The notes under the pieces: generated by a model
What the model was told of the DNA's origin: nothing
The model's database searches: none
Seen by the model: the letters and a program-made list of their open reading frames with translations, nothing else
Shown here: in pieces, positions 1 through 64,000 of the stretch
Numbering within the stretch: the stretch's first letter is position 1
Layout: each line of letters starts with the position of its first letter
Translations under genes and position numbers: made by a program
Assembly (NCBI GenBank): GCA_034387635.1
Contig: JAOANU010000006.1
Location: forward strand, 310,001 to 374,000
Origin: Rhodosporidiobolus odoratus
Lineage: Eukaryota; Basidiomycota; Microbotryomycetes; Sporidiobolales; Sporidiobolaceae
Direction: 5' to 3'
DNA length: 64,000 nt

Positions 1-827
1 TCTTTGCGACGGCGACGCGACTCTGTCACGAGGCTAGCGCTATCTCCTTTCCCCCGGAATACGAGGAGGCGTGCTTTGACGTACTGTATCACAGTTACCG
101 CTGGACTCGAAAGCGACACACCACCTTGGATCTAGGATACCCGTCGGCCTATGCGTGGCCGCTACTGAGTCTTGCACAGTCGCATGTCCAGCATCTCGCT
201 TTCGGCAGTCATAAGAGGTTCAACTGGACATACCACTCCGTTTACCCCATACCTCAATTCCCCGACTTGCGCCTCTCCTCGTTGCGCTTCAAGTCTTGGT
301 CGCAGGACCACAGCGCCAAAGACGTATATGTCAACCTCACGGCGTCCTCAAGCAACACTCTAGAAGAACTTCACATCTTCTACGAGGGCTTCACCGACTC
401 CTTCTCTCACTTCACCAACCTCACCCGTCTAAATCTGCACATACAGTCATCGACCAGCATACCGAGTCTTACGGCGTCGATCGGTACAGCAACTATCCTA
501 GTCGCGCTCACCCTCTCTGGCACACTAGACGACGCGCGACGTAGCGTCCTGTACGGTTCTGGCCCTCAAGGTCTCGCGGCACACCTTCCACCCTCGCTCC
601 AATACCTCGGTCTCCCAATCGGTGTCCAACCTGCACAGCTCGTACTCTTCCTCAGCCTCCTCGCAACTCCCTCTCTTCGATCTATCAGTCACGTCAACCC
701 GCCGCGTCAGAGATCTAGTTACGATTTACAAACTCACCAGCTGCTCGACTACAGCGAAGCGTATGTCGCAGGATTGGCGAAAGGAATCGAGATCTGGAAA
801 GGTACCGAGGTAACAAATACGGCATGA
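1..827 (+). CDS. LRR/F-box-type protein, 5' truncated by window edge
   Basis: The reading frame is open from base 3 to the TGA at 825-827, so the gene starts before the window. The visible part (about 275 aa) has leucine-rich-repeat-like periodicity (for example 'LEELHIFYEG', 'LTRLNLHIQ', 'LVALTLSG', 'LQYLGLPIG') and ends with a polar tail 'YVAGLAKGIEIWKG'. This style matches the C-terminal LRR half of the F-box proteins that are abundant in red yeasts, and it resembles the F-box gene at 10.3-11.8 kb. The F-box itself would lie upstream and cannot be seen. If so, the protein would be a substrate-recognition subunit of an SCF ubiquitin ligase; that is inference from family style only. No intron is needed within the visible part. 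Confidence 0.5.
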   Translation, partial: FATATRLCHEASAISFPPEYEEACFDVLYHSYRWTRKRHTTLDLGYPSAYAWPLLSLAQSHVQHLAFGSHKRFNWTYHSVYPIPQFPDLRLSSLRFKSWSQDHSAKDVYVNLTASSSNTLEELHIFYEGFTDSFSHFTNLTRLNLHIQSSTSIPSLTASIGTATILVALTLSGTLDDARRSVLYGSGPQGLAAHLPPSLQYLGLPIGVQPAQLVLFLSLLATPSLRSISHVNPPRQRSSYDLQTHQLLDYSEAYVAGLAKGIEIWKGTEVTNTA

Positions 828-1028
828 GGTGGGGTGCGCTCTTTTCTCCCCTTTTTCTTCCGCCTTCGCCCTGGTCCCACCAGCTCACTCTTCTGCTTGC
901 CCAGATCTGCGCTGCGCAGTCGCGTCATGTAGCTCAAATTGCAAGTGGACTACGTGGCCATTCTTAGCTTGACGCTGGAAAAGCTTTCTGCCTTTGCAAC
1001 ATCGCACGCTTCTTGTCCCGCATTCTGC

Positions 1029-1977
1029 TCAGACTAACCGCGGCGGATCCGCCCAGTACGCTTCTTCCAGATTTGCTGCAGTCCCCATCAGCCAATCGTA
1101 ATGTTGCTCGCACAAATTGCCAGCATTCGCGTTTCTCATCTGCTCGACAAAGTCGGGTTGAGACCCGAAGTGATACAGTGCGAGGCGGATCCCTTCGTGC
1201 CAGGTTCGGAGGAAGGTGAAGGGGTTGCAGGGACCGCTCGGGTCGCAGTACATGCCGGTAGGTCCAAAGTCGGGAGGGATCATGCCGGAAGATAGGTTGA
1301 CGGCGTGCAGTTTGAGGCGATTGCGCCACGCAGTCTGTGCATGGGGGAAGGTGGGCCTGTCGTGGGCTCGTTGCTTGGGAGAGAGAGCGAGACAGGGAAG
1401 ACTGACCAGCCTTTCTGTCCATTCAGGACTCAGTGAACAAGGTTTTCCCGAGGCTAGCTCGTCAAGCGCGGCAGCTGGTGTCTCAGCTAGCAGCTCTTGG
1501 TCGTTAAGGTAGGTAGCGAGAGTAAAGGCAGTGAGAGGTGAATCAGTCTTGTAGAGGTATTCCCCTACAAGAATTCCACAGGTAGAAGGGAAAAACGGAA
1601 AGGAGGAAAGAAAAAAAAGTCAGTCCTGGCACAAACTGGCAGGAACTTAAGGAAGGGAGCGCACAGAACTTGCCCTGCACCGCCATGCGGGCTATCTCGA
1701 CATCGTACTTGTCGGCCGCCTTTGCCAAGGCGACCCAACCTTCTTCTCCAAGATTCGCAAGCGCCGCTTTTCTCCTCTGTTCTTCCCCGCTCGAGACCGC
1801 CAGGAGCACGCTAATCTCACTGCCTGACTCTTCGACGTCGACGGTGCCGCAATCGCCATCGCGAGGCGGAGGAAAATCGAGGAGGTCGGCGAACACTCGG
1901 GAATGAGTCGTGACAAGGGCGCGCGAGGTGGTGTAGGTGGCTTGGTCGACGGAGCGGATGACAATAGAGTCTTCCAT
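1029..1977 (-). CDS. BTB/POZ-domain protein (BTB paralogue 1)
   Basis: Two exons, complement(1029..1564, 1665..1977), give 282 aa. The donor is GTGCGC and the acceptor TAG; a Trp codon is split T|GG. The start Met at 1977 opens directly on the BTB fold: 'SRALVTTHSRVFADLL' is the typical strand/helix that follows the N-terminal strand, then 'GWVALAKAADKYDV' is the A4/A5 helix region. The same split-Trp junction is seen in the two paralogues at 30.2-32.0 kb, which supports the model. Exon 2 begins 'EYLYKTDSPLTAFTLATYL' and continues to a non-BTB C-terminal region. BTB proteins usually dimerise and can recruit substrates to cullin-3 ligases; the target here is unknown. An alternative intron (donor 'GTCAGT' after 'EWTERL', position matching paralogue 2) could change the C-terminus. 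Confidence 0.65.
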
Positions 1978-2354
1978 CTGTATGGCTGCTTTGCGTGAGC
2001 ACCAGCAAAATGTAGCGTGAGTGGGAGGAGGGACAATGCCAATCTCAGTAATTCCTTCCTCGCTCGTCTGACTGCCAACGTCGAACACCTCCGACCGACC
2101 CAATACTACCGCACGGTGAAGCTACGCATCAGCTCAAGGACTCGAAACAGCACTGCTCGCGCTCGCAGCGGTGTTCAAACAGTGTCCTCGTCGGCAATTA
2201 CATCCCTCAACAGCGCATCGGGTGATTCGCAGACGCACAGACAGGTAGCTGGACCGAGGCCAACGTAAGTGGTATGCTGCTTCATTTGACCGCCAGCAGC
2301 GCTCACACATCAGCTCGTGCAGCTTCGTAAACTCGTCGTCTCCCCTCCCCCACC
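1978..2354. promoter_or_regulatory. Divergent upstream region, BTB paralogue 1 / LRR gene
   Basis: These 377 bp separate two divergent start codons and must contain both promoters. No TATA box or named operator stands out. The bases just before 2355 are pyrimidine-rich (ctcccctcccccacc), as is usual before fungal start codons. A short upstream exon of the BTB gene (the frame is open to 2103) cannot be excluded. Confidence 0.4.
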
Positions 2355-4618
2355 ATGTTTCCCCGACAGCCTACTCCTCCGCCATTTTTACGCAGACCAA
2401 GCAGCACCTCCTCTTCATCCTTCCTCTCCACGACCACTGACGACTCCTCCGACGAGTCTTCGACCGAGACCGACAGTGAAGACGGTGAGACGGAAGGGTA
2501 CTACAGCTCTAGCGGCATAAGCGGAGACGAAGGGCGGTTCATTCGACGTCTGGACGCTAGTCTTAACGGCGGAAACGGCCCAGGAGGAGCACCTCGCTTC
2601 GCTGATCAAGCGGGAAAACCTGGCGCCTTTCGGTCCGGCACGTCCAGCAGTGCTCGGTCGGACTTGAAGCTCTCGCTCGCCGTTCTTCGAGCTCGACACG
2701 CCCTGGCAGCACAGCAGTACGAAGCTCTCGCTGCCGCGCTCAAAGCGCTTGCAGCCGCTCTTCCTCCCCTCTCCACCTTTTCTTCAACATCCGCGACGGG
2801 AGAAAACGCCTTCGGAGTCTTCCTTCCCATCCTTGATCGGCTTGCAAAGGATGTGCGAGCTACCCTAGCGGACGAAGACAAGGGACGCGGATTTAGGCGT
2901 GCTAAGCTGTCAAAGGAGGATGCGAAAGCCTTGGTCGCTTTGAAGCAGCGATGGAGCGGGACGGGTCGAGGGGACGGCGGCGGGAAGGGCAAGGGTAAAG
3001 AGAGTGACGCTGACTGGGTATCGACAGTAGGAGAGCTGGTCTCGCAAGTACGGCTGGTTTCCGCTCCCAATCGTGGACGCGAGTTAACCTTCCTTGGGTG
3101 ACAGAAACCCCCGCCATCCTTTCTCGCCGACAAGTCTTACAGCTCCCTCACCCCAGCTCTCTTGACTTCTCTTGAATTCTACCTCCTTCCGTCAGCTCTC
3201 CTTCGCCTCTCCCTGTCCAACCTCGGGCTGCAAGACCATGATCTTCAATTTTGGCCAGCGCTGAGACGATTACCCGAAGTTGTCGGATGGTACCTTTCTT
3301 TCGCCATATCTAACAGTGACGAAGCCGAGAGCCGGGCGAAGACAGCACTCGAAGGCGTCAGGAGCCTCGACCTTTCCAAGAACAAGCTCACGAGTCAGTT
3401 CTTTTTCTCTGCCTCTCCCTTCGCAATACGCGCTCATACTCGTCACTCGCCGCTGCAGCGTTTCCTCTCTACCTGACCCGCCTCTTGCCGGCCCTCGAAA
3501 CTTTGTCCCTGTCTCATAACGAGTTTCCCCATCTTCCCGCTTGGGCCACACTTTTCTCTTCACTCCGCCGCCTTCGCACGCACGGCAACCGCCTGATCAA
3601 CTCACGCAAGGCTCTGAAACCGCTTGCCAATGGGCGCAAAGCCCAGCGAGAGAAGGCGTACCCTAAACTCGCCGGGAGTCGCGCAAATGTCCGTGAAGTA
3701 CTTGTATCCTTACGACGTCGACTGGAAGAACCCGATGCGGATCAGCACGACCTTACGACGACTTCCGCTCCGTCCTCCCTCGTCAGCATCTCTACGCAAC
3801 TTGCTCAGTCGTGCCATTCTCGACTGCCTCGAACGGCTTTCGAAGATGAGCTGGCCGCTATTCTTCCGTCTCACCTCAGCGACCTCGTCCTCTCGTCCTA
3901 CGAGTGCGCTTCCTGCATGCGCTTTATCCTAGCCAACAATCCCTTACATGTCCCACCCTTTCTCGAGCGCGTCCACCATCTTGACCCCGGGATTGCCCTT
4001 CCCTCCCGCGTTCCTCCTCCACCCGCCAGATCCGCCAGTCCCCCTCTCAATGCCAATGGTAATCGTACTCCACCCATGGCTCCTTCGTACGCCGAACGGC
4101 CCGCCACCATCGAACAACGAGTTCTCCTCGCCCTCATCGCCCGAATCGATGCTCGTCCACCTCCTCCACCTCGTCGACCCTCAGTCCGCCGCGCCTCTTC
4201 CACCACCTCTCTCAGCAGTCTCGCAAGTACGAGCACGACCAGCAACGGTCCACCTCGCCGTCGACCTACGCGGCGTGAACGAGATTGGCAGAACGGGAAA
4301 GCCATTATTCCCACGCTTGTTGTCGGCGGGGCAGGCGAGCAAGGCGACGGGTACAGGTTCTGCGTTCCATGCGCTGCGGCGCACCTCGGTTTAGATGCGG
4401 AACTCGCAGCGGCAGGGCTCGAGTGGACTTGCCGGTGCTTCGTATGCAGCGAGGAAAAGCGGGTGCGGGAGGGAGAGCCGGCGCCGGAAGAAGAGAAGCA
4501 ATCACTCAACGGACATGCAGCGGTCCAGCAGAGTAAGGCCAAGGTCATGCGATGGCTGCGGAGGAAGGAGCGGATGGGGAAAGTAACGGTGCCGCCGGGC
4601 GGGTTGAGGATCGCATAG
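2355..4618 (+). CDS. Leucine-rich-repeat protein with C-terminal cysteine motif
   Basis: Exons 2355..3047, 3105..3393 and 3459..4618 give 713 aa, with phases checked. The N-terminus is acidic and Ser/Thr-rich (about aa 15-60). An Ala/Leu-rich helical segment follows ('ALKALAAALPPL'). The central part has clear LRRs: 'LLRLSLSNLGLQDHDL', 'VRSLDLSKNKLTTFP', 'LETLSLSHNEFPHLP', 'LRRLRTHGNRL'. The C-terminal third is Pro/Ser/Arg-rich and ends with a conserved-looking Cys pattern, CVPC near 'YRFCVPCAAAHLG' and CRCFVC near 'WTCRCFVCSEEK', which could bind zinc. LRRs normally mediate protein binding; the partner is unknown. I do not recognise a named orthologue. The first Met (2355) was chosen because it is the first in-frame ATG and is followed by an unbroken frame to the first donor (GTACGG). 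Confidence 0.75.
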
Positions 4619-5490
4619 GTGAACGTGCAATAACGTTGCGGATCGGCGCCCTCATCGTCTCGGTGTCAGTCACTTGAGCTATGCTGGCTATCGGTGACAG
4701 TGCGTCTCTTTTCTCTACTGCGTTCGTTCCATCCTGTCTTCATTGCCTGCGAATTCTCCTTCAGCGCTTTCGAGAGCACTCTGCAAAGGACCCCGCGCTC
4801 AAAGCATGCCACCGCCGCAGTGCCCATGAAGCGTCAACATGGTCAACGTGTTGAACGAATATCCCAGGACACCGGTGCTTCCGGTGCTTTCGAAGCCATG
4901 ACCTCTTCGGCGGCTTCTGCCGGCCAACTTTTCCGTTGCGATCGGTTCCGAATTGCTGTCCGTTCAGAACGTGGCGGTTGCCCCTGACCCATGCGGATGA
5001 TACGACGTCAGGCGGGAGATAAGACGGGTGGGCAAAGAAAATGGAGGTTGATAACGGAGGTTGGAGTTAGCGGTTGAGAAGGTCAGAGCATCGAATGGTA
5101 CGTTTGGCGGCTCCATTTCTGCGTGCCATACACCCAGGACGGCTCAATCCATACGTACAACATCTTATCCGGCATCTAGCAAAGGCAGTGAGTGCTGCAT
5201 CTCGCGGAACAACCTTCCAATGCACCGTGTCTGGTCTCTCGCCCAGCTTTTCTTCACCTCCTTTCCATCTGCTCCGGAAGCCTTCGGCCGGTACCCGAAC
5301 CTTCCATCGACCGTTTACGAGCTCTCAGCGTCCGGTGCGGCACAAAGACCGCGAAAAGTGCTCGTCGACCTCGTCGACTTGCCTCTGTCCCTTGCCTTCC
5401 TTTCCTTCACGCCCCGCCCGCTCTTCTTTCCCATCCTCTCTTCCCTACCCTACATCCTTTCGTTCCACCCTCCCTTTCCTTCCTTTCGAC
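4619..5490. other. Intergenic, 5' flank of the AA9 gene
   Basis: There are 872 bp between the LRR gene stop and the AA9 start. I see no coding exon here; short open stretches do not connect by splice sites. The last 100 bp are strongly CT-rich (ctttcccatcctctcttcccta... to cctttccttcctttcgac before ATG), typical of a fungal core promoter/5' UTR. The region is long compared with most intergenic gaps in the window and may carry carbon-source regulation, but I cannot name a site. Confidence 0.4.
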
Positions 5491-7454
5491 ATGGCGGCCA
5501 AGTCCATTCTTCTCACTGCTGCGCTGGTCGCGGCTGCTCAGAGCGTTGTTGCCCATACTATCGTCACGAGCGTCTGGGTCAATGGTACGTTCTTGCCCAT
5601 TCTTGATTGCAGAAGATTGCTGACTCCCTTCGTTCCGACAGGGGAGGATACCTCCGATGCTCCGTCGGTTGGAACGGCGTCCTCGTACAGTGACCTTCGT
5701 CTTCTTCCACTCTCCAGAGAACGGGACATCTACCACCACCATATGCTGACTTTTAACCTCGTCCTTGCAGTGCGCGTTCCATCTTCCAACTCGCCTGTGA
5801 CCGACTTGAGTTCTGCCTTGATGGCCTGTAAGTAGTGCTTACTATGAGCGAAACGACGAGTCTGTTTGACTTCCACATCCTCTCCCACAGGCAACGACCA
5901 AGGGACCAAGTCTGTCAGTGGTACCCTCACCGTCGCTGCCGGCGACACGATCGAACCACAGTGTTCGTCCGAATCCTTCCTTTACCTTCCTTTTCCTCCC
6001 TCACTATCTTCACTTTATCAGGGTGGCACGCTGGCGCGCTCGGATCCGACCCTATCGACGGCTCTCACAAGGGTCCTCTCACGACGTGGATCTCGCCACT
6101 CGATGCCAACACCGACGGACCCGTGTGGGTTGAGATCGGTTCCGAAGCCTACTACTCAAGCGATGCTGAGTGGGCTGTCACTAAGGTGCGCTCCTTCCTC
6201 TTGACGTTCGGCAGTGGCTCGGCGCACTGCACGCTGACGAGTTCTCTTCTCGCAGATGATCGGCAACGCGGGCCGTAACTCAATCACCATCCCCGCCACG
6301 CTCGCCCCGGGCGACTACCTTGTCCGCTTCGAGCTCCTCGCCCTTCACTCGGCTGGAACTGCAGGTGGCGCCCAATTCTACCCTAACTGCGCTCAAGTCA
6401 CCGTCACTGGCTCGGGCTCGAAGGAGCTTCCGGCTGGAGTCTCCATCCCGGGTTTCTACACCGAGTCTACGCCTGGAATCGTCTGGGACATCTACTACTC
6501 TTCCAACTACGACATCACTGGTGTACGCACTCGTTGTCTCTTTTCTCCGCCGCTTCGGTGATGCTGATCTTCGTCCTCCTCTGCCTTCTTCTCATGACTT
6601 CCTTTCCGTTCCGCTCTTGCCTGGCTTTTCTGCTCTTCCCTGGCGTTTTCCCTTGATTCTGCGCTACTACTCATCAGGACTACATCGCGCCCGGCACAGG
6701 AACCTGGGACGGTTCGGCGTCCTACTCGACGGATACCTGCGAGACTGTCGTTGACGGTCTCGCCCCCGCTGGCTACTGCCAGAGCGGAAGCGGCTCGACT
6801 AGTCCATCCACCAGCAAAGCAGCTTCCTCCGGTATCGCGTCTACCACCAACGGTGCTTCGACTACCAACGCCACCTCTTCGGCTGGTGGCGCATCGTCCG
6901 CCGTCTCTACTTCGTCCACTGTCGTCACCACGACCTCGAAGGTCCCGGTCGAATCTTCCCGCGCCGCCTCGACCATCGCGTAAGCACCACCTCGCCTACG
7001 ATCGTCTTCCTGTCGCTGACTTAGGATTTCTCCTGTTCCAGCGCTACGACCCCACCCGTCACTTCGGCCACGCAAGCCTCTTCGACCACTGGTAGTCAGA
7101 CGTCTAGCGCCGCTGACCCTTTCTACACCGACTACAACGCGTGCATGCGTGCCTACGTACGCTCTGCTTTCTTCTGCCCTCGTCTTTTCTCCCAGCTCCC
7201 TGTCATTTCCGTTTCCCTGATCGTCACATATCCCTTCCGAACCTCAAACTGACCCTGAACCCTTTACTCCTAACCTCTACCGCGCGCAGAACAAATGCCT
7301 CGACGGAGCTCAATCCAAGACTGGCGGCCCGGTCGACTTCTCCTCGTGCAACTCGACCTTCCAGTGCTCAACCCTCCAGCGTGAGAAGCGCTTCCGCCGT
7401 TCCGTCCCGCGTCAGCTTCACGGCAGAGACCGTGTCGTCCGCCGTTCGCACTAA
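5491..7454 (+). CDS. Secreted AA9 lytic polysaccharide monooxygenase with C-terminal Cys module
   Basis: Nine exons: 5491..5584, 5642..5689, 5771..5827, 5891..5962, 6022..6185, 6256..6522, 6678..6979, 7042..7156, 7290..7454 (427 aa, phases checked). The signal peptide is aa 1-21, cleaved before 'HTIVTSVWVNG', so the mature protein starts with His1 of the copper histidine brace. The second ligand lies in 'DGSHKGP' and the axial Tyr in 'AQFYPNC'. AA9 enzymes oxidatively cleave cellulose or hemicellulose using H2O2/O2 and an electron donor. A Ser/Thr-rich linker (exons 7-8) leads to a C-terminal module with spaced cysteines ('YNACMRAYNKCLDGA', 'SSCNSTFQCSTLQ') and a basic tail 'REKRFRRSVPRQLHGRDR'. 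That module is not a CBM1. All catalytic residues are present, so the enzyme looks functional. Confidence 0.93.
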
Positions 7455-7744
7455 GCAAAGTGGCTCGGTCATTCGGGGCTCGTCGAATGGGTACCCTTCT
7501 TTTGGTTTGTTTAGTGGAGCAGGTTCTCTTCCTTTCGTATACTTGGTTTCGCCTCGCGCCTAGAGCGCTTCTCCCTTGTTTTCCACCCCTTGCCTTTCGT
7601 TTCAGGCTCGAAGTAAAGAGTCGGTCCGCACGCAATGGAACAGCACAGCAGGCATCAGCCATCGCAGAGGAGTCGATCACGCGAGGGTTCTGGCTAGAGC
7701 GCTGCAGCTCTAGTCATGCCCAGGCACGGTCAGCTCTAACTAGC

Positions 7745-9985
7745 TCATTGCGACGGTTCATCCTCCCCTTCGCCCAGGATAAGCCTCTTGACCCCTTCCT
7801 TGACCTCCTCGAACCCACCAAAATACCGCCTACTAAAGTCGGCATGTCCGGGCCTCCTCTTCTCTTCCTCCTCCTCCTCTGCCTCCCTCTCTTCCTCCAA
7901 TCGACTCTTCTGTCCTTTCCTCCTGATCCCCCGATCCAACCCCTCAATAGCCTTCCTCCATTCCTCCCCCGGTTCCTTCTCCATCGTAATCAGCCTCCTC
8001 GCCCACTTCCCAAAAGACTGCGACGAGTTACTGATGAGTTTCAAACCGGGTACGGAGGGGATGTCGACATCGGAATATTCGGCGTTGTCGGTTGGGAGGA
8101 AGAAGACGAGTCGACCGCCGGGTTTGAGGAGGTAGAGGGAGTAGGTTACGAGGGTTGAGATGACTTCTTCCATGGGCCAACCGACGGAAGGAGGGACGTA
8201 GTCGGCGAATCTGCGGTTCCAAGGCAAGCGGTTAGCGAGGTTGAGAAGGTCGCCTCGACAGGCAACCGCGGCGACCAAGCGATTACACGCAGGGTAGGCC
8301 ACCGTTCCAGCCAACAGAGTGAGGGGTGAGTGGGACTTGACGGACTGGTGGTGGAACCCCTCGCTCTCCCGGCCGGGCACGATCTGTGGGGCGATCTCTT
8401 CTTCTCCTTCTTCTCGCCCTAATCGCTTAGCTCCAGCGCGCACACCGTATGGAGCTGCGGTACATGGCCCTGGTTAGCAAGGGCCGAGCGCCGGAGGGAC
8501 AAAGAGACTACTCACGATCCGTCACAATGGCATCGAAAAGCTCGCCTGTTCGCCAGGGATGTTGCTGCGGAAGATACGCAGTTAGCACTTTATCCATGCC
8601 TTGACCGCGGAACGGAGGCTCACGGTCATATCGAAAGAATAGCAGTCGACGATCCGCTGCGAGATGCCGTATTGCTCTGCTGAGTGACGAATGGACGTTT
8701 CTGCACAGGTGATGACGTAAGCTGCCAGGTCGCAAACTGAGAGCGGTGTAGTGAATGCGACGCACTCTTGCCTCGTATTTGCCGTCCGTCAATATCGCTG
8801 CCGAAAGTCAATGCGCCAAAGCCAGCGGCGGTGAGAAGCATCGAGCCGGTTCCGACTGCAACGGCAGCACAAGTCAGACCAAGCACGCTGCTGAGAGGAA
8901 AGCAGAGAGACGGACCAAAGGGATCGTAGAGCCACCGTCCCGGTGCAGCCAGCGCCTGATTTGCCATCAGGAGGGAAACCTCCGCTTCCATCGAGGTTGT
9001 ACCGATGTAAGCTCGCTTCTTCAAGTCGTAAAAGTCGATGAGGTGGCGTTGAGTGTCGCAGATCTGCAAGCAATATCAACGGAAAAGGTCAGAGGCGGCG
9101 TGAGCCGAAACGCGAGGACGAAAAAATGGAGAAGAGATAGAACGTACCTTTCGGGCCATCCAAACCGCCCTCATCGGTCCCACAGACTCACCATCGATCT
9201 CCTCAGCTTCTTGCCGGGCTTTTCCCTTCCCTTTCCTTTCACCCTTGACAAGTCCAGCCTTCTCCCTCGCCTCCCGAATTGCCTGTCCCCTCATCCGGTC
9301 GAATTCGTATTCTTCGAAGACACCGATTTCAAGCTTAGGCTTCTTGAGGTCGATTTCGCCGGGGAAGGGCATGTAGGAGAACGTACTGATGGGGGCCAAG
9401 GTGGTCAGTGGAAGGCCGAGTTGTGGGAGAGCGGAGGACTACCGACTTGATGAGCTTCACTTGAGCTGGTAACGCGATAGTGCGGTTGTGCCCGGCGATG
9501 GTGAACTTCCACGTGAGCGTCTCGTCCGCACAGTAACGTTCCTATGACCATCCGAAGTCAGGTCAGGCTCGAGCAGCAAAAGAAATCGCGAGGCGCGGGC
9601 CTGAAGAAAGAAAGAAACGCACCCAGAAAGCCCTCACTCGCTCGCTCTTGACCTTGGCATGCAGTTGGTCATAGGTGTCTGCCTGTGCCCAGAACTCCCA
9701 AACGTGCTTGACCGAGACGAGCCTACTTGCGAGTAGTTTCGCATCCTCCTCACTGGGCAAGCCAACGAGGACATAAGGTCGCTGCGAGGACGAGCGCAGG
9801 ATCAGCTGGAGCTACTAAATGAAGCAGGACGGGCAACGTACCGTACTGTCATGCGGTACTGGCCAGGACAAGTCGACCTTCAACAGCTTGGCTAAAGACT
9901 CGATTTCTGGTTGTCGAAACTCTTCGAGCGGGCCAGTGACGCCGAAGAGGAGATACAGACGGTGACCTGATACAGGTTCTGGCAT
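7745..9985 (-). CDS. TRM11: tRNA (guanine(10)-N2)-methyltransferase catalytic subunit Trm11
   Basis: Nine exons: complement(7745..8454, 8516..8564, 8624..8721, 8766..8855, 8916..9063, 9148..9385, 9447..9541, 9623..9781, 9842..9985), 576 aa. The N-terminus 'GHRLYLLFGVTGPLEEFR' is the Trm11 THUMP-type start. The Rossmann methyltransferase has motif I 'DPFVGTGSMLLTAAGFG', 'GSDIDGRQIRG' and the catalytic 'TDPPYGVRAGAKRLG'. With Trm112 it makes m2G10 in cytosolic tRNAs. The C-terminus has an acidic, Glu-rich stretch ('EEEREAEEEEEEKRR') that looks lineage-specific. ATG 9985 was chosen because the family's N-terminal strand begins about six residues later. It is convergent with the AA9 gene; the stops are 290 bp apart. 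Confidence 0.93.
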
Positions 9986-10318
9986 TGCTGTAGGTTCAGG
10001 GCGAGATCGAGAAGAGCGGGATGAAGCGAAAGAGGAAGAAGGCAAATTAAGCTTTTGTCAGAGGGAGGGGGGCGGGGAGCCGTAATCCGGACAGGGAGTA
10101 ACATCGGCAAGAGGGAACCGCCGTGGCACGTTCGAAGCCGAGAAGCTGAAACGGAGACTGTTCTCTTCTCTTCTCCAGGCAACTTGAACCGCTCGATGAT
10201 ACTGCATGCAATGCATAACGACAAAAGCGTCCTTTACCTTCTTGATGTGGGCCTGCCTGCGCCCACCCGTCTAGGCTGCCACTGCCGCACTCACCTCCGC
10301 CACCGCTTCCTTGGCCTC
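9986..10318. other. Intergenic, 5' flank of TRM11
   Basis: 333 bp between the stop of the F-box gene and the start of TRM11, both on the minus strand, so this should hold the F-box 3' end and the TRM11 promoter. Open frames cross it on both strands but lack splice links or family similarity. Confidence 0.35.
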
Positions 10319-11809
10319 TCACTCCTGCTCCCGCTCCCGCCGTTCCTGGTACCACCTATCCATATCAGAGGTCGCCTTGATCTCAACGCCCTGCTCGACA
10401 GCCTGAGTATACCCCTCAATGGGAATCCACTGAAATTCATACGTTCGCTCGACCAGCAACGCGAGATAAGCGTTTCCCTGAACTTTGGTTCCCGCCGCTT
10501 TGCCCAGTACTTGGATTCGTTGTAAACCATATTGAGTGCTAGAATCTCCTGAAGCAAGGGAGTCCTCGTACCAGAAAGGGAGGACCCAGTCATTGGGTAA
10601 GGCGAACTCGCCAGTGTCTTCGACCTCGTACGGTTGGACCGTTCCAGAGTCGAGGGCGAAACAGGTACCCATGCGAGCTGAATCGTCCAGACTGAGCATG
10701 ACGGCAAGGAAAGTGGGGATGGCTTGGAGGACCAGAGATGAGGGAGGCCAGGCGGTCATAGTTGAGGCGAACGTGGTCTCCGAAAGTGAGAAGTTTGAGC
10801 GGGAGTCGGCCGAGGTAGTCGTAGAAAGTGGACGAAAGCGAAGTAAAGCCTTTGCCGAGGTTGAGATGCGTGATGGAGGAGGAGGTTGTCAAGGCGGGTG
10901 CGAAGGCATGATGATCGGCGGGGTGATGAACACGCAGTCTGAGGGATGTGATGCGAGAGGGATTGGCAACGGCAGCGAGAAGCCGATCGGTGGTTGGCTC
11001 GAAACTCGAGTCGTAAAGGTCGAGTCGAGTAAGATGAGGCAGGCGTGCGAGGCGGTGACTGGTCGAGGTGTCAGACGAGAGAGAGCCGGTAAGGGTAAGG
11101 TCCGCCAGCGGCAGGGCTATGGCAATCGACGGCGCTCGCAATGGAGCAGGAGGCGACGGTGTGGGGCCATAGTCGATGGCAAGATCGAGTTCGCGGAGTT
11201 TTGGGTACAAGATGAGAGGCAAGAGGAAGGAGGGATGGAAAGGGGAGACGTTGTGGGGATTCTCCGGTGCTCGTAGGAAGAGACACTCGAGGTTGCCCAG
11301 GGCACGAGCCGTAACGTTGGACGGAGAGCAAGACCTGGGCGAGTCGTTAGCGGGTATCGCTAATGACGTCGGTCGTGTGCTGTAGCTGGCAGAACAAGGA
11401 CACCATGTCCTCGTCGGAAATGGCCGAGAGGTCTGGCTCGTCCGGGACGGCGCGGACCATGACGAAGGGTGATCTCAGGAATTTCAAAAGGAGAATGCGG
11501 GTGTGGGCGAACCAGGAGCAGCCTGACTTGGCATGTTGACAGAGGTTGAATAGGGATGTGGACACGCAAAGTGTACCATCGTCAATTCTGCTGTACCGTC
11601 AGTCGCCGGGAGAATTCTGGACCCGTTGGGACGTCGTAGAGTTCGAGTAAGCCGAATATGATGGCGAGAATCTCGTTGGGCAAGGTGGAAATGAGGTCGC
11701 GAGGAGGACGGCCCGTCGGAGGCTGGAGAAAGCAAAGGTGAACGGGGCAGGACGAGATCGTTCAGAGGATATGACATACACATTCATCCGGTGTCTCTGT
11801 CAGGTCCAT
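10319..11809 (-). CDS. F-box protein with LRR-like C-terminus
   Basis: Five exons: complement(10319..10677, 10733..11334, 11402..11526, 11597..11722, 11780..11809), 413 aa. The F-box is near the N-terminus: 'PPRDLISTLPNEILAIIFGL'. LRR-like segments follow ('PKLRELDLAID', 'LPHLTRLDLYDSS', 'ITSLRLRVHHP', 'ITHLNLGKGF'). The raw sequence seems to be frame-broken in two places. Both breaks are removed by introns in phase: one with an AAG acceptor (exon 3 at 11526), one with donor GTCCTT and a CTAAC branch ahead of CAG (exon 4 at 11334). A 55-nt intron at 10678-10732 restores the last exon. The likely role is substrate receptor of an SCF ubiquitin ligase; the target is unknown. The exon model is plausible but less certain than for the conserved genes. 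Confidence 0.6.
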
Positions 11810-11980
11810 GGCAATTACAGCACGCTGACTTTCAGAAACTTGCTGCGAGTTGCAAGACGCGAAGAAGGTCGACGACAGATCTCGCTCGCACACTTGCACA
11901 ACTACTCTTGCTGGTGCGCCGTTGATCACCAAGAGGGACCTACGAGCTGGACTGACTCTCGTCTCGCTCGACAGCCACAG

Positions 11981-12009
11981 CGTCGTCGTCGTCGTCGTCG
12001 TCGTCGTCG
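11981..12009 (+). repeat. (CGT)n microsatellite
   Basis: About ten tandem CGT units lie in the 232-bp divergent region between the F-box gene and the coiled-coil gene, about 30 bp before the latter's ATG. It is therefore in the 5' UTR or core promoter. Such tracts are length-variable between strains. Confidence 0.85.
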
Positions 12010-12041
12010 CTGTTGCCCTTCCCTCCACATCGCTCCACCTC

Positions 12042-15000
12042 ATGGATGATCTCGGTAAGCAACTTCCTCATGAACCAGGAAACCAGGCTGAATATCTTCA
12101 CACTCAGCTCTGCAAGAGCGGGCTTTGAAAGCCGCCCGGGCCAAGGAGAAGGCGAGTCCGGCCTCTTCACCCTCTCACCGCCGGACAGTCTCAACCCTCG
12201 GCGTAGACGCTCACGCCGAGCGCCTTTCACAGCTGCGCAAGTTCCAAGCCGCCAAACGAGGTTCACCCGCCCCTTCACCCTCCCTCGCTCCCGCTGCACT
12301 CTCCGACGCAGGCAGCCTGCCCAACAGTCCCGCGGCCGACAGAACCCTCTTCCAGCCTGCGCCCGCCCTCCCCGCCCTCCGTGCACGCTCCCCAGGTCCG
12401 CAGCATCTTCGACCTCAATCGCCTGTCGCCCCCCCGCCGCCAAGATTCGTCTCCCCTTTGCCGGCTGGCGTTCCTCCTCCACCTCGCCGCGCAGCAGCAA
12501 CAGCTGTGGCAGCTCCCCCTCCTGTCCAGCCCTCTGCTCCTCCCTCTCTCCCTTCGAGCTTCGCTCCTGCTCCTACTTCTGCTCCTGCTCCGACATCTTC
12601 CACCACCAGCGACTATGCCCCCGTCTCCCGCCCCTCATCTCGCTCCACATTCCGCCCGCCCAGCCCTTCGTCTCCTCCTCACAGCAACTCCAGCGGCGTC
12701 GTCGTTTCTCCCCCTCAGATCTCCTCACCCTCCGCATCCGGTTTCCTCCCACCGCAACAGCAGGCCTACCACTCGCCGCAGACTTTCCCGTCTTTCTCGG
12801 CTGAGGAGAGGGAGCAGCTAGCAAAGCGAATTCAGCAGCTCGAGGCAGAGCTTACTGCGGTAGCGCAAAGTAAGGAACAAGAAGTGTCGAGTATGGAAGA
12901 ACGGGCGCGGCAGAGCGAGCTGGCATTGCAGGATGCGGAAGGTCAGCGAGAAAGGGACGCGGAGCGAATCGGCAACCTCGTATGTTGTCCTTTGTCTTCC
13001 CTCTCTTCGCAAGCTCCGTCTCATAGTTCACTCGCAGGAACGAGGCGTCGAGATTGCCCGACAAGCCATCAAAGAAGTTCACGCTCAACTCGCCGAAAAA
13101 GACGATGAAATCGACGCTCTCGCTTCCCAAATCGACGCTCTACAGCAAACTGCTGCTTCTGCATCCCCTCCAGCTGACACCTTCCCTCTCGAAGCCGAGC
13201 TCTCTGCTCTTCGTTCATCTTATGCCGCCCTCGCAGCCGAAAAAGCGCAGTTCCAGGCCTCGCTCGAAGATGCAGCCCGACGCGCCGAAGCAGACGCACA
13301 GTCGCTCAAGATGGAGCTTGAGAGTGTGAGGCGACATGCGGAGGAAGCGCAGCGGGAGGCCGCCGAAGCCCGGCGTACGGCCGAAAAGCTGCGCGATCAG
13401 GTCTCGGGCTTGACGGAAGAGTCATCTTCATGGGCGGACGAGCGGGCGGTTCTCCAGTCTTCCTTCTCGTCGAAGGATGCGGCCCTACATGCGGCGGAGG
13501 ACGAGACTGCTCGTCTACGCACGGAGCTGGATCGCGTCTCTTCGGGCCAGGGCGAGGCAGCTCAGGCTGCCAAGGAGGAATCAGCGCGGTTACGTCGTCA
13601 GCTCGAGGAAGCGCAGGGTCAGGCGGAAGACTATCAGGAGCAGGTCACGGCGAGGGAGGAGAGGGTGCAGGAGCTTGAAGGGCAGCTTGCCTTGGCTGTA
13701 GCTGAGACGGAGCAGGCCAAGTCTTCCGCCATCAACCTCGAGACCACCCTTTCCTCGACCCGCGATGAGCTCGCCACCGTCTCTACCGAACGCGATACCC
13801 TCTCCCAATCTGTCGCCGCCCACCTCGCGACCGTCTCCTCCCTCCAGTCTTCCCTCTCTGCCCTGACCGATTCCTCTTCTACCGCCGACGAACGAGCCGA
13901 GACCCTCTCTCGAACCATCGCCGAGCTCGAAGCCGCAAAGGCCGCGCAAGACGCCGAAATCGAGCAGCTCAAGCGACATCTCGATGAAATGGAGGGCGAG
14001 AAGACCAACCTCGCCACTGAGAAGGAGACTGCCCTCACCTCCCTAGCCGACGTTAAGCAGCGCCTGGAGCAAGCCGAGCACCGCCTCCAGCTGCTTGAGC
14101 AAGAGAAGGAAGACGCCCTCTCGCGCCTTTCCTCCCTTCAATCCGACCATTCCATCGCTCTTTCCTCCCTTTCCACGGCTACTTCGCGCGCTGAATCCGC
14201 CGAACGAGCTCAAGAAGAGCTCCGAGCAGCCTCGACGGACGCAGCCGCATTGCAGAGCGCTCATGATGCCTTGCGGAGGCAGCACGAGGAGGTCACCGCG
14301 CAGGTCTCGCAGCTGGAGGAGCAGCTTACCAGGGCTGAGCAGGATGTAGAGGCTTCCAAGCAGAAAGAGGAAGAGCACCTAGCCTCCTTGACCGAGCTTC
14401 AAGCCTCCCACGCCGACATTCTCTCCTCTTCTTCCTCCACTACGCAACGCGTCGAAGCCCTTCAGAACCTCGTCAACGAGCTTGAAGAACAGCTCAGCGC
14501 TGCCGCGGGTGAGACGCAGCGTGTAAAGGAGGAGTATGAGCAGCTTGAGCCGTTGTATCAGGCTGCGTCGAAGAGGGCTGCGGGGCTTGAAAGGGAGTTG
14601 CAGGAGAAGGAGGGGGAGGTTGAACGGTTGAGGTCGGCGGCGCAGGGGGATGCTTCAGTCTCGGAGGCGAAGGTCGGAGAATCGGAGGCGAAGGTTGGCG
14701 AGCTAGAAGGTCAGGTGGGACAACTGGAAGCGGCGCTGGAGGAAAAGCGGGTCGAGGTTGAATCGCTCATCGCGGGGCGGGACAGCCTCGTCGAAGAACG
14801 GGACGACTTGCGGGCTACCCTCGACGACCTTTCCTCGGCATCAACTATGTCCTCCCAGCGGATTGGCACCCTCGAAACATCCGTATCTGAGAAGGATGCG
14901 GCTCTTTCCTCCGCCCTTGCAGAAACAGAACAACTTCGCTCAGCCATCTCTAGCCTCGAACAGCAGCTCGCTTCCGCCCCGACCGCTTCGTCTTACATTG

Positions 15001-17422
15001 CTGCCACATCTACCGAAGCCTCCTCCAGCCCCGCTCCTCCTTCCCCTTCCGTCCGCCCCAAAAGCGACCTCGAACGCGACCTCTCCATCTTCAAAGACGT
15101 TCTCGCCGCCTCCGAAAGCCGGGCAACGGGCCTACAACACTCCCTCCTCGCCGCCGAAGCCGAACTCGACGCTCGCGATGCCGAACTCTCACGTCTCGAA
15201 GCTGAACTCGCCGCTTCGCAGGCAAAGGAGAAGGAGCTCGAATTCTCAATCGATGCTGTCACGGGCAAGGCCGCCGCTGCCGCGTCTCGACTTGGTGACC
15301 TTCAGGAAGCGCTCGATGAAGCCAAGGCGACTTCGAAGCAGGCGATTGAGGGCTTTAGGAGTGAGTTGACGGTTACGAAGGGGGAATTGGCTAAGGCTCA
15401 AGGGGAGTTGCAGGGTCTGACGGTGGGCAAATCGGTCTTTGAGAACGATACGATCAAGGCAAAGGCGAAAGCGGATATGCTGGACGCGCAACTCAGGATC
15501 GCGAATGCTGATCTGGCGACGGCGCAAGGTGCGTTTTTCCTCCTCTGGAACTCTAGCCACCGACCTTATCTGACTGCTGCAATCTATCTTGTCTAGGCCG
15601 CGTCACTACCCTCCAGCAGCAACTCACCACCTCGCAAGCCGACATCGAGCGCCTCACCTCGGCCCAAGACGCCCTTCAATCGACCAATAACACCCTCACA
15701 GCTTCTCTTGAGGAACTCCGTACCAACCTCTCGACCCTCACTTCATCCCAATCCTCCTCCTCTGAACATGCCGCCGCCCTCTCTTCCTCGCTCGACCAAG
15801 CTCAAGACAGCGAGTCCGCCATGCGCCGCGAGCTCGAGGCTGTTCGCGCCGAGATGGTCGAGGTCGAACGCTCGCGTCACGAAGCTGAGGAAGAGTTGGC
15901 ACGCTGCCGCGGCGAGATTGAGGAGACGTCGTCGACGTTGACTGCTGCGATGGCTGAGCTCGATACGACGAAGGAGGAAGTCGGAGAGCTGGAGAAGAGC
16001 TTGGAGCAGGCGAGGGGGGAGGTCGCGACCGCCACCGCCGCTAAATCGACCCTCGAACAAGAGAAAGCCGCTCTCGAGGGCCAAGCCGCTTCTCTTCAGT
16101 CTCGAGCCGATGAACTCGCCACTTCAGCTTCAGACGCCGAGGAGCAACTCTCGACCTTGAAGCGCACTTTGAAGGACAAAGAGCAAGCCCTTTCGGTTCT
16201 CGAAGCCGCCCAGTCTAAGGACCTCGAAGATGCGAAGGAGCGTGCTCGTGAGCGGGACGTTCAGCTCCGAGCTGCAGCACGACAAGCCAGCAAGAGCGAG
16301 CGCGAGCTCAAAGCGATTATGGCGTCTGGCAGTGAGCGTACGAACGAGGTTGAGAAGCTTCGCGAGGCGATCAGTAGGCTCGAGGAGGAAATCGCAAAGT
16401 CTCGAGATGGAGCCGCCGGGGCTACGACTGAGGCGAGCGGGTTGGCGGAGGAGTTGGAGAGGAAGGTGAACGAGGTGGAGGCGTTGAGGATGGAGTCGGA
16501 AAATCAGAAGGAGGCTGCTGGAGAAGCGAATCGGGCGCTGGCGGAGTTGCGAGACTTGTTCTCGCAAGCTCAGGAGGAGGTTGAGGAACTTCGAAGCGGC
16601 GCTGGCACGACACTCGCTGCGCACGCTACCACCGAGGCTTCGACCATCGACCTCGATAATCTTCGTCTTGAGCTGTCCGGCGCACAGGAGCAAATCCGCC
16701 GCCTTGAGCAGGAAATTTTCTCCGTCGATCAGACGCGCGTCAAGATGCTCAAGGCCAACGGCGATCTCAAGAGCCAGGTCGAGAGTATGCAGGAAGCTCT
16801 TGAGCAAGAACGGGCCAAGAGCCGCCTTGGCGCCGTTTCTCCCGCACCTCGCACCCGCTCTCCCGTCCCGCCTTTATCCCCCTCGGCCACCGCCAACCTC
16901 AATTCTGCTCCACCACCGCCGCCTCCGGGCCCTGCCACGCCGACCCGTACGCGTCACTCCCACCGTCGTACAGCATCTTTCCTTCCTTCCGCCTCCGACC
17001 TCACCCTTCCTTCCATCTCTGAATTATCCGACCCAACCGTCAACGCACCGTCAATCCTCTCCCCGCCGCTCGTTCCCGTCCCGCCCCCACCTCGAGCTCG
17101 TTCGCCCAACTCTGCTGCCGCTCCCATCCCTTCTTCCGCACCCTCGACCGCTGCCTCTCACCGAGCCGCCCAATCCCGCCACGTTCGCCAAGCATCCCTC
17201 TCACTCCTGAAAGCTCGAATGGAAGACGAGTATGGAGTGGAAGACCTCGATCGGGCTGGACCGCTCAGCCCGACCAGAGAAACTGCAGGATTGGGAGCAA
17301 GTCCGAGTCCGGAGAGGGTGAGGAAGCCGTTGCCGGGCACGGGTGGGAAGGCGAGGAGGGTACCGCTGTCGAGTGACTTGGTGTGGTGTACGGCTTGTGA
17401 GGGAGACTTGTTTGTGGTGTAG
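12042..17422 (+). CDS. Giant coiled-coil protein (1733 aa)
   Basis: Exons 12042..12054, 12108..12979, 13038..15528 and 15597..17422. The first exon encodes only 13 nt (MDDL + G). The N-terminus 'LQERALKAARAKEKAS' is basic; aa about 60-260 are Pro/Ser/Ala-rich and disordered. From about aa 240 to 1590 there is a nearly continuous heptad coiled coil rich in E, L, A, K and R. The tail is again Pro/Ser-rich and ends 'VWCTACEGDLFVV', with a CxxC that may bind metal. Such architecture suits a golgin, tether, spindle-pole or cortical scaffold protein, but no signature (GRIP, CAP-Gly, motor) is visible, so I assign no role. The long open frame opposite the coiled coil is a shadow. It shares a 232-bp divergent region with the F-box gene. 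Confidence 0.85.
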
Positions 17423-17643
17423 TTGCGGCGGGGATGAGAACAGAAAAATAGGTTTTTCGGTTTTGCGATCACAGACAACGCCCTCGATCTGACCCGCGCC
17501 GTTGACCTTTGCTTGCTGCGACTACCTGCTCCTCGTGCTGCTTCTGCTGATATGCGCCGGTCGATGTTGACTTCATCGAACGCGCCGCGACGCTTCGCAA
17601 CTAGACCTTGACCTCATCCGCTCTTGCTGCCTGACCAGACACC

Positions 17644-19302
17644 ATGGGATCACTGTTCGTCGACAAGCACCGTCCCAAGACTCTCGCTGAGCTCTCGTAT
17701 CACCCTCAACTCTCAAAACGATTGCAAGCCCTCGTTCGTCACTTCTCTCGTCCATCGCTCTCGGGAATGGCTGACCTTGGGGACACGCACAGGCTCAAGG
17801 CGACTTCCCGCATACCCTCTTCTATGGACCGTCTGGGGCAGGAAAGAAGACGAGGATCATGGCCACCTTGAGGGAGTTATTCGGACCAGGAGTGGAGAAG
17901 GTCAGTTCAGACTGCTCGAGCGCTTGCGTATCTGCTCATGGAGGCAGAGAACGAGCTGAGAGATCGGCGCTAAACGCTGACCTCCGCCCTGGGCCCAGCT
18001 CCGCATCGAACAACGAACTTTCCTTACGCCGACCCGTCGCAAGCTGGAGGTCAACATCGTTCAGAGCAACTACCACATCGAAATCACCCCTACGTGCGTC
18101 TCCTTAGTCTCGGCGATGGAAAGACGACATCTGACCCGTTTGCGTTGAACAGAGATGTGGGAAATTATGATCGTTCGGTTGTGCAAGAAGTGCTCAAGGA
18201 CATTGCGCAGACCCAGCAGGTTGACTTGAACGCAAAGAAGAGGTTCAAAGGTGTGTACGGCTGCCTATCTTGCCCTCGCGCACCTGCTCACACTCTGTTT
18301 TCGCAGTTGTGGTGATCAACGAGGCGGACGGGCTTTCTCGCGACGCTCAATCAGCTCTGCGGCGAACAATGGAGAAGTACACCTCAAGCCTGCGAGTCAT
18401 CCTCTGTGCGAACTCGACGGCAAAGATCATCGGGCCGATCAGGTCGAGGTGCTTGCTGTTGAGGGTGGGCGCACCGACGGAAAAACAGGTGCGTTTGGCT
18501 CTCTTCGACCTCTTCTTGCGCAGTACTCAAGCTCCTGTTCGCAGATCGATTCGGTGCTACAAACAACATCGAAAGCCGAAGAAATCAACCTCCCCTCCCA
18601 CGTCTCCCTCCTCATCTCCCGCATTTCAGCCGGTAACCTCCGCCGCGCCCTCCTCTCCTTCGAAGCCCTGCATACCCAAGACCCATACTTCAAAACGATC
18701 AAGCCGGATCACTCGCTGCTTACGACCGGCAAGCAGGGCAGCGGGGACATTGAGGCTGTTCCGAGGCCGGATTGGGAGAAATACGCGGCAAAGGCGGCGG
18801 AGCAGATCTTGAAGGAGCAGACGCCGGAGAAGTTGCTCGAGGTCAGGGGCATGTTCTATGAGCTGCTGGTGCATTGCTTGCCGGCGAAGCTGATATTGGC
18901 GGTGAGTTGCGGCATTGCCGGTCTCGGTTGTGCGCCCTCATTCGCGAGCAATAGACTGACGGCCCCTCTCTTGCTCGGCCCAGACCATCACTAAACGGTT
19001 GCTTGAGCGTGTCGACGAGGAGATCAAGGGCGATGTGGCATATTGGGCAGCCTTTTACGACCACCGCTTGCAGCAGGGCAGCAAGCACATCTTCCACCTT
19101 GAGGGTCGGTCCTTTCCCTTTGCCTTCCGTCCGGATCATAGCTCATCTTCTTTGGTACTTGCAGCCTTTGCCGCCAAGATCATGTCGATTCACAAGCGTA
19201 CGTTTCGCCTCTTCGTGCACCTTCCCAAATGTACTGCTCATATCGACTTTTCCCTTGCGCTTTCGCCATGCAGAACATCTGCTCGGCTTCTCCTTCGAGT
19301 AG
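17644..19302 (+). CDS. RFC3: Replication factor C subunit 3 (yeast Rfc5 orthologue)
   Basis: Nine exons: 17644..17733, 17793..17900, 17999..18093, 18153..18250, 18307..18488, 18545..18901, 18984..19104, 19165..19197, 19274..19302 (370 aa; human RFC3 and yeast Rfc5 are about 355). It begins 'SLFVDKHRPKTLAELSYHP', the RFC box; the modified Walker A is 'GPSGAGKKTR', Walker B 'VVVINEADG', and sensor/arginine-finger region 'PIRSRCLLLRV'. This is a clamp-loader ATPase subunit that helps load PCNA at primer ends and also forms part of the Rad24- and Ctf18-type loaders, in the nucleus. The ninth exon encodes the conserved 'HLLGFSFE' end. Confidence 0.95.
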
Positions 19303-19638
19303 GGGTTACGACTGCTTGTACAGCGTCCGCAGTGCCGTTGCAACGCGCTTTCTTCACCATGCCATGCAGCTGTCGCACAGCATCTGCTCGCAGTTTGTGC
19401 CGCTCACCAGGCCATCTGTCGATCAGACTAGGTAGCGCTTGCGGTGGGCCTGCTGGCTTAAGTCGTATGTCGCAGGTCAGTGGATCCGGGCAGGATCCGG
19501 GGCAATCCTGAGTAATTTACTGAGTCCCAATTGCCTCGTTCTCTCCAGATCATGGACTCATACTTGGCGGTCTCGCAGAGATGGTGCTACATGCACTCTG
19601 ACGGCATCAGGATACACGGCGGCTGACTTGTCTTCATC
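19303..19638. other. Intergenic between RFC3 and the NYN-domain gene
   Basis: 336 bp with no recognisable coding exon or RNA. It presumably holds the RFC3 terminator and the next promoter. If the NYN gene really starts at 19942, this region extends to there. Confidence 0.35.
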
Positions 19639-21677
19639 ATGCTTGTCGTTTCTTCCGCTCTTGACCCCGGAGGAGCTTGCCTAGCTTTAACTCTCGAGCC
19701 TCACCTCCTTTCGCATTCCAAGGTGCTTCTCGCGCCAAAGAGCCCATCGTCCAGCGCTGCACTCCCTGGTATGGGCTGGCTTGCCTCGTTATGTGGCATT
19801 TACCTCGACCCCGTCCTCGCGCATTTGCAGCGTACCGCGACGACCACACCCCCACAACAGCATGAGGACGGCGCGGGCACACGCAAGCCGTACGACCCAG
19901 CTGCTGCGTCGTCGTCGTCAAGCGCGAAGAGAGTGATCACAATGGCGGTCCTGCTTGATGGCGATGGAGACTACGTGAGTCTCGTCCTTTTCTTGCAGTG
20001 ATCCGAGATAGGCCAGCCAAAGAGAGCGAGAGGTTGACCACTCAACAAAGTTCGCTCGCAGCTACCTCGTTCAAGGCTCACACGGTGGCGTCCTTGCTGC
20101 GCTCGATCTCCGTAACAAGCTGCACTCTTTCGTTTTGCGGCGCGAACGAGAGCTTTCGGGTCAAGGTGGAGCGTTGCAAGAGCCTGCGATTCAGATCGTT
20201 GTCGACTCCTTCATGTGCGCTACATTCTGCTCTGGGCACTGTCCTTACTCTGCAGCAGATTTATCGCTGCCGCATGAGCAGGAACAAAGCCGGTCTGGCG
20301 CAATACCTCGGCAGCAAGGTCGACCTCGACGCTTTCATCCGTGGCTTCAACAGTAGCGGCTTACCTGTGGCTATGGTAGATGCTGGCTCTCGAGACCAGG
20401 CAGCCGATACAGCCATCAAAGGTCAGCTCCCATTCCCACTGTTCTTTCTTCTCCTATTGCTGCTGAAACTCTCTCCCCTTCTTGCAGCTCGTCTACCAGT
20501 TTATCTCGCAGCATACACGTACGTCGCCATCGGGGGCTCCCATGACGCAGGCTACGCCGCCAGTCTCGCCGCCATCAACCCCGAACGTCGGGAGAAAGTG
20601 TTTCTCCTTCGCACCTCGAGCATCCCCGCCCGCTCAATCCTCGACCTCGGCCTGGAGGAAGTCCCTCATCTTGAAAAGCTGTTTGAGCGGGTTCCGGCGG
20701 CTCGGACAGGTACGTCGGTTTCCCTGTACTTTTCGCGCTTCTTCGCTTCAATGTTCAGAGGGCAGCTCAATATCGTGCACTGCCGACTATACGGACGCGC
20801 TCGTTATCCGCGCCTGCTCCGTCGTCTGACACACCGTACGAACGCGAACCGGCCGCGTCTTCCACAGGCAACCGAGACCAACTTTGTTCTCCGGTATCAC
20901 CAATTTTCTCGTCGGCCGGCTCCAGCGTTCAGCATCAGGTGATCCGCCCGTGGTCTGACTTTTTGCCCCATCCGCTGCTAACACCCCCTCTCCCTCCCGC
21001 AGTCTGCGCGACCGCCTGTCGCCGCGTCTTTCCTCCCCTTGATCAAAGCGCTCAAAACGTTCGACGCCGAAGAAAGGGTGGAATGGTCACGACTTTGCTC
21101 CGTGTTTGATGAGACTCCGCGACGCCCTTTCACAGGTCGGCTCAAAGTGTATTTGCTTACGGCGCAAGAGGCAGGCATCGTACAGCTCGGAACGATGAGT
21201 ACGGGAAAGAAGGAGAAGAATGGAGTACCATGGGTAGCTTTGTCAGTGAGCTTTATTCTCCTTCCACCTAGGCAGGGCGATGACATTAGTCTCTGATTCA
21301 TACCCGCAGCCTTTGTACCAGACTTGCCCGAGGCATGAGGCAGGGCCCTCCCAGGCTGCCATTCCGCCAAAATTCCTTCCCCTCCTCGAAACCATCCTGA
21401 CAAGCGGTTCCGATCGACCTCTCTGCCATGTCGTTGCCGAAAAACTGAGGAGACGCAACCTCGACGTCTACGTCATGTGGAAAATGTACCTCGCTGAAGC
21501 GTTGGCGTTGGGGATTGTCGAGACGGGTCCAGGGCCTTCGCTCGGGTCGGAGTACATTGCTATCAAGGTCAGTGCGCTTCCTTGTGTACGTTCGGAGCTT
21601 GCTCTGATGCCCTCTGTCTTTTTGAACAGCCTGGGCTTGTTCTTCCGCCTCTCTTCACCGCTGCGCAGGAAAACTAG
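19639..21677 (+). CDS. NYN/PIN-like (DUF7923-type) nuclease-fold protein with two OST-HTH-like winged helices
   Basis: Exons: 19639..19974, 20051..20200, 20256..20421, 20500..20709, 20766..20938, 21003..21245, 21310..21567, 21630..21677 (527 aa). An alternative start at 19942 (426 aa) sits directly on the domain. The NYN-like core has the acidic motifs 'AVLLDGDGDY', 'FNSSGLPVAMVDAGSRDQA' and 'TYVAIGGSHDAGYAASLAAI', matching the fungal family otherwise found with CCCH fingers. After a disordered linker come two similar winged-helix-like repeats, 'SFLPLIKALKTF...RLKVYLLTAQEAGIVQLG' and 'KFLPLLETILTS...MWKMYLAEALALGIVETG', which recall OST-HTH/LOTUS domains. No CCCH finger is seen. The likely role is RNA binding or cleavage; catalysis is inferred. 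Exon 2 uses an AAG acceptor. Confidence 0.65.
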
Positions 21678-21947
21678 CCATTCCCCTACCCAGCATACAT
21701 AACTCACCCTCGTTCGATGCGGCGCCCACCAGGGGCTTGGCTCATGCAGACCGGCTCGCCGCTGGGGTGTGAAGGAGAGGGAGTCGCTCGGGCCAGCATC
21801 GCAAAGCACATTTTGGTCGTTCTTTTTCCGAGTTGGGAAGGTCAGCGAGTCCAAACTAGAGAGACGGCGCAGTGCCCCCGGAGCTACAGTCCACTGCGCC
21901 CCTACGTCAAGATCCGCCGGCTTTCTCGACCCTCTATCTCCCTTGCG
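21678..21947. terminator. Convergent 3' region
   Basis: 270 bp between the converging stops of the NYN gene (+) and MYND paralogue 2 (-). It must hold both polyadenylation regions. No AATAAA is seen; fungal signals are often degenerate. Confidence 0.3.
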
Positions 21948-22842
21948 CTATTGACTAAACTTCGGTACTAGGTCGGCCAGCGCCTGCAAAGCTCGCCTGC
22001 GATGAAAAGGAAAGAGGACCAACTCGTCAAGTTTCTGCCGAGCTGAAACAGCGAGTGTGGCAAGCAAGTCCTTGTCTGCCGGACTGGCACTGGAAGAAGT
22101 AACGCAAAGGTAAAGCAACGAGTAGAGAAAGTCTGCCCCCCGCTGGAAAAAGCAAGCACCGTTGATCAATGGGCCGAGGTTGTCGTCCGTGGTAGGCAAT
22201 ACGAAAGGGTAGATCGGATGTGAGAAGGTCTGCCAGAGGGTAGGCTGATAAGCTGGACCGGACACTATGGAGGAAGTGCTGAAGATGGTTTGGCGAAAAC
22301 AGGTAAGGAGGGTGGTACGGTTTGGTTCGGAGATCGTACACATCGGGGTACGGAGGTCGTCCACGAGTTTCTGGCAAGAGGTTCCGTCAGAGTCAGCCTG
22401 CGACACCATGCAGTCGACAGCGAAGCATGGAGGAGAACCAGTTTGGAAAAATGACCTCCACGCACCTTCAACGACCCTTCATGTAGTCTTATGGCGCGGA
22501 TCCTTTCTAGACTGGCAGGTTTGTCTTCGAATCTCCCTGCGAATAAGCGTTCATGCTTGAGTCTCCAGAGAAGAATGTTGGCTTCGTCTTGTGTGAGCGG
22601 AGGAAGGGTAAACTGGTGACGGGGGGGTTGACAAAGCCAGGAGTGAGCGGGCCAGAGCTTCTGATGCCAGCTAGGGAGTCAACGATCCCAACGAGTGCCC
22701 TAGAAGAGAAGGGAGATAGAAGGAGATGGCGAACCTGCTTCTGATGTTGCAGCGAGCAGAAGTAGGTGTCTTTGCAAGCTGAACAACGCTTGACTGTGGG
22801 GAGGGAGCACAGTGTACATGGTTGCGAGAGTCGAGAATCCAT
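21948..22842 (-). CDS. MYND-type zinc-finger protein (paralogue 2)
   Basis: Three exons, complement(21948..22397, 22466..22660, 22735..22842), 250 aa. The MYND finger starts at residue 9: C-x2-C ('CTLC'), C-x2-C ('CSAC'), C-x3-Q variant ('CSLQHQKQ'), then after the intron 'LWPAHSWLC' provides H-x3-C. 'FTLPPLTQDEANILLW' and 'ISEPNRTTLLTCFRQTI' align with the same places in the MYND genes at 23.1 and 53.6 kb, which fixes the frame. MYND fingers bind proline-rich partner peptides; the function of this short family is unknown. One canonical finger Cys is replaced by Gln in 'FCSLQHQ' (paralogue 1 has C there). Confidence 0.7.
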
Positions 22843-23102
22843 TCTGTTGTTAGCGTGGTGAAGAGGGAGAAGATAAGAGGAGAAAGAAAAGAAAGGCGTG
22901 AAACCGTCACGCTTGACGCTCAGACAGTTCCGTGCCCCGCGGCATCAGAGGAAGCCCTTCCGAGAGACTATCATGCGTAGGTGATGCGAGTGGCGTCGCA
23001 GAGACAAGAGAGACTGCACCTGGGTAGCAAAACTGTAGAAATGCAAAATGCGAGATGCGAGTAAAACGACGAGGGACCGAGAGGTACGGGTAGGAAAGAG
23101 CA

Positions 23103-24072
23103 CTACACGAAGTCATCAAGAGATTGTGACATAGCAGTCTCAAGCTGCACCAACGCACTCTTGACCTCCTCCCTCAACGGTGCCGCCTGTATCGTTACCA
23201 ACGCCCTTTCGAAATTCAGCTTGACCAACCTCAACGCCGACTGTCCCGGTGCAGTCAAATCATGCAAAAGGGTGTAGGCGACCAAAATCTCCTCGAGCAT
23301 CTTTTTGCCCAACTCCAAGGGTTCGCCTTCCTTCTTGAACGATGTGTCGCCGTAGATAGAGTGTTTGACGAGCGCGACGGCGGCGGCTGAGACGCCGTGC
23401 CAGGCGTTGAATTGAGGGCCGGAGGGGTGATCTCGGAGGTGGGGGCGGGCGAAGGCGTCGTAGAGATAGTTTCGGATTAGGATGAGGAGGATACTTCGCC
23501 GTCGATTTGGGGGTGCGTCTTTCGACAGCATGGAAACCAGACCCTGCGAAGGCGGAGGGCGTCCACGACGTCAGCCCATCGGATCGTGCGGTGAAGAGAG
23601 GTCGGGTGGGTGCGTGTGGCTGAGGACGAGGATGGAAGGAACGGGGAAAAAAGCTACTGGATTGGGGCGAAGTAGCAAGGAGAACAGGCGGAGGGGGCTC
23701 ACCGACAGCTCTCCTCCATACAGTCCGACCGCTTTGAGGTACTCGAGCATTGTCCCGCGCGTGGCGGCTCCTTCTAGACTAAAGCCTTCGGTTTCGTGCA
23801 CAAACAGGAGGGCGTCGACCTCGTCCTGGGCCAGCGGAGGAAAGACGAAAGCGGGATTCTTGGCTCGACAGTTGACCTTGTGTGTCTGCCAGTACTGTAG
23901 AGGCGGAGCGGGTGTCAAGTTGAGCGGGAGAGGGGAAAAGGTGGAAAAGAAAAAGGGGACGAACTAGTTTTTGACAATACCGCGAGCAGAAGGGAGCGGC
24001 TTTGCAGGCTCCGCATGTTGTGGTTGCCTGTTTGGAGCATACTGTGCAGTCTGGCTGTCCGTCTGTAGGCAT
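23103..24072 (-). CDS. MYND-type zinc-finger protein (paralogue 1)
   Basis: Three exons, complement(23103..23543, 23703..23894, 23965..24072), 246 aa. The finger is complete: 'CTVC', 'CGAC', 'FCSRYCQ', then 'HKVNC'. Next comes 'FVFPPLAQDEVDALLF', a helix, 'GLYGGELS', and a C-terminal helical half with 'NRRRSILLILIRNYLYDAF'. Intron positions match paralogue 2 (after the first half of the finger), so the two are a tandem duplication on the same strand, 260 bp apart. It shares a 273-bp divergent promoter region with the DUF2433 gene. Confidence 0.75.
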
Positions 24073-24345
24073 AGTCGCGGTTATCGAGGTTGCCGGCGGC
24101 GGGGGATCAGAAAGTGATATTGGGCCGGAGAGGCGGAGCCGAGCAGCGGGAGGGGGAAGGGCACGCGTCTGTACTTGAGAGGGTTATCCCAGCGCGTAGG
24201 TGAGTATTGGATCCCCTTCCCTTGTCTCTGTTCACGTTGAGCGTCGAGGTGAACGAGCCAGGCATCGACAGTTCCAGCTCCACTTTTCCACTCTTTCTCT
24301 TGGGTGGACAAGCTGTCATACCCACTCCAAGCACTCATTCCCAGC
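24073..24345. promoter_or_regulatory. Divergent promoter region, MYND paralogue 1 / DUF2433 gene
   Basis: 273 bp between two divergent start codons. No specific site is recognised. Confidence 0.4.
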
Positions 24346-27227
24346 ATGGCTACCTTCACCCAAAGTACAGCTCAAAACGCTGGCGCAAAAGCCCAGCTCT
24401 CTGTCGATTCTCACACTTCAAGAGTCGATGTCATTGATACAGCCGGAGGAAGGGTTCTCTGCGTAGCAGATGTACGAGGTACGTCTAGATACCCTCTCTA
24501 GCCGTTGTCGCTCCATGTGGGACGATAAGCAAGCGGGACGTGCCCTCGAGTCGAAGCGATGACAGCGAGGGCTCCGATGGCATGTAACTCGTCAGGCGTC
24601 CGTCCAGTAGTACTCGGAAACGGAGGGGGGGTCGCCTCTACCGCGAAGCGAAACTTCCAAGCCCAGCATCGCTTTCACCCTTTTCCATTGCGTCGCCAGA
24701 TCGTCTTCTCCGTGAACGGCGCGTATTGCAAAGAGCCAGCGAAACTGCTTGGAAGCGGATGAGGATACCGAAGATTGCCGCAGTGTCAAGTCAAAGCAAT
24801 CCGGGGTCCTCTCGCTCATCCTCTTTCCCGTCTCGCAGGCGCTATTTCCACCCTCAACACACTCGCCGCAGAACACTCCGCAGTGGCAATTATCCATTCT
24901 GGCGACTTTGGCTTCTACGGTGCGTGATCGCTGCCACAGCATTGTGAGGCGCCTCTTATGCTTTTCGCCTTGCAGAACCGTCTTCCCTCGCTACCGTTTC
25001 CGACCGTACCTTGAAGCACCTCGTCCAATACTCCTCCCTCATTTCCCCTCAGTTCCGCTCTCAGCTCCTCTCGCCCAACACCACTCCACCACAAATCCGC
25101 GAACTCCTCGCCCACCCTCCGAAAAATGCCTTCCCTGACCCTTCCGAACATGCCTTTGGCCTGTCAGAGTTCCCCAAACTTCTCGCTGGCGAGCTCAAGC
25201 TCAACGTACCTGTCTACACTGTCTGGGGTGCTTGCGAGGATGTGGCCATCTTGGAAAAGATTCGCCTCGCTCCGCCTTCCGCTCAATCCATCCCTACCGA
25301 TCTCTCGAACGTCGCCCCCGCCCCGCCTTCCACCGCCACTCGCCCTTCTTCCATCTCGCCTACGCCTCCTAGCTACTCTATCCCCAACCTGACAGTCCTT
25401 GATGAAGCCACCACCCGAGTTCTTCTGATTGGCGGCGTTCGACTTCGCCTGTTCGGTCTTGGTGGAGCAGTTGTACCGCACAAGTTGTTCGACAACGGCA
25501 GTGGTACGGCAACCATTGCGGGAGGGCAGGGTACCATGTGGACTACCATGCTTCAGATTGGAGAACTCGTAGACACGGCTCAGAAGGTACGGTTCTGTTC
25601 TCTCTCTCCCAGTCTCGCTCGCACATCCTGACCGCCTCCTCCCTACGGTTCAGGTATACGACCCTTCAGAAACACGCGTCCTGATCTCGCACGCCTCCCC
25701 GGGCCGCGAAGGTCTCCTCGCCCAACTCGCCCTCGTCCTGAAAGCCGACTTGACCATCTCCGCTGGTCTTCACTTCCGTTATGGAGTTTCGTACAACGAG
25801 TTCTCGGTGCAGCATGACCCGGAGGCGTTCAAGGGAAAGTTGGAGGCGGCCAAGAAGAGCTTTAATGATGTATGGGATGCGGTCAAAGTGCAGGTTGAGA
25901 GCGTTGTCGAGTACGTATGAGTTTGCTACCCTCTGCTTGCCATTACTTACTGACTGCAACTTTCGTATCATAGCGACAATCAGCGCCTGCTTCTGCAGAA
26001 CGCCATCGCCGTGGCGAACCGTATTCCAGCGTCGCAGGGCATGGGCGGGGGAGCCGCGATCGAAGAAGCGGCATGGAAGAACTGCTGGCACTGGTTCGTC
26101 ACGCCTCCTGATCCTGTTTGCGAAGACGAGAGTGTCAGTCATGCTCACGCTCTTTCTGCTGCAGGAACCTTCCCGATGCTGCATTCGGCTCGCTCGTTCT
26201 CGATGTTCGAGACGGTCGTATCGGTAGCGAGTTGAAGAGTCAAGGTTGGTCTATCCCCGGTCACCTCTCGCACGGGCGCTGAACAGCAAGCTGACCTTGC
26301 CTCTCTTCCTCAGGTTTCAACTTTGCTTACCGTCAAAATACTCCGAAGCCCGCTCCTCCTCCTGCCGCTTCTACCTCATCCGCCTCGACTGTACCCATCG
26401 CTCCCGTCCCTTCTGCTCCTTCCACCAACGCCAACGCCAACGCAAACGCCAACGCAAACGCCAATGCCGCTCCCGCCCCCGCCTCCTCATCCTCCACCGG
26501 CGGCCCTACCCCCTCCTCCTACCCCAACAACCTCTCCGGCCGCCCCAACGCCGCAAACCACTATGGTCCAGGTGCGGGTAACCCTCGCGCCTCCCCGGGC
26601 AACCAGCACCCTCATCACCGCGCGCCGTCTGGTCCGAGAGGTGGAGGAAGGGGAGGGTTCGCAGGGCATGGAGGGTGGAACATGCATCAGGCCAATGTGA
26701 ACGCCAATGCCAACTCGAACGCAAGCGCAAACGCCGGTACTGCTGCGTCACCTCAGCCTCCAACTTCGACATCAGCACAATGGCAAGGACAGGGTAAGGA
26801 CGAGTCCAAGCCTGTCGCCCCCGCGCCCGCGTCCAAGACGGAGGGCAAACCCTCTTCACCCGCTCCCGCTCCTACTGCAACTCCCGCACCCACTGCCGAT
26901 GCCACTTCCACTCCTGCTCCCACTCCCTCGACTGCCAAAAAACTGCCCTCTTCCACCGACGACCACCTGACCGCCGGTGAAATCTCTTCAGGCGCTGAAG
27001 CTTCCCCCCTCTCTGGAGGATCCGGAGGCGAAGGAGCAGGAGGGCGTGGGGGACGCGGGAGAGGTGGAAGGGGAAGGGGTGCTAGGGGAAGGTCTAATGG
27101 AGAGTGGAGGGGGAGGGGTGGGAGGGGGAAGAGTGGGACTGGGAGTGGGAGTGGAGTTGAAGGGACGCCGGGTGGGGCGGGAGGCGAGTCGAAACCTGCG
27201 ACGCCGGCTCCCGCGGCGGCTGAGTAA
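24346..27227 (+). CDS. DUF2433 (metallophosphatase-like) protein with RGG/low-complexity tail
   Basis: Seven exons: 24346..24478, 24839..24919, 24976..25586, 25654..25910, 25974..26093, 26165..26244, 26314..27227 (731 aa). The N-terminal domain has calcineurin-like landmarks: 'VLCVADVRGAISTLN', 'AIIHSGDFGFYE', 'VYTVWGACEDV', 'VLISHASPGREG', 'LHFRYGVSYNEF'. The last of these is typical of the fungal DUF2433 family. The GD of the metal centre is present. After about aa 425 the protein becomes low-complexity, with Asn-Ala dipeptide runs at about 26429-26475 and 26697-26735, then Pro/Thr-rich sequence, then an RGG box near the C-terminus ('GRGGRGRGARGR'). This suggests an RNA-associated phosphoesterase. 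Substrate unknown. The first intron (360 nt) is unusually long for this genome. Confidence 0.8.
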
Positions 27228-27588
27228 AATCTGACTGACGAAAAGCAAAGCGGAGGTGGTGGTGAACCTTCTTTCCTTCTTGTGGCTGTCCCTTCTTTCT
27301 CTTTCCCTTTTCTTGCCGTTCGTTCCAGGGTTCTTGACCACTGTTAGTGTGTGGTCGGAGATGGTCTGAGGAAGAATCAGACAGAAAAATCGCATTGATT
27401 CCGTTTACTCGCATCGTAGTCTTCCTTTGTCTCCTCCCTTCCTCTCTTTCATTCCGTCCCGTCCTGCAGAAGATAGCAATCGAAGCCGTTCGTTCTTCAT
27501 ACCCATGACTTCCGAGATTGATTGCATTGCTCGCACTGCTTTACTGCCGAGAAGAGAGCTTTGATCAAGGTTGGTCGGGTAGCTGAGT
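27228..27588. terminator. Convergent 3' region, DUF2433 gene / prolidase
   Basis: 361 bp between two converging stop codons, with T-rich and CT-rich tracts (27265-27325). No gene seen. Confidence 0.35.
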
Positions 27589-29558
27589 TCAAGCGTTGCC
27601 ACCCGTTGTGACTGCTTCAATCTCTGCGACGGTCTTGGGAAGCCACGACGGAGTGAGGTTCTCGAAGCCATCCTTGGTAAGTAGCAGGCTGCGTGCGCAA
27701 TCCGCCAATTCAGCCCATTTTCTTCGGAAGTCGATAGATGGACAAAAACCAACACACTTGTCTTCGATCCGGACACCACCGACGCTCCAGTACTTCTGCA
27801 GGACCTCATGGTTGACGTACTCGCTGTTCTTGTAAGGCGCGAAGAGGTGTTCGTTAAAGTAGCAACTGCAACAGGGTAGGTAGGGAAGATAAGGAGGTCA
27901 AGTCGGACTATTCGACTACCCGTCTGGTGGACAGGAGGGAAGAAGCAGGCGGCCGACAACTTACCCAGGTTCGACGGTGACCACGAAGCCTTCCTCGAGC
28001 GGGACACGGAGGCGGAGATACTTGAGGAGAGGATCGGAGGACCGACCTTCGGGGAGACCACCGACATCGTGCACGTCCAGGCCGAGGAGATGACCTGCCG
28101 CAGAGAGCTAGCTGATGTCACCTCAACGAGAGGGCAAGAGGAGTGGGGTAGCGTACCAACCCCGTGAGGATAGAAAGCGGAAGTCAATCCTTCCGCGAGC
28201 AGCTTCTTCACGACCTCGTCTTCGGATCCCGCCGAATCGGTCTGGAAGATGCCGAGGCGGAGGAAGCCGCGAGCTAGAACGTCGTGCCTGCGACCGAAGG
28301 TAATCAGCACTTTTGGCTTGATGAAAGAGAAGTGAGCGAAGGAGCTCACATGAGCCGCTGAATGGCCTCCCAATCTTGTCCCGGCTTGACGAGCTTGAAC
28401 GCCGCCTGGAGGTCAATTCAGATATCAGATGGGCCGAGAATCGTGTCAAGGTGCTGTCATGACAAACCTCTTGCATCGACAGCACGAGCTCGTAGATCTC
28501 CTTGCATTCCTTGTTGAAGCGACCGCTATTGCCGATCTGCGGGAGAAAAGGCTCAGGAGACCCACCTCAACGGAGCAAAAGGCTTGCGAACTAACAGGAA
28601 CACATCGAGTCACGTCGGCAGCATAGTTGTTGTACTCCGCTCCAGCGTCGACGAGCAGGAGACCTTCTTTCGGGAATGGCTGATCGTTACCGACGTAGTG
28701 GAGAGTGCCAGCTGCCGCTCCACTAGCCATGATGGGCGAGTAGGCTTGCCATTTCGCGCTGAGGGAAGAGGTGGAAATCAGCCAATCCTGCTTTCGAAAG
28801 GAAGGAATGAGGAAACGTACCCCCTCTTCCGGCTGTACGAGACAAACTCCGCTTCCGCCGCATTCTCGTCGGCTACCTCTCCCGTACCGACCAAGCGCAT
28901 GAGCTCCTTGTGTGCTCCAGCGGTCATCTCGCTAGCCTTCTTCATCATCTCCACCTCCTGCGGCGACTTGTTCCTCCTCGCTTCATGCAGCGCCTTCAAG
29001 AGGTACTCGGCAGTCGAGATCGGAGCGTTGATGCGTGCCATAATAGAGGTCGGCGGAAGGACATTCGGGAGCGTGTGAAGGAGGGTCGGGAGATCGCGAT
29101 TCTTGGGCGGGGGAGGGTAGAGAGACGCGCGGGTCCAGCCTTGAATGATGCTCGTGAAGTGGAGAGTTTTGGCGAGATCCTCGGGCGAAGGAGGCAAACC
29201 GCACCACATCACCTAGCGCTCGGGGTGGTTAGCTGTGCCAAAGTGGGATAGCTGGAAAGAAACGCACTTCTGCCTCGTCGACCTCTGGCAGCCACAACCT
29301 GGTCTCTACCTTATCCTCGTTGACCTGCTCACCACCCTCGTGTTCGTATGAGAGGGTGAAGGCAGCACCAGGGACGTTGCACCCAGTGAGATAGGCAAAG
29401 TTGCGCTCCTGAGCAAACTGTTCTTCCCTGTCAGAGTCGTCGCGGTTCTTGACTACTTGTCCAGTTATGTATACATAGTGATGGGCGGGCTTGTTGGGCT
29501 TGATGAGCCGGCGGACAAGGTTGATGCCGTGGTTGAGGGGGAACGGGGAGGTAGACAT
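27589..29558 (-). CDS. Xaa-Pro dipeptidase (prolidase)
   Basis: Nine exons: complement(27589..27688, 27758..27865, 27965..28094, 28157..28287, 28350..28405, 28468..28536, 28596..28758, 28821..29212, 29268..29558), 479 aa. This is a pita-bread metallopeptidase. All five metal ligands are visible: two Asp in '[18 protein letters not shown]', His in '[12 protein letters not shown]', Glu in 'TVEPG' and Glu in 'GVRIEDN'. The N-terminal creatinase-like domain starts '[16 protein letters not shown]'. It hydrolyses dipeptides with C-terminal Pro or hydroxyPro in the cytosol, recycling proline; Mn2+ is usual. Length agrees with eukaryotic prolidases (about 490 aa). ATG 29558 was chosen as the only ATG ahead of the conserved N-terminus. 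Confidence 0.93.
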
Positions 29559-30202
29559 CAAGGGCGTGGGGATAGGTGGTTGTGGTATAGGCTTGTCGCT
29601 CAAGGTTATGGTAGCCTACTAGGGAGTACTCGAGCCAGCAAAAGCGGTTCGAGGTGAGGTGGAAAGGAAAGAAACGAACCCACGCGGTGAGCCGGCGGAG
29701 TGAGCGTGAACGTCAATCAAGCGGTAAGCGTCTCGAGGCCAGGCGTAGCGGAAGACTTCAACACGGTATTATCTGACCAGCGACTTGGCTGCCAGAGCCG
29801 ACTGCGCAGGAGGGAAAAAAGCGATCTCGGAACGACAGAATGCACCCTAGCTGACACGCACGCATCACTTATGCGTCAAAGACGCACCCCACCGCCGTAC
29901 TCAAGGGCTGTGCTAAGCAGCCTGCTGAGAGTAGGGTCGCAAGGCGATGAGAAGAACCTCCCGCATGCCTTTTCTCGTTAGCCTTCTCAAGCTACCATCC
30001 GTATAGCAGAAACTCTCGACAGCTCGTCCAGTGCGTCCCACGGTACCGATAAAGGAAGGGAAGGAGCGATGCTCAGTGGGCACCGAAAGCGGTAGGAAGG
30101 GAATCGAGAGAGTGGTATGGCGGGTTCTGCCGTTCCGAGGTTACAGACTCCTCTCCCTCGAGCTTCTTCTCGACGGCTCATTCCTTGTAGGCAAGTTACG
30201 TA
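29559..30202. other. Intergenic, 5' flank of prolidase
   Basis: 644 bp with no exon that I can support. It should contain the prolidase promoter and the 3' end of BTB paralogue 2. A short minus-strand open stretch (29987-30181) could be a further exon of paralogue 2 but has no clear splice link. Confidence 0.3.
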
Positions 30203-31120
30203 TCAGCCACAGCAGAAAGAGCGGGCACGGAATAGGGCGCACCCGTGCGGAGACGCTCCTTCCGCCCACTTCTGCTCGAAGCTGCGCATGAGGATGCGTG
30301 CTTCGCTATTCATACTGGTACTCTTACAAGACGGAGACCATATCGAGGGCCAGTTTCCATTCGTTGGCTTGGACGCGACGAGCCCGAGTACCAGTTGCAG
30401 AGCGAATCTCGGTACCGTGGTATTCTCCTTCTCGCAAGCGTGCATTTTCACGGCAACAAAGGCAAAGAGTTCGAGACCCTCATAGGCAGTAAGCATGCGA
30501 GTGTGCGAGAAAAACATCTAGCGAAGCATACCAAGTACGTTTCAGCGTGATACAACGACGAGGGGCGTGTCAAATCTGCTCACAATCCGATCCTTCCACA
30601 TCTCGCTCGCGCAGAAACGCTCTGTGTCGCGGTCTCCAACGTCATAGACTCTAAGAAGAGTGGCGTTGAGGAGATGACGTCTGTTCGTCCAGGTCGCGAG
30701 GGTAAAAGCGTGAAGAGGAGACCCGAAGTTCGCTTGAAGCTCCCTGCAAGCGCAAATCAGTTAGGCCCTTGACAAAAGAGTCCTCGTAATGTGAATCGTA
30801 CCAAATGCGCTTCTCGACTGCCAATACGACTACCGCGCTGTCGTACTTGTCCGCCAACTCCCCCAATTTCTCCCATCCCACCTCATCAAGCGACTCCAAG
30901 ACGCCGCCCTTCTTCCCCCCTTCGCCGCTGATGACACTCCGGACGGGTTTGAGATCTTCCTCGGTCTCGGCGACGGTGACCGAGCTGTCCTGGGAGGTTG
31001 AAGATGCGGGAAGGGAGAACATGTCGGCGAAGCTTTGGAGTTGGCGGTGAGGTGGAGGCGAGAGGCGTTGAGGGAGATAGGAGGGGTTTCAGAGGTGACG
31101 AGAGTGAGCTGTTCAGCCAT
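30203..31120 (-). pseudogene. BTB/POZ-domain gene with apparent frameshift (BTB paralogue 2)
   Basis: Exons complement(30203..30517, 30584..30743, 30802..31120). From ATG 31120 the frame gives a BTB start ('LVTSETPPISLNASRLHLT'), but the conserved step that reads NSRVF in the paralogues reads AAC TCC AAA then GC-TTC-GCC-GAC-ATG. One base is missing at about 31033/31034, after which the BTB continues in the next frame ('FADMFSLPAS', 'GWEKLGELADKYDS', 'VEKRIW'). The split Trp and 'SPLHAFTLATW' in exon 2 match paralogue 1. Exon 3 is 'YEGLELFAFVAVKMHACEK' and onward. If translation starts at the internal ATG 31022, 232 aa remain, without the first strand of the fold. It is either a pseudogene, a truncated protein or a one-base sequence error. 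Confidence 0.55.
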
Positions 31121-31516
31121 ATTGCATGGCTTTCAGCGAAGCTTTGCAGGAAGGTGAGAGAGGAGAGAAGAAGGGAGAGAAGAAGGAGAGGTGAGGCGAA
31201 CCGGCTCTTGTCACTTTTTGGTCGGAATCGCCGACGCGAGCGTTGTTGTCGGTTAAGTATACGACGCCTGCGCGACGACCAAGTGGTCCAGCGCAAAGCT
31301 CAGAAAGAGCTGTGAAGGCGACGGGGACCTTCTCAAGAAGCAGGCCGCGAGATACTGAACCGCTGACCAGCCTGATCTCGTCAACAACTCTCGCGAACTT
31401 GAATAACAGGCGGTACCTAAGCGGAATCGCGGCGAGTCAGTCAATGGGGCTTGGACAGGACGTGCGAGAAGAAGGACATACGGATCTACCCCCAAAACCC
31501 CTACTTGTTGTCCCTC
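31121..31516. other. Intergenic between BTB paralogues 2 and 3
   Basis: 396 bp. It should hold the paralogue 2 promoter and paralogue 3 3' end. No supported gene. It contains short direct purine-rich repeats (gaggagagaagaagggagagaag near 31160) only. Confidence 0.3.
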
Positions 31517-32033
31517 CTATTCTCCGCTCGCGCGGTCAGCAACTACTGTGGAAGATTCCGTAGTCGTCAGAAGAATGCCAAAACGCCTGGGGTGGAGAAG
31601 AAGCTCTTTTCGGTCGCGAACCTGCAACGCGCGCTTTGCCGTACGACGGAGCAGGTCCGTATCGCCCGCTATACTCGCAAGCATATAGGCGTGCAGCGGA
31701 TCACCAGAGATCTCTTCGACCTGCCTGTTCTCGAGCGAACGAGTCGATCTGCGCATGCTATAAGTTTCGAAGAGAGTGGCAAGGGACTGACCAGATCCTT
31801 CCCGGTACGGCCGCTCTGACCACCGGCGCATCATACTTGTCCGCCATCCGAGCCGCTCCCTCCCAAAGCTCCTCGAGCACCGCCCCGTCGTCACCCTGGG
31901 CCGCCTGCAACCCCTCCCCGGTTAGCAACGCAAGAAAAGCCTTGACAGTGTCCGCCGTCTCGGTGACTTGTACAGATCCAGTAGCTGATGCGTCCGCGTC
32001 TGCGTTGCTGGCGTCGAGGGGGAGACTAAGCAT
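31517..32033 (-). CDS. BTB/POZ-domain fragment (BTB paralogue 3), start unclear
   Basis: Two exons, complement(31517..31724, 31792..32033), give 149 aa from the internal ATG 32033. Upstream the frame stays open to about 32186 and encodes the conserved BTB segment 'PLVTTANSRVFNDML', but no in-frame ATG precedes it and no convincing upstream exon is found before RPN5 (stop at 32289). The second BTB half 'LWEGAARMADKYDAPVVRAA' and the split Trp followed by 'DPLHAYMLASIAG' match the other two paralogues. The gene is therefore 5'-damaged, starts internally, or begins at a non-ATG codon. The conserved WKD/WTE step after exon 2 is also missing, so this is probably a decaying copy. Confidence 0.45.
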
Positions 32034-32288
32034 GTCGTTAAAGACGCGCGAGTTGGCGGTTGTCACCAAGGGTTTGAAGGGGAGGAGAAGAAGCTCAGAA
32101 CAAGGGTGAGGCTTGGGTGAGGCCGTGAGATTAGATAGGGGTCTTGAGAACCGCGGAAGGTAACGGACGCTCTTGAGAAAAGGCAAGCCAGCACAGTGAG
32201 CACCTGACCAGCGCGATGACTGACAGCCCAGGGACCCTTTTTAGGTGACGAATGCGGTTACTTCGTTACATGCTTAGGTACGGCTTCT

Positions 32289-34363
32289 TCAGGCCCTGGC
32301 TTGTTGCGCCTTCAAGGCAGCATGCACGGCGTGCTCCTGCACACGAGAGAGAAAGATGAGGTCATCAGCACAGTGTTCCGAACCTCAACCGAGCGCGGCG
32401 CCGCAGTGCCGTCGACGGCATGCAAGCACCAGGGAAGAACGGGCAAATGTCACTGAGTAAGGAGATAAAGCGCACCTTGGCGATCAAATGGCAACTCTTC
32501 TCAATCAACCCCATCAACTTGCCCACATCGCTACTCCACTCATTCAAAACCTCATCTCCAGTCTTGGGCTTGACGAAGCTGACAATCCCGGCGGGGCGGT
32601 CGATCTTGGCGTAGACGGTTTTCGAGGTGACGAGCCGAGAGAGGAATTGCTCTGTTTGGGGTACGTCGAGGGAGAGGAATGAGGCGAGGCGGGGGAGGGT
32701 GATGCGAGTGTAGTAACCAGCTACAACGCGGATGTTCTGCGCGATTTCAAAAATCCGTGATCAGTCTCGGCCTCCACGAGAAGGAGAAAGATAAAGCTGT
32801 AGCCAAGACGCACGTGCTCGACGATACGGTCATGCAGAACCTTCCACCTCTCCTCTCCTTTCGCGTGCTTCTGGTCCTCTTCAATGTCACCATACACACC
32901 CTCGACTCCCTTCGGTCCAAACACCTTGGTCTTCCGCAAAGCCTCGCCGTATAGTTCCTGGATGTTGGGCCATCGTCGCAGTTCAGGGTCGATGAAGCAC
33001 TTGACCAAGTCACTGGGGTTGCGAGAGCTGTCAGCTACGGAAAAGAGGAGGAGGAAGCGAGAGAACAGGAGCAAGACGCACTAAGATTCCTTCATCTCCT
33101 TCAGCTTGTCGTCCTGATACACGCGGTGAAGCAGGTCGCTCTGCTCGTTGTCGTATGGTGCGAGGACAAGGAAGTAGACAATGTTGCGGAGGACGGCGGA
33201 GGCTTGATCGGAGTTTTCGGAGATGCTGGAGGTATCGAGGACGGAGCGGTAGTGCTTGGCTACGTCGAGATGATTCTTCATGTAAAGAGAATACAGGATC
33301 ATGAGGGAGAAGTAGCGGAGCTTGAGGTCCTGCATGGCAGTCGACACGAAGATCAGCTCCACTCGCGACAGGCTCGCAAGAACACGAAAGAAAAGAGCCA
33401 AGTAACCACTACGTACCTCGTGCTCCTTGTCCCCCAGCCACTTCAGGTTGATCCTCTTCGCCACAATTGCCATCTTCTCCCAATCCTCCTGCGCCTTGAG
33501 CAGCCTCATCTGCTCAAGGATAAAATCGACTTTGTCGCGCCTTTCCATCGACCCGAACGTCTCGACTTGCAGCTCTTGCATGAGTTCAGACGCAGCGTTG
33601 ATGTCGCCTGCTTGTTCTTTGATTTGAGATAGGGTGCGGGTAACACGGGCGCGGGGGACTTCGAGGTAAATCTGCCGACCGGAAAACGAAAACGTTAGCA
33701 AGGTCCTCCAGCAGCGGTCATATAGGTAGCGTCAGACCAGCGTAGGTGATCAGGGGGGCGAATGCGCACCTTTCCCTCGGTGATTTCCCTCAACACCTCG
33801 ATCAACTTCAACTTGTTCTCCCCCTGCAAAGGTTCGACAAACTCCATGGCCTTGTCCACCATCTTCTGCACCGCCTGCCTCAGCTGTCCATGCTTCTTGC
33901 TAAGCAACTGAAGGTGAGCATTGAGTTGGGTGTAGTCTTGCTTTTCGTAGAGGATGGAGATGGTTGAGATGAGGAGTCGGGAAGTGGAGGAGAGGTCGGA
34001 GGCCTGTGAGATTCCGCAAGTGGAGGGCAAGCGAGCTAGGTCAGGGCAGTGCACTGGCCCAATACAAGCGGGGAATACTCACATTGCGAGTCTGCTTCTC
34101 CAATGCGAGCAGCTTGTCGAGGGCATCCTGGAGTTTGCCATCCTGCTCGAGTCAAGACGCCATTAGCTTGGCGGGTATCTTGGAACTCAAGAATGACGGT
34201 GTGTACCTTTGCAAGCTGTTCTGCTTGAGGAATGAGCTGTTGAGGACGAGGTGGGATTAGCTGACGGCGATGAGGGGGGAAGTGGAAGGGCGATTAGACT
34301 GACTTGGTCCACTTCCTGGGTGTAATCCTTCTCCTGTTTCCGTTCCTTAAGTTCACTTGACAT
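32289..34363 (-). CDS. RPN5: 26S proteasome regulatory subunit Rpn5 (PSMD12)
   Basis: Nine exons: complement(32289..32336, 32476..32736, 32814..33012, 33082..33329, 33417..33671, 33770..34003, 34083..34142, 34207..34236, 34304..34363), 464 aa, same size as human PSMD12 (456). TPR-like helical repeats fill the N-terminal two thirds ('LDKLLALEKQTRNASDL', 'RARVTRTLSQIKEQAGDI'), followed by the PCI domain ('RVVAGYYTRITLPRLASFL', 'VYAKIDRPAGIVSF'). Rpn5 is a lid subunit that contacts Rpn11 and the 20S core, needed for ubiquitin-dependent degradation; some fungi also use it in the COP9 signalosome. The last exon encodes only 15 residues, the conserved C-terminal helix. Confidence 0.95.
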
Positions 34364-34654
34364 TCTAGCGGTGAAGCGAGGTGAGGTAGCCACCTCACTT
34401 CGCTTCTCTCTCTCGACCATGGCCGCGTCATGAAACTCGACACGAGAACATCGCCTACACGCTAAGAAGGGAGTTACAGCTACAAGCAATAAGACACTAC
34501 CACACAACAGTAACCAAGACTTCAGGCACCTTCGAACCAAGCGTTTTTCTCCTCGTCCCGTTCAGGCGACCACATTCACCACGGCACATCAAGCACGACT
34601 GCGAAAGATACCAAGTCAGCGCAACAGTAAGGACGGAACGAAGACAAGGGCGAT

Positions 34655-35724
34655 TCACCGACGAAAATTCCCGGGGTAAATCTGCTTGTTGAGCTGATCA
34701 TTTTCCTCCTGCAACACCTCGTTCGCCTTCTGCACCTTGTCCGTCTTCTTCTCTGCATCCCTGAGCTGCCTCTGAAGCGCAGCATTCTCACGGCGAAGGC
34801 GAGCAACGTCGTGCTCAAGGTGAGGTTCAAGCTGGTTGTCGTCGGCCAGCTCCTCGGGCCAGTCGGGAGAAGGCGAACGACGACGAGAGCGTTTCTGGCT
34901 CGGCGTCGTATCGGCGACCTGGGTGCGCTTCTTCGTCTTTTGCTTCTCGGCGGCGAGGTCGGAAGAGGGTGACTCGAGGAGCCTCCTACCGCCAACGGTG
35001 CGGGAAGGCCGGGGAGAAGGGGAGCGACGGAAGAGGAGGTGCGAGGCGTCCTCCCAGCCGTCATCGCTCTCGGTCTTGTCGAGCGTGTGGCCACTATAAC
35101 TGCTGCTACCGCTTGTATAGGGCACGACCGCACCAGCGCCAGCTTGGAAAGGATCTTTTCCGCCCTTCTCAATCACCTCGTCCGCCCAGACGAAGAAGCC
35201 TGCAACGGTTGCAGTCCGGATCAGCAAGTACAGGAGGAGCACACAGGTCGACTAAACGGACCACAATCGCCGGCCGGGCTGTCACAAGCGAAGAATTGGC
35301 TGTCCGGTACGAGAGGAAGGAACATTAACGAGGGGTAGCTACGCAAATGAGGAGGCATCTCCGCTCTACGTACCGGCCCTTGTTGCCGTTTTTGTTTGTC
35401 CTCGTGGTACGCAGGACGGCCTCAATACGCGGGTCGTTGTCGCAGTAACAGTAGACTTCTGCTCGATGCAAAGAAACAGATGCAGGTAGAAAAATCCCAA
35501 GAGCACACGTCAGGATCGCTGTCGAGCCACTATTTGCGGACCAGGACGCACCGCCTTTATCGCCGAAGCATCCGAACGCCTGCACGACGGGTACTAGTGA
35601 GGACCAGCGCCTCGGGTGGAAGCGCGGAGAGGAAGGAGAAGCTTACCACGTACTTGTTGGCGCCCCTCGGAGCCCTCTTATAACCCTGAGACTTGGTAGC
35701 GCCGCGACGACCCTCGCTAGGCAT
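34655..35724 (-). CDS. GRF zinc-finger protein (GRF paralogue 1)
   Basis: Six exons: complement(34655..35199, 35262..35299, 35374..35458, 35552..35579, 35647..35724), 257 aa; the last listed is exon 1 and 34655..35199 is the final one (five coding pieces in all). The GRF-type zinc finger is assembled across four exons: 'GEVYCYCDNDPRIE', 'NKNGNKGRQFFAC', 'AGDCGFFVWADE' (C-x-C ... C ... C with the GR-F signature). A Ser/Arg-rich linker follows ('RRSPSPRPSRT'), then a coiled coil near the C-terminus ('VARLRRENAALQRQLRDAEKKTD'). GRF fingers bind single-stranded nucleic acid in APE2, TOP3A, TTF2 and NEIL3. Here it stands without an enzymatic domain, so a DNA/RNA-end binding adaptor is possible. 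A paralogue with the same intron phases is at 40.4-41.9 kb. Confidence 0.75.
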
Positions 35725-36154
35725 CTCGGAGATACTTGAGACTCAAGGGAAGGGTGCAAAGGTGGGTTGAGATCAGTCGGCGGAGAGGTTGACAGAAGCC
35801 TTAGGATGGTTTGCGGAGGGTACAGTCGGGGTATTGAGCTAGATGTGAGGGTATAGAGACACCAAGCAAGGGGTATAGAGCTGATCGAGGTGTGCTGAAG
35901 AGGGAAAACAAGAAGAGAGGAGAAAAAGAAAAATGCAGACTCTTGCCTGCCTTGCGGCCACGCTATTTGGACTCTTCCTAGATACCGTCTGACTGTACTA
36001 GAGGCTCACAGCGCTTTTGGAAGCTACGACTCCAGGGGAAGGATTTGCTGTGTTGACATATTGACAGGGGGCGCCAACCTACGACGTCGTCGGGGGGGTT
36101 TCCGGACAACTTCTCTTCCTTTACACCACAACCAAACTACTAGCACACTCGACA
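35725..36154. promoter_or_regulatory. Divergent promoter region, GRF paralogue 1 / low-complexity protein
   Basis: 430 bp between divergent start codons. A-rich tract near 35905-35935 (gggaaaacaagaagagaggagaaaaagaaaaatg). No specific operator recognised. Confidence 0.4.
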
Positions 36155-37519
36155 ATGGACTCCTTCTTGAACGCTGCAAAGGGCGTGAGTCACTCCACCA
36201 TCCTCTCTAGCTCTTCCTCTTCCGCTCCTTCGCCCCACCCCCCACCGACCTTGACCTCCTGTCGTACACTGACGCTGCCAAGCAAGCGTGCAAAGCTGAC
36301 CACTTCTTCGATTCACAGGCCTACAGTGCCTATTCCCAGTCCCAGAACCAGAACGAAGCTCGCCAGAACGACTCGAACAACTCGCCCTACCCTCAGTCTG
36401 GCGGCAACGGAGGTTACGGCCAGCAGCAGCAGGGCGGCGGCGAGGCGTCTTCGTACTACGACGGAGGCCGCAACGACTCCAACAGCCCGTACCCTTCTCA
36501 GCCGCAGCAGGGAAGCGGTCACTATGGCAGCGGAGGCGGCGACTTTGGCGTGCAGGGTGGCAGCCAGTTCAACTCGAACGATAACAAGAGGCCGGCTGGT
36601 ACGCCGTCCCTTTCTTCGCGTCGACCTTTGGCCTTTCGACCTGCCGGACTTTCGGACAAATCCTGACGTGTCTTCTTCCTTCCTCCATTCTTCATGTTAC
36701 ACGCAGCTAACGGCTTCCTGAGCATGCTCAACCACGACGATGCCGTCAACACTGCGTCAAACCAGTCCAACGAGGACAAGGGCCTTTTCGCCTCTGCCAG
36801 TACGTCCCTCCCTCTCCTTTCGCCTTGCGTTCTTCGCTCACTTTCTGCCGCACACAGTGTCTTTCCTACAAGACAAGGGCGATGACGACGACGACATCGA
36901 TGAAGACCAAGCCCAGAGGGCTCACCAGCAGGCTTACAGCTCGGGCGACTCGTCCAACCTCGGCGCCAAGTCGCTCGGTTCCGCTGCTGCTCTCCAAGCT
37001 CTCAAGTCCTTCACCTCCGGCGGAGCGTCCCAGAGCTCGAGTAACAGCGGTGGCGGCTTCCAGACTCAGCTTATCGGTCAGGGTAAGCTTTCCGTACTTC
37101 AGTTGCCTTGCAGCGTCGACTAACCTTTACCTCTTCGTCACACTCCTCGCAGCAATGAGCGAAGCTTCCAAGCTCTTCGACCAAAACGGTGGCGCCAGCG
37201 ACGGTGGCAAGCAGGACGTTGTCAACATGGCTGCCAAGGTGCGTTCTCTGCCGATCTCTCGTCCGAACTTGGCTTGCTTTTCACCTTCTGCTCGAGTTCC
37301 TAGCGTACCTTACTGACGCTTGGCTTTCCCTGTTTCCCCGCGCAGATGATGATGAAGCTCATGATCAAGAACCAGGTCTCGGGCATGATGGGCGGTGGCG
37401 GCAGCAGTGCGGGCGGCATGGGCCAGCTTTTCTGTGCGTTCTTGCTTTCTTCCCTCTCGAGGATACATGCGACTGACATCTTCCTCTGTCACGCAGCTCT
37501 CGCCCAGAAGTTCATGTAA
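36155..37519 (+). CDS. Gln/Gly/Ser-rich protein of the fungal 'beta-flanking' (DUF7721) type
   Basis: Seven exons: 36155..36184, 36319..36598, 36707..36799, 36858..37082, 37153..37238, 37346..37433, 37497..37519 (274 aa). The start 'MDSFLNAAKGAYSAYSQSQN' is followed by a Q/G/S-rich low-complexity region (about aa 15-100, 'GYGQQQQGGG'). An acidic segment 'DKGDDDDDIDEDQAQRAHQQ' and an Ala-rich helix 'LGSAAALQALKSFTSG' come next, then 'AMSEASKLFDQNGG' and a Met-rich end 'MMMKLMIKNQVSGMMGGG'. This order matches a widespread fungal family with no established function; the assignment is from memory of that pattern. No signal peptide or membrane segment is seen. Confidence 0.75.
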
Positions 37520-38122
37520 ACTCTGCACGCCAGCAGGACTCGGCGCTTAGCTCGTCTACCTCTCACGACCTTTTTCTTCCTCGTCGAAGTAAGCCATATC
37601 CCGATCTTTTTTTCGTAGCCATACCACAATTCGAAACGCACGCACAAAGAACTGTTCTTGGCAGGCTGTTTCAAAGTAGCGATTCAACCGGTCGAGAACG
37701 AAATGTTCTCTTGACAACCTTCTCCCAGGTGTTCTTACCGCAGCTTGTCGAGCCGTGTCTCACCCCCGGCATCTTCGCCACTACTTGTCGTTCGGCGGCC
37801 TTCATAGCAGGTACTCGACCTGTTTCACCAGATCACCGAATGACACCGACGGGTTGACCTTCTCATCTCGAGCCCGTCGACGGTCGTCACCGCATGTCAC
37901 GGCTTTCTTCAACGTGTCTATCATGCCGTACCCTTCTGAGGCTACCGGGAATCGCAACAGACTCGTGTCGCATCGTCCGCGGTACATGTGATCGAAAGTT
38001 GCGTGTGCAGCGGAACCTTGTTCGGAAACCTCACCTCGTCCCGCCTGACAACTCTTCTCTCTCGCAATCTTCCCCTTACCTGCTTCAGCTCCATCGAGCT
38101 TCTCAGCTAGCTCACAGTCGAC
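37520..38122. other. Intergenic, 5' flank of the aquaporin
   Basis: 603 bp between tandem plus-strand genes. No exon is supported. T-rich tract at 37569-37618 lies just after the upstream stop and may be in its 3' UTR. Confidence 0.35.
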
Positions 38123-40210
38123 ATGTCGTCGACACTACCGCTCCACCACACTCCCGTCGCCGCTTCGCGCGAGATGGGTCACCGCCGTCAAGGACGATTT
38201 GCGTATCATCTTCGCAAACCTATGCAGGGACCGACGAGTCTAGCAATCAAGAATCATTTTGTCGCTATGGTCGGTGCGACCCTTTTCCTTCCATGCCGTA
38301 TGCCAGCTGCGAGGGGAGGCTTACCACAGAATCCTGTGCGCGCAGGAGAGTTTGTCGGGACGACACTTTTCATGATCTTCGCGTTGGGAGGTACCAAGTA
38401 AGCTTCTAGCCGTCTCAAGCTGCTTATCCGAAGTCCGCGCGGGCGCTGCAGCTTCACTTGCTCATACTCTTTCGTCCGCCGTTCTTTCCTTCCTTTCCCT
38501 CTCCCACGCTTACACCCCCTTTAGCGTCGCGAACATTCCTACCACCTCGGTCACTGGTGCTACGCAAGCCGGACAGGACGGATCGGCCGCCGCTGCTCCT
38601 AACACCTCGAACCGTCTGTCGCTTACTCCGCCATTCCACCATGGCACTGGACTGACACGCTGTTTTGGTTACAGTTCTTTACATCGCCCTCTGCTTTGGC
38701 TTCTCCCTAGCTGTCAACGCGTGGATGTTCTTCCGCGTTTCCGGCGGTACGTCCCGTGCCCTCCACCTTCCTTTGCTTGGTCCATATCTTCCTAGGCCAA
38801 CCAGCTCACTCTTCTTGGATATTTAGGTCTCTTCAATCCCGCTGTATCGCTAGGAATGATGCTCGTCGGCGCCCTCACTCCCATCCGAGCAGCGCTTCTC
38901 ACCGTCTCGCAAATCTTGGGTGGGATCTCCGGAGCCGCTATCATTCAGGCTTTGCTACCAGGTTCGCCGATCTCTGCCTTCCTCCATTTTATTCACGCTT
39001 GCATATTTGTATGTATGCAAGACTCGTCTGCGGATGTCCTGACGCGTCTATGTGTGTACGATAGGGACACTCAACGTTCGCACGACACTCTCGCCGGGGA
39101 CGTCCATCGTCCGCGGGCTCTTCATCGAGATGTTCTTGACTTCGCTGCTCATGCTAGCTATGTGAGTTCCTCCCGTTCCCGTTTTCCGCTTACAAGGCAT
39201 GCAGGGAATCCCTTTCGCCCTGTTTCCGCCTTCTCGCCTACCAACGTTCCGTATGTGACTGACCGTTCACTCTTTACAGCTTATTGCTCGCCGCTGAGAA
39301 GCACAAAGCTACCTTCCTCGCCCCCATTGGCATTGGTATATTATCCCGCAACCGTATCTACTACCTTGTCTGGTATTCTCACATGGTTTCCACCCGCAGG
39401 TCTTGCTTTGTTCGTCGCGGAACTTCTTGGTGTCTACTATACTGGAGGGTGAGCTGTATTACTGTGTCTCGAAAGTCAATCGCGCAAGCTCACGAAACCA
39501 AACTACGTCCATCGCCCTGTGCGTTTTCTGCCGTACTTTCCTCGAACCTGAAAAGCTCCCTCAACCCTGCACGTTCCTTCGGTCCCGCCGTCGTCCTCAC
39601 CACCTTCAGCGGCTATCACTGTACGTTCTCGTTCATTCTCCTCCTCCGCAGCTTGCCGTCGATCGAAGGCTTGCACGGAGCTCGCTCTGACCTCAGCTTA
39701 ACCGACTTTATCTTCTCCAATGCAGGGATCTATTGGCTCGGTCCCGCCCTCGGTGCCACCCTCGCAGCCGGTTTCTACCGTTTCATCAAATGGCTAGAGT
39801 ACGAAACCGTCCTCGGACCCGAAGACCCCGTTGAAGTCACCCAACTCAAAGCCCCAGGTGCCACCCTCCTCCCCGCTTCTGACACCCCTGGAGCTTCCGG
39901 TGCCAAGGGTACCGAGAACCCCGCTGTGGTGGTCGAAGAGAAGGGAACGGCCGATGTTCAGGGTCCTGGTTTGGCGGATCTTTTGACGGATGGACCGGCG
40001 GGGGTGTTTGCGCTTCCTCAGCAGCCGGCACCGGTTCCGGACCACACGGAAAGGTTGGAGAGGATGGAGGCAATGTTGGCCCAGTTGATCAATGCCGAGA
40101 GGGGGACGGGTTTGGGGAGGGGGACGGTTAGTATGGAAGGGACAGTGGTGGAAGAGCCAGTTGGATATGGCGAAGGGCATGGAAAGTGGAAGAGGGACAG
40201 CCCGGTCTGA
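38123..40210 (+). CDS. Aquaporin (MIP-family water/solute channel)
   Basis: Ten exons: 38123..38273, 38346..38397, 38525..38613, 38675..38746, 38827..38961, 39065..39161, 39280..39335, 39400..39448, 39556..39620, 39726..40210 (416 aa). Both pore motifs are intact: 'GGLFNPAVSLGMML' and 'GGSLNPARSFGPAVV'. Membrane segments include 'FVGTTLFMIFALGG', 'LLYIALCFGFSLAV', 'FLTSLLMLAILLLAA', 'LALFVAELLGVYY' and 'IYWLGPALGATLAAGF'. The last exon adds a roughly 140-residue cytosolic tail, acidic and Pro-rich, with a helical patch 'RLERMEAMLAQLIN'. The loop 'VANIPTTSVTGATQAGQDG' is longer than in most aquaporins. Likely a plasma or vacuolar membrane orthodox-type channel; selectivity cannot be called. 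Exon 9 uses an AAG acceptor. Confidence 0.9.
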
Positions 40211-40431
40211 AGAAGAGGGTGATCACGGAGGAGTTTTTGTATATACTCTCTTTTATACGTTCGCAGTGCATAAGTATTAATCGACATTTGCCCTTTCTTC
40301 CCACTTTGCACAAGCTGTCCCTTTCTCTTCAAGACGACCCATGAAAGAGAAGAGTACGACAACATGTGATTGTGACTGCTAAGCTAAGCCACCTCATCCC
40401 CTAAAAGCATGAACGCGCTTGACAAGCACAC
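40211..40431. terminator. Convergent 3' region, aquaporin / GRF paralogue 2
   Basis: 221 bp between converging stops, AT-richer than its surroundings (ttttgtatatactctcttttatacg). Likely polyadenylation region for both genes. Confidence 0.35.
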
Positions 40432-41911
40432 TCAACGCGACCGCGTTCTCAGTTCATTAACCTCTTCTTCGAGCATCCTGTGCAATGGGGACAGATGGGA
40501 TCATCAGTACCTCTCGTACTCAATGAGCAACCTAGGAGAGAAACCCTCTCGCCCGAGCACACGCACCTGATTCTCTCCTTCAACCCTTCGTTCTCCCTCT
40601 CCACCCTCTCCCTCGCGTCCTTTTCCTTCTGAGCCTGCTTCTTCTGCGCCTCTTCCTTCTTCTTAGCCGCCGCCAACAATCTCCCATCCCTGTCTTTGTC
40701 TCTCTTGACGCTGTCCAGCAGCGAAGGTAGGGAAGAAAACGCAGTCGAGAGGGCGAAGAAGGGGTCGTCGGTGCCAGCTAGCGGGTGAGTGGGTGTCTTG
40801 ACAGGCGAAGAAGTTGGCACGGCGGAGAAAGAAGAAGAAGGTGGGGCGGGGGTACTGCCTGGTCCGAAGAGATTGCGCTGGATGGCGTGGAAAGGCGATT
40901 CGGGGTCATTCTGAATGGCGGCGAATCCCCCCCTCGCTGTGGCAGCAGCACCGCTTGTGGATGATTTGGTCGGCGTGCTTGGCCCGGCGCCGTCTGCTTC
41001 GGCAGCGCTTGAGAATGAGGCGAAACGGGGTTTCTTGCTCGGGCTAGGAGAGCTTAGCTGTAACTGCGAGCGCTGGGAACCAATCTGCGTGTACTGTGTC
41101 GGCGGTTCTTCCTCGTAAGTATCTTCGATGTCATCTTCCACCGCCGCATCAAGGGCGTCGAAGTCAATGTCGTCGAAGTTCTCTGGGTCGGCTGCAGCGG
41201 CTGATGAAGCTGGGGTAGGGCGCGCCGACGAGTCAGGCTTGAATGGCGGTGTCGTAGGACGATAGCGCTTCTGAGGGGATGCAGGAGGCTGGACGGTAGA
41301 GCCGGGTGGCGGAGGAGTACGGTATCGGCGGCCTTTGCTGTACGAGCCATGATGCATGAGCAAGCTGCGCTTCGTGAGCTTCAGGTAGGACTGACCTTGC
41401 TGCTTCGTCGCACTGTCGAATACGCATGAACGGGTTAGGCGAAACCGACAAAGCGGAAAGGAAAACGACGCACCCATAGGAAGAATTTGCAACCTTCCCC
41501 TTCAACCCAATTCCCACACGTCCAGAACTCTCTGAGCGGTGCAACTCTTCGCTGATCAGCCTCACCTGCCAGGCTAGCACGATGACACAGACGAAAGCAG
41601 CAAGCCGCACCTGCCTAGATTTGGCGAGCTTTCCTTTCGAGTGACTCGTCTTGTCGCCTTGATACGCGGCTGGGTGTTACAGAAGCAGAGTACCTCTGCG
41701 AGAACACTGAAGGGATTAGCGTACATCTCTGAGTCGATCGAGGAGAGTACTGACCTCCGTTATCCTCGAAACAGCCATGGGCGATGTAGGTGTTTCCTCC
41801 TCCACCGCCTGCGCCGCCTTCTCCTGGTGTTTTCACACCGCCCCAGTGTGCTGTACTTGTTCCGCCGAATTGGACTTGGGATGCTGCGGATGGAACGCCG
41901 CGCGGAGGCAT
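40432..41911 (-). CDS. GRF zinc-finger protein with C-terminal coiled coil (GRF paralogue 2)
   Basis: Six exons: complement(40432..40477, 40567..41337, 41396..41412, 41474..41531, 41611..41695, 41755..41911), 377 aa. The GRF finger reads 'GEVLCFCNTQPRIK', 'SSPNLGREFWTCGNW', 'GEGCKFFLWCDEA'. The two introns bracketing the 85-nt exon fall at the same codons and phases as in GRF paralogue 1. A Pro/Ser-rich disordered centre follows, with an acidic patch 'FDDIDFDALDAAVEDDIED' and repeated 'SPSPSKK'-like stretches. A basic coiled coil then runs to the end ('AAAKKKEEAQKKQAQKEKD', 'MLEEEVNELRTRSR'). The likely role is nucleic-acid binding adaptor. The 5-kb transposon below ends 191 bp upstream of this start codon. 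Confidence 0.75.
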
Positions 41912-42102
41912 TTGACTTTGGTGTATCGGGAAGTGGCGGTCGAAAAGGATAGGGCAGTGCTGGGTGAGCAGCGCAGTGGTCGTAAGCTTTCTCTGTGAGA
42001 GCTAGTCGGGCAGCGAGCTAGCGCTGATGGTGAGCGTGGATTTGTCGATGAACAGGTTGGCATCGCCTTTGAAAATTTGAGCAACCGAAAGGATCACAAC
42101 TA

Positions 42103-42205
42103 CAGCCGATCTCACAATTTGCTTCAAATAGAAATAGGAATGTCCCGAAACTCGAGAAATAGGAATGAATTAGGAAAGCTCCGACTCGTCCTCGAACTCG
42201 CTTCT
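42103..42205 (+). repeat. Left terminal inverted repeat (103 bp)
   Basis: Starts CAGCCGATCTCACAATTTGC immediately after TA (42101-42102) and ends at ...ctcgcttct. Every base equals the reverse complement of 47014-47116. The identity stops sharply at both edges (42100 C against 47119 A; 42206 differs from its partner). Within the repeat, GGAAT(A/T)-like steps (aggaatgtcccg, aggaatgaatt) occur twice and could be transposase-binding sites. Confidence 0.95.
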
Positions 42206-42405
42206 CACGGCACGATGGGCGGCTGGAGCGACCTACCAGTGTGCGTGCTGGGTTCTGCCATGTCTGAGCACCCATGCCTAGCCACAAGAGCTGTTGAGAC
42301 AGTGACGTCTTGTCCTCCGCTTCCTTCTTTCAGCTTCGTCCTTTCATCGCTCGCTATCTTCGCGCAATTCTCGTCTGATCTCGACCCAGTCTCCTAGCAA
42401 ACGTC

Positions 42406-45400
42406 ATGCTTTCGCCCGCAGCCTTGCTCCGTACGTCGCCTGCCGGTGAGCCTTTCTTCCATTCTTTCTCCTTTGCCCTCTTTCGACATCCTGTAATGTC
42501 ATTTGCCTATTAAGCTGTCAGTCCGTTCAAATCCGGCGGCGATATATATGTCGATCCGCAAGCGACGCTTGCCCCGATACCCAACTCTCCGTGCGAGGGT
42601 GGGCCATCGTCGCAGGATGACGTCGGTACGTCCTCTCGTATCCCTCCATTCCTCGACAACAGTTGACACATCTGGTGATGCAGTGGGATCATGCATCGTC
42701 TGCAAAGAACCCCTTCCTCCCTTCCGTACTTCTCGCTACCTCCACGAGGTCCGCGTCGTGCTCGACAAAGCCGGCGACAAGATTACCGCCTCCCGTCACA
42801 GCTGCCCCACCGCGGTGCGCTGCCAAACCGGGATATGTGCTATGCATCGCAGAGAGGCACAGGTGAAGGGCTGGGTGGAGAGGCAGCAGTGGCCGCTCAA
42901 GATCAGGCTCGACCGTGTGAAAATCATCGAGTATGTTTCCCTTTTCTTTCCTTGGCAACAACCTGTCCTGATGCCCCATCTGGCTAAGTCGCGTGCAGCG
43001 TGACGCTCTTCCTCACTTGCAAACCATCATTGACAATCCTGAGTTGTCCGATCTTCTCCGTGTCGCTCTCCGTGGTCGCGGGGAGTGGGGTACTTTCGAT
43101 CGCTTTACCGGCGGCTAGTACGCCAATCTTCTCCTTTCCGAGCAAGACAACACTGATCTTGCCTGTTCCAACAGTTACGGTCCCATTGGTCGAGGTATTG
43201 TCGAAGAAACACTCCTCGCCGCACTTGCAGGCCGCCCGACCGAGTCGTCCTGTGGCCCTCCGATCCCCCGCCCTCCTTCGTCCGCTCAGTATCACCTCAC
43301 GTCAGTTTGAGCTTGAACGAGTTTGTGAACCGCATCCTCGTTCCAGAAGCGGTCAACTTCCTCATCTCGGAAGATCTTGGCGTCTCGTTGAGCGATGCGA
43401 ACGCGCATCGTGATGCGTCTAGCGAGGCCGGCTTCCTCCTCCTCGGAGATCCAAAGAAGGTCTACACAGAGCGGGATTGGGCAATGATGCGGGATGGGAC
43501 GGATGGAATCGCTCACGCCGACCGAGATGATTTGACGGCCTGCGAGCGGCGAGCGCCAGAAGGACGAGGGAAGCGTCGGGGGCGTGGTCAGCGGGATTTT
43601 GGGCGTGCGTATCTCTACCGCCTTTGTCTTCTGCTCTCTCAGGTACTTACTTTTTGCTCGTACTGTAACAGCCGACTTCATCCTCGACCAAAATTGCTCA
43701 TTGCCCCCCTTACCCTCTGCTGCTCTCATCGGCGCTCGTCCTCCTACCAAGAAAGCGAAGAACGCCGCCAGCAAATCCGCCCTTCAGGAGATATCGTTCC
43801 TTCCCAATCTGCGCTCGTCATCCATTGCGAGTACGCCTTCTACCCGCGAATCCTCTCCACCCTCTCCCCTTGCCTCTGCCTCTGCCCAGCCCGTATCGAT
43901 TCCCCCGCTCTTCAACACGGCCGATCTCCACGCCTTCGGTTTGAAAGCTGGGAGGAAGGCCCTCGCTGCAAGTCGGCAGGCGGAAAAGTCAAAGAAGGAT
44001 AAGCAGGCAAGTGAGAGACAGGCGGCGAAGACAGCGCGGGAGCTTGAAGCAGCCGCTAAGAAGGAGGCGCAGGTCGCTCAGGCAGCGGCGGAAGCGGCAG
44101 CGACGGAGGAACGCTTGGATGCTACCGCCGTTGCTTTTTCCATCGAGCTCCGCGGCATGCCCGAGTCACGAAACGGGAAGCGCGGTCCGAAGCCAAGTAA
44201 ACCGACCTTCGAGTGGATTAAGAAAGGTGGCGGCGAGTTTTTCCGTCCAGACTCGCGGGAACAGGTTGAGCAGAAGATTCTCGACACGCTGGGCACCAAT
44301 ATCGCGAGAGAGCGTGTGGAATGGGATGCCCTCGAGTATCGTGTGCGTACGGCCACGGGCAGGGCGTCATGGATGGCGTGGGCTAGCGGGTTCGCATCAT
44401 TCCGCTCAACCGTCACTGCTTCCGCCGTCAAAACAGTCAAGACTATGGTACCGGAGATCCTCCAGGTCCGAGTTGTCGCAAAAGAGGTGCGCACGGGCTC
44501 ATTTCCTTCCTCCTCATCCGAGCTGACACGTGTCTTCCTTTCTCAGGATCCGCTCTTCCCGATGGGCAGAAGGGCTGCAGCCCCTCCTTCTCCGTCTGAA
44601 GAGCCTGAAGAGGTGCGATGCCCTCTATCGTCTCTCGTTACACGCAGTACTGACCCGTTCCTACATCTGTGCAGGACATGGCCGGCGGAAGTATGCAGCA
44701 TATTGCCCAACTGAAGACGCAATATCCGATGAAGCACTGCAGTACCTGCGCAAGCGAAACCCGCTGCTGGATCAGCGCAGATGGACAGCACCTCACCCTG
44801 ACCAAAGAGAAGCTTCGAGTTTGGGCCTCTCAAATCGTATGTCCATGCTGTCTTCCCCTCCATTTCCGTTCTATCCAACAACTATTGGCCTTTCTTGTCC
44901 ACCCTGTGCTTATGCCCTCGAGCACTGTGCCTGCTCCAGTACTGACCATACTAGTATACAGGCTGCTCGTACACCCGGAGTTGACTTGCAAAATCCGCCA
45001 GCGACCAACACCTTCCGGCCTCGCGCTTCGAACATTCCGCCTCACCTGAAGCAGGCGGGCCCGGGATGCGGGTATCCCCTGCCCCCCTCAACTCCGTCGC
45101 CAGCTACCGCCTATGGTCTTCCGGGTGCGCCGCACCCGGCTGCGCATCCGGGTTTCAACCCCTGGGCTGCCTACGGTCCGTTTCCGTCGTACGCTACCCC
45201 GGCACCCCCTGCCGCGGCGCCACCGTTCTCTCCGTTTGGCTACTACCCGCCTCCCCCGCCTTCCGCCTACGGCCCGACGCAGCCTCAGCTGCCGACCCCT
45301 CCGCCGGCGCTGGCCCGTACGCCTCCTCCGGCGCCTCCTCCTCTCACGCTCTCTGACTTTGTCGACCGCTACAGACTCAACGTGGACGTTGAAGTGCTGC

Positions 45401-45582
45401 GGAAGGTCGGGGTGGATCTCGGAGACCCTGGCATTGCCAGCGACTTCGAGAACCTGCGTATGTCGGACTGGGAGCAGAACGGCGGAAAAGTCTTGGGCCA
45501 TGCTCGCACGTTGCGTATGCTGCGGGAATACCGGTCGGACCGAGTTTCAGGAGCGGAGCGTGCAACTCCGACGGGTCTCTAA
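42406..45582 (+). CDS. RTC4-like-domain protein, transposon cargo/accessory gene
   Basis: Ten exons: 42406..42445, 42515..42625, 42684..42934, 42999..43117, 43175..43246, 43306..43604, 43672..44486, 44547..44612, 44675..44836, 44962..45582 (851 aa, phases checked). Regions in order: a short Cys motif ('GSCIVCKEP') and 'SCPTAVRCQTGICAMHRRE' (aa about 50-110, possible zinc site); an RTC4-like domain ('GGYYGPIGRGIVEETLLAAL', 'EFVNRILVPEAVNFLISED', 'ASSEAGFLLLG'); an Ala/Lys/Glu coiled coil ('AKTARELEAAAKKEAQVAQ'); a segment with 'MKHCSTCASETRCWISADGQ'; a Pro/Tyr-rich linker; and a C-terminal SAM-like helical domain ('LTLSDFVDRYRLNVDVEVL'). RTC4 domains occur in telomere/chromatin-linked fungal proteins. 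Its place inside the element suggests an accessory transposition, targeting or host-interaction factor; that is inference. Exon 2 uses an AAG acceptor. Confidence 0.7.
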
Positions 45583-45604
45583 TCCGCTCTGCCTTCAGAA
45601 TGAA

Positions 45605-46860
45605 TCACTTTGCCCTAAATCTTGTTTTCTCGTAAGCGTCTCTCATTTGTACTGTGCAAACTCCGTACATAACAACATGGCTTGCTTCTATATGTTCCAT
45701 CCCGAATATCGGAAGAGTCCCCGCGCTCGTTCGCCATCTATCAATCCGGCAGCGTGTTCGAGACCCAGCGCTGCATCCTCTGAGAGAGTGGGTACCGTAC
45801 TCGCGCAAATGCTGCTTGACTGCGAGGGTTGTGGAGAGTCAAGGTAAATCCGGCGGAGGGAGAATTGAATTGCTTACTTTGGTGAAAGGAGCCTTCAATG
45901 GGATTCAAATCTGGGGAGTACGGTGGGAGGAAGACAAGTACAACCCCTGCGATAAGAAGGCGTGAGTTGGCTGCCTAGGTAACTCCAGTTGAGGGTTTGT
46001 AGAGGGTAAGGCAGCGGGACAGGCGGAAGAAACACACCAGCGGCTTCCAGCAGCTCACGGACCTGGTCAGATTTATGAATGACCGCATTGTCGAGGATTA
46101 GGACGGAGCGAGGCAACGGAAAGGGCTGCATATTCGGGAGCTGTTAAACGACAGTGGCTATGTTATCAAATGCACCATTTAGACGTGAAGATCAGGAATA
46201 ACGCACAAGTATCTGCCGCACATACTCAGCAAATCGGCGCCCGTTGATGTTGCCTTCCAACGCTTTGCCCGCAATCATACCCTCCAGCCCGATGCCAGCA
46301 ATCAGCGACAACCGTTTCCCTCGCCCGGGCGGCCGTCTGACCTGCGCCTTCGTCCCTTCCAAGCTCCACCCATAGCGGCGGTAACAGTCCCGATCGTCTT
46401 TAGCGCTCTCATCGACGTAGATGCATTGGTCGGGGCGAAAGTTGGCGGCCATGAAAGCCGCGTAGCGGCGACGCAGTTGCTCGTTACGTTGGATGGCCAC
46501 AGGGCTCAGCTTCTTGAAGGTGATGTCGTGAGCCTTGAGAGTGCGCTGTATGGTACAGCGCGGCGAGAAGAAGCCGAAACGCTCGTGGGCGAGGACACTC
46601 AACTCACGAAGGAAAGCGTCGGGGAGGCCGAGGGCGAGGTCGACGATATGAGCGATCTGAGTAGGAGATAGAGATCGAGGTCGGCCGGCTCGAGAGGGAC
46701 GCGGGTGGGGATGACCTTGTTCACGATGGAGGGCGAGCCAGTTGTAGATGGTGCGAGTGACGGTCCCTAAAGCGTGCGCGACACGCTCGACCGACCAGCC
46801 TTCATTATGGTAGAGCACAATCGCGCGGTCACGCATGTCGTTCGATCGGTATGCGGGCAT
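45605..46860 (-). CDS. IS630/Tc1/mariner-type DDE transposase, possible 3' frameshift
   Basis: Four exons: complement(45605..45819, 45878..45946, 46038..46140, 46207..46860). The N-terminus is a helix-turn-helix: 'MRDRAIVLYHNEGWSVERVA', 'TRTIYNWLALH', 'RPRSLSPTQI'. The catalytic triad is visible as D in 'CIYVDESAKDD', D in 'VLILDNAVIHKSD' and E in 'FLPPYSPDLNPIEGSF'. Family members normally end with a helix like 'DAALGLEHAAGLI...FRYSGW'. Here that sequence is present but in the +1 frame after 'HLREYGTHSL' (near 45780-45784), stopping at 45688. In the zero frame a different 60-residue tail runs to 45605. So the last helix is lost or altered unless a base is wrong. It is convergent with the cargo gene; the 22-bp gap between stops suggests overlapping 3' UTRs. 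Confidence 0.8.
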
Positions 46861-47013
46861 GTTGAGAGGAAGATGGCATAGAAGGCGAACGGCGAAAGGC
46901 GGGAAGGTGCGAGGACATCAACACGCGCATGGGCAGATCTGCGATGTTGGACAGCACAGCAAGGAACCGCACAGCAGCCATCAGAGGCTCAGCAGAACCA
47001 ATACACGAGCGTA

Positions 47014-47116
47014 AGAAGCGAGTTCGAGGACGAGTCGGAGCTTTCCTAATTCATTCCTATTTCTCGAGTTTCGGGACATTCCTATTTCTATTTGAAGCAA
47101 ATTGTGAGATCGGCTG
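47014..47116 (-). repeat. Right terminal inverted repeat (103 bp)
   Basis: Reverse complement of the left TIR without mismatch, followed by TA at 47117-47118. The transposase start codon (46860) lies 153 bp inside this end, so the interval 46861-47013 must carry the transposase promoter. Confidence 0.95.
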
Positions 47117-47392
47117 TAAGCCATTACAAGTCAAACCTAATCTGCCTAAGCAATGTTACTTCCGCTCGCATCTGCTGATTCAAGCCGGGAACGGATGCAC
47201 ATCGCTCACGAGCGCACTGAAGCGCACCGTACGGTAAGAGGAGCGACGCAAAGACAGCAGCGACAGAGATAAATCAGCTTCCTCCCCCACTTGCGAAGGT
47301 CATCCACAGCCTATCCCTCTCGCCAAGGCAGGCGCGCAACTTGACAGAAGCCTTCGCTGACTAAAGCCTCGCCCTACGTGCGCGCAAGCAAT

Positions 47393-49046
47393 TTAGTGCG
47401 TCCTCCCCTCCACCACAATGCCCTGCCTTCCCCCACTCCAGTTCGGCATCAACCTCTTCGTCCAATCCGGTCCCGTGCTTCCCCCCCCATTACTCAGTGT
47501 CATTCTCTGATATGAGACGAAGTAGTCGGCAAATGGCGGCAGACGGGTGTCGGGTAACGTAGTAGGAGGTGCGAGGGGTGGAGAAGCAGCGAGGCGGGCG
47601 GGCTGAGGAGCGAGGGGCGCAGCAGGAGGGGCGTGCAAGCGAGGTTGGATAGTGATGAAAGCGCTGGAGGAGAGAGAGGATGGGAATACTAGCGGCTGAG
47701 AACAGGAAAGCGAGTCAAACGACGCAGAGGTGGATGAGGTGGATTGGCTATGCGCCTGGGATGTATGGGTTATGGTGGCGACCTGTAGAGGCCTGAAAAG
47801 GTCAAGTCTGCTCAGAATGATTGGTCTGAGGAAAGCAAGGACGCGGGGCACACGCGAGGAGGGCGAGCGTCGAAAGGCACACATGCCACACGGGGAAAAT
47901 CAAAAGCAACCGTGGGCACGTACCTCGCTGGCTCGCACGCTCTTGGCCTTTGAAGTTTCCGCAGCTCTAGTCTGCTGAGTGGCCGCAGGGCGAGACTGCA
48001 GCTGGGAAGAAAAGGCTTTCGTTATAGCTTCGTGCTGATTCAGTGGTCGAAAGGCCTGCACAGCAAGGATTAGCGGGCTTCAGCATTGCGCACTGCGCAC
48101 TACTTCAGGAGTGACGACGCACCTCAGGCATATCGGTCTTGCCCGGAACGCTCCCGCTCACATGCTGCTTCCCTGCTGTTTCTTCTCCCAACGCTGTCCT
48201 ACTTTCTCCACTCGGGCCGCCCGCTTCGCTCGCCTGCAAGTGACGCATCATCATACCCAACCTTCTCACTGCCTTCGCCCTCCCGTCCTCGGCGTCTCTG
48301 TCCCCTTCGTCCCGCGCCGTGGCATTTTCGAACATCTTCCTCACGTCCTCCGGCAAGCCATGCACATCATCGGTATAGCTTCCTTTGCCGAGGTAGTCCT
48401 CGAAGGCAATCTCTGGCGGGAGTGAGAGAAGGGTCCGAAGGTAGGCGCGCGAAGAAAGGTCGAGCGAAGAGAGGGAAGAAAGCAATTCTTCCGAAGTGGG
48501 GCTCAGATTCCCTTCCCCCGTATGGTCGTGCGACAGATTCGCGCGGCCCTTGCCCTTCTCGATCCCCTGAGCCTCGTCCCTCGCCGCACGCGCGCGGTGA
48601 GTCGCCCACGGGTCCGCCGGCAAGTTTTCCCTTCCCTCCTCCGTCCGCCTGGCTTGGGTAGCATGCAGCTCTGCCTCCCAGTCTCCCTCGGTCCCTTCCA
48701 GTAGAGAGCAGCTCCCAGACTCGAGTAGGGCAAGGAGCTCTGCTCCGTCGTGCGCTGCATTGCGTGTCCAAAAGGGCGGAGAAGAACCCTGGCCGGTGGG
48801 TAAGTTCAGGCGATTCGGACCTGCTGCGGGAGTGTACGGCGGATCGTAAGGCAGCGGGTCGGGGTGCTGATGTGCGGCGGCAAAGAGCCCGAAGTCTTCC
48901 GCTGCGGTCTGTGAGGAGGACGAGGCGTCTGAGCGAAAGATGGCAGCAGATGAAGACGATTGCGAGGCGGTGAGGTAGTCGCGGTGGGCGGTGTGAGGGG
49001 TGCCGTGGCTCAGCTGCTGTAGAGGATTCGAGGACTTGCTGTGCAT
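47393..49046 (-). CDS. Unknown disordered protein (481 aa)
   Basis: Three exons: complement(47393..47782, 47924..48055, 48123..49046). The N-terminus is 'MHSKSSNPLQQLSHGTPHTA', then Ser-rich sequence. Ordered-looking pieces are 'GAELLALLESGSCSLLEG', 'DWEAELHATQARRTEEGREN', 'LSSLSSLDLSSRAYLRTLLS' and 'YTDDVHGLPEDVRKMFENA'. Exon 3 is Pro/Ser/Ala-rich. The start faintly recalls the N-terminus of Pex20-type peroxins (N-P-L..L..H), but the conserved Cys and WxxxF/Y motifs are not evident, so I do not name it. It shares a 518-bp divergent region with GAL1 and its 3' end lies 277 bp from the transposon right end. Confidence 0.55.
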
Positions 49047-49564
49047 CGTTGCCAGCGTTCGGCAAGCGAAGAACGACAGTCGGAAGAAGTGGAGAAGCGT
49101 GAAAAAGAGGAGAAAGTGGGGGTGTCGCAGCTTTTTACTTTATTTTTTGTCAAGGCATGATAGCTAGAGCGCAAGTACTGTTGCTTGCTGAGTAGCTACC
49201 TAGACTCTGCAGAGTGAGCAACAGCAGCCGAAACTTCTCCTTTTGTCCACTCGACGACACTTTCTAACGTCTCCGCCGTCCAATGAAGGCGCGTCCGGCG
49301 TGGCCCTGGGCAGTGCTGTGGGTTATGCTTGCGAGTTTAGCGATGTGTGCGGCAGCGAATGTGTCTCAGAGTTGATCTTGTTCGTGACGTTGTTCGGAAT
49401 CAGCATTTCGCTTGGGTTCCTTCATTACGATCCAGCACCTAAAGCTTTCCAGTAACCTGCCCTGCACCCGCCTGATCGCCTATTAGACCAGCAGCAGCCT
49501 TTCAGCTCACACCCTCTACGCCGTCTTAACCCGACTTCTGCCTCCCCTTTTCGGCTTACGCACC
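49047..49564. promoter_or_regulatory. Divergent upstream region, unknown gene / GAL1
   Basis: 518 bp between divergent starts. T-rich tract at 49131-49149 (ctttttactttattttttg). A 30-codon ATG frame at 49284 encodes a hydrophobic peptide and a second open piece with one membrane-like helix follows (up to 49455), but no splice model joins them. No Gal4-type CGG-N11-CCG site was seen. Confidence 0.35.
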
Positions 49565-52098
49565 ATGCCAGCGGCAGCTATTCCGACGGCCGACTCGCTC
49601 GATCAGATCTATACCCCCGAGTCCCTCCTCACACAGGGTGAGAGGTGGAACAAGCTCTTCGAATCGTTCGACAAGGAGTTTGGCACCAAGGCGACAAAGG
49701 TTGCCAGGGCACCCGGCAGGGTAAACATCATCGGTACGTTTCCTCAGTCACGATCCAAGAGCCTCCAGCGGCTTGCTACCGGGCGCTGTGGAACACGACT
49801 GGTGTCCGTCGGCTGCGCTATTTATTCTGACGTTGTTCTTGTTGCAGGCGAGCACGTCGACTACTGCGGTTTCTCGGTCCTCCCCGCCGCCATCGAGCGC
49901 GACGTGCTCATTGCCCTTTCGACTGCCGAGCCCAAGCCTGCCAGTGAAACCACCTTCCCAGCCCCTTCGTCAAAAGAAAAGACCGTCTTCGTCCTTCGCA
50001 ACACTGAGTCAAAGTACGAGCCTACCGAGTTCGAGGTCGACCTCGCGAGCGACGGAAGTGATGTCGAGATCGCCAAGGAGCACCACTGGAGCAACTACTT
50101 CAAGGCGGGTGCTAAAGGGATCTTGGCGCACCTTCACGAGGGAGGGAAGAACTGGGGCATCAAGGTACCGGAAAGGGTTACAGTGCTCGTCGATGGCACT
50201 GTTCCGGAAGGCAGCGGATTGAGCAGCTCGAGCGCGATGACGACCGCGAGCGTGATTGCCGTGCTCGAGGTGATTGGCAAGCGCGAGGGAGAGGAGCGGG
50301 TTGGCAGAAGGGACATCACGAATGTTGCGATCGAGAGTGAAAGGCTCGTTGGCGTAAACTCGGGAGGGATGGATCAGTCCGCGTCTGTCTTCTCGCGTTC
50401 GAGGCACCTTCTTCACATGTTTGTTCTCTTCCTTCTTTCCATTGTCTTCTCCTTTCCTCCCATGTTTCCTGCATGTATTTGCTGCTCTCCAGCAAGGACG
50501 CTTTCCTAAGTTGTATAGCGTACTAACTGCCTATCATCTACAGCGAGTTCATCCCCAAGCTCGAAGCTCGGGCTATTCCTCTGCCGCTTACCGACCCGCC
50601 CTTCTCCTTCGTCATCGCCAACACCCTGGTGCGCAGCAACAAGAAGCTCACAGCGAAGCACCAGTACAACTTGCGGGTACGTCTGGAGGTCTCGCCTTGA
50701 CTTGCTCCGCTGGTCTAGGGCAAAGCATGTCTGATCTGCTCGGCCGTTCTGACTCTCTTCCCCTCTCTCGCAGGTTGTCGAGACACGCCTCGGGGCTTTG
50801 CTCCTCGCCAAACACCTCAACCAGCCGTACACCCTGACCCGCCGCCCCTTCCCGACCTACAAGACCCTCCTCACCGAGTACTTCCGCACCCCGCCTCCCC
50901 CTCCTGGCCCCATCCCTAAAGGCTCTCAACCTCCGACTCACCGCCCTCCCACGCTCCCCACCGCACCTGCGCTCCCTTCCTCGCGCCTTCCGCCGAATCA
51001 AGCCACGAAGGAGCATGAGCTTAGGACCATCATGGGGCTCGTTGTACAGGCACTGGGAGGACCCGGTATGGAGCAAGGTATGACTTGGGAGGCGGTCGCC
51101 GACAGACTTGAGGTGGATGTTGCCGACTTGAGGAAGAACGTCGAGGACAGGGAGGTTGAGCCTGTGAATGGCAGGTTCCGGGTCTGGCCTAGAGCTAAGC
51201 ATGTGGTGCGTTTCTTAATCTTCTTTCCTCTGTACAGCACCCTCCTCCTCGTCCGGCTCCTCTCGCTTCGTTTGCCGTCTTGTTGTATCCTGGCCTAACA
51301 ATCATCGGTGGCTTTGTTTCCCTCTTCTCGCTCGCAGTTCTCCGAAGCCCTCCGCGTCTACGAATTCAAAAACCTCCTCGAAGGCACTGCCGCAACCTCG
51401 CAACGTGCAACACCAGAAGCGCGCGAAGGTGGTCCGCCCATCCTCGACACTCAGAAAGCTCCCGCCTCGCTCGGATCCGAACTGCAGACCGTCCCGAGTG
51501 ATCCGTATGCCGTTTCGAGTTTGGCCATACCGGCTGAGGATGATCAGAGTAAGGAGGTATTGGAAAAGATGGGCGAGTTGATGAATGATAGCATGAAGAG
51601 CTGTCAGGAGGATTACGAGTGCAGTGTATGTCTTGATCCTCCTTTCTTCCTGACCGGCAAACTCGTCTCCTACCTTCACTCTCTTCTCCCTCTTGCTCCA
51701 TGACGAGCATTCTCTTTGTTCGGCGAGGACCTGACTCGTCTTCTGTCCTTTGCAGTGCCCCGAGCTGGACGAGCTCGTTGACATCGCCAGGAAGAACGGC
51801 GCTCTCGGGTCTCGCGTAACCGGTACGTTCCTTTCCCTCCTTCATTCTGCTGGACTCTCTCCCCGTGTCTGTACGCGAGCTGACGATATCCCTCTGGATG
51901 CTCGTGCGATCAGGCGCAGGCTGGGGCGGCGCCACCGTCTCTCTCGTCAAGGAACCCGACGTGCCCAAGTTTATTGAAGCCCTTAAGAAAGAGTACTACA
52001 ATAAGCGATTCCCAAATCTGACCGAGGGGGAACTCAACGATGCAGTCTTTGCAACCAAGCCTGAAGCGGGAGCGTGCTGTTTCGAGCAGAAGGAGTAG
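49565..52098 (+). CDS. GAL1: Galactokinase
   Basis: Seven exons: 49565..49733, 49848..50418, 50544..50676, 50774..51205, 51338..51625, 51756..51822, 51914..52098 (614 aa). The galactokinase signature is 'GRVNIIGEHVDYCGFSVLP' (split by intron 1), the GHMP phosphate-binding loop is 'VPEGSGLSSSSAM', and motif 3 is 'GAGWGGATVSLV'. The catalytic Asp lies in 'GVNSGGMDQSASVF'. It phosphorylates alpha-D-galactose to galactose 1-phosphate, the first step of the Leloir pathway, in the cytosol. The protein is longer than Saccharomyces Gal1 (528 aa) because of two disordered insertions, one Pro-rich ('TPPPPPGPIPKGSQPP', exon 4) and one in exon 5 after 'EFKNLLEGT'. All motifs are intact, so it should be active. 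Confidence 0.94.
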
Positions 52099-52405
52099 GG
52101 GCAATGCGGTGGACGGGAAAGCCCTTGAGGCGTTCACGTACTATAGAATAGAGTCTGTGTACATAGTACCGCAAGAAGCAAAGTCGCAATGAAGAGTGCA
52201 TGTCGTCAGAGCTCCTGTGTCCTTCAGCAGGAACCGGTGGCGACAGCAGCTCATTTGGGACAGTCAACCTGGACAAGTCGCGAAGCCCCATACTCCCTGC
52301 GACATTATCTTCCTTTCTATCGCAAGCACAGCATTCCTGTGAGGCGATTGAGCGATATCGGCATTACAAGGGTGAAAAGAGAAGACAGCGAGAAGAGAAA
52401 ACAGC

Positions 52406-53310
52406 TCAGATTCCGATGGAATACTCGTAGTCGTCGCTGGAAGACTGTGCGAGCCAAAGGATGACAGCGCTAAACATGATGGCGACTGCAAAATCCGAGT
52501 TTACGTGAGCTGAAGGGACTGCGGAGAGGAAGAGGAGGAAAAAAAGACTGACTAGACTGCAGCACATTCGCGATACCCCAGTTCACTCCGTAGGCTTCAG
52601 GGTAGTGCGGAACGATGTACTTGACGATCAAGACGGTCTGGCGAGCCCAGGATCTGTCAGTCAAGCGTACCCGATTTTTGAGAGTAAGCAGGAAGAAAAC
52701 GCACGACAGATCCGGCCAACCCTCCCGCCATTAACGCAAACCCAACGAACAAGAACAGCCTCGCCCTCCAAGCGACACCGCCGCCATTCCAGCCTTCACC
52801 CCAATCCTCCCCAACTAGCCTCGCCTTGTCAATCAGGTTGACAATGATCATGCCCAAGGTTGCCGCAAGGCCGGGAGTCCAGTCCGCTGCAGGCAGGAAG
52901 AGGGTGAGCGGATATGCCAGGAGTAGAAGGAGAGTACGCACCGAAGGTTACATGGACGGGTACAGGGTCGTAAGGTGTGTCGGGGTCGCTGATGGGTTTG
53001 GCATGAGCCGAAGAGATGGTCGCGTCGAGGAACGCCCACCAGCCGAAGGCGAACTGCGGAGGAGATGGCCTTCAGTTTCGTACCTCCAGCGCAGGTCGTT
53101 GCGCCGACCACAAGCTCGTATAGTGAGATGGGAATTGTGTGGGGAGGCCAGCGTTAGCGGGTCGGAAGGGAGACTGACGAGTGCACCAGCAAAGTAGACG
53201 AGGAACTCGCGCTTGCGGGGTCCTAGGTGAACCTTTGGTAACGAGATCAGACAGACCCGGCGTGGGTCTGTGCTGCGGAGAGGGAGATTGGTGGAACCGA
53301 GGGCTGGCAT
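52406..53310 (-). CDS. VPS68: Vps68/UPF0220 (TMEM50-like) membrane protein
   Basis: Five exons: complement(52406..52485, 52553..52637, 52705..52886, 52942..53053, 53179..53310), 196 aa. Four membrane helices are visible: 'YFAGALFAFGWWAFLDA', 'LAATLGMIIVNLI', 'LFLFVGFALMAGGLAGSV' and 'IAIMFSAVILWLA'. 'FADWTPGLAATLGMIIVNLI' and 'VPHYPEAYGVNWGIANVLQS' are family landmarks. In yeast, Vps68 works with the ESCRT-III pathway/Vps55 at late endosomes in sorting to the vacuole. Length agrees with the family (about 160-190 aa). Confidence 0.9.
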
Positions 53311-53618
53311 CTGGGAAGGGACGAGAGATCAGCAATGGGGGGGAGAGTGGGGAAGATACGCAGTGACTCACGGCGTACGTTCGAGGTGATCTTTGAGGTC
53401 TGTCTGAGTGCAGGAGCGAGTCGACGAGTGTCGGCGGTCGTCGAGAGGCGACGATGAGGACGGCGAGGTCACCTTTTTGACACGCGCTCCAGCTCCCGTA
53501 CGGGCTACTGAGCAGCTACTCAGACTCTCCAGTCTCGCCATCATCAGTCGCTACCTCCACACAGCTCTGTCTCGACGCGGTACTTCCTTTCCTCATCTCG
53601 ATTCTCACAACTGGGCAA
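53311..53618. promoter_or_regulatory. Divergent promoter region, VPS68 / MYND paralogue 3
   Basis: 308 bp between divergent start codons; pyrimidine-rich on the plus strand near 53580-53600. No specific operator seen. Confidence 0.4.
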
Positions 53619-54574
53619 ATGTCCACAGTCGAGTGCACCTTGTGTGGTGTCAAGACGACGCAAAAGTGCAGTGGCTGTCATGATGCCGATTGGTGCAGCT
53701 CGGAACACATGAAGCTCGTTCGTTTTGTCTCTTTTTCAGCTCTTGCCCGCAGCATCCCCCCCGGTCTTGCAGCCCTTCCGCTGGTGTACAATGACTGACT
53801 TTATAGGCTTCTCGTAGGGCTGGATCTATCACAAGGCGCAATGCGGACGGCCCCTCGACCGCGTCTTTGTTCCGCCCCTTAGCGACGACGACAAGCACAT
53901 GATCCGAATGACCGAGGAGACGCCCTTCCGCACTTCGGACCATGTCAAAGACGCATCTTTGACCGCTCACTTGAAGAAGATCGGCTTGTGGGATGGAGAA
54001 CTTGAAGTGCGTATCCTAATTTGCCCTCTTGCCTTTCCGTTGATCTGCTCCGCGTTAAACCAAGCCTCCACAGCCCCTACTCGACAGCCTCGCACTCCCC
54101 GCCGACAATCACCCCATTCAGGAACCCCGCCGCTCCATTCTCCTCTCCTACGTCCGCCACCATCTCTCCCTTCACATAGCCGACCGCCGCCCAATCTCGC
54201 ACCGCCACGCACAAGGTTCCTTCGCGTTCCGGCGCGATTCAGTCTGGCGTCATATGGGTCTGCACGTCGTCCACCTCCTTGACGATCCCGGTCACCGCGG
54301 CTACCCCTCTTGGGACGACGACATCTTCACCACCCAGAACGACTATCTCCGCAAGACCACCGCGCTGTTTGCCCTCTTTGTTTGGGTCGAGCCACCTCCT
54401 GGCCCAGCAGCTCTTACGCTCGAGGTCATCGATAAGGCGTTGGGCAGGAAGGCGGATGCCATCTCAGCTGCTCCGGGAGACCTCGAGACGAAGCGGCTTT
54501 TGCGGAAGTTGCACGAGGGAAGTACAAGGACAGCCGGTCAAGTCAAGGGCTTGATGCAGATGATGGCGCAATGA
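53619..54574 (+). CDS. MYND-type zinc-finger protein (paralogue 3)
   Basis: Three exons: 53619..53717, 53818..54006, 54074..54574 (262 aa). The finger is 'CTLC', 'CSGC', 'WCSSEHMK', then 'YHKAQC' after the intron. The same plan as the 22-24 kb pair follows: 'VFVPPLSDDDKHMI', 'GLWDGELE', an intron after that step, and 'EPRRSILLSYVRHHL' in exon 3. The intron splits the finger at the same place as in paralogues 1 and 2. In the third Cys pair one position is occupied by His ('CSSEH'), so zinc binding may differ. Function unknown. Confidence 0.75.
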
Positions 54575-55210
54575 AGGGTGAATGGGAAAACGACGTCACA
54601 CGAGCGGATGCAGCATAGCATCTATTGCAGCATACTTTTCGGCTGCCTTTCAGTAATTTCGACGTCCGTTGCTCGCCTGTCGCGCCCGGGTTGATGGTCA
54701 AGTCTGACCCCTTTCGGCTGAGGCTTGGGCGTGCAGTGGCGCGCTGAGTCCGTCGAGCTAAAGAAGTAAAAGGGACCTGCGGTTGACCTTCTCAGTTCCA
54801 GGTGAGAGGGAAATGTTGGGCTATCCTAGTGGGTTGTACGCGCTCAGATGTAGCCCCGCACTCGAGTATTCAGGCTATAGACTGGCCTGTTCTGTTCTGT
54901 TCAGCGAGACTTCAGCTTTCGCCATCAGGAGACCAGATCAATCAGCCGCGTAAGCATCCTTTTCGGTGATTAAGGTTGCGCAAACGGCTACCTGTCTCTG
55001 GATTCAGACCACGGAAGTCACAAATTCGCCCTCACTTCTCTCTTCCTTAGAGGTTCCCTCCGCTCTCCAACTGCTGCCATGTGCCCGGCCATGATACTGT
55101 CAGCTCGCAGCTGCTTAGCTCGCTCCTCAGGTGTGGGTGGGCGGCGAGGAGGAGGTGAGGCCGGTCTCTGTCGGGATGGGGCGAGATTGGGTGAGTAACT
55201 AATCGCCTGC
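54575..55210. other. Intergenic / no gene recognised
   Basis: 636 bp. No supported exon, RNA gene or repeat was found. It may include further 3' exons or UTR of the minus-strand gene that ends near 55211. Confidence 0.3.
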
Positions 55211-56919
55211 TCAGTCCTGAAGGGTAGGCAAAAGCGAGACAGAAAAACAGCAAGCCAACCTCGTGCTTGTGAGCCGCCAAGACGTCCGATGTAATACTTG
55301 TGCAGGAAGACTAGTCAGTACTGTGTCGGACATATCCGTAGGTCGGGTAGACACAAAGACATACTGTTTGCGGCTGTTGCCAATCTCGAGTGGCAGAACA
55401 AAGTGCTGCTTCAAAAGTTTCAGCATGGCTGTGTGTTGGAGGGGGACAAGCGTGAAGAGTGCTTACGTCGTCGAGAACCCCGAGCTCGTGCATAGCATGC
55501 ACCGCTAGCATACAGATAGCGTGGCGAAGTCCGCCCCGGCCGTCAACTGGATTGTCCTCCCATGTTGCATCCTTGCGTTTCCTCGCACCGACCGAGGCAT
55601 GGGTAGTCACCGTGAATCCCTTCTTTCGGCTTCGCTTGTCAGGCGTAAGATGCAGCATGACGCCATCGTCGTAATCTGTAAGGAGGAAGTGATGACAATG
55701 AAAGTGTGTCATATATCTGTCAATACGTTGGTGGGTGTCAGTCAGGCTTGAGTGCTCAGTATGCTGTACTCACAGAATCAGCTGATCGATGTGAATGTTT
55801 ACATTACGCCTCTGGCGGAACTGAAGGGACGTGCTGGATTTGCCGTCAGCCTGTGTAGGCAGCCACGCTTCGCCATTCACATAGCCGAAGCGCTGGAGAG
55901 GAATTCAGCCTTGCGTGAGTGTAATGAGAGGCTCAGGGCAAGTCACCTTCTCTTCAATGATTGCCAGATATGCCCTGGAAGGTCGGTCTTCAGAGGATGA
56001 GCCTTCTGGTTGTTTTCGCTTGGTCTTCATTAGTACAAGGGCGTGGTCTGGGCGTATGTCTGGGTGCTTCGGGGTCAGCTGGGTGTGAGGAATCGGGAGA
56101 AGCCGACTAACAGACTGTCTTTGATGCATCCCGGCCTGTCTTGTGGTCGAATTGCTTTACGTCCATGCCCCGGCTTGGCTGATGCTGAACACAGATACGC
56201 AGCTCGTCATTGAACCGGGGAGCAACAAGGCGGTTTAGTATCTCCACGACGGGGTTCAAAATATTTGTGAGGACCATGTCCCTGCAAATGGTGCATCAGT
56301 ATTGCACTGCGTAAGCTGATAGTGCAAGCGCACCCGACGTCGGCCTCTCGCTCAAGCAAGCGCACCTGTTGTGGTAACGTCGGGACCTCCACGATACGTC
56401 GCATGGCATCTTTGTACTCCTTCACAAAGCTGGGAGAAAAGATCTTCTGCCACTGCCCAAGGGTATAGCGGCCTCCCTTGACGGTCTCCATGGCGAAGCC
56501 CGCATTCTTACTAGGGTGTGGCTGTGGTACACCTTCTGCTGGGCCCAGCTGTTGCTCGAGTATGGCCCAAGCTGTGGAATGCCCGTAATGTATGGCTGGC
56601 GGTTCCTGAAAGCATAGCTTGGGTCAATTCTGCTGAAACAGCAAACTACTCAACTTACATATGTCTGTCCTTTGCCTAGCTCGTTGAACACGAAGGGTGG
56701 GGCGGGAACTGAGGCGGAGGAGACAGGCAGGACGCGGGCGATATGTCGGGACAGGGGGAAGAGGCGTTTACGGGCAATCGGAAGGAAAGGGGTACGAGGC
56801 TCGCGCTGTCCGAAGACGTCTAGGATCCCCATTGTCATTAGCTGTAGGTAAGCGAAACAAAGCGCTGGATTGCCATTGAACGCAGTCGGACGAGCGGGGG
56901 GCCGGGTTGTGAGGGTCAT
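55211..56919 (-). CDS. Fungal kinase-like family protein, N-terminal-half type
   Basis: Exons supported by phase: complement(55467..55716, 55774..55892, 55947..56059, 56112..56281, 56334..56605, 56659..56919). A final exon ending at 55211 (or read-through to 55311) is uncertain. The protein starts 'MTLTTRPPARPTAFNGNPAL', then 'FLPIARKRLFPLSRHIARV', 'VPAPPFVFNELGKGQTY', 'FGYVNGEAWLPT', and 'HHFLLTDYDDGVMLHLTP'. The last resembles the 'fall-through' segment that precedes the kinase domain in large fungal kinase-like (FunK1-style) families expanded in red yeasts. I see no catalytic kinase motifs in this gene, so it may be a stand-alone N-terminal half. It is head-to-head with the kinase-like gene at 56993. 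Confidence 0.5.
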
Positions 56920-56992
56920 GGCGCCACCCAATCACCGAGGGACGCTCTTTCTCTCTTTCTCTGTACGACCCGGGCCCGTTTCCACGTTAGCG
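56920..56992. promoter_or_regulatory. 73-bp divergent promoter of the kinase-like pair
   Basis: The two head-to-head start codons are only 73 bp apart. The plus strand carries a CT-rich tract (ctctttctctctttctctg, 56944-56963), typical of a fungal initiator region. Both genes must share this core promoter or use overlapping 5' ends. Confidence 0.55.
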
Positions 56993-58117
56993 ATGCTCAT
57001 CAGCGATCTCGACACCGACCGTCTATACGCGCGCCGCTGCGAAGCTGTCAAGCAACCCCTCGAATCCGGCGTGATCCTTTCACCTTCCGGACCCACCATC
57101 GACCGTGCGGCACTTTCGCAGTGCGCCATGCCCGGACGCCACCTGTTAGAGGCGGAATATAAAGCCGTGTCGGCAAGCCCACACCCGATGCGGCCGATCA
57201 ACGCCGCTTTGCTCCAGCTTGTATCCTCCGACTCTGGCTGGACAGCCCTCACCATCCGGCTGAACGAGCAGATCTGCGGCGGCGAAGATTCATGGGCGCA
57301 GGTATGGACGGCGGAAGTCTATCATGCAGGTGGCTATCAACTCGGGACGGTCGTGATAAAACTGTTGGCGGAAGCGCTGTTTTGGTCACACTGGTCGGGC
57401 AAGACCTGGACGACAGCAGCGGAAGCGGAGAAAGCCGAATTGCAGGCGTAAGTACCCATTGATCTAGAGCCCAAAGGATGTCAGACTGACCCTCATGTTT
57501 TTCGATAGATACCGAATCCTCAGCTGTTTGCAAGGGCGCGAGGTTCCTCATTGTTACGGCGGCTTTCCGTTCGTCGTGCCCTGGGGGGAAACCGTCACGG
57601 GCATCATTCTTGAAGATTTGAGCCAAGTCTCCGTACCACTCTTCAAGTTCTGTCCTCCGCTCTTGCACCACGGAGGAGAGGACGTCGATAAATTAGAAGC
57701 GGTTCGGCCCCTTGTACGTGGCCCACTCTCGACTGCCAGTGACACGTCTCATCCTCACTGTACAAATAGCTCGAAGCCGCATTCTCGACCCTTCATCGTC
57801 TACAAGCGCTCGGCATAACTTGTTACGATTTCAGTCCTAACGACATCCTCATTCTATTTCCCACCTCCACTTCGCCAATGCGCCTCGTATTCCTTGACTT
57901 TGGCGAGACCATCGCGGCTACGGAGTTCGCAGCGGAGCATGCCGAGCTGAACGTGGAGCACGACGGAAAACTCGGGCCGTGGCAGAACGAAGACGAATGG
58001 ACCCTGAGAGAAATGATTTTCCAGTATTTCCCGGAAGGAACAAGCAGGTGGATCAGAGCAACACCTGAGGAGAGAGGTATGGATCTGTATGACGATATAG
58101 ATCCGGAGCTAGAGTAA
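56993..58117 (+). CDS. Protein-kinase-like (aminoglycoside/fungal kinase-fold) protein
   Basis: Three exons: 56993..57447, 57509..57713, 57770..58117 (335 aa). Kinase-like landmarks: a beta3-like step 'LGTVVIKLLAEALF' with Lys, alphaC region 'TAAEAEKAELQAYRIL', hinge 'VVPWGETVTGIILEDLS', catalytic-loop-like 'GITCYDFSPNDILI', and DFG-like 'LVFLDFGETIAAT'. HRD is replaced by Y-D-F-S-P-N-D, as in bacterial-type/FunK1 kinases (compare D..P.N). Phosphotransfer is therefore possible but unproven. A glycine-rich loop is not obvious. No signal peptide. The substrate is unknown; together with its divergent neighbour it looks like the C-terminal half of the same protein family. Confidence 0.6.
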
Positions 58118-59115
58118 CTTGTATGTATGGTCAGACCAGTTTTCTGCCATGCATAACACTTGCCAACATTTGCTTCCTTCTTGTTGGAACAGCACATTTG
58201 GCTCAGGGTGAGTGAAGGATTCACATGGATCGTACTCAGCGCTTCTCGCGTATGGTGATGACTCCGTTACGCAGTAGGCGTGTCCTCAGCGGAACAACGA
58301 CTATTCAGTTTCTGACTGACTAGTCTTACTTCCTTTCGCCAGTGTCCGACGTCGTCGCCGCATTGCGACGGGCTGCCGGGGTGGACTACTTACTCTCTGC
58401 CACGCGATTTAGCGAAGACAGAGCTGTTTGCGCTTCGGCAGTGTTCGCGGCGTGGGACGACCTCCGGCGCCAGTGGCGCGGTGAAAGCCAAGTGAAAGCC
58501 ACAAACAAGCGAAAAGGTTACAGAGGTTGTGGAGAGGTGACTAGTGAGTGGGAAAGGGAGACTACTGATGAAGTGTAGAGTACGGCAATAATCTACGAGA
58601 CAGAACGCATCAGGACAAAGAAGACAAAGACTGATCTTGAGTTTTGTGGCGAAGACGGAACGAGTTCTACTGGTACTGCTTGTATTGTGAGACTGACGCG
58701 CGAGATGACAGATGTCGTGGACCACCGAAGAGTGAGAGCGCACAGAAGGGACTCGGCGGAATCGGGTTTAGGCTCAGGTATGGTTGAGTCGGGAGGAGAT
58801 TGCGAGGCGGAAACTTTGAGGCAAAGGCTATTTTGGGGGTAACTATGTATCAACGGAACGACGGGGAAGGCACTGAGACGGAGGACTGAAAGAGGGAGTG
58901 ACCGGGGGGGGGGGGGGAATTGAGAACTGAATTGAGAGGTGAGGGGTTGAGCCCGCCTACTCCAAAGAGGATGAGGTCGAAGGTTGTATATGTTGAAACG
59001 AAACGACGACATTGACTACTGCGGTTGAGGCACCGTCAGCTGCCTGCACGAGGGGTTCATCAAGGAAAGGAAGTATACGATTGCCGTACCTTAGAAGGAA
59101 AAGCAATGTAACGAC
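58118..59115. other. Intergenic with poly-G tract
   Basis: 998 bp without a supported gene. An open stretch at 58342-58578 lacks an ATG, and a minus-strand stretch at 58593-59012 runs through a G14 homopolymer (58904-58917) and has low-complexity composition. It should hold the 3' ends of the kinase-like gene and glycogenin, which converge here. Confidence 0.35.
58904..58917 (+). repeat. Poly-G tract (G14)
   Basis: Fourteen consecutive G residues, the longest homopolymer noticed in the window. Such tracts can form G-quadruplexes, and their length is often mis-called in sequencing. Confidence 0.9.
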
Positions 59116-61790
59116 TTAGTACTGCCACTGGCCGCCCGTCCCGGCACCACCACCCGGCGCACCCTGAGACTGCTCCATACTCTCGACGAACCTGTGCAGC
59201 GCCGCCAAACCCTGCTGCTTAACCGTCGTCGGATCCGTGTCCTGACTGAACACCCTCGTAGCCCTCATGACGGGCGGCGCATTCGACCCAGTTCCGGATC
59301 CGGAAGCGACGAGCCTGGCGTGTGCAGCGTTACGAACGGCTTGAGCGCGGGGGGAGAGTGTGGCCGAGCCGGGAGAGAGAGGACCGGCGCGCGGCATGTT
59401 AGGAATAGCCAGGCGGAGCGAGGGCTGTTGAGGGGACGGGACAGAAAGGTAAGGCGATGCGCCGGCTAGAGATGATGTGTGGGGCGAAGATTGGGCCGAA
59501 GGAGGTTGAGAGGCGGACGACGTCGTGCGGGTTTGGCGAGGAGAGGTCGGGACGAAGCGGGAATCCTTGCGGGGCTTAGGTGTACCGCCGCTGCTGACGG
59601 CATCGGGAGGAGGCGAGGCAGAGCTCGTGCTGGAACTGCGACGCTTCATACCTTCGGCGTCTCCAGGAAAGTTGGCCTGCTTTGAGCGGAACTTGATGGC
59701 AATCCGGTCTTCTTCTTCCGAGTCCTCCCCGACCCCACTCGTCTCGTCGGTAGCACTCGCAGACGAGACGTCTGCGGTCTCGTCGTCCTCATCATCGGCG
59801 TCGCGGTCGCTGGTATGCCCAACATCCGATCCGGCGCGCTTCCCGCCGCCGCCGCCGCCGACGAGGCCTGACGGACTCGCACCGCTTGCCCCACCACGGA
59901 AGGCAGATCCGGCACTGCTGTCTCCCGCTCCGCCTTCCTCGCCCACGCTCCTTCTCCCTTTCGCACTCGCGGACGAGTCACTCCTTTGCCTACCTTGCCT
60001 GCCTTGACTGCTCGACCGACTAGCCTTGGCGCTCTCCTCTCCAACCGGCGTCACAGGCTGGCCTTTCTTCCCATTGCCCGTAGTTCTCTTCGAAAGCTGG
60101 TCCGCATAACGAGTGATACCCGGGACAGAATCCCAAGCGTTCGAGAAGTTGGCGCTTCCACCGAACGTCGACGCAGGAGAAGCGCGGATAGTTTCTTCGC
60201 TGAAAGTGCGGATGGGAGGAGGTGGAGCCTCAGGACGAGAGGGAACGGTGCCGCCTGGAGTAGGAGGAGCGGGAGCGGGTTCTTCCCACGGAAAGACGGG
60301 CTTGACGGCTGAAGGGTCTGGCTTTGAACGCATCACCTCCTTGTACCAGTCGTGTGTACCACGAGGAGGAGAAGGGTAACGGGCGGGGGGCTCGAAGCGC
60401 GTCGAGCGAGAGGGATCGTCCCAGGCATTCGTGTAATCGGTGGGAATTGGCTCCCTCATCTGGAAGGGTCCATTGCGCGGCGGCGAGGAGCGTGAGGGGT
60501 CCCAGACAAGCTGGGGAGGGGAAGGCGCCCGGCCCGCCGACGGAGACGCAACGATGGGGATAGCCGGAGGCAGGTCGGAAGGAGGGGCAGCGATGGCGAT
60601 GGTCGGTATAGGCGACGCCGAGTCTTGCGCTGACGGCTTGTCTTTGTAAGAGAGAGACGGCAGGGAAGTGAAGGTGGAGCGGAAGAAGGCGGGTGGCGGC
60701 CGGACGCGGCCCGCAACATCCCAGGTCGAAACGTTGCCGAAATGGCGCTCGTAGACGTCGAACCATTGGTTGACGAGCCCATAGTAGTCCTTCGAAGCGG
60801 CGTCGGGGTCGTAGGTCGACCGAGAGCCGCGCTGCCAGGGCTTCTCCGCACCAATGAAGTGAAGAACGTTGACGTCCTGACCATGGCGCTGGTAGGCGGG
60901 AGCGTATCTGCGAGGAGCGGGAATCAGTATGCGTCTCTATTGAAGAGCCAGGCTTGTCTCAACTCACGTGTAGTAGGCCGACGGCGTCACGTTGTAGGTA
61001 AAACTGAGCCGGTGCCAGTTTGGGAAATAATCGTTCAGGATCCCTTGATCGCCTCCGTCCCAAGTTCCCCTGGCCCTCATCATGCCCATCAGTCCCTCGA
61101 ACGTCTCGAGACTCGGCTCTGCAAGCATTACCCCGGAGTTGAAGGCGTCGGGCCAGCCTTGGTCGGGCGCCGCGGCAAACGGGTAGGGCAGGTCGAAGAG
61201 GTGTGAGAGAGGACGGAGAACGAGCGTGTCGGCATCAAGGAAGAGGACTTTGCGGTAGTGCGTGAGGCGGAAGAGGTGTAGCTTGGTGAGGGTGAGGGCG
61301 AGATCGCGACGGCCTGATCGGTTTCGTCGGGTCGAGCGGATGAGGGAGGGTGGGCGGAAAAGGGCGCATCGCAAGCAACGAGAAGGCAGTATGAGGTCAA
61401 GGGTCAGTGAGCGGTCCTAAGAGAGTACACACCGCCTCCGCTGTCTCCGTCTCGATACCCGTGGGGCCAGTCGCTTCGTCCCATTCAACCCCGCGTCGCC
61501 GGCAGTCGGCAAAGGTAACGAGCCAACGACGTACCCAGCAGTTTGAGCTCCTCCCAACTCTCTGTAACAAGCGGTTCTACCCCTACTACCTCGTCAAAGA
61601 CCTTTTGCAACGCCTGTATCGAGTTGTGTCCAACGGTGGCCGGGGTAACGAGGCAGACGGAAGCGAAGCGGGTGCGGTCGTCTACGTCGAGGAGAGAGTT
61701 GAGACTGGTGAGGGCGCCTGCGAGGTAGTTGTCCGAGGTGACCAGGGTGACCACGGCGTCTCTCGTGGCGGGAGGCGAGTTGCTACTCAT
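59116..61790 (-). CDS. GLG1: Glycogenin (self-glucosylating primer of glycogen synthesis)
   Basis: Three exons: complement(59116..60907, 60968..61313, 61535..61790), 797 aa. The GT8 domain is aa 1-270: 'AVVTLVTSDNYLAGALTSL', the DxD motif in 'KVLFLDADTLVLRPLSHLF', 'PDAFNSGVMLAEPS', 'GGDQGILNDYFPNW' and 'VLHFIGAEKPW'. The long tail is disordered, Ser/Pro-rich, with an acidic stretch ('DRDADDEDDETADVSS') and a short C-terminal helix ('AALHRFVESMEQSQG') that would be the glycogen-synthase-binding end. Tyr-rich pieces ('YTNAWDDPSRSTRFE') may be glucosylation sites. It primes glycogen in the cytosol. Intron 1 (221 nt) is long for this genome. Confidence 0.93.
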
Positions 61791-62219
61791 GATTGGGGAG
61801 GTATGGAGAGGAAGGACAGCGACAGGTGGCGGAGGAATCGGACAGAGTAGCGAGTATGAGCTGGACCGCTGTAGACTCGGCGCGGGTCCTATCAGTGCAC
61901 TTCTTCACACGACGGAGACGGATCCAACCAGTCGGGGAACGGGAGAGAAAGCGGAGCCAAAGCCTCTCCGCAGAAATTTCCTGGGGTGAAAGTTTTCGTC
62001 GGAGGATATTGAAAGCGTTTGGCGAGGACGTCAAAGCAAGAAGAACAAGGCAGGCGTCGGCAGCGGGAGGCCGGAGTTCGCGCACGACAGACCGAGAAGG
62101 AGCTGAAGTGGAAATACGAGAGTCTGCCGTTTTCTCTTCCTCTCCTCTCGTCTTCTCTCCTTCTCCTCCCTCCCTTTCCTTCTTTCAAAGCACAAACATC
62201 ATTGAATTCAGGACATACC
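61791..62219. other. Intergenic, 5' flank of glycogenin
   Basis: 429 bp between the fumarase stop and the glycogenin start, both on the minus strand. No gene supported. It should hold the fumarase 3' UTR (CT-rich on the plus strand at 62134-62182) and glycogenin promoter. Confidence 0.35.
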
Positions 62220-64000
62220 TTATGCCTCATCGGGTCCAACCATCTTCGTCGGGTCGACGAGGCGGTGGAACTCCTCCTCCGATTCAAGCAGGCCGAGCGA
62301 GAGAGTCGCTTCCATCAGGGTGGTGCCCTCCTTGTGCGCCTTCTTTGCGCACTTGGCTGCGTTGTCGTAGCTACAGGCAAGGAGAGCGGTCAGTCAAGCC
62401 CCTTGACTCGTTCCCCTCACCTCTCCTTTTCCCTCCTTTTCTCACCCTTTTCCCCTTTGTCCCTCCCTCCCGAACGCTGAGGAAAGACGACGATGGGGTG
62501 AAGAGACGAAGAAGAGAGAGAAAGACGAACCCAATCTTGGAGTTGAGGCAAGTTACGAGCATCAAACTCTCGTTGAGTAGCTTTCCGATTCGGTCTTCGT
62601 TGGCGACAATCCCGACGACGCAGTTCTTGGTGAACGACCTCGCGCCGTCAGCCAACAGGCGAATGGACTGAAGCAGGTTCTTGATGAGGACCGGCTTGAA
62701 GACGTTGAGCTATAAGGAAACGGTTAGTGGAGCTGAAAGAGAAATGAACAGATGATGGCGAAGAAACGCACCTCGAACTGCCCCTGAGCGCCCGCCACGG
62801 AAATCGTCATGTTGTTGCCAATGACCTGAGCCGCGACCATGGTCAACGCCTCACATTGCGTCGGGTTGACCTTGCCGGGCATGATCGACGAGCCGGGTTC
62901 GTTTTCGGGGAGGGACAGTTCACCGAGACCGCAACGTGGACCGGAACCGAGGTAACGAATGTCGTTCGCAATCTTGTTGAACGAGCAAGCGATGACGTTG
63001 AGAGCGCCCGAAGCTTCGACGATGGCGTCGTGGGCGGCGAGGGCTTCGAATTTGTTCGGGGCCGTTTCGAAGGAGAGACCGGTGATCCTGGAGATTTCGG
63101 AGGCGACTTTGGTGTCAAAGCCGGCCTTGGTGTTGAGACCCTGCGAGAGTACAAGCGTTAGTCATCGTTCGTGCAAAGGTACAAGAAGCGAGGAGAGGGA
63201 ACGGACGGTGCCAACAGCAGTGCCACCCTGAGCGAGCTGAGAGAGGCGGGGAAGAACGCTCTGGAGACGAGCGATGCCGTTCTCGACCTGTGTGACGTAG
63301 CCCGAGAATTCCTGACCAAGGGTGAGAGGGGTAGCGTCCTGGAGGTGAGTGCGGCCAATCTTGACGATGGATTCGAAGGACTTTTGCTTCTCGTAAAGGG
63401 CAGCGCGGAGCTCCTCAAGGGCGGGGACGAGAGAGTTCGAAATCTCGACGACGGCAGAGACGTGCATGGCAGTAGGGAAGCTGCGCGCAGACGATCAGTA
63501 CCGCAGAAAAAGGCAAGGAGAGACGGCAAAAAAAAGCCTACGAATCGTTTGAAGACTGGGACATGTTGACGTGGTCATTCGGGTGGACGGGCTTCTTCGA
63601 TCCGAGTTCACCACCGAGGAGCTCGATAGCACGGTTCGAGATGACCTGCAAAGAGGGAGTTCAAGAGGAGAAAAAAAGATGAGAAGGTCCTTTTCGGCGA
63701 ATGTTGGAGAAGATGATAAGACTGACCTCGTTGACGTTCATGTTGGTCTGAGTTCCAGAGCCGGTCTGGAAGACAACAAGGGGAAAGTGGTCCTGGCCAA
63801 TCTTGCCGGAGATGACCTGCAAGCATTTCCTCCTCATCAGCTCTGTCTGACCACCCTGAAACTTCAAGAAAGCATACCTCGTCCGCAGCCTTCTGTATAG
63901 CCTCACCAATGGTCTTGTCGAGACCGTAGGTCATGTTGACTTCGGCAGCAGCTTTCTTGAGAACGGCAAAAGCCTTGATGAGGGGCTGGGGCATGCGCTC
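62220..64000 (-). CDS. FUM1: Fumarate hydratase class II (fumarase), 5' end beyond window
   Basis: Visible exons: complement(62220..62370, 62531..62709, 62772..63140, 63208..63480, 63542..63645, 63727..63816, 63878..>64000). Landmarks in order: '[18 protein letters not shown]', '[18 protein letters not shown]', '[20 protein letters not shown]', '[18 protein letters not shown]', and the fumarate-lyase signature '[16 protein letters not shown]', then the C-terminal '[12 protein letters not shown]'. The catalytic Ser loop (GSSxMPxKxN) and His of 'GRTHLQDA' are intact. It converts fumarate to L-malate in the TCA cycle; fungal genes often make both mitochondrial and cytosolic forms. The N-terminus and any targeting peptide are outside the window. 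Confidence 0.96.

Follow-up and report, generated by a model that had tools for sequence, protein, structure and literature searches.

Structure of the C6 element

The window analysed here, a stretch of 64,000 nucleotides, contains between positions 42103 and 47116 a unit of 5014 bp (the C6 element), in which two convergent genes lie between terminal inverted repeats (TIRs) with TA outside both ends. The left TIR (42103..42209, plus strand) is 107 bp long and matches the right TIR (47010..47116, minus strand) at 106 positions, the two being identical over the outer 103 positions, followed by one mismatch and three further matches. Counted with the flanking TA copies (42101..42102 and 47117..47118, neither assigned to a strand), 108 of 109 positions match. 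Both ends of the element read CAGCCGATC and the outer ends start with CAG, so that the perfect 103-bp inverted repeat with TA flanks and CAG ends described in the original prediction was borne out, and a chance origin of the repeats is excluded by their length. The motif TAGGAA occurs three times in the left TIR, at positions 33, 58 and 69 counted from the end. No TTAGGG repeats were found in the stretches examined at the ends of contigs C1 and C12.

The gene on the minus strand (45688..46860) starts at 46860, runs to 45688 in four exons and encodes an IS630/Tc1 transposase. The spliced model matched the Pfam family DDE_3 with an E-value of 1e-29, and the catalytic D, D and E of the DDE_3 type were recognized both by Pfam and in an alignment of copies from the same genome, with a DD34E spacing (a count by eye along the model after splicing gave 34 residues between the second D and the E), in agreement with the earlier reading of a DDE transposase that retains its three acidic residues. 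The Pfam families HTH_29 and HTH_23 also scored above the cut-off, placing a helix-turn-helix DNA-binding domain at the N-terminus. The last exon can be read in two ways, with a last intron of 58 or 98 nt. Among 7997 candidates scored in the protein database 2440 were related to the transposase at E ≤ 0.001, and the best named relatives were from basidiomycetes, headed by an IS630-like transposase of Pleurotus pulmonarius (38% identity); a sequence search of the PDB gave no match. C6 is best read as an IS630/Tc1-type DNA transposon with TA as its target site.

The second gene (42406..45582, plus strand) was modelled as ten exons encoding 851 aa, with start and stop codons present, and its product consists of a Cys/His finger, an RTC4 domain, low-complexity linkers and a C-terminal domain. 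RTC4 was the sole Pfam domain at E ≤ 0.1 (E 1.2e-6, 29.1 bits against a curated cut-off of 23.7), and its best-conserved half, profile positions 76-119, lies at 43310..43441 on the plus strand. The finger exon, CIVC ... C ... CAMH, was placed on the same strand at 42684..42934, its ends coming from one of several junction choices, and the C-terminal domain, which is common to the second genes of C6 and of another element (C40), at 45337..45543, also on the plus strand. The convergent orientation and the RTC4 match that had been proposed for this gene both stood; the proposed ten exons can be built, but three of the nine introns open with other than GTA or GTG. For two of these three GTA/GTG alternatives were found, and none was found for the 57-nt intron 43062-43118. 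This intron, whose donor GTCGCT is weak, is the only means of splicing out an in-frame TAG at 43116..43118 (plus strand), and the second gene in the C6 copy may thus be broken unless the intron is real. A structure prediction gave a pLDDT of 36. No homologues of an 871-aa model of the second protein were found in the protein database at E ≤ 0.01 among 7994 candidates scored, a list that low-complexity words may crowd, and none of residues 145-360 of a 552-aa piece at E ≤ 10 among 1694 candidates. The database does contain fungal proteins, as the transposase search shows.

Copies of the element and RTC4-type genes in the genome

Full-length 5-kb copies at other TA sites had been named as a sign of mobility as one unit. 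None was present among the best candidates of DNA searches of the element's own genome (24.8 Mb), nor did DNA searches of that genome find further full copies of the C2 or C34 elements. Two MITEs of 447 bp with C6-type ends occupy other, different TA sites; they are alike at 442 of 447 bases, and their matching arms measure 41 nt, TA included. The TA target-site duplication feature is present on either side of the C6 element, of both MITEs and of C34. The converse arrangement, transposase-only copies together with an RTC4 gene at a fixed locus, was not found in the one genome examined.

RTC4-type sequence was found at four places in the genome, namely a gene at C8 and the C6, C2 (5.0 kb) and C40 (3.0 kb) elements. 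The three elements are of the IS630 type and bounded by TIRs, and the C8 gene is without long TIRs, the longest inverted repeat at its locus being 23 nt at 83%. The paralogues surfaced solely through the RTC4 profile and the finger exon of C2, while a protein search of the genome with the second protein gave none at E ≤ 0.001. The profile search returned three places, C8, C6 and C2, and the finger exon of C2 found at E ≤ 10, besides itself, only C8 (E 1.7e-7) and C40 (E 2.9e-6). No RTC4 match by Pfam was obtained in the C40 element, which is shortened. In C6, C2 and C40 alike the transposase gene lies next to one TIR, and the second gene starts at the other and runs towards it. The inner edges of the TIRs lie at -11 and +19 nt from the two inferred start codons in C2 and at +9 and 0 nt in C40, unlike those of C6, which stop 150 and 197 nt short of the gene starts. 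The flanks of C2 differ, one being TG and the other TA; at C40, whose exact ends are uncertain, the likely ends are bordered by TA.

To compare the second genes with one another, domain alignments were judged against 47 control stretches in all reading frames. The RTC4 domain of C6 was nearest to that of C8 (score 85, reached by none of the 47 controls), and the C6 finger exon scored 45 against the C8 gene, which two of the 47 controls also reached. The C-terminal domain gave a score of 55 between C6 and C40 (0/47 controls). By eye the C-terminal part seen in the elements is absent at C8, where no C-terminal query outscored all controls. Against C2, some of the controls did as well as every C6 query (finger 31/47, RTC4 7/47, Ubl-like 9/47, Cys domain 11/47, C-terminal 13/47), and in the direct comparison of the two second proteins no domain beat the controls. 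Hand-picked pieces of C6 and C2 were no more than mildly unusual when set against shuffles (24/2000 for RTC4 and 42/2000 for the C-terminal domain). BLASTP of the C6 second protein against the other loci found C8 only (E 1.6e-4), with two control matches at 0.20 and 0.33. The putative relation between the C6 and C2 second genes is a weak one in direct similarity and is drawn from Pfam, C8 and C40. The C34 element was considered as a fourth member. Hand-picked pieces of it aligned well in two of three domains, but in all reading frames the same domains were unremarkable, 8, 10 and 13 of the 47 controls being equally good; its convergent reading region showed no homology. Since these domains fall within the control range and the last exon finds only itself, C34 was not counted as a member.

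Origin and possible role of the second gene

We consider it probable, at roughly three chances in four, that C6 is a two-gene IS630/Tc1 transposon, its second gene being accessory, conserved and derived from a host-type RTC4 protein. That the whole is a false unit, in which the transposase gene and the RTC4 gene lie by chance between two unrelated MITEs, is so improbable that it can practically be set aside. MITEs of the C6 family do exist; the C6 ends, however, are identical over 103 bp, well beyond the 41 nt with TA over which the MITE arms match, they are inverted and face each other across both genes with TA outside, which is at odds with an unrelated MITE at 42.1 kb, and the same layout recurs at C2 and C40 with unrelated TIR sequences. 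The second gene might instead be a passenger, a host RTC4 gene captured by chance whose protein is useless for transposition. The gene without long TIRs at C8, to which the C6 RTC4 domain is closest, would be a suitable source, and the in-frame TAG would fit a useless passenger. This account is nevertheless improbable, as RTC4-type second genes occupy the same place and orientation in three diverged elements and the C-terminal domain common to C6 and C40 was not found at C8. Separate acquisition of a host RTC4 gene by C6 and by the C2/C40 lineage was judged improbable as well. C6 and C2 are each nearer to C8 than to one another, and the transposases of C6, C2 and C40 are far apart, the tree not demonstrating one clade for C6 with C2 and C40; a single clade was not rejected either (p-AU 0.446), a slowly evolving host gene would yield the same distances, and the C-terminal domain of C6 and C40 would have to stem from one source or be a further coincidence.

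Two highly diverged IS630 elements (C2 and C40) hold a related gene at the corresponding position and in the same orientation. This favours, as the most likely reading of these sequences, an accessory gene that is conserved and goes back to a host-type RTC4 protein, and the "accessory factor or captured cargo" of the original prediction, which rightly saw a Tc1/mariner element bearing an additional gene, can be narrowed to the former. A host-type protein with finger and RTC4 domain would have gained a C-terminal part and become the accessory protein of the element, with which its gene would travel. Both genes would be expressed together, since in C2 and C40 near-identical TIR sequence reaches both start codons. 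The likeliest mechanism, though short of an even chance by itself, is that the second protein acts in the nucleus as a cofactor, attaching to the DNA of the element or to chromatin and assisting the transposase with end assembly, target choice or gap repair. A role directed against the host, in which the second gene blocks silencing or DNA-damage surveillance by way of the telomere-linked RTC4 function, appears unlikely. The tests made do not separate it from a transposition cofactor, and its anatomy would be the same as that of the conserved accessory gene; yeast Rtc4, whose function is unclear, is reported to reside in cytosol and nucleus and to be genetically linked to telomere maintenance (PMC6162548).

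More broadly, it is doubtful, but conceivable, that an entire fungal IS630/Tc1 lineage converted a host's telomere-linked RTC4 protein into a standard factor of transposition or host evasion, with twin promoters in the TIRs, in which case the high and uneven RTC4 gene counts reported for rusts would mostly reflect transposon genes. If the accessory-gene reading is true, it could alter how expansions of the RTC4 family are read, such as that of Puccinia novopanici, whose 45 RTC4 proteins, compared with the 15 of P. sorghi, were interpreted as an adaptation to DNA damage (PMC9370660). RTC4, whose function is unclear, would also gain an assayable context, and a conserved second gene outside the ciliates would mean that the Tc1/mariner group is able to build multi-protein systems.

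Comparison with known systems

Tc1/mariner is the textbook transposon that needs its transposase alone. A fungal element carrying ToxA reportedly holds a host-interaction gene as cargo inside a mobile unit; like C6 it places a non-transposase gene in a mobile fungal unit, but its gene is cargo, whereas the genome of C6 has three diverged elements that each carry a related gene. The second protein of C6 shares the RTC4 domain with the RTC4 family (PF14474), yeast Rtc4 and the C8 gene, and a finger-like Cys/His motif with the latter, and differs from the family in its extra C-terminal part and in the position of its gene between TIRs. Among open-licence papers, none was found whose title or abstract deals with an RTC4 gene in a Tc1/mariner element.

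Ordinary Tc1/IS630-like elements resemble C6 in a DDE_3 transposase of about 320 aa. Tc1 elements, as summarized in one paper, average about 1300 bp, contain one ORF and have TIRs of some 30 bp, against two genes and 5014 bp in C6, and Minos has TIRs of several hundred bp, so that long TIRs alone are not unusual (PMC7325037). Ciliate elements offer parallels in layout. Euplotes Tec, as outlined in the same source, combines DD34E with very long TIRs (about 700 bp) and three ORFs, one in the complement, and differs from C6 in a site-specific recombination function, with no RTC4 gene mentioned in the portion on Tec (PMC7325037). Oxytricha TBE likewise joins a Tc1/mariner transposase to further genes, one of them reversed, which are reported to be under purifying selection, one with zinc fingers (PMC4724952, PMC7325037). 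Unlike C6, TBE resides in a ciliate germline and has three genes, a 57-kD protein with zinc finger and kinase domains and TIRs of about 80 bp with a telomeric repeat, and RTC4 is not mentioned in the portions on TBE. Accessory proteins of the ciliate types (recombinase; zinc finger/kinase) were not found in C6, in which Pfam found only RTC4 at E ≤ 0.1. Genes beyond a Tc1-type transposase are thus present in C6 as in Tec and TBE, a likeness of layout and not of membership.

The window element and its two genes

The original prediction had described a transposon with inverted ends, flanking TA and two genes at window positions 42103-47116, and both the coordinates and the description proved correct. 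The window lies at positions 310001-374000 of contig C6 of the R. odoratus assembly (G000; 24.8 Mb, 45 contigs), and the element spans 5014 bp. Its terminal inverted repeats (TIRs) are identical over 103 positions, followed by one mismatch and then three matches; both ends begin CAGCCGATC with TA outside each, and TAGGAA occurs three times in the TIR, at positions 33, 58 and 69. The GC content of the element is the same as that of the window (0.574 vs. 0.573).

The transposase gene (46860-45688, minus strand) was modeled as four exons encoding 305 aa, with matches to DDE_3 (E 1e-29) and to winged-helix/HTH families, and with 34 residues from the second D to the E as counted on the spliced model. 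When the last intron was inspected by eye, the junction of a 58-nt reading agreed with the sequence of relatives and the expected frame was then lost; a 98-nt reading was open through to the expected end. Among 7997 scored database candidates 2440 were relatives at E <= 0.001, the best being a Pleurotus pulmonarius IS630-like transposase with 38% identity. For the convergent second gene (42406-45582, plus strand), nine in-frame junctions are possible, giving ten exons and 851 aa. RTC4 was the sole Pfam family matching its product at E <= 0.1 (E 1.2e-6, exceeding the curated cut-off), and two protein database searches of limited sensitivity returned no match. Three of the nine introns used start with other than GTA/GTG, and alternative junctions exist for two of these. 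Since an in-frame TAG (43116-43118) is removed, among the junctions found, solely by one 57-nt intron (43062-43118), the gene may be whole or newly damaged.

Related elements and short derivatives

Further loci on contigs C2, C40, C34 and C12 were located by searching the genome with the window transposase. The C2 element (C2:1784399-1789389, or 4200-9190 of local stretch L034) measures 4991 bp between its CAG ends and has TIRs of about 235 bp, alike at 227 of 236 positions, while the C40 element (about C40:21575-24598, exact ends uncertain) is approximately 3.0 kb long with a 174-nt repeat (163/174 alike). Both are laid out like the window element, the second gene beginning at the TIR on the far side from the transposase gene, towards which it runs. 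The IS630-type C34 element (C34:65677-69076; L036 2078-5477) is 3400 bp long, with mismatch-free TIRs of about 250 bp; it holds a convergent reading region, for which neither comparison with control stretches nor exon searching established homology with the second genes. A fifth IS630-type transposase (E 2e-7) was seen in the first kilobase of C12 (L037 1-1000), where it is cut by the contig end.

No further full copy of the window element was found in DNA searches of the genome with its left end, transposase half and second-gene half. Its ends are carried by two 447-bp MITEs at different TA sites (C6:1161757-1162204 and C2:908383-908829), which are identical to each other at 442/447 bases. 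In the one MITE inspected, from which the TA was first removed, one end had TAGGAA at the same three positions as the window element TIR. End fragments of this family lie at C10:825370 and C1:2539314-2539520, the latter about 210 bp long, diverged (82%) and separated by about 1.2 kb from the end of its contig, with no transposase beside it by the transposase search of the genome. Matches to the end of the C34 element formed five inverted pairs (C10:83858-84245, C20:81917-82305, C2:485414-485802, C10:335913-336301 and C5:649485-649873), each spanning 388-389 bp. Given this orientation and span, they probably represent a second MITE family, mobilised by the C34 element.

Ancestry of the transposase and kinship of the second gene

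A transposase tree was built from the four R. odoratus sequences (the end of the C40 one being incomplete) together with 60 relatives from the database, taken from 91 within the chosen length range out of 120 listed. C2 and C40 were sisters (100/100), C34 grouped on a long branch with Mycena and Lyophyllum sequences (99/89), and C6 stood alone in a part without resolution. A tree constrained to group C6, C2 and C40 was not rejected (p-AU 0.446), so a single origin of the two-gene plan is possible, not proven.

The RTC4 profile matched three places in the genome, namely the window element, the C2 element and a locus on C8. Searched at E <= 10, the C2 finger exon matched, apart from its own locus, C8 with an E-value of 1.7e-7 and the C40 element with one of 2.9e-6. 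Domains, named "finger", "Ubl-like" and "Cys domain" by sequence appearance and not by database matches, were compared in every reading frame that spanned 25 codons or more, against 47 control stretches of 2 kb each. None of the controls reached the scores of the C6 C-terminal domain against C40 (55), the C2 finger against C40 (105) or C8 (110), the C2 Ubl-like region against C40 (46; best control 44), or the C6 RTC4 domain against C8 (85). Compared directly, the C6 and C2 second proteins exceeded the 47 controls in no domain; the links run through other loci, and kinship within the second-gene family is therefore transitive. In six-frame translations read by eye, the C8 gene looks host-type, with a finger, an RTC4 domain and a low-complexity charged tail, and no C-terminal query exceeded all 47 controls there. 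Because the longest inverted repeat at C8 is only 23 nt (83%), this gene, judged from sequence, is outside any element of the window-element kind.

Proposed role and known systems

We consider that the window element is a two-gene IS630/Tc1 transposon with a conserved RTC4-type accessory gene, a reading to which we give a probability of roughly three in four. Measured against the inferred start codons, the TIR inner edges lie at -11 and +19 nt in C2, +9 and 0 in C40, +30 and +34 in C34 (the second start codon guessed), and 150 and 197 in the window element. A near-identical leader ahead of both genes would bring about joint expression. By analogy with its family, the transposase would bind the TIRs, cut, and paste at TA; the second protein, a putative host-type RTC4 module with an element-specific tail, would be co-expressed with it and assist it, its likeliest role being that of a nuclear cofactor that binds DNA or chromatin. 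Yeast Rtc4 is placed by PMC6162548 in nucleus and cytosol and linked genetically to telomeres, its function being unclear. Alternatively, and in our view with less probability than a cofactor role, the second protein might act against host surveillance, or be inactive and travel as cargo.

No published report of RTC4 within a transposon was found in the open-licence literature. RTC4 numbers of 45 in Puccinia novopanici and 15 in P. sorghi are given in PMC9370660, which explains this expansion in rusts by DNA-damage response. The expansion might be transposon-borne, and the high counts in rusts yield a testable prediction. Tc1-group elements with extra genes are known from ciliates, as PMC4724952 and PMC7325037 describe for TBE and Tec; their accessory proteins are absent from the window element, but the plan of carrying extra genes is common to both.
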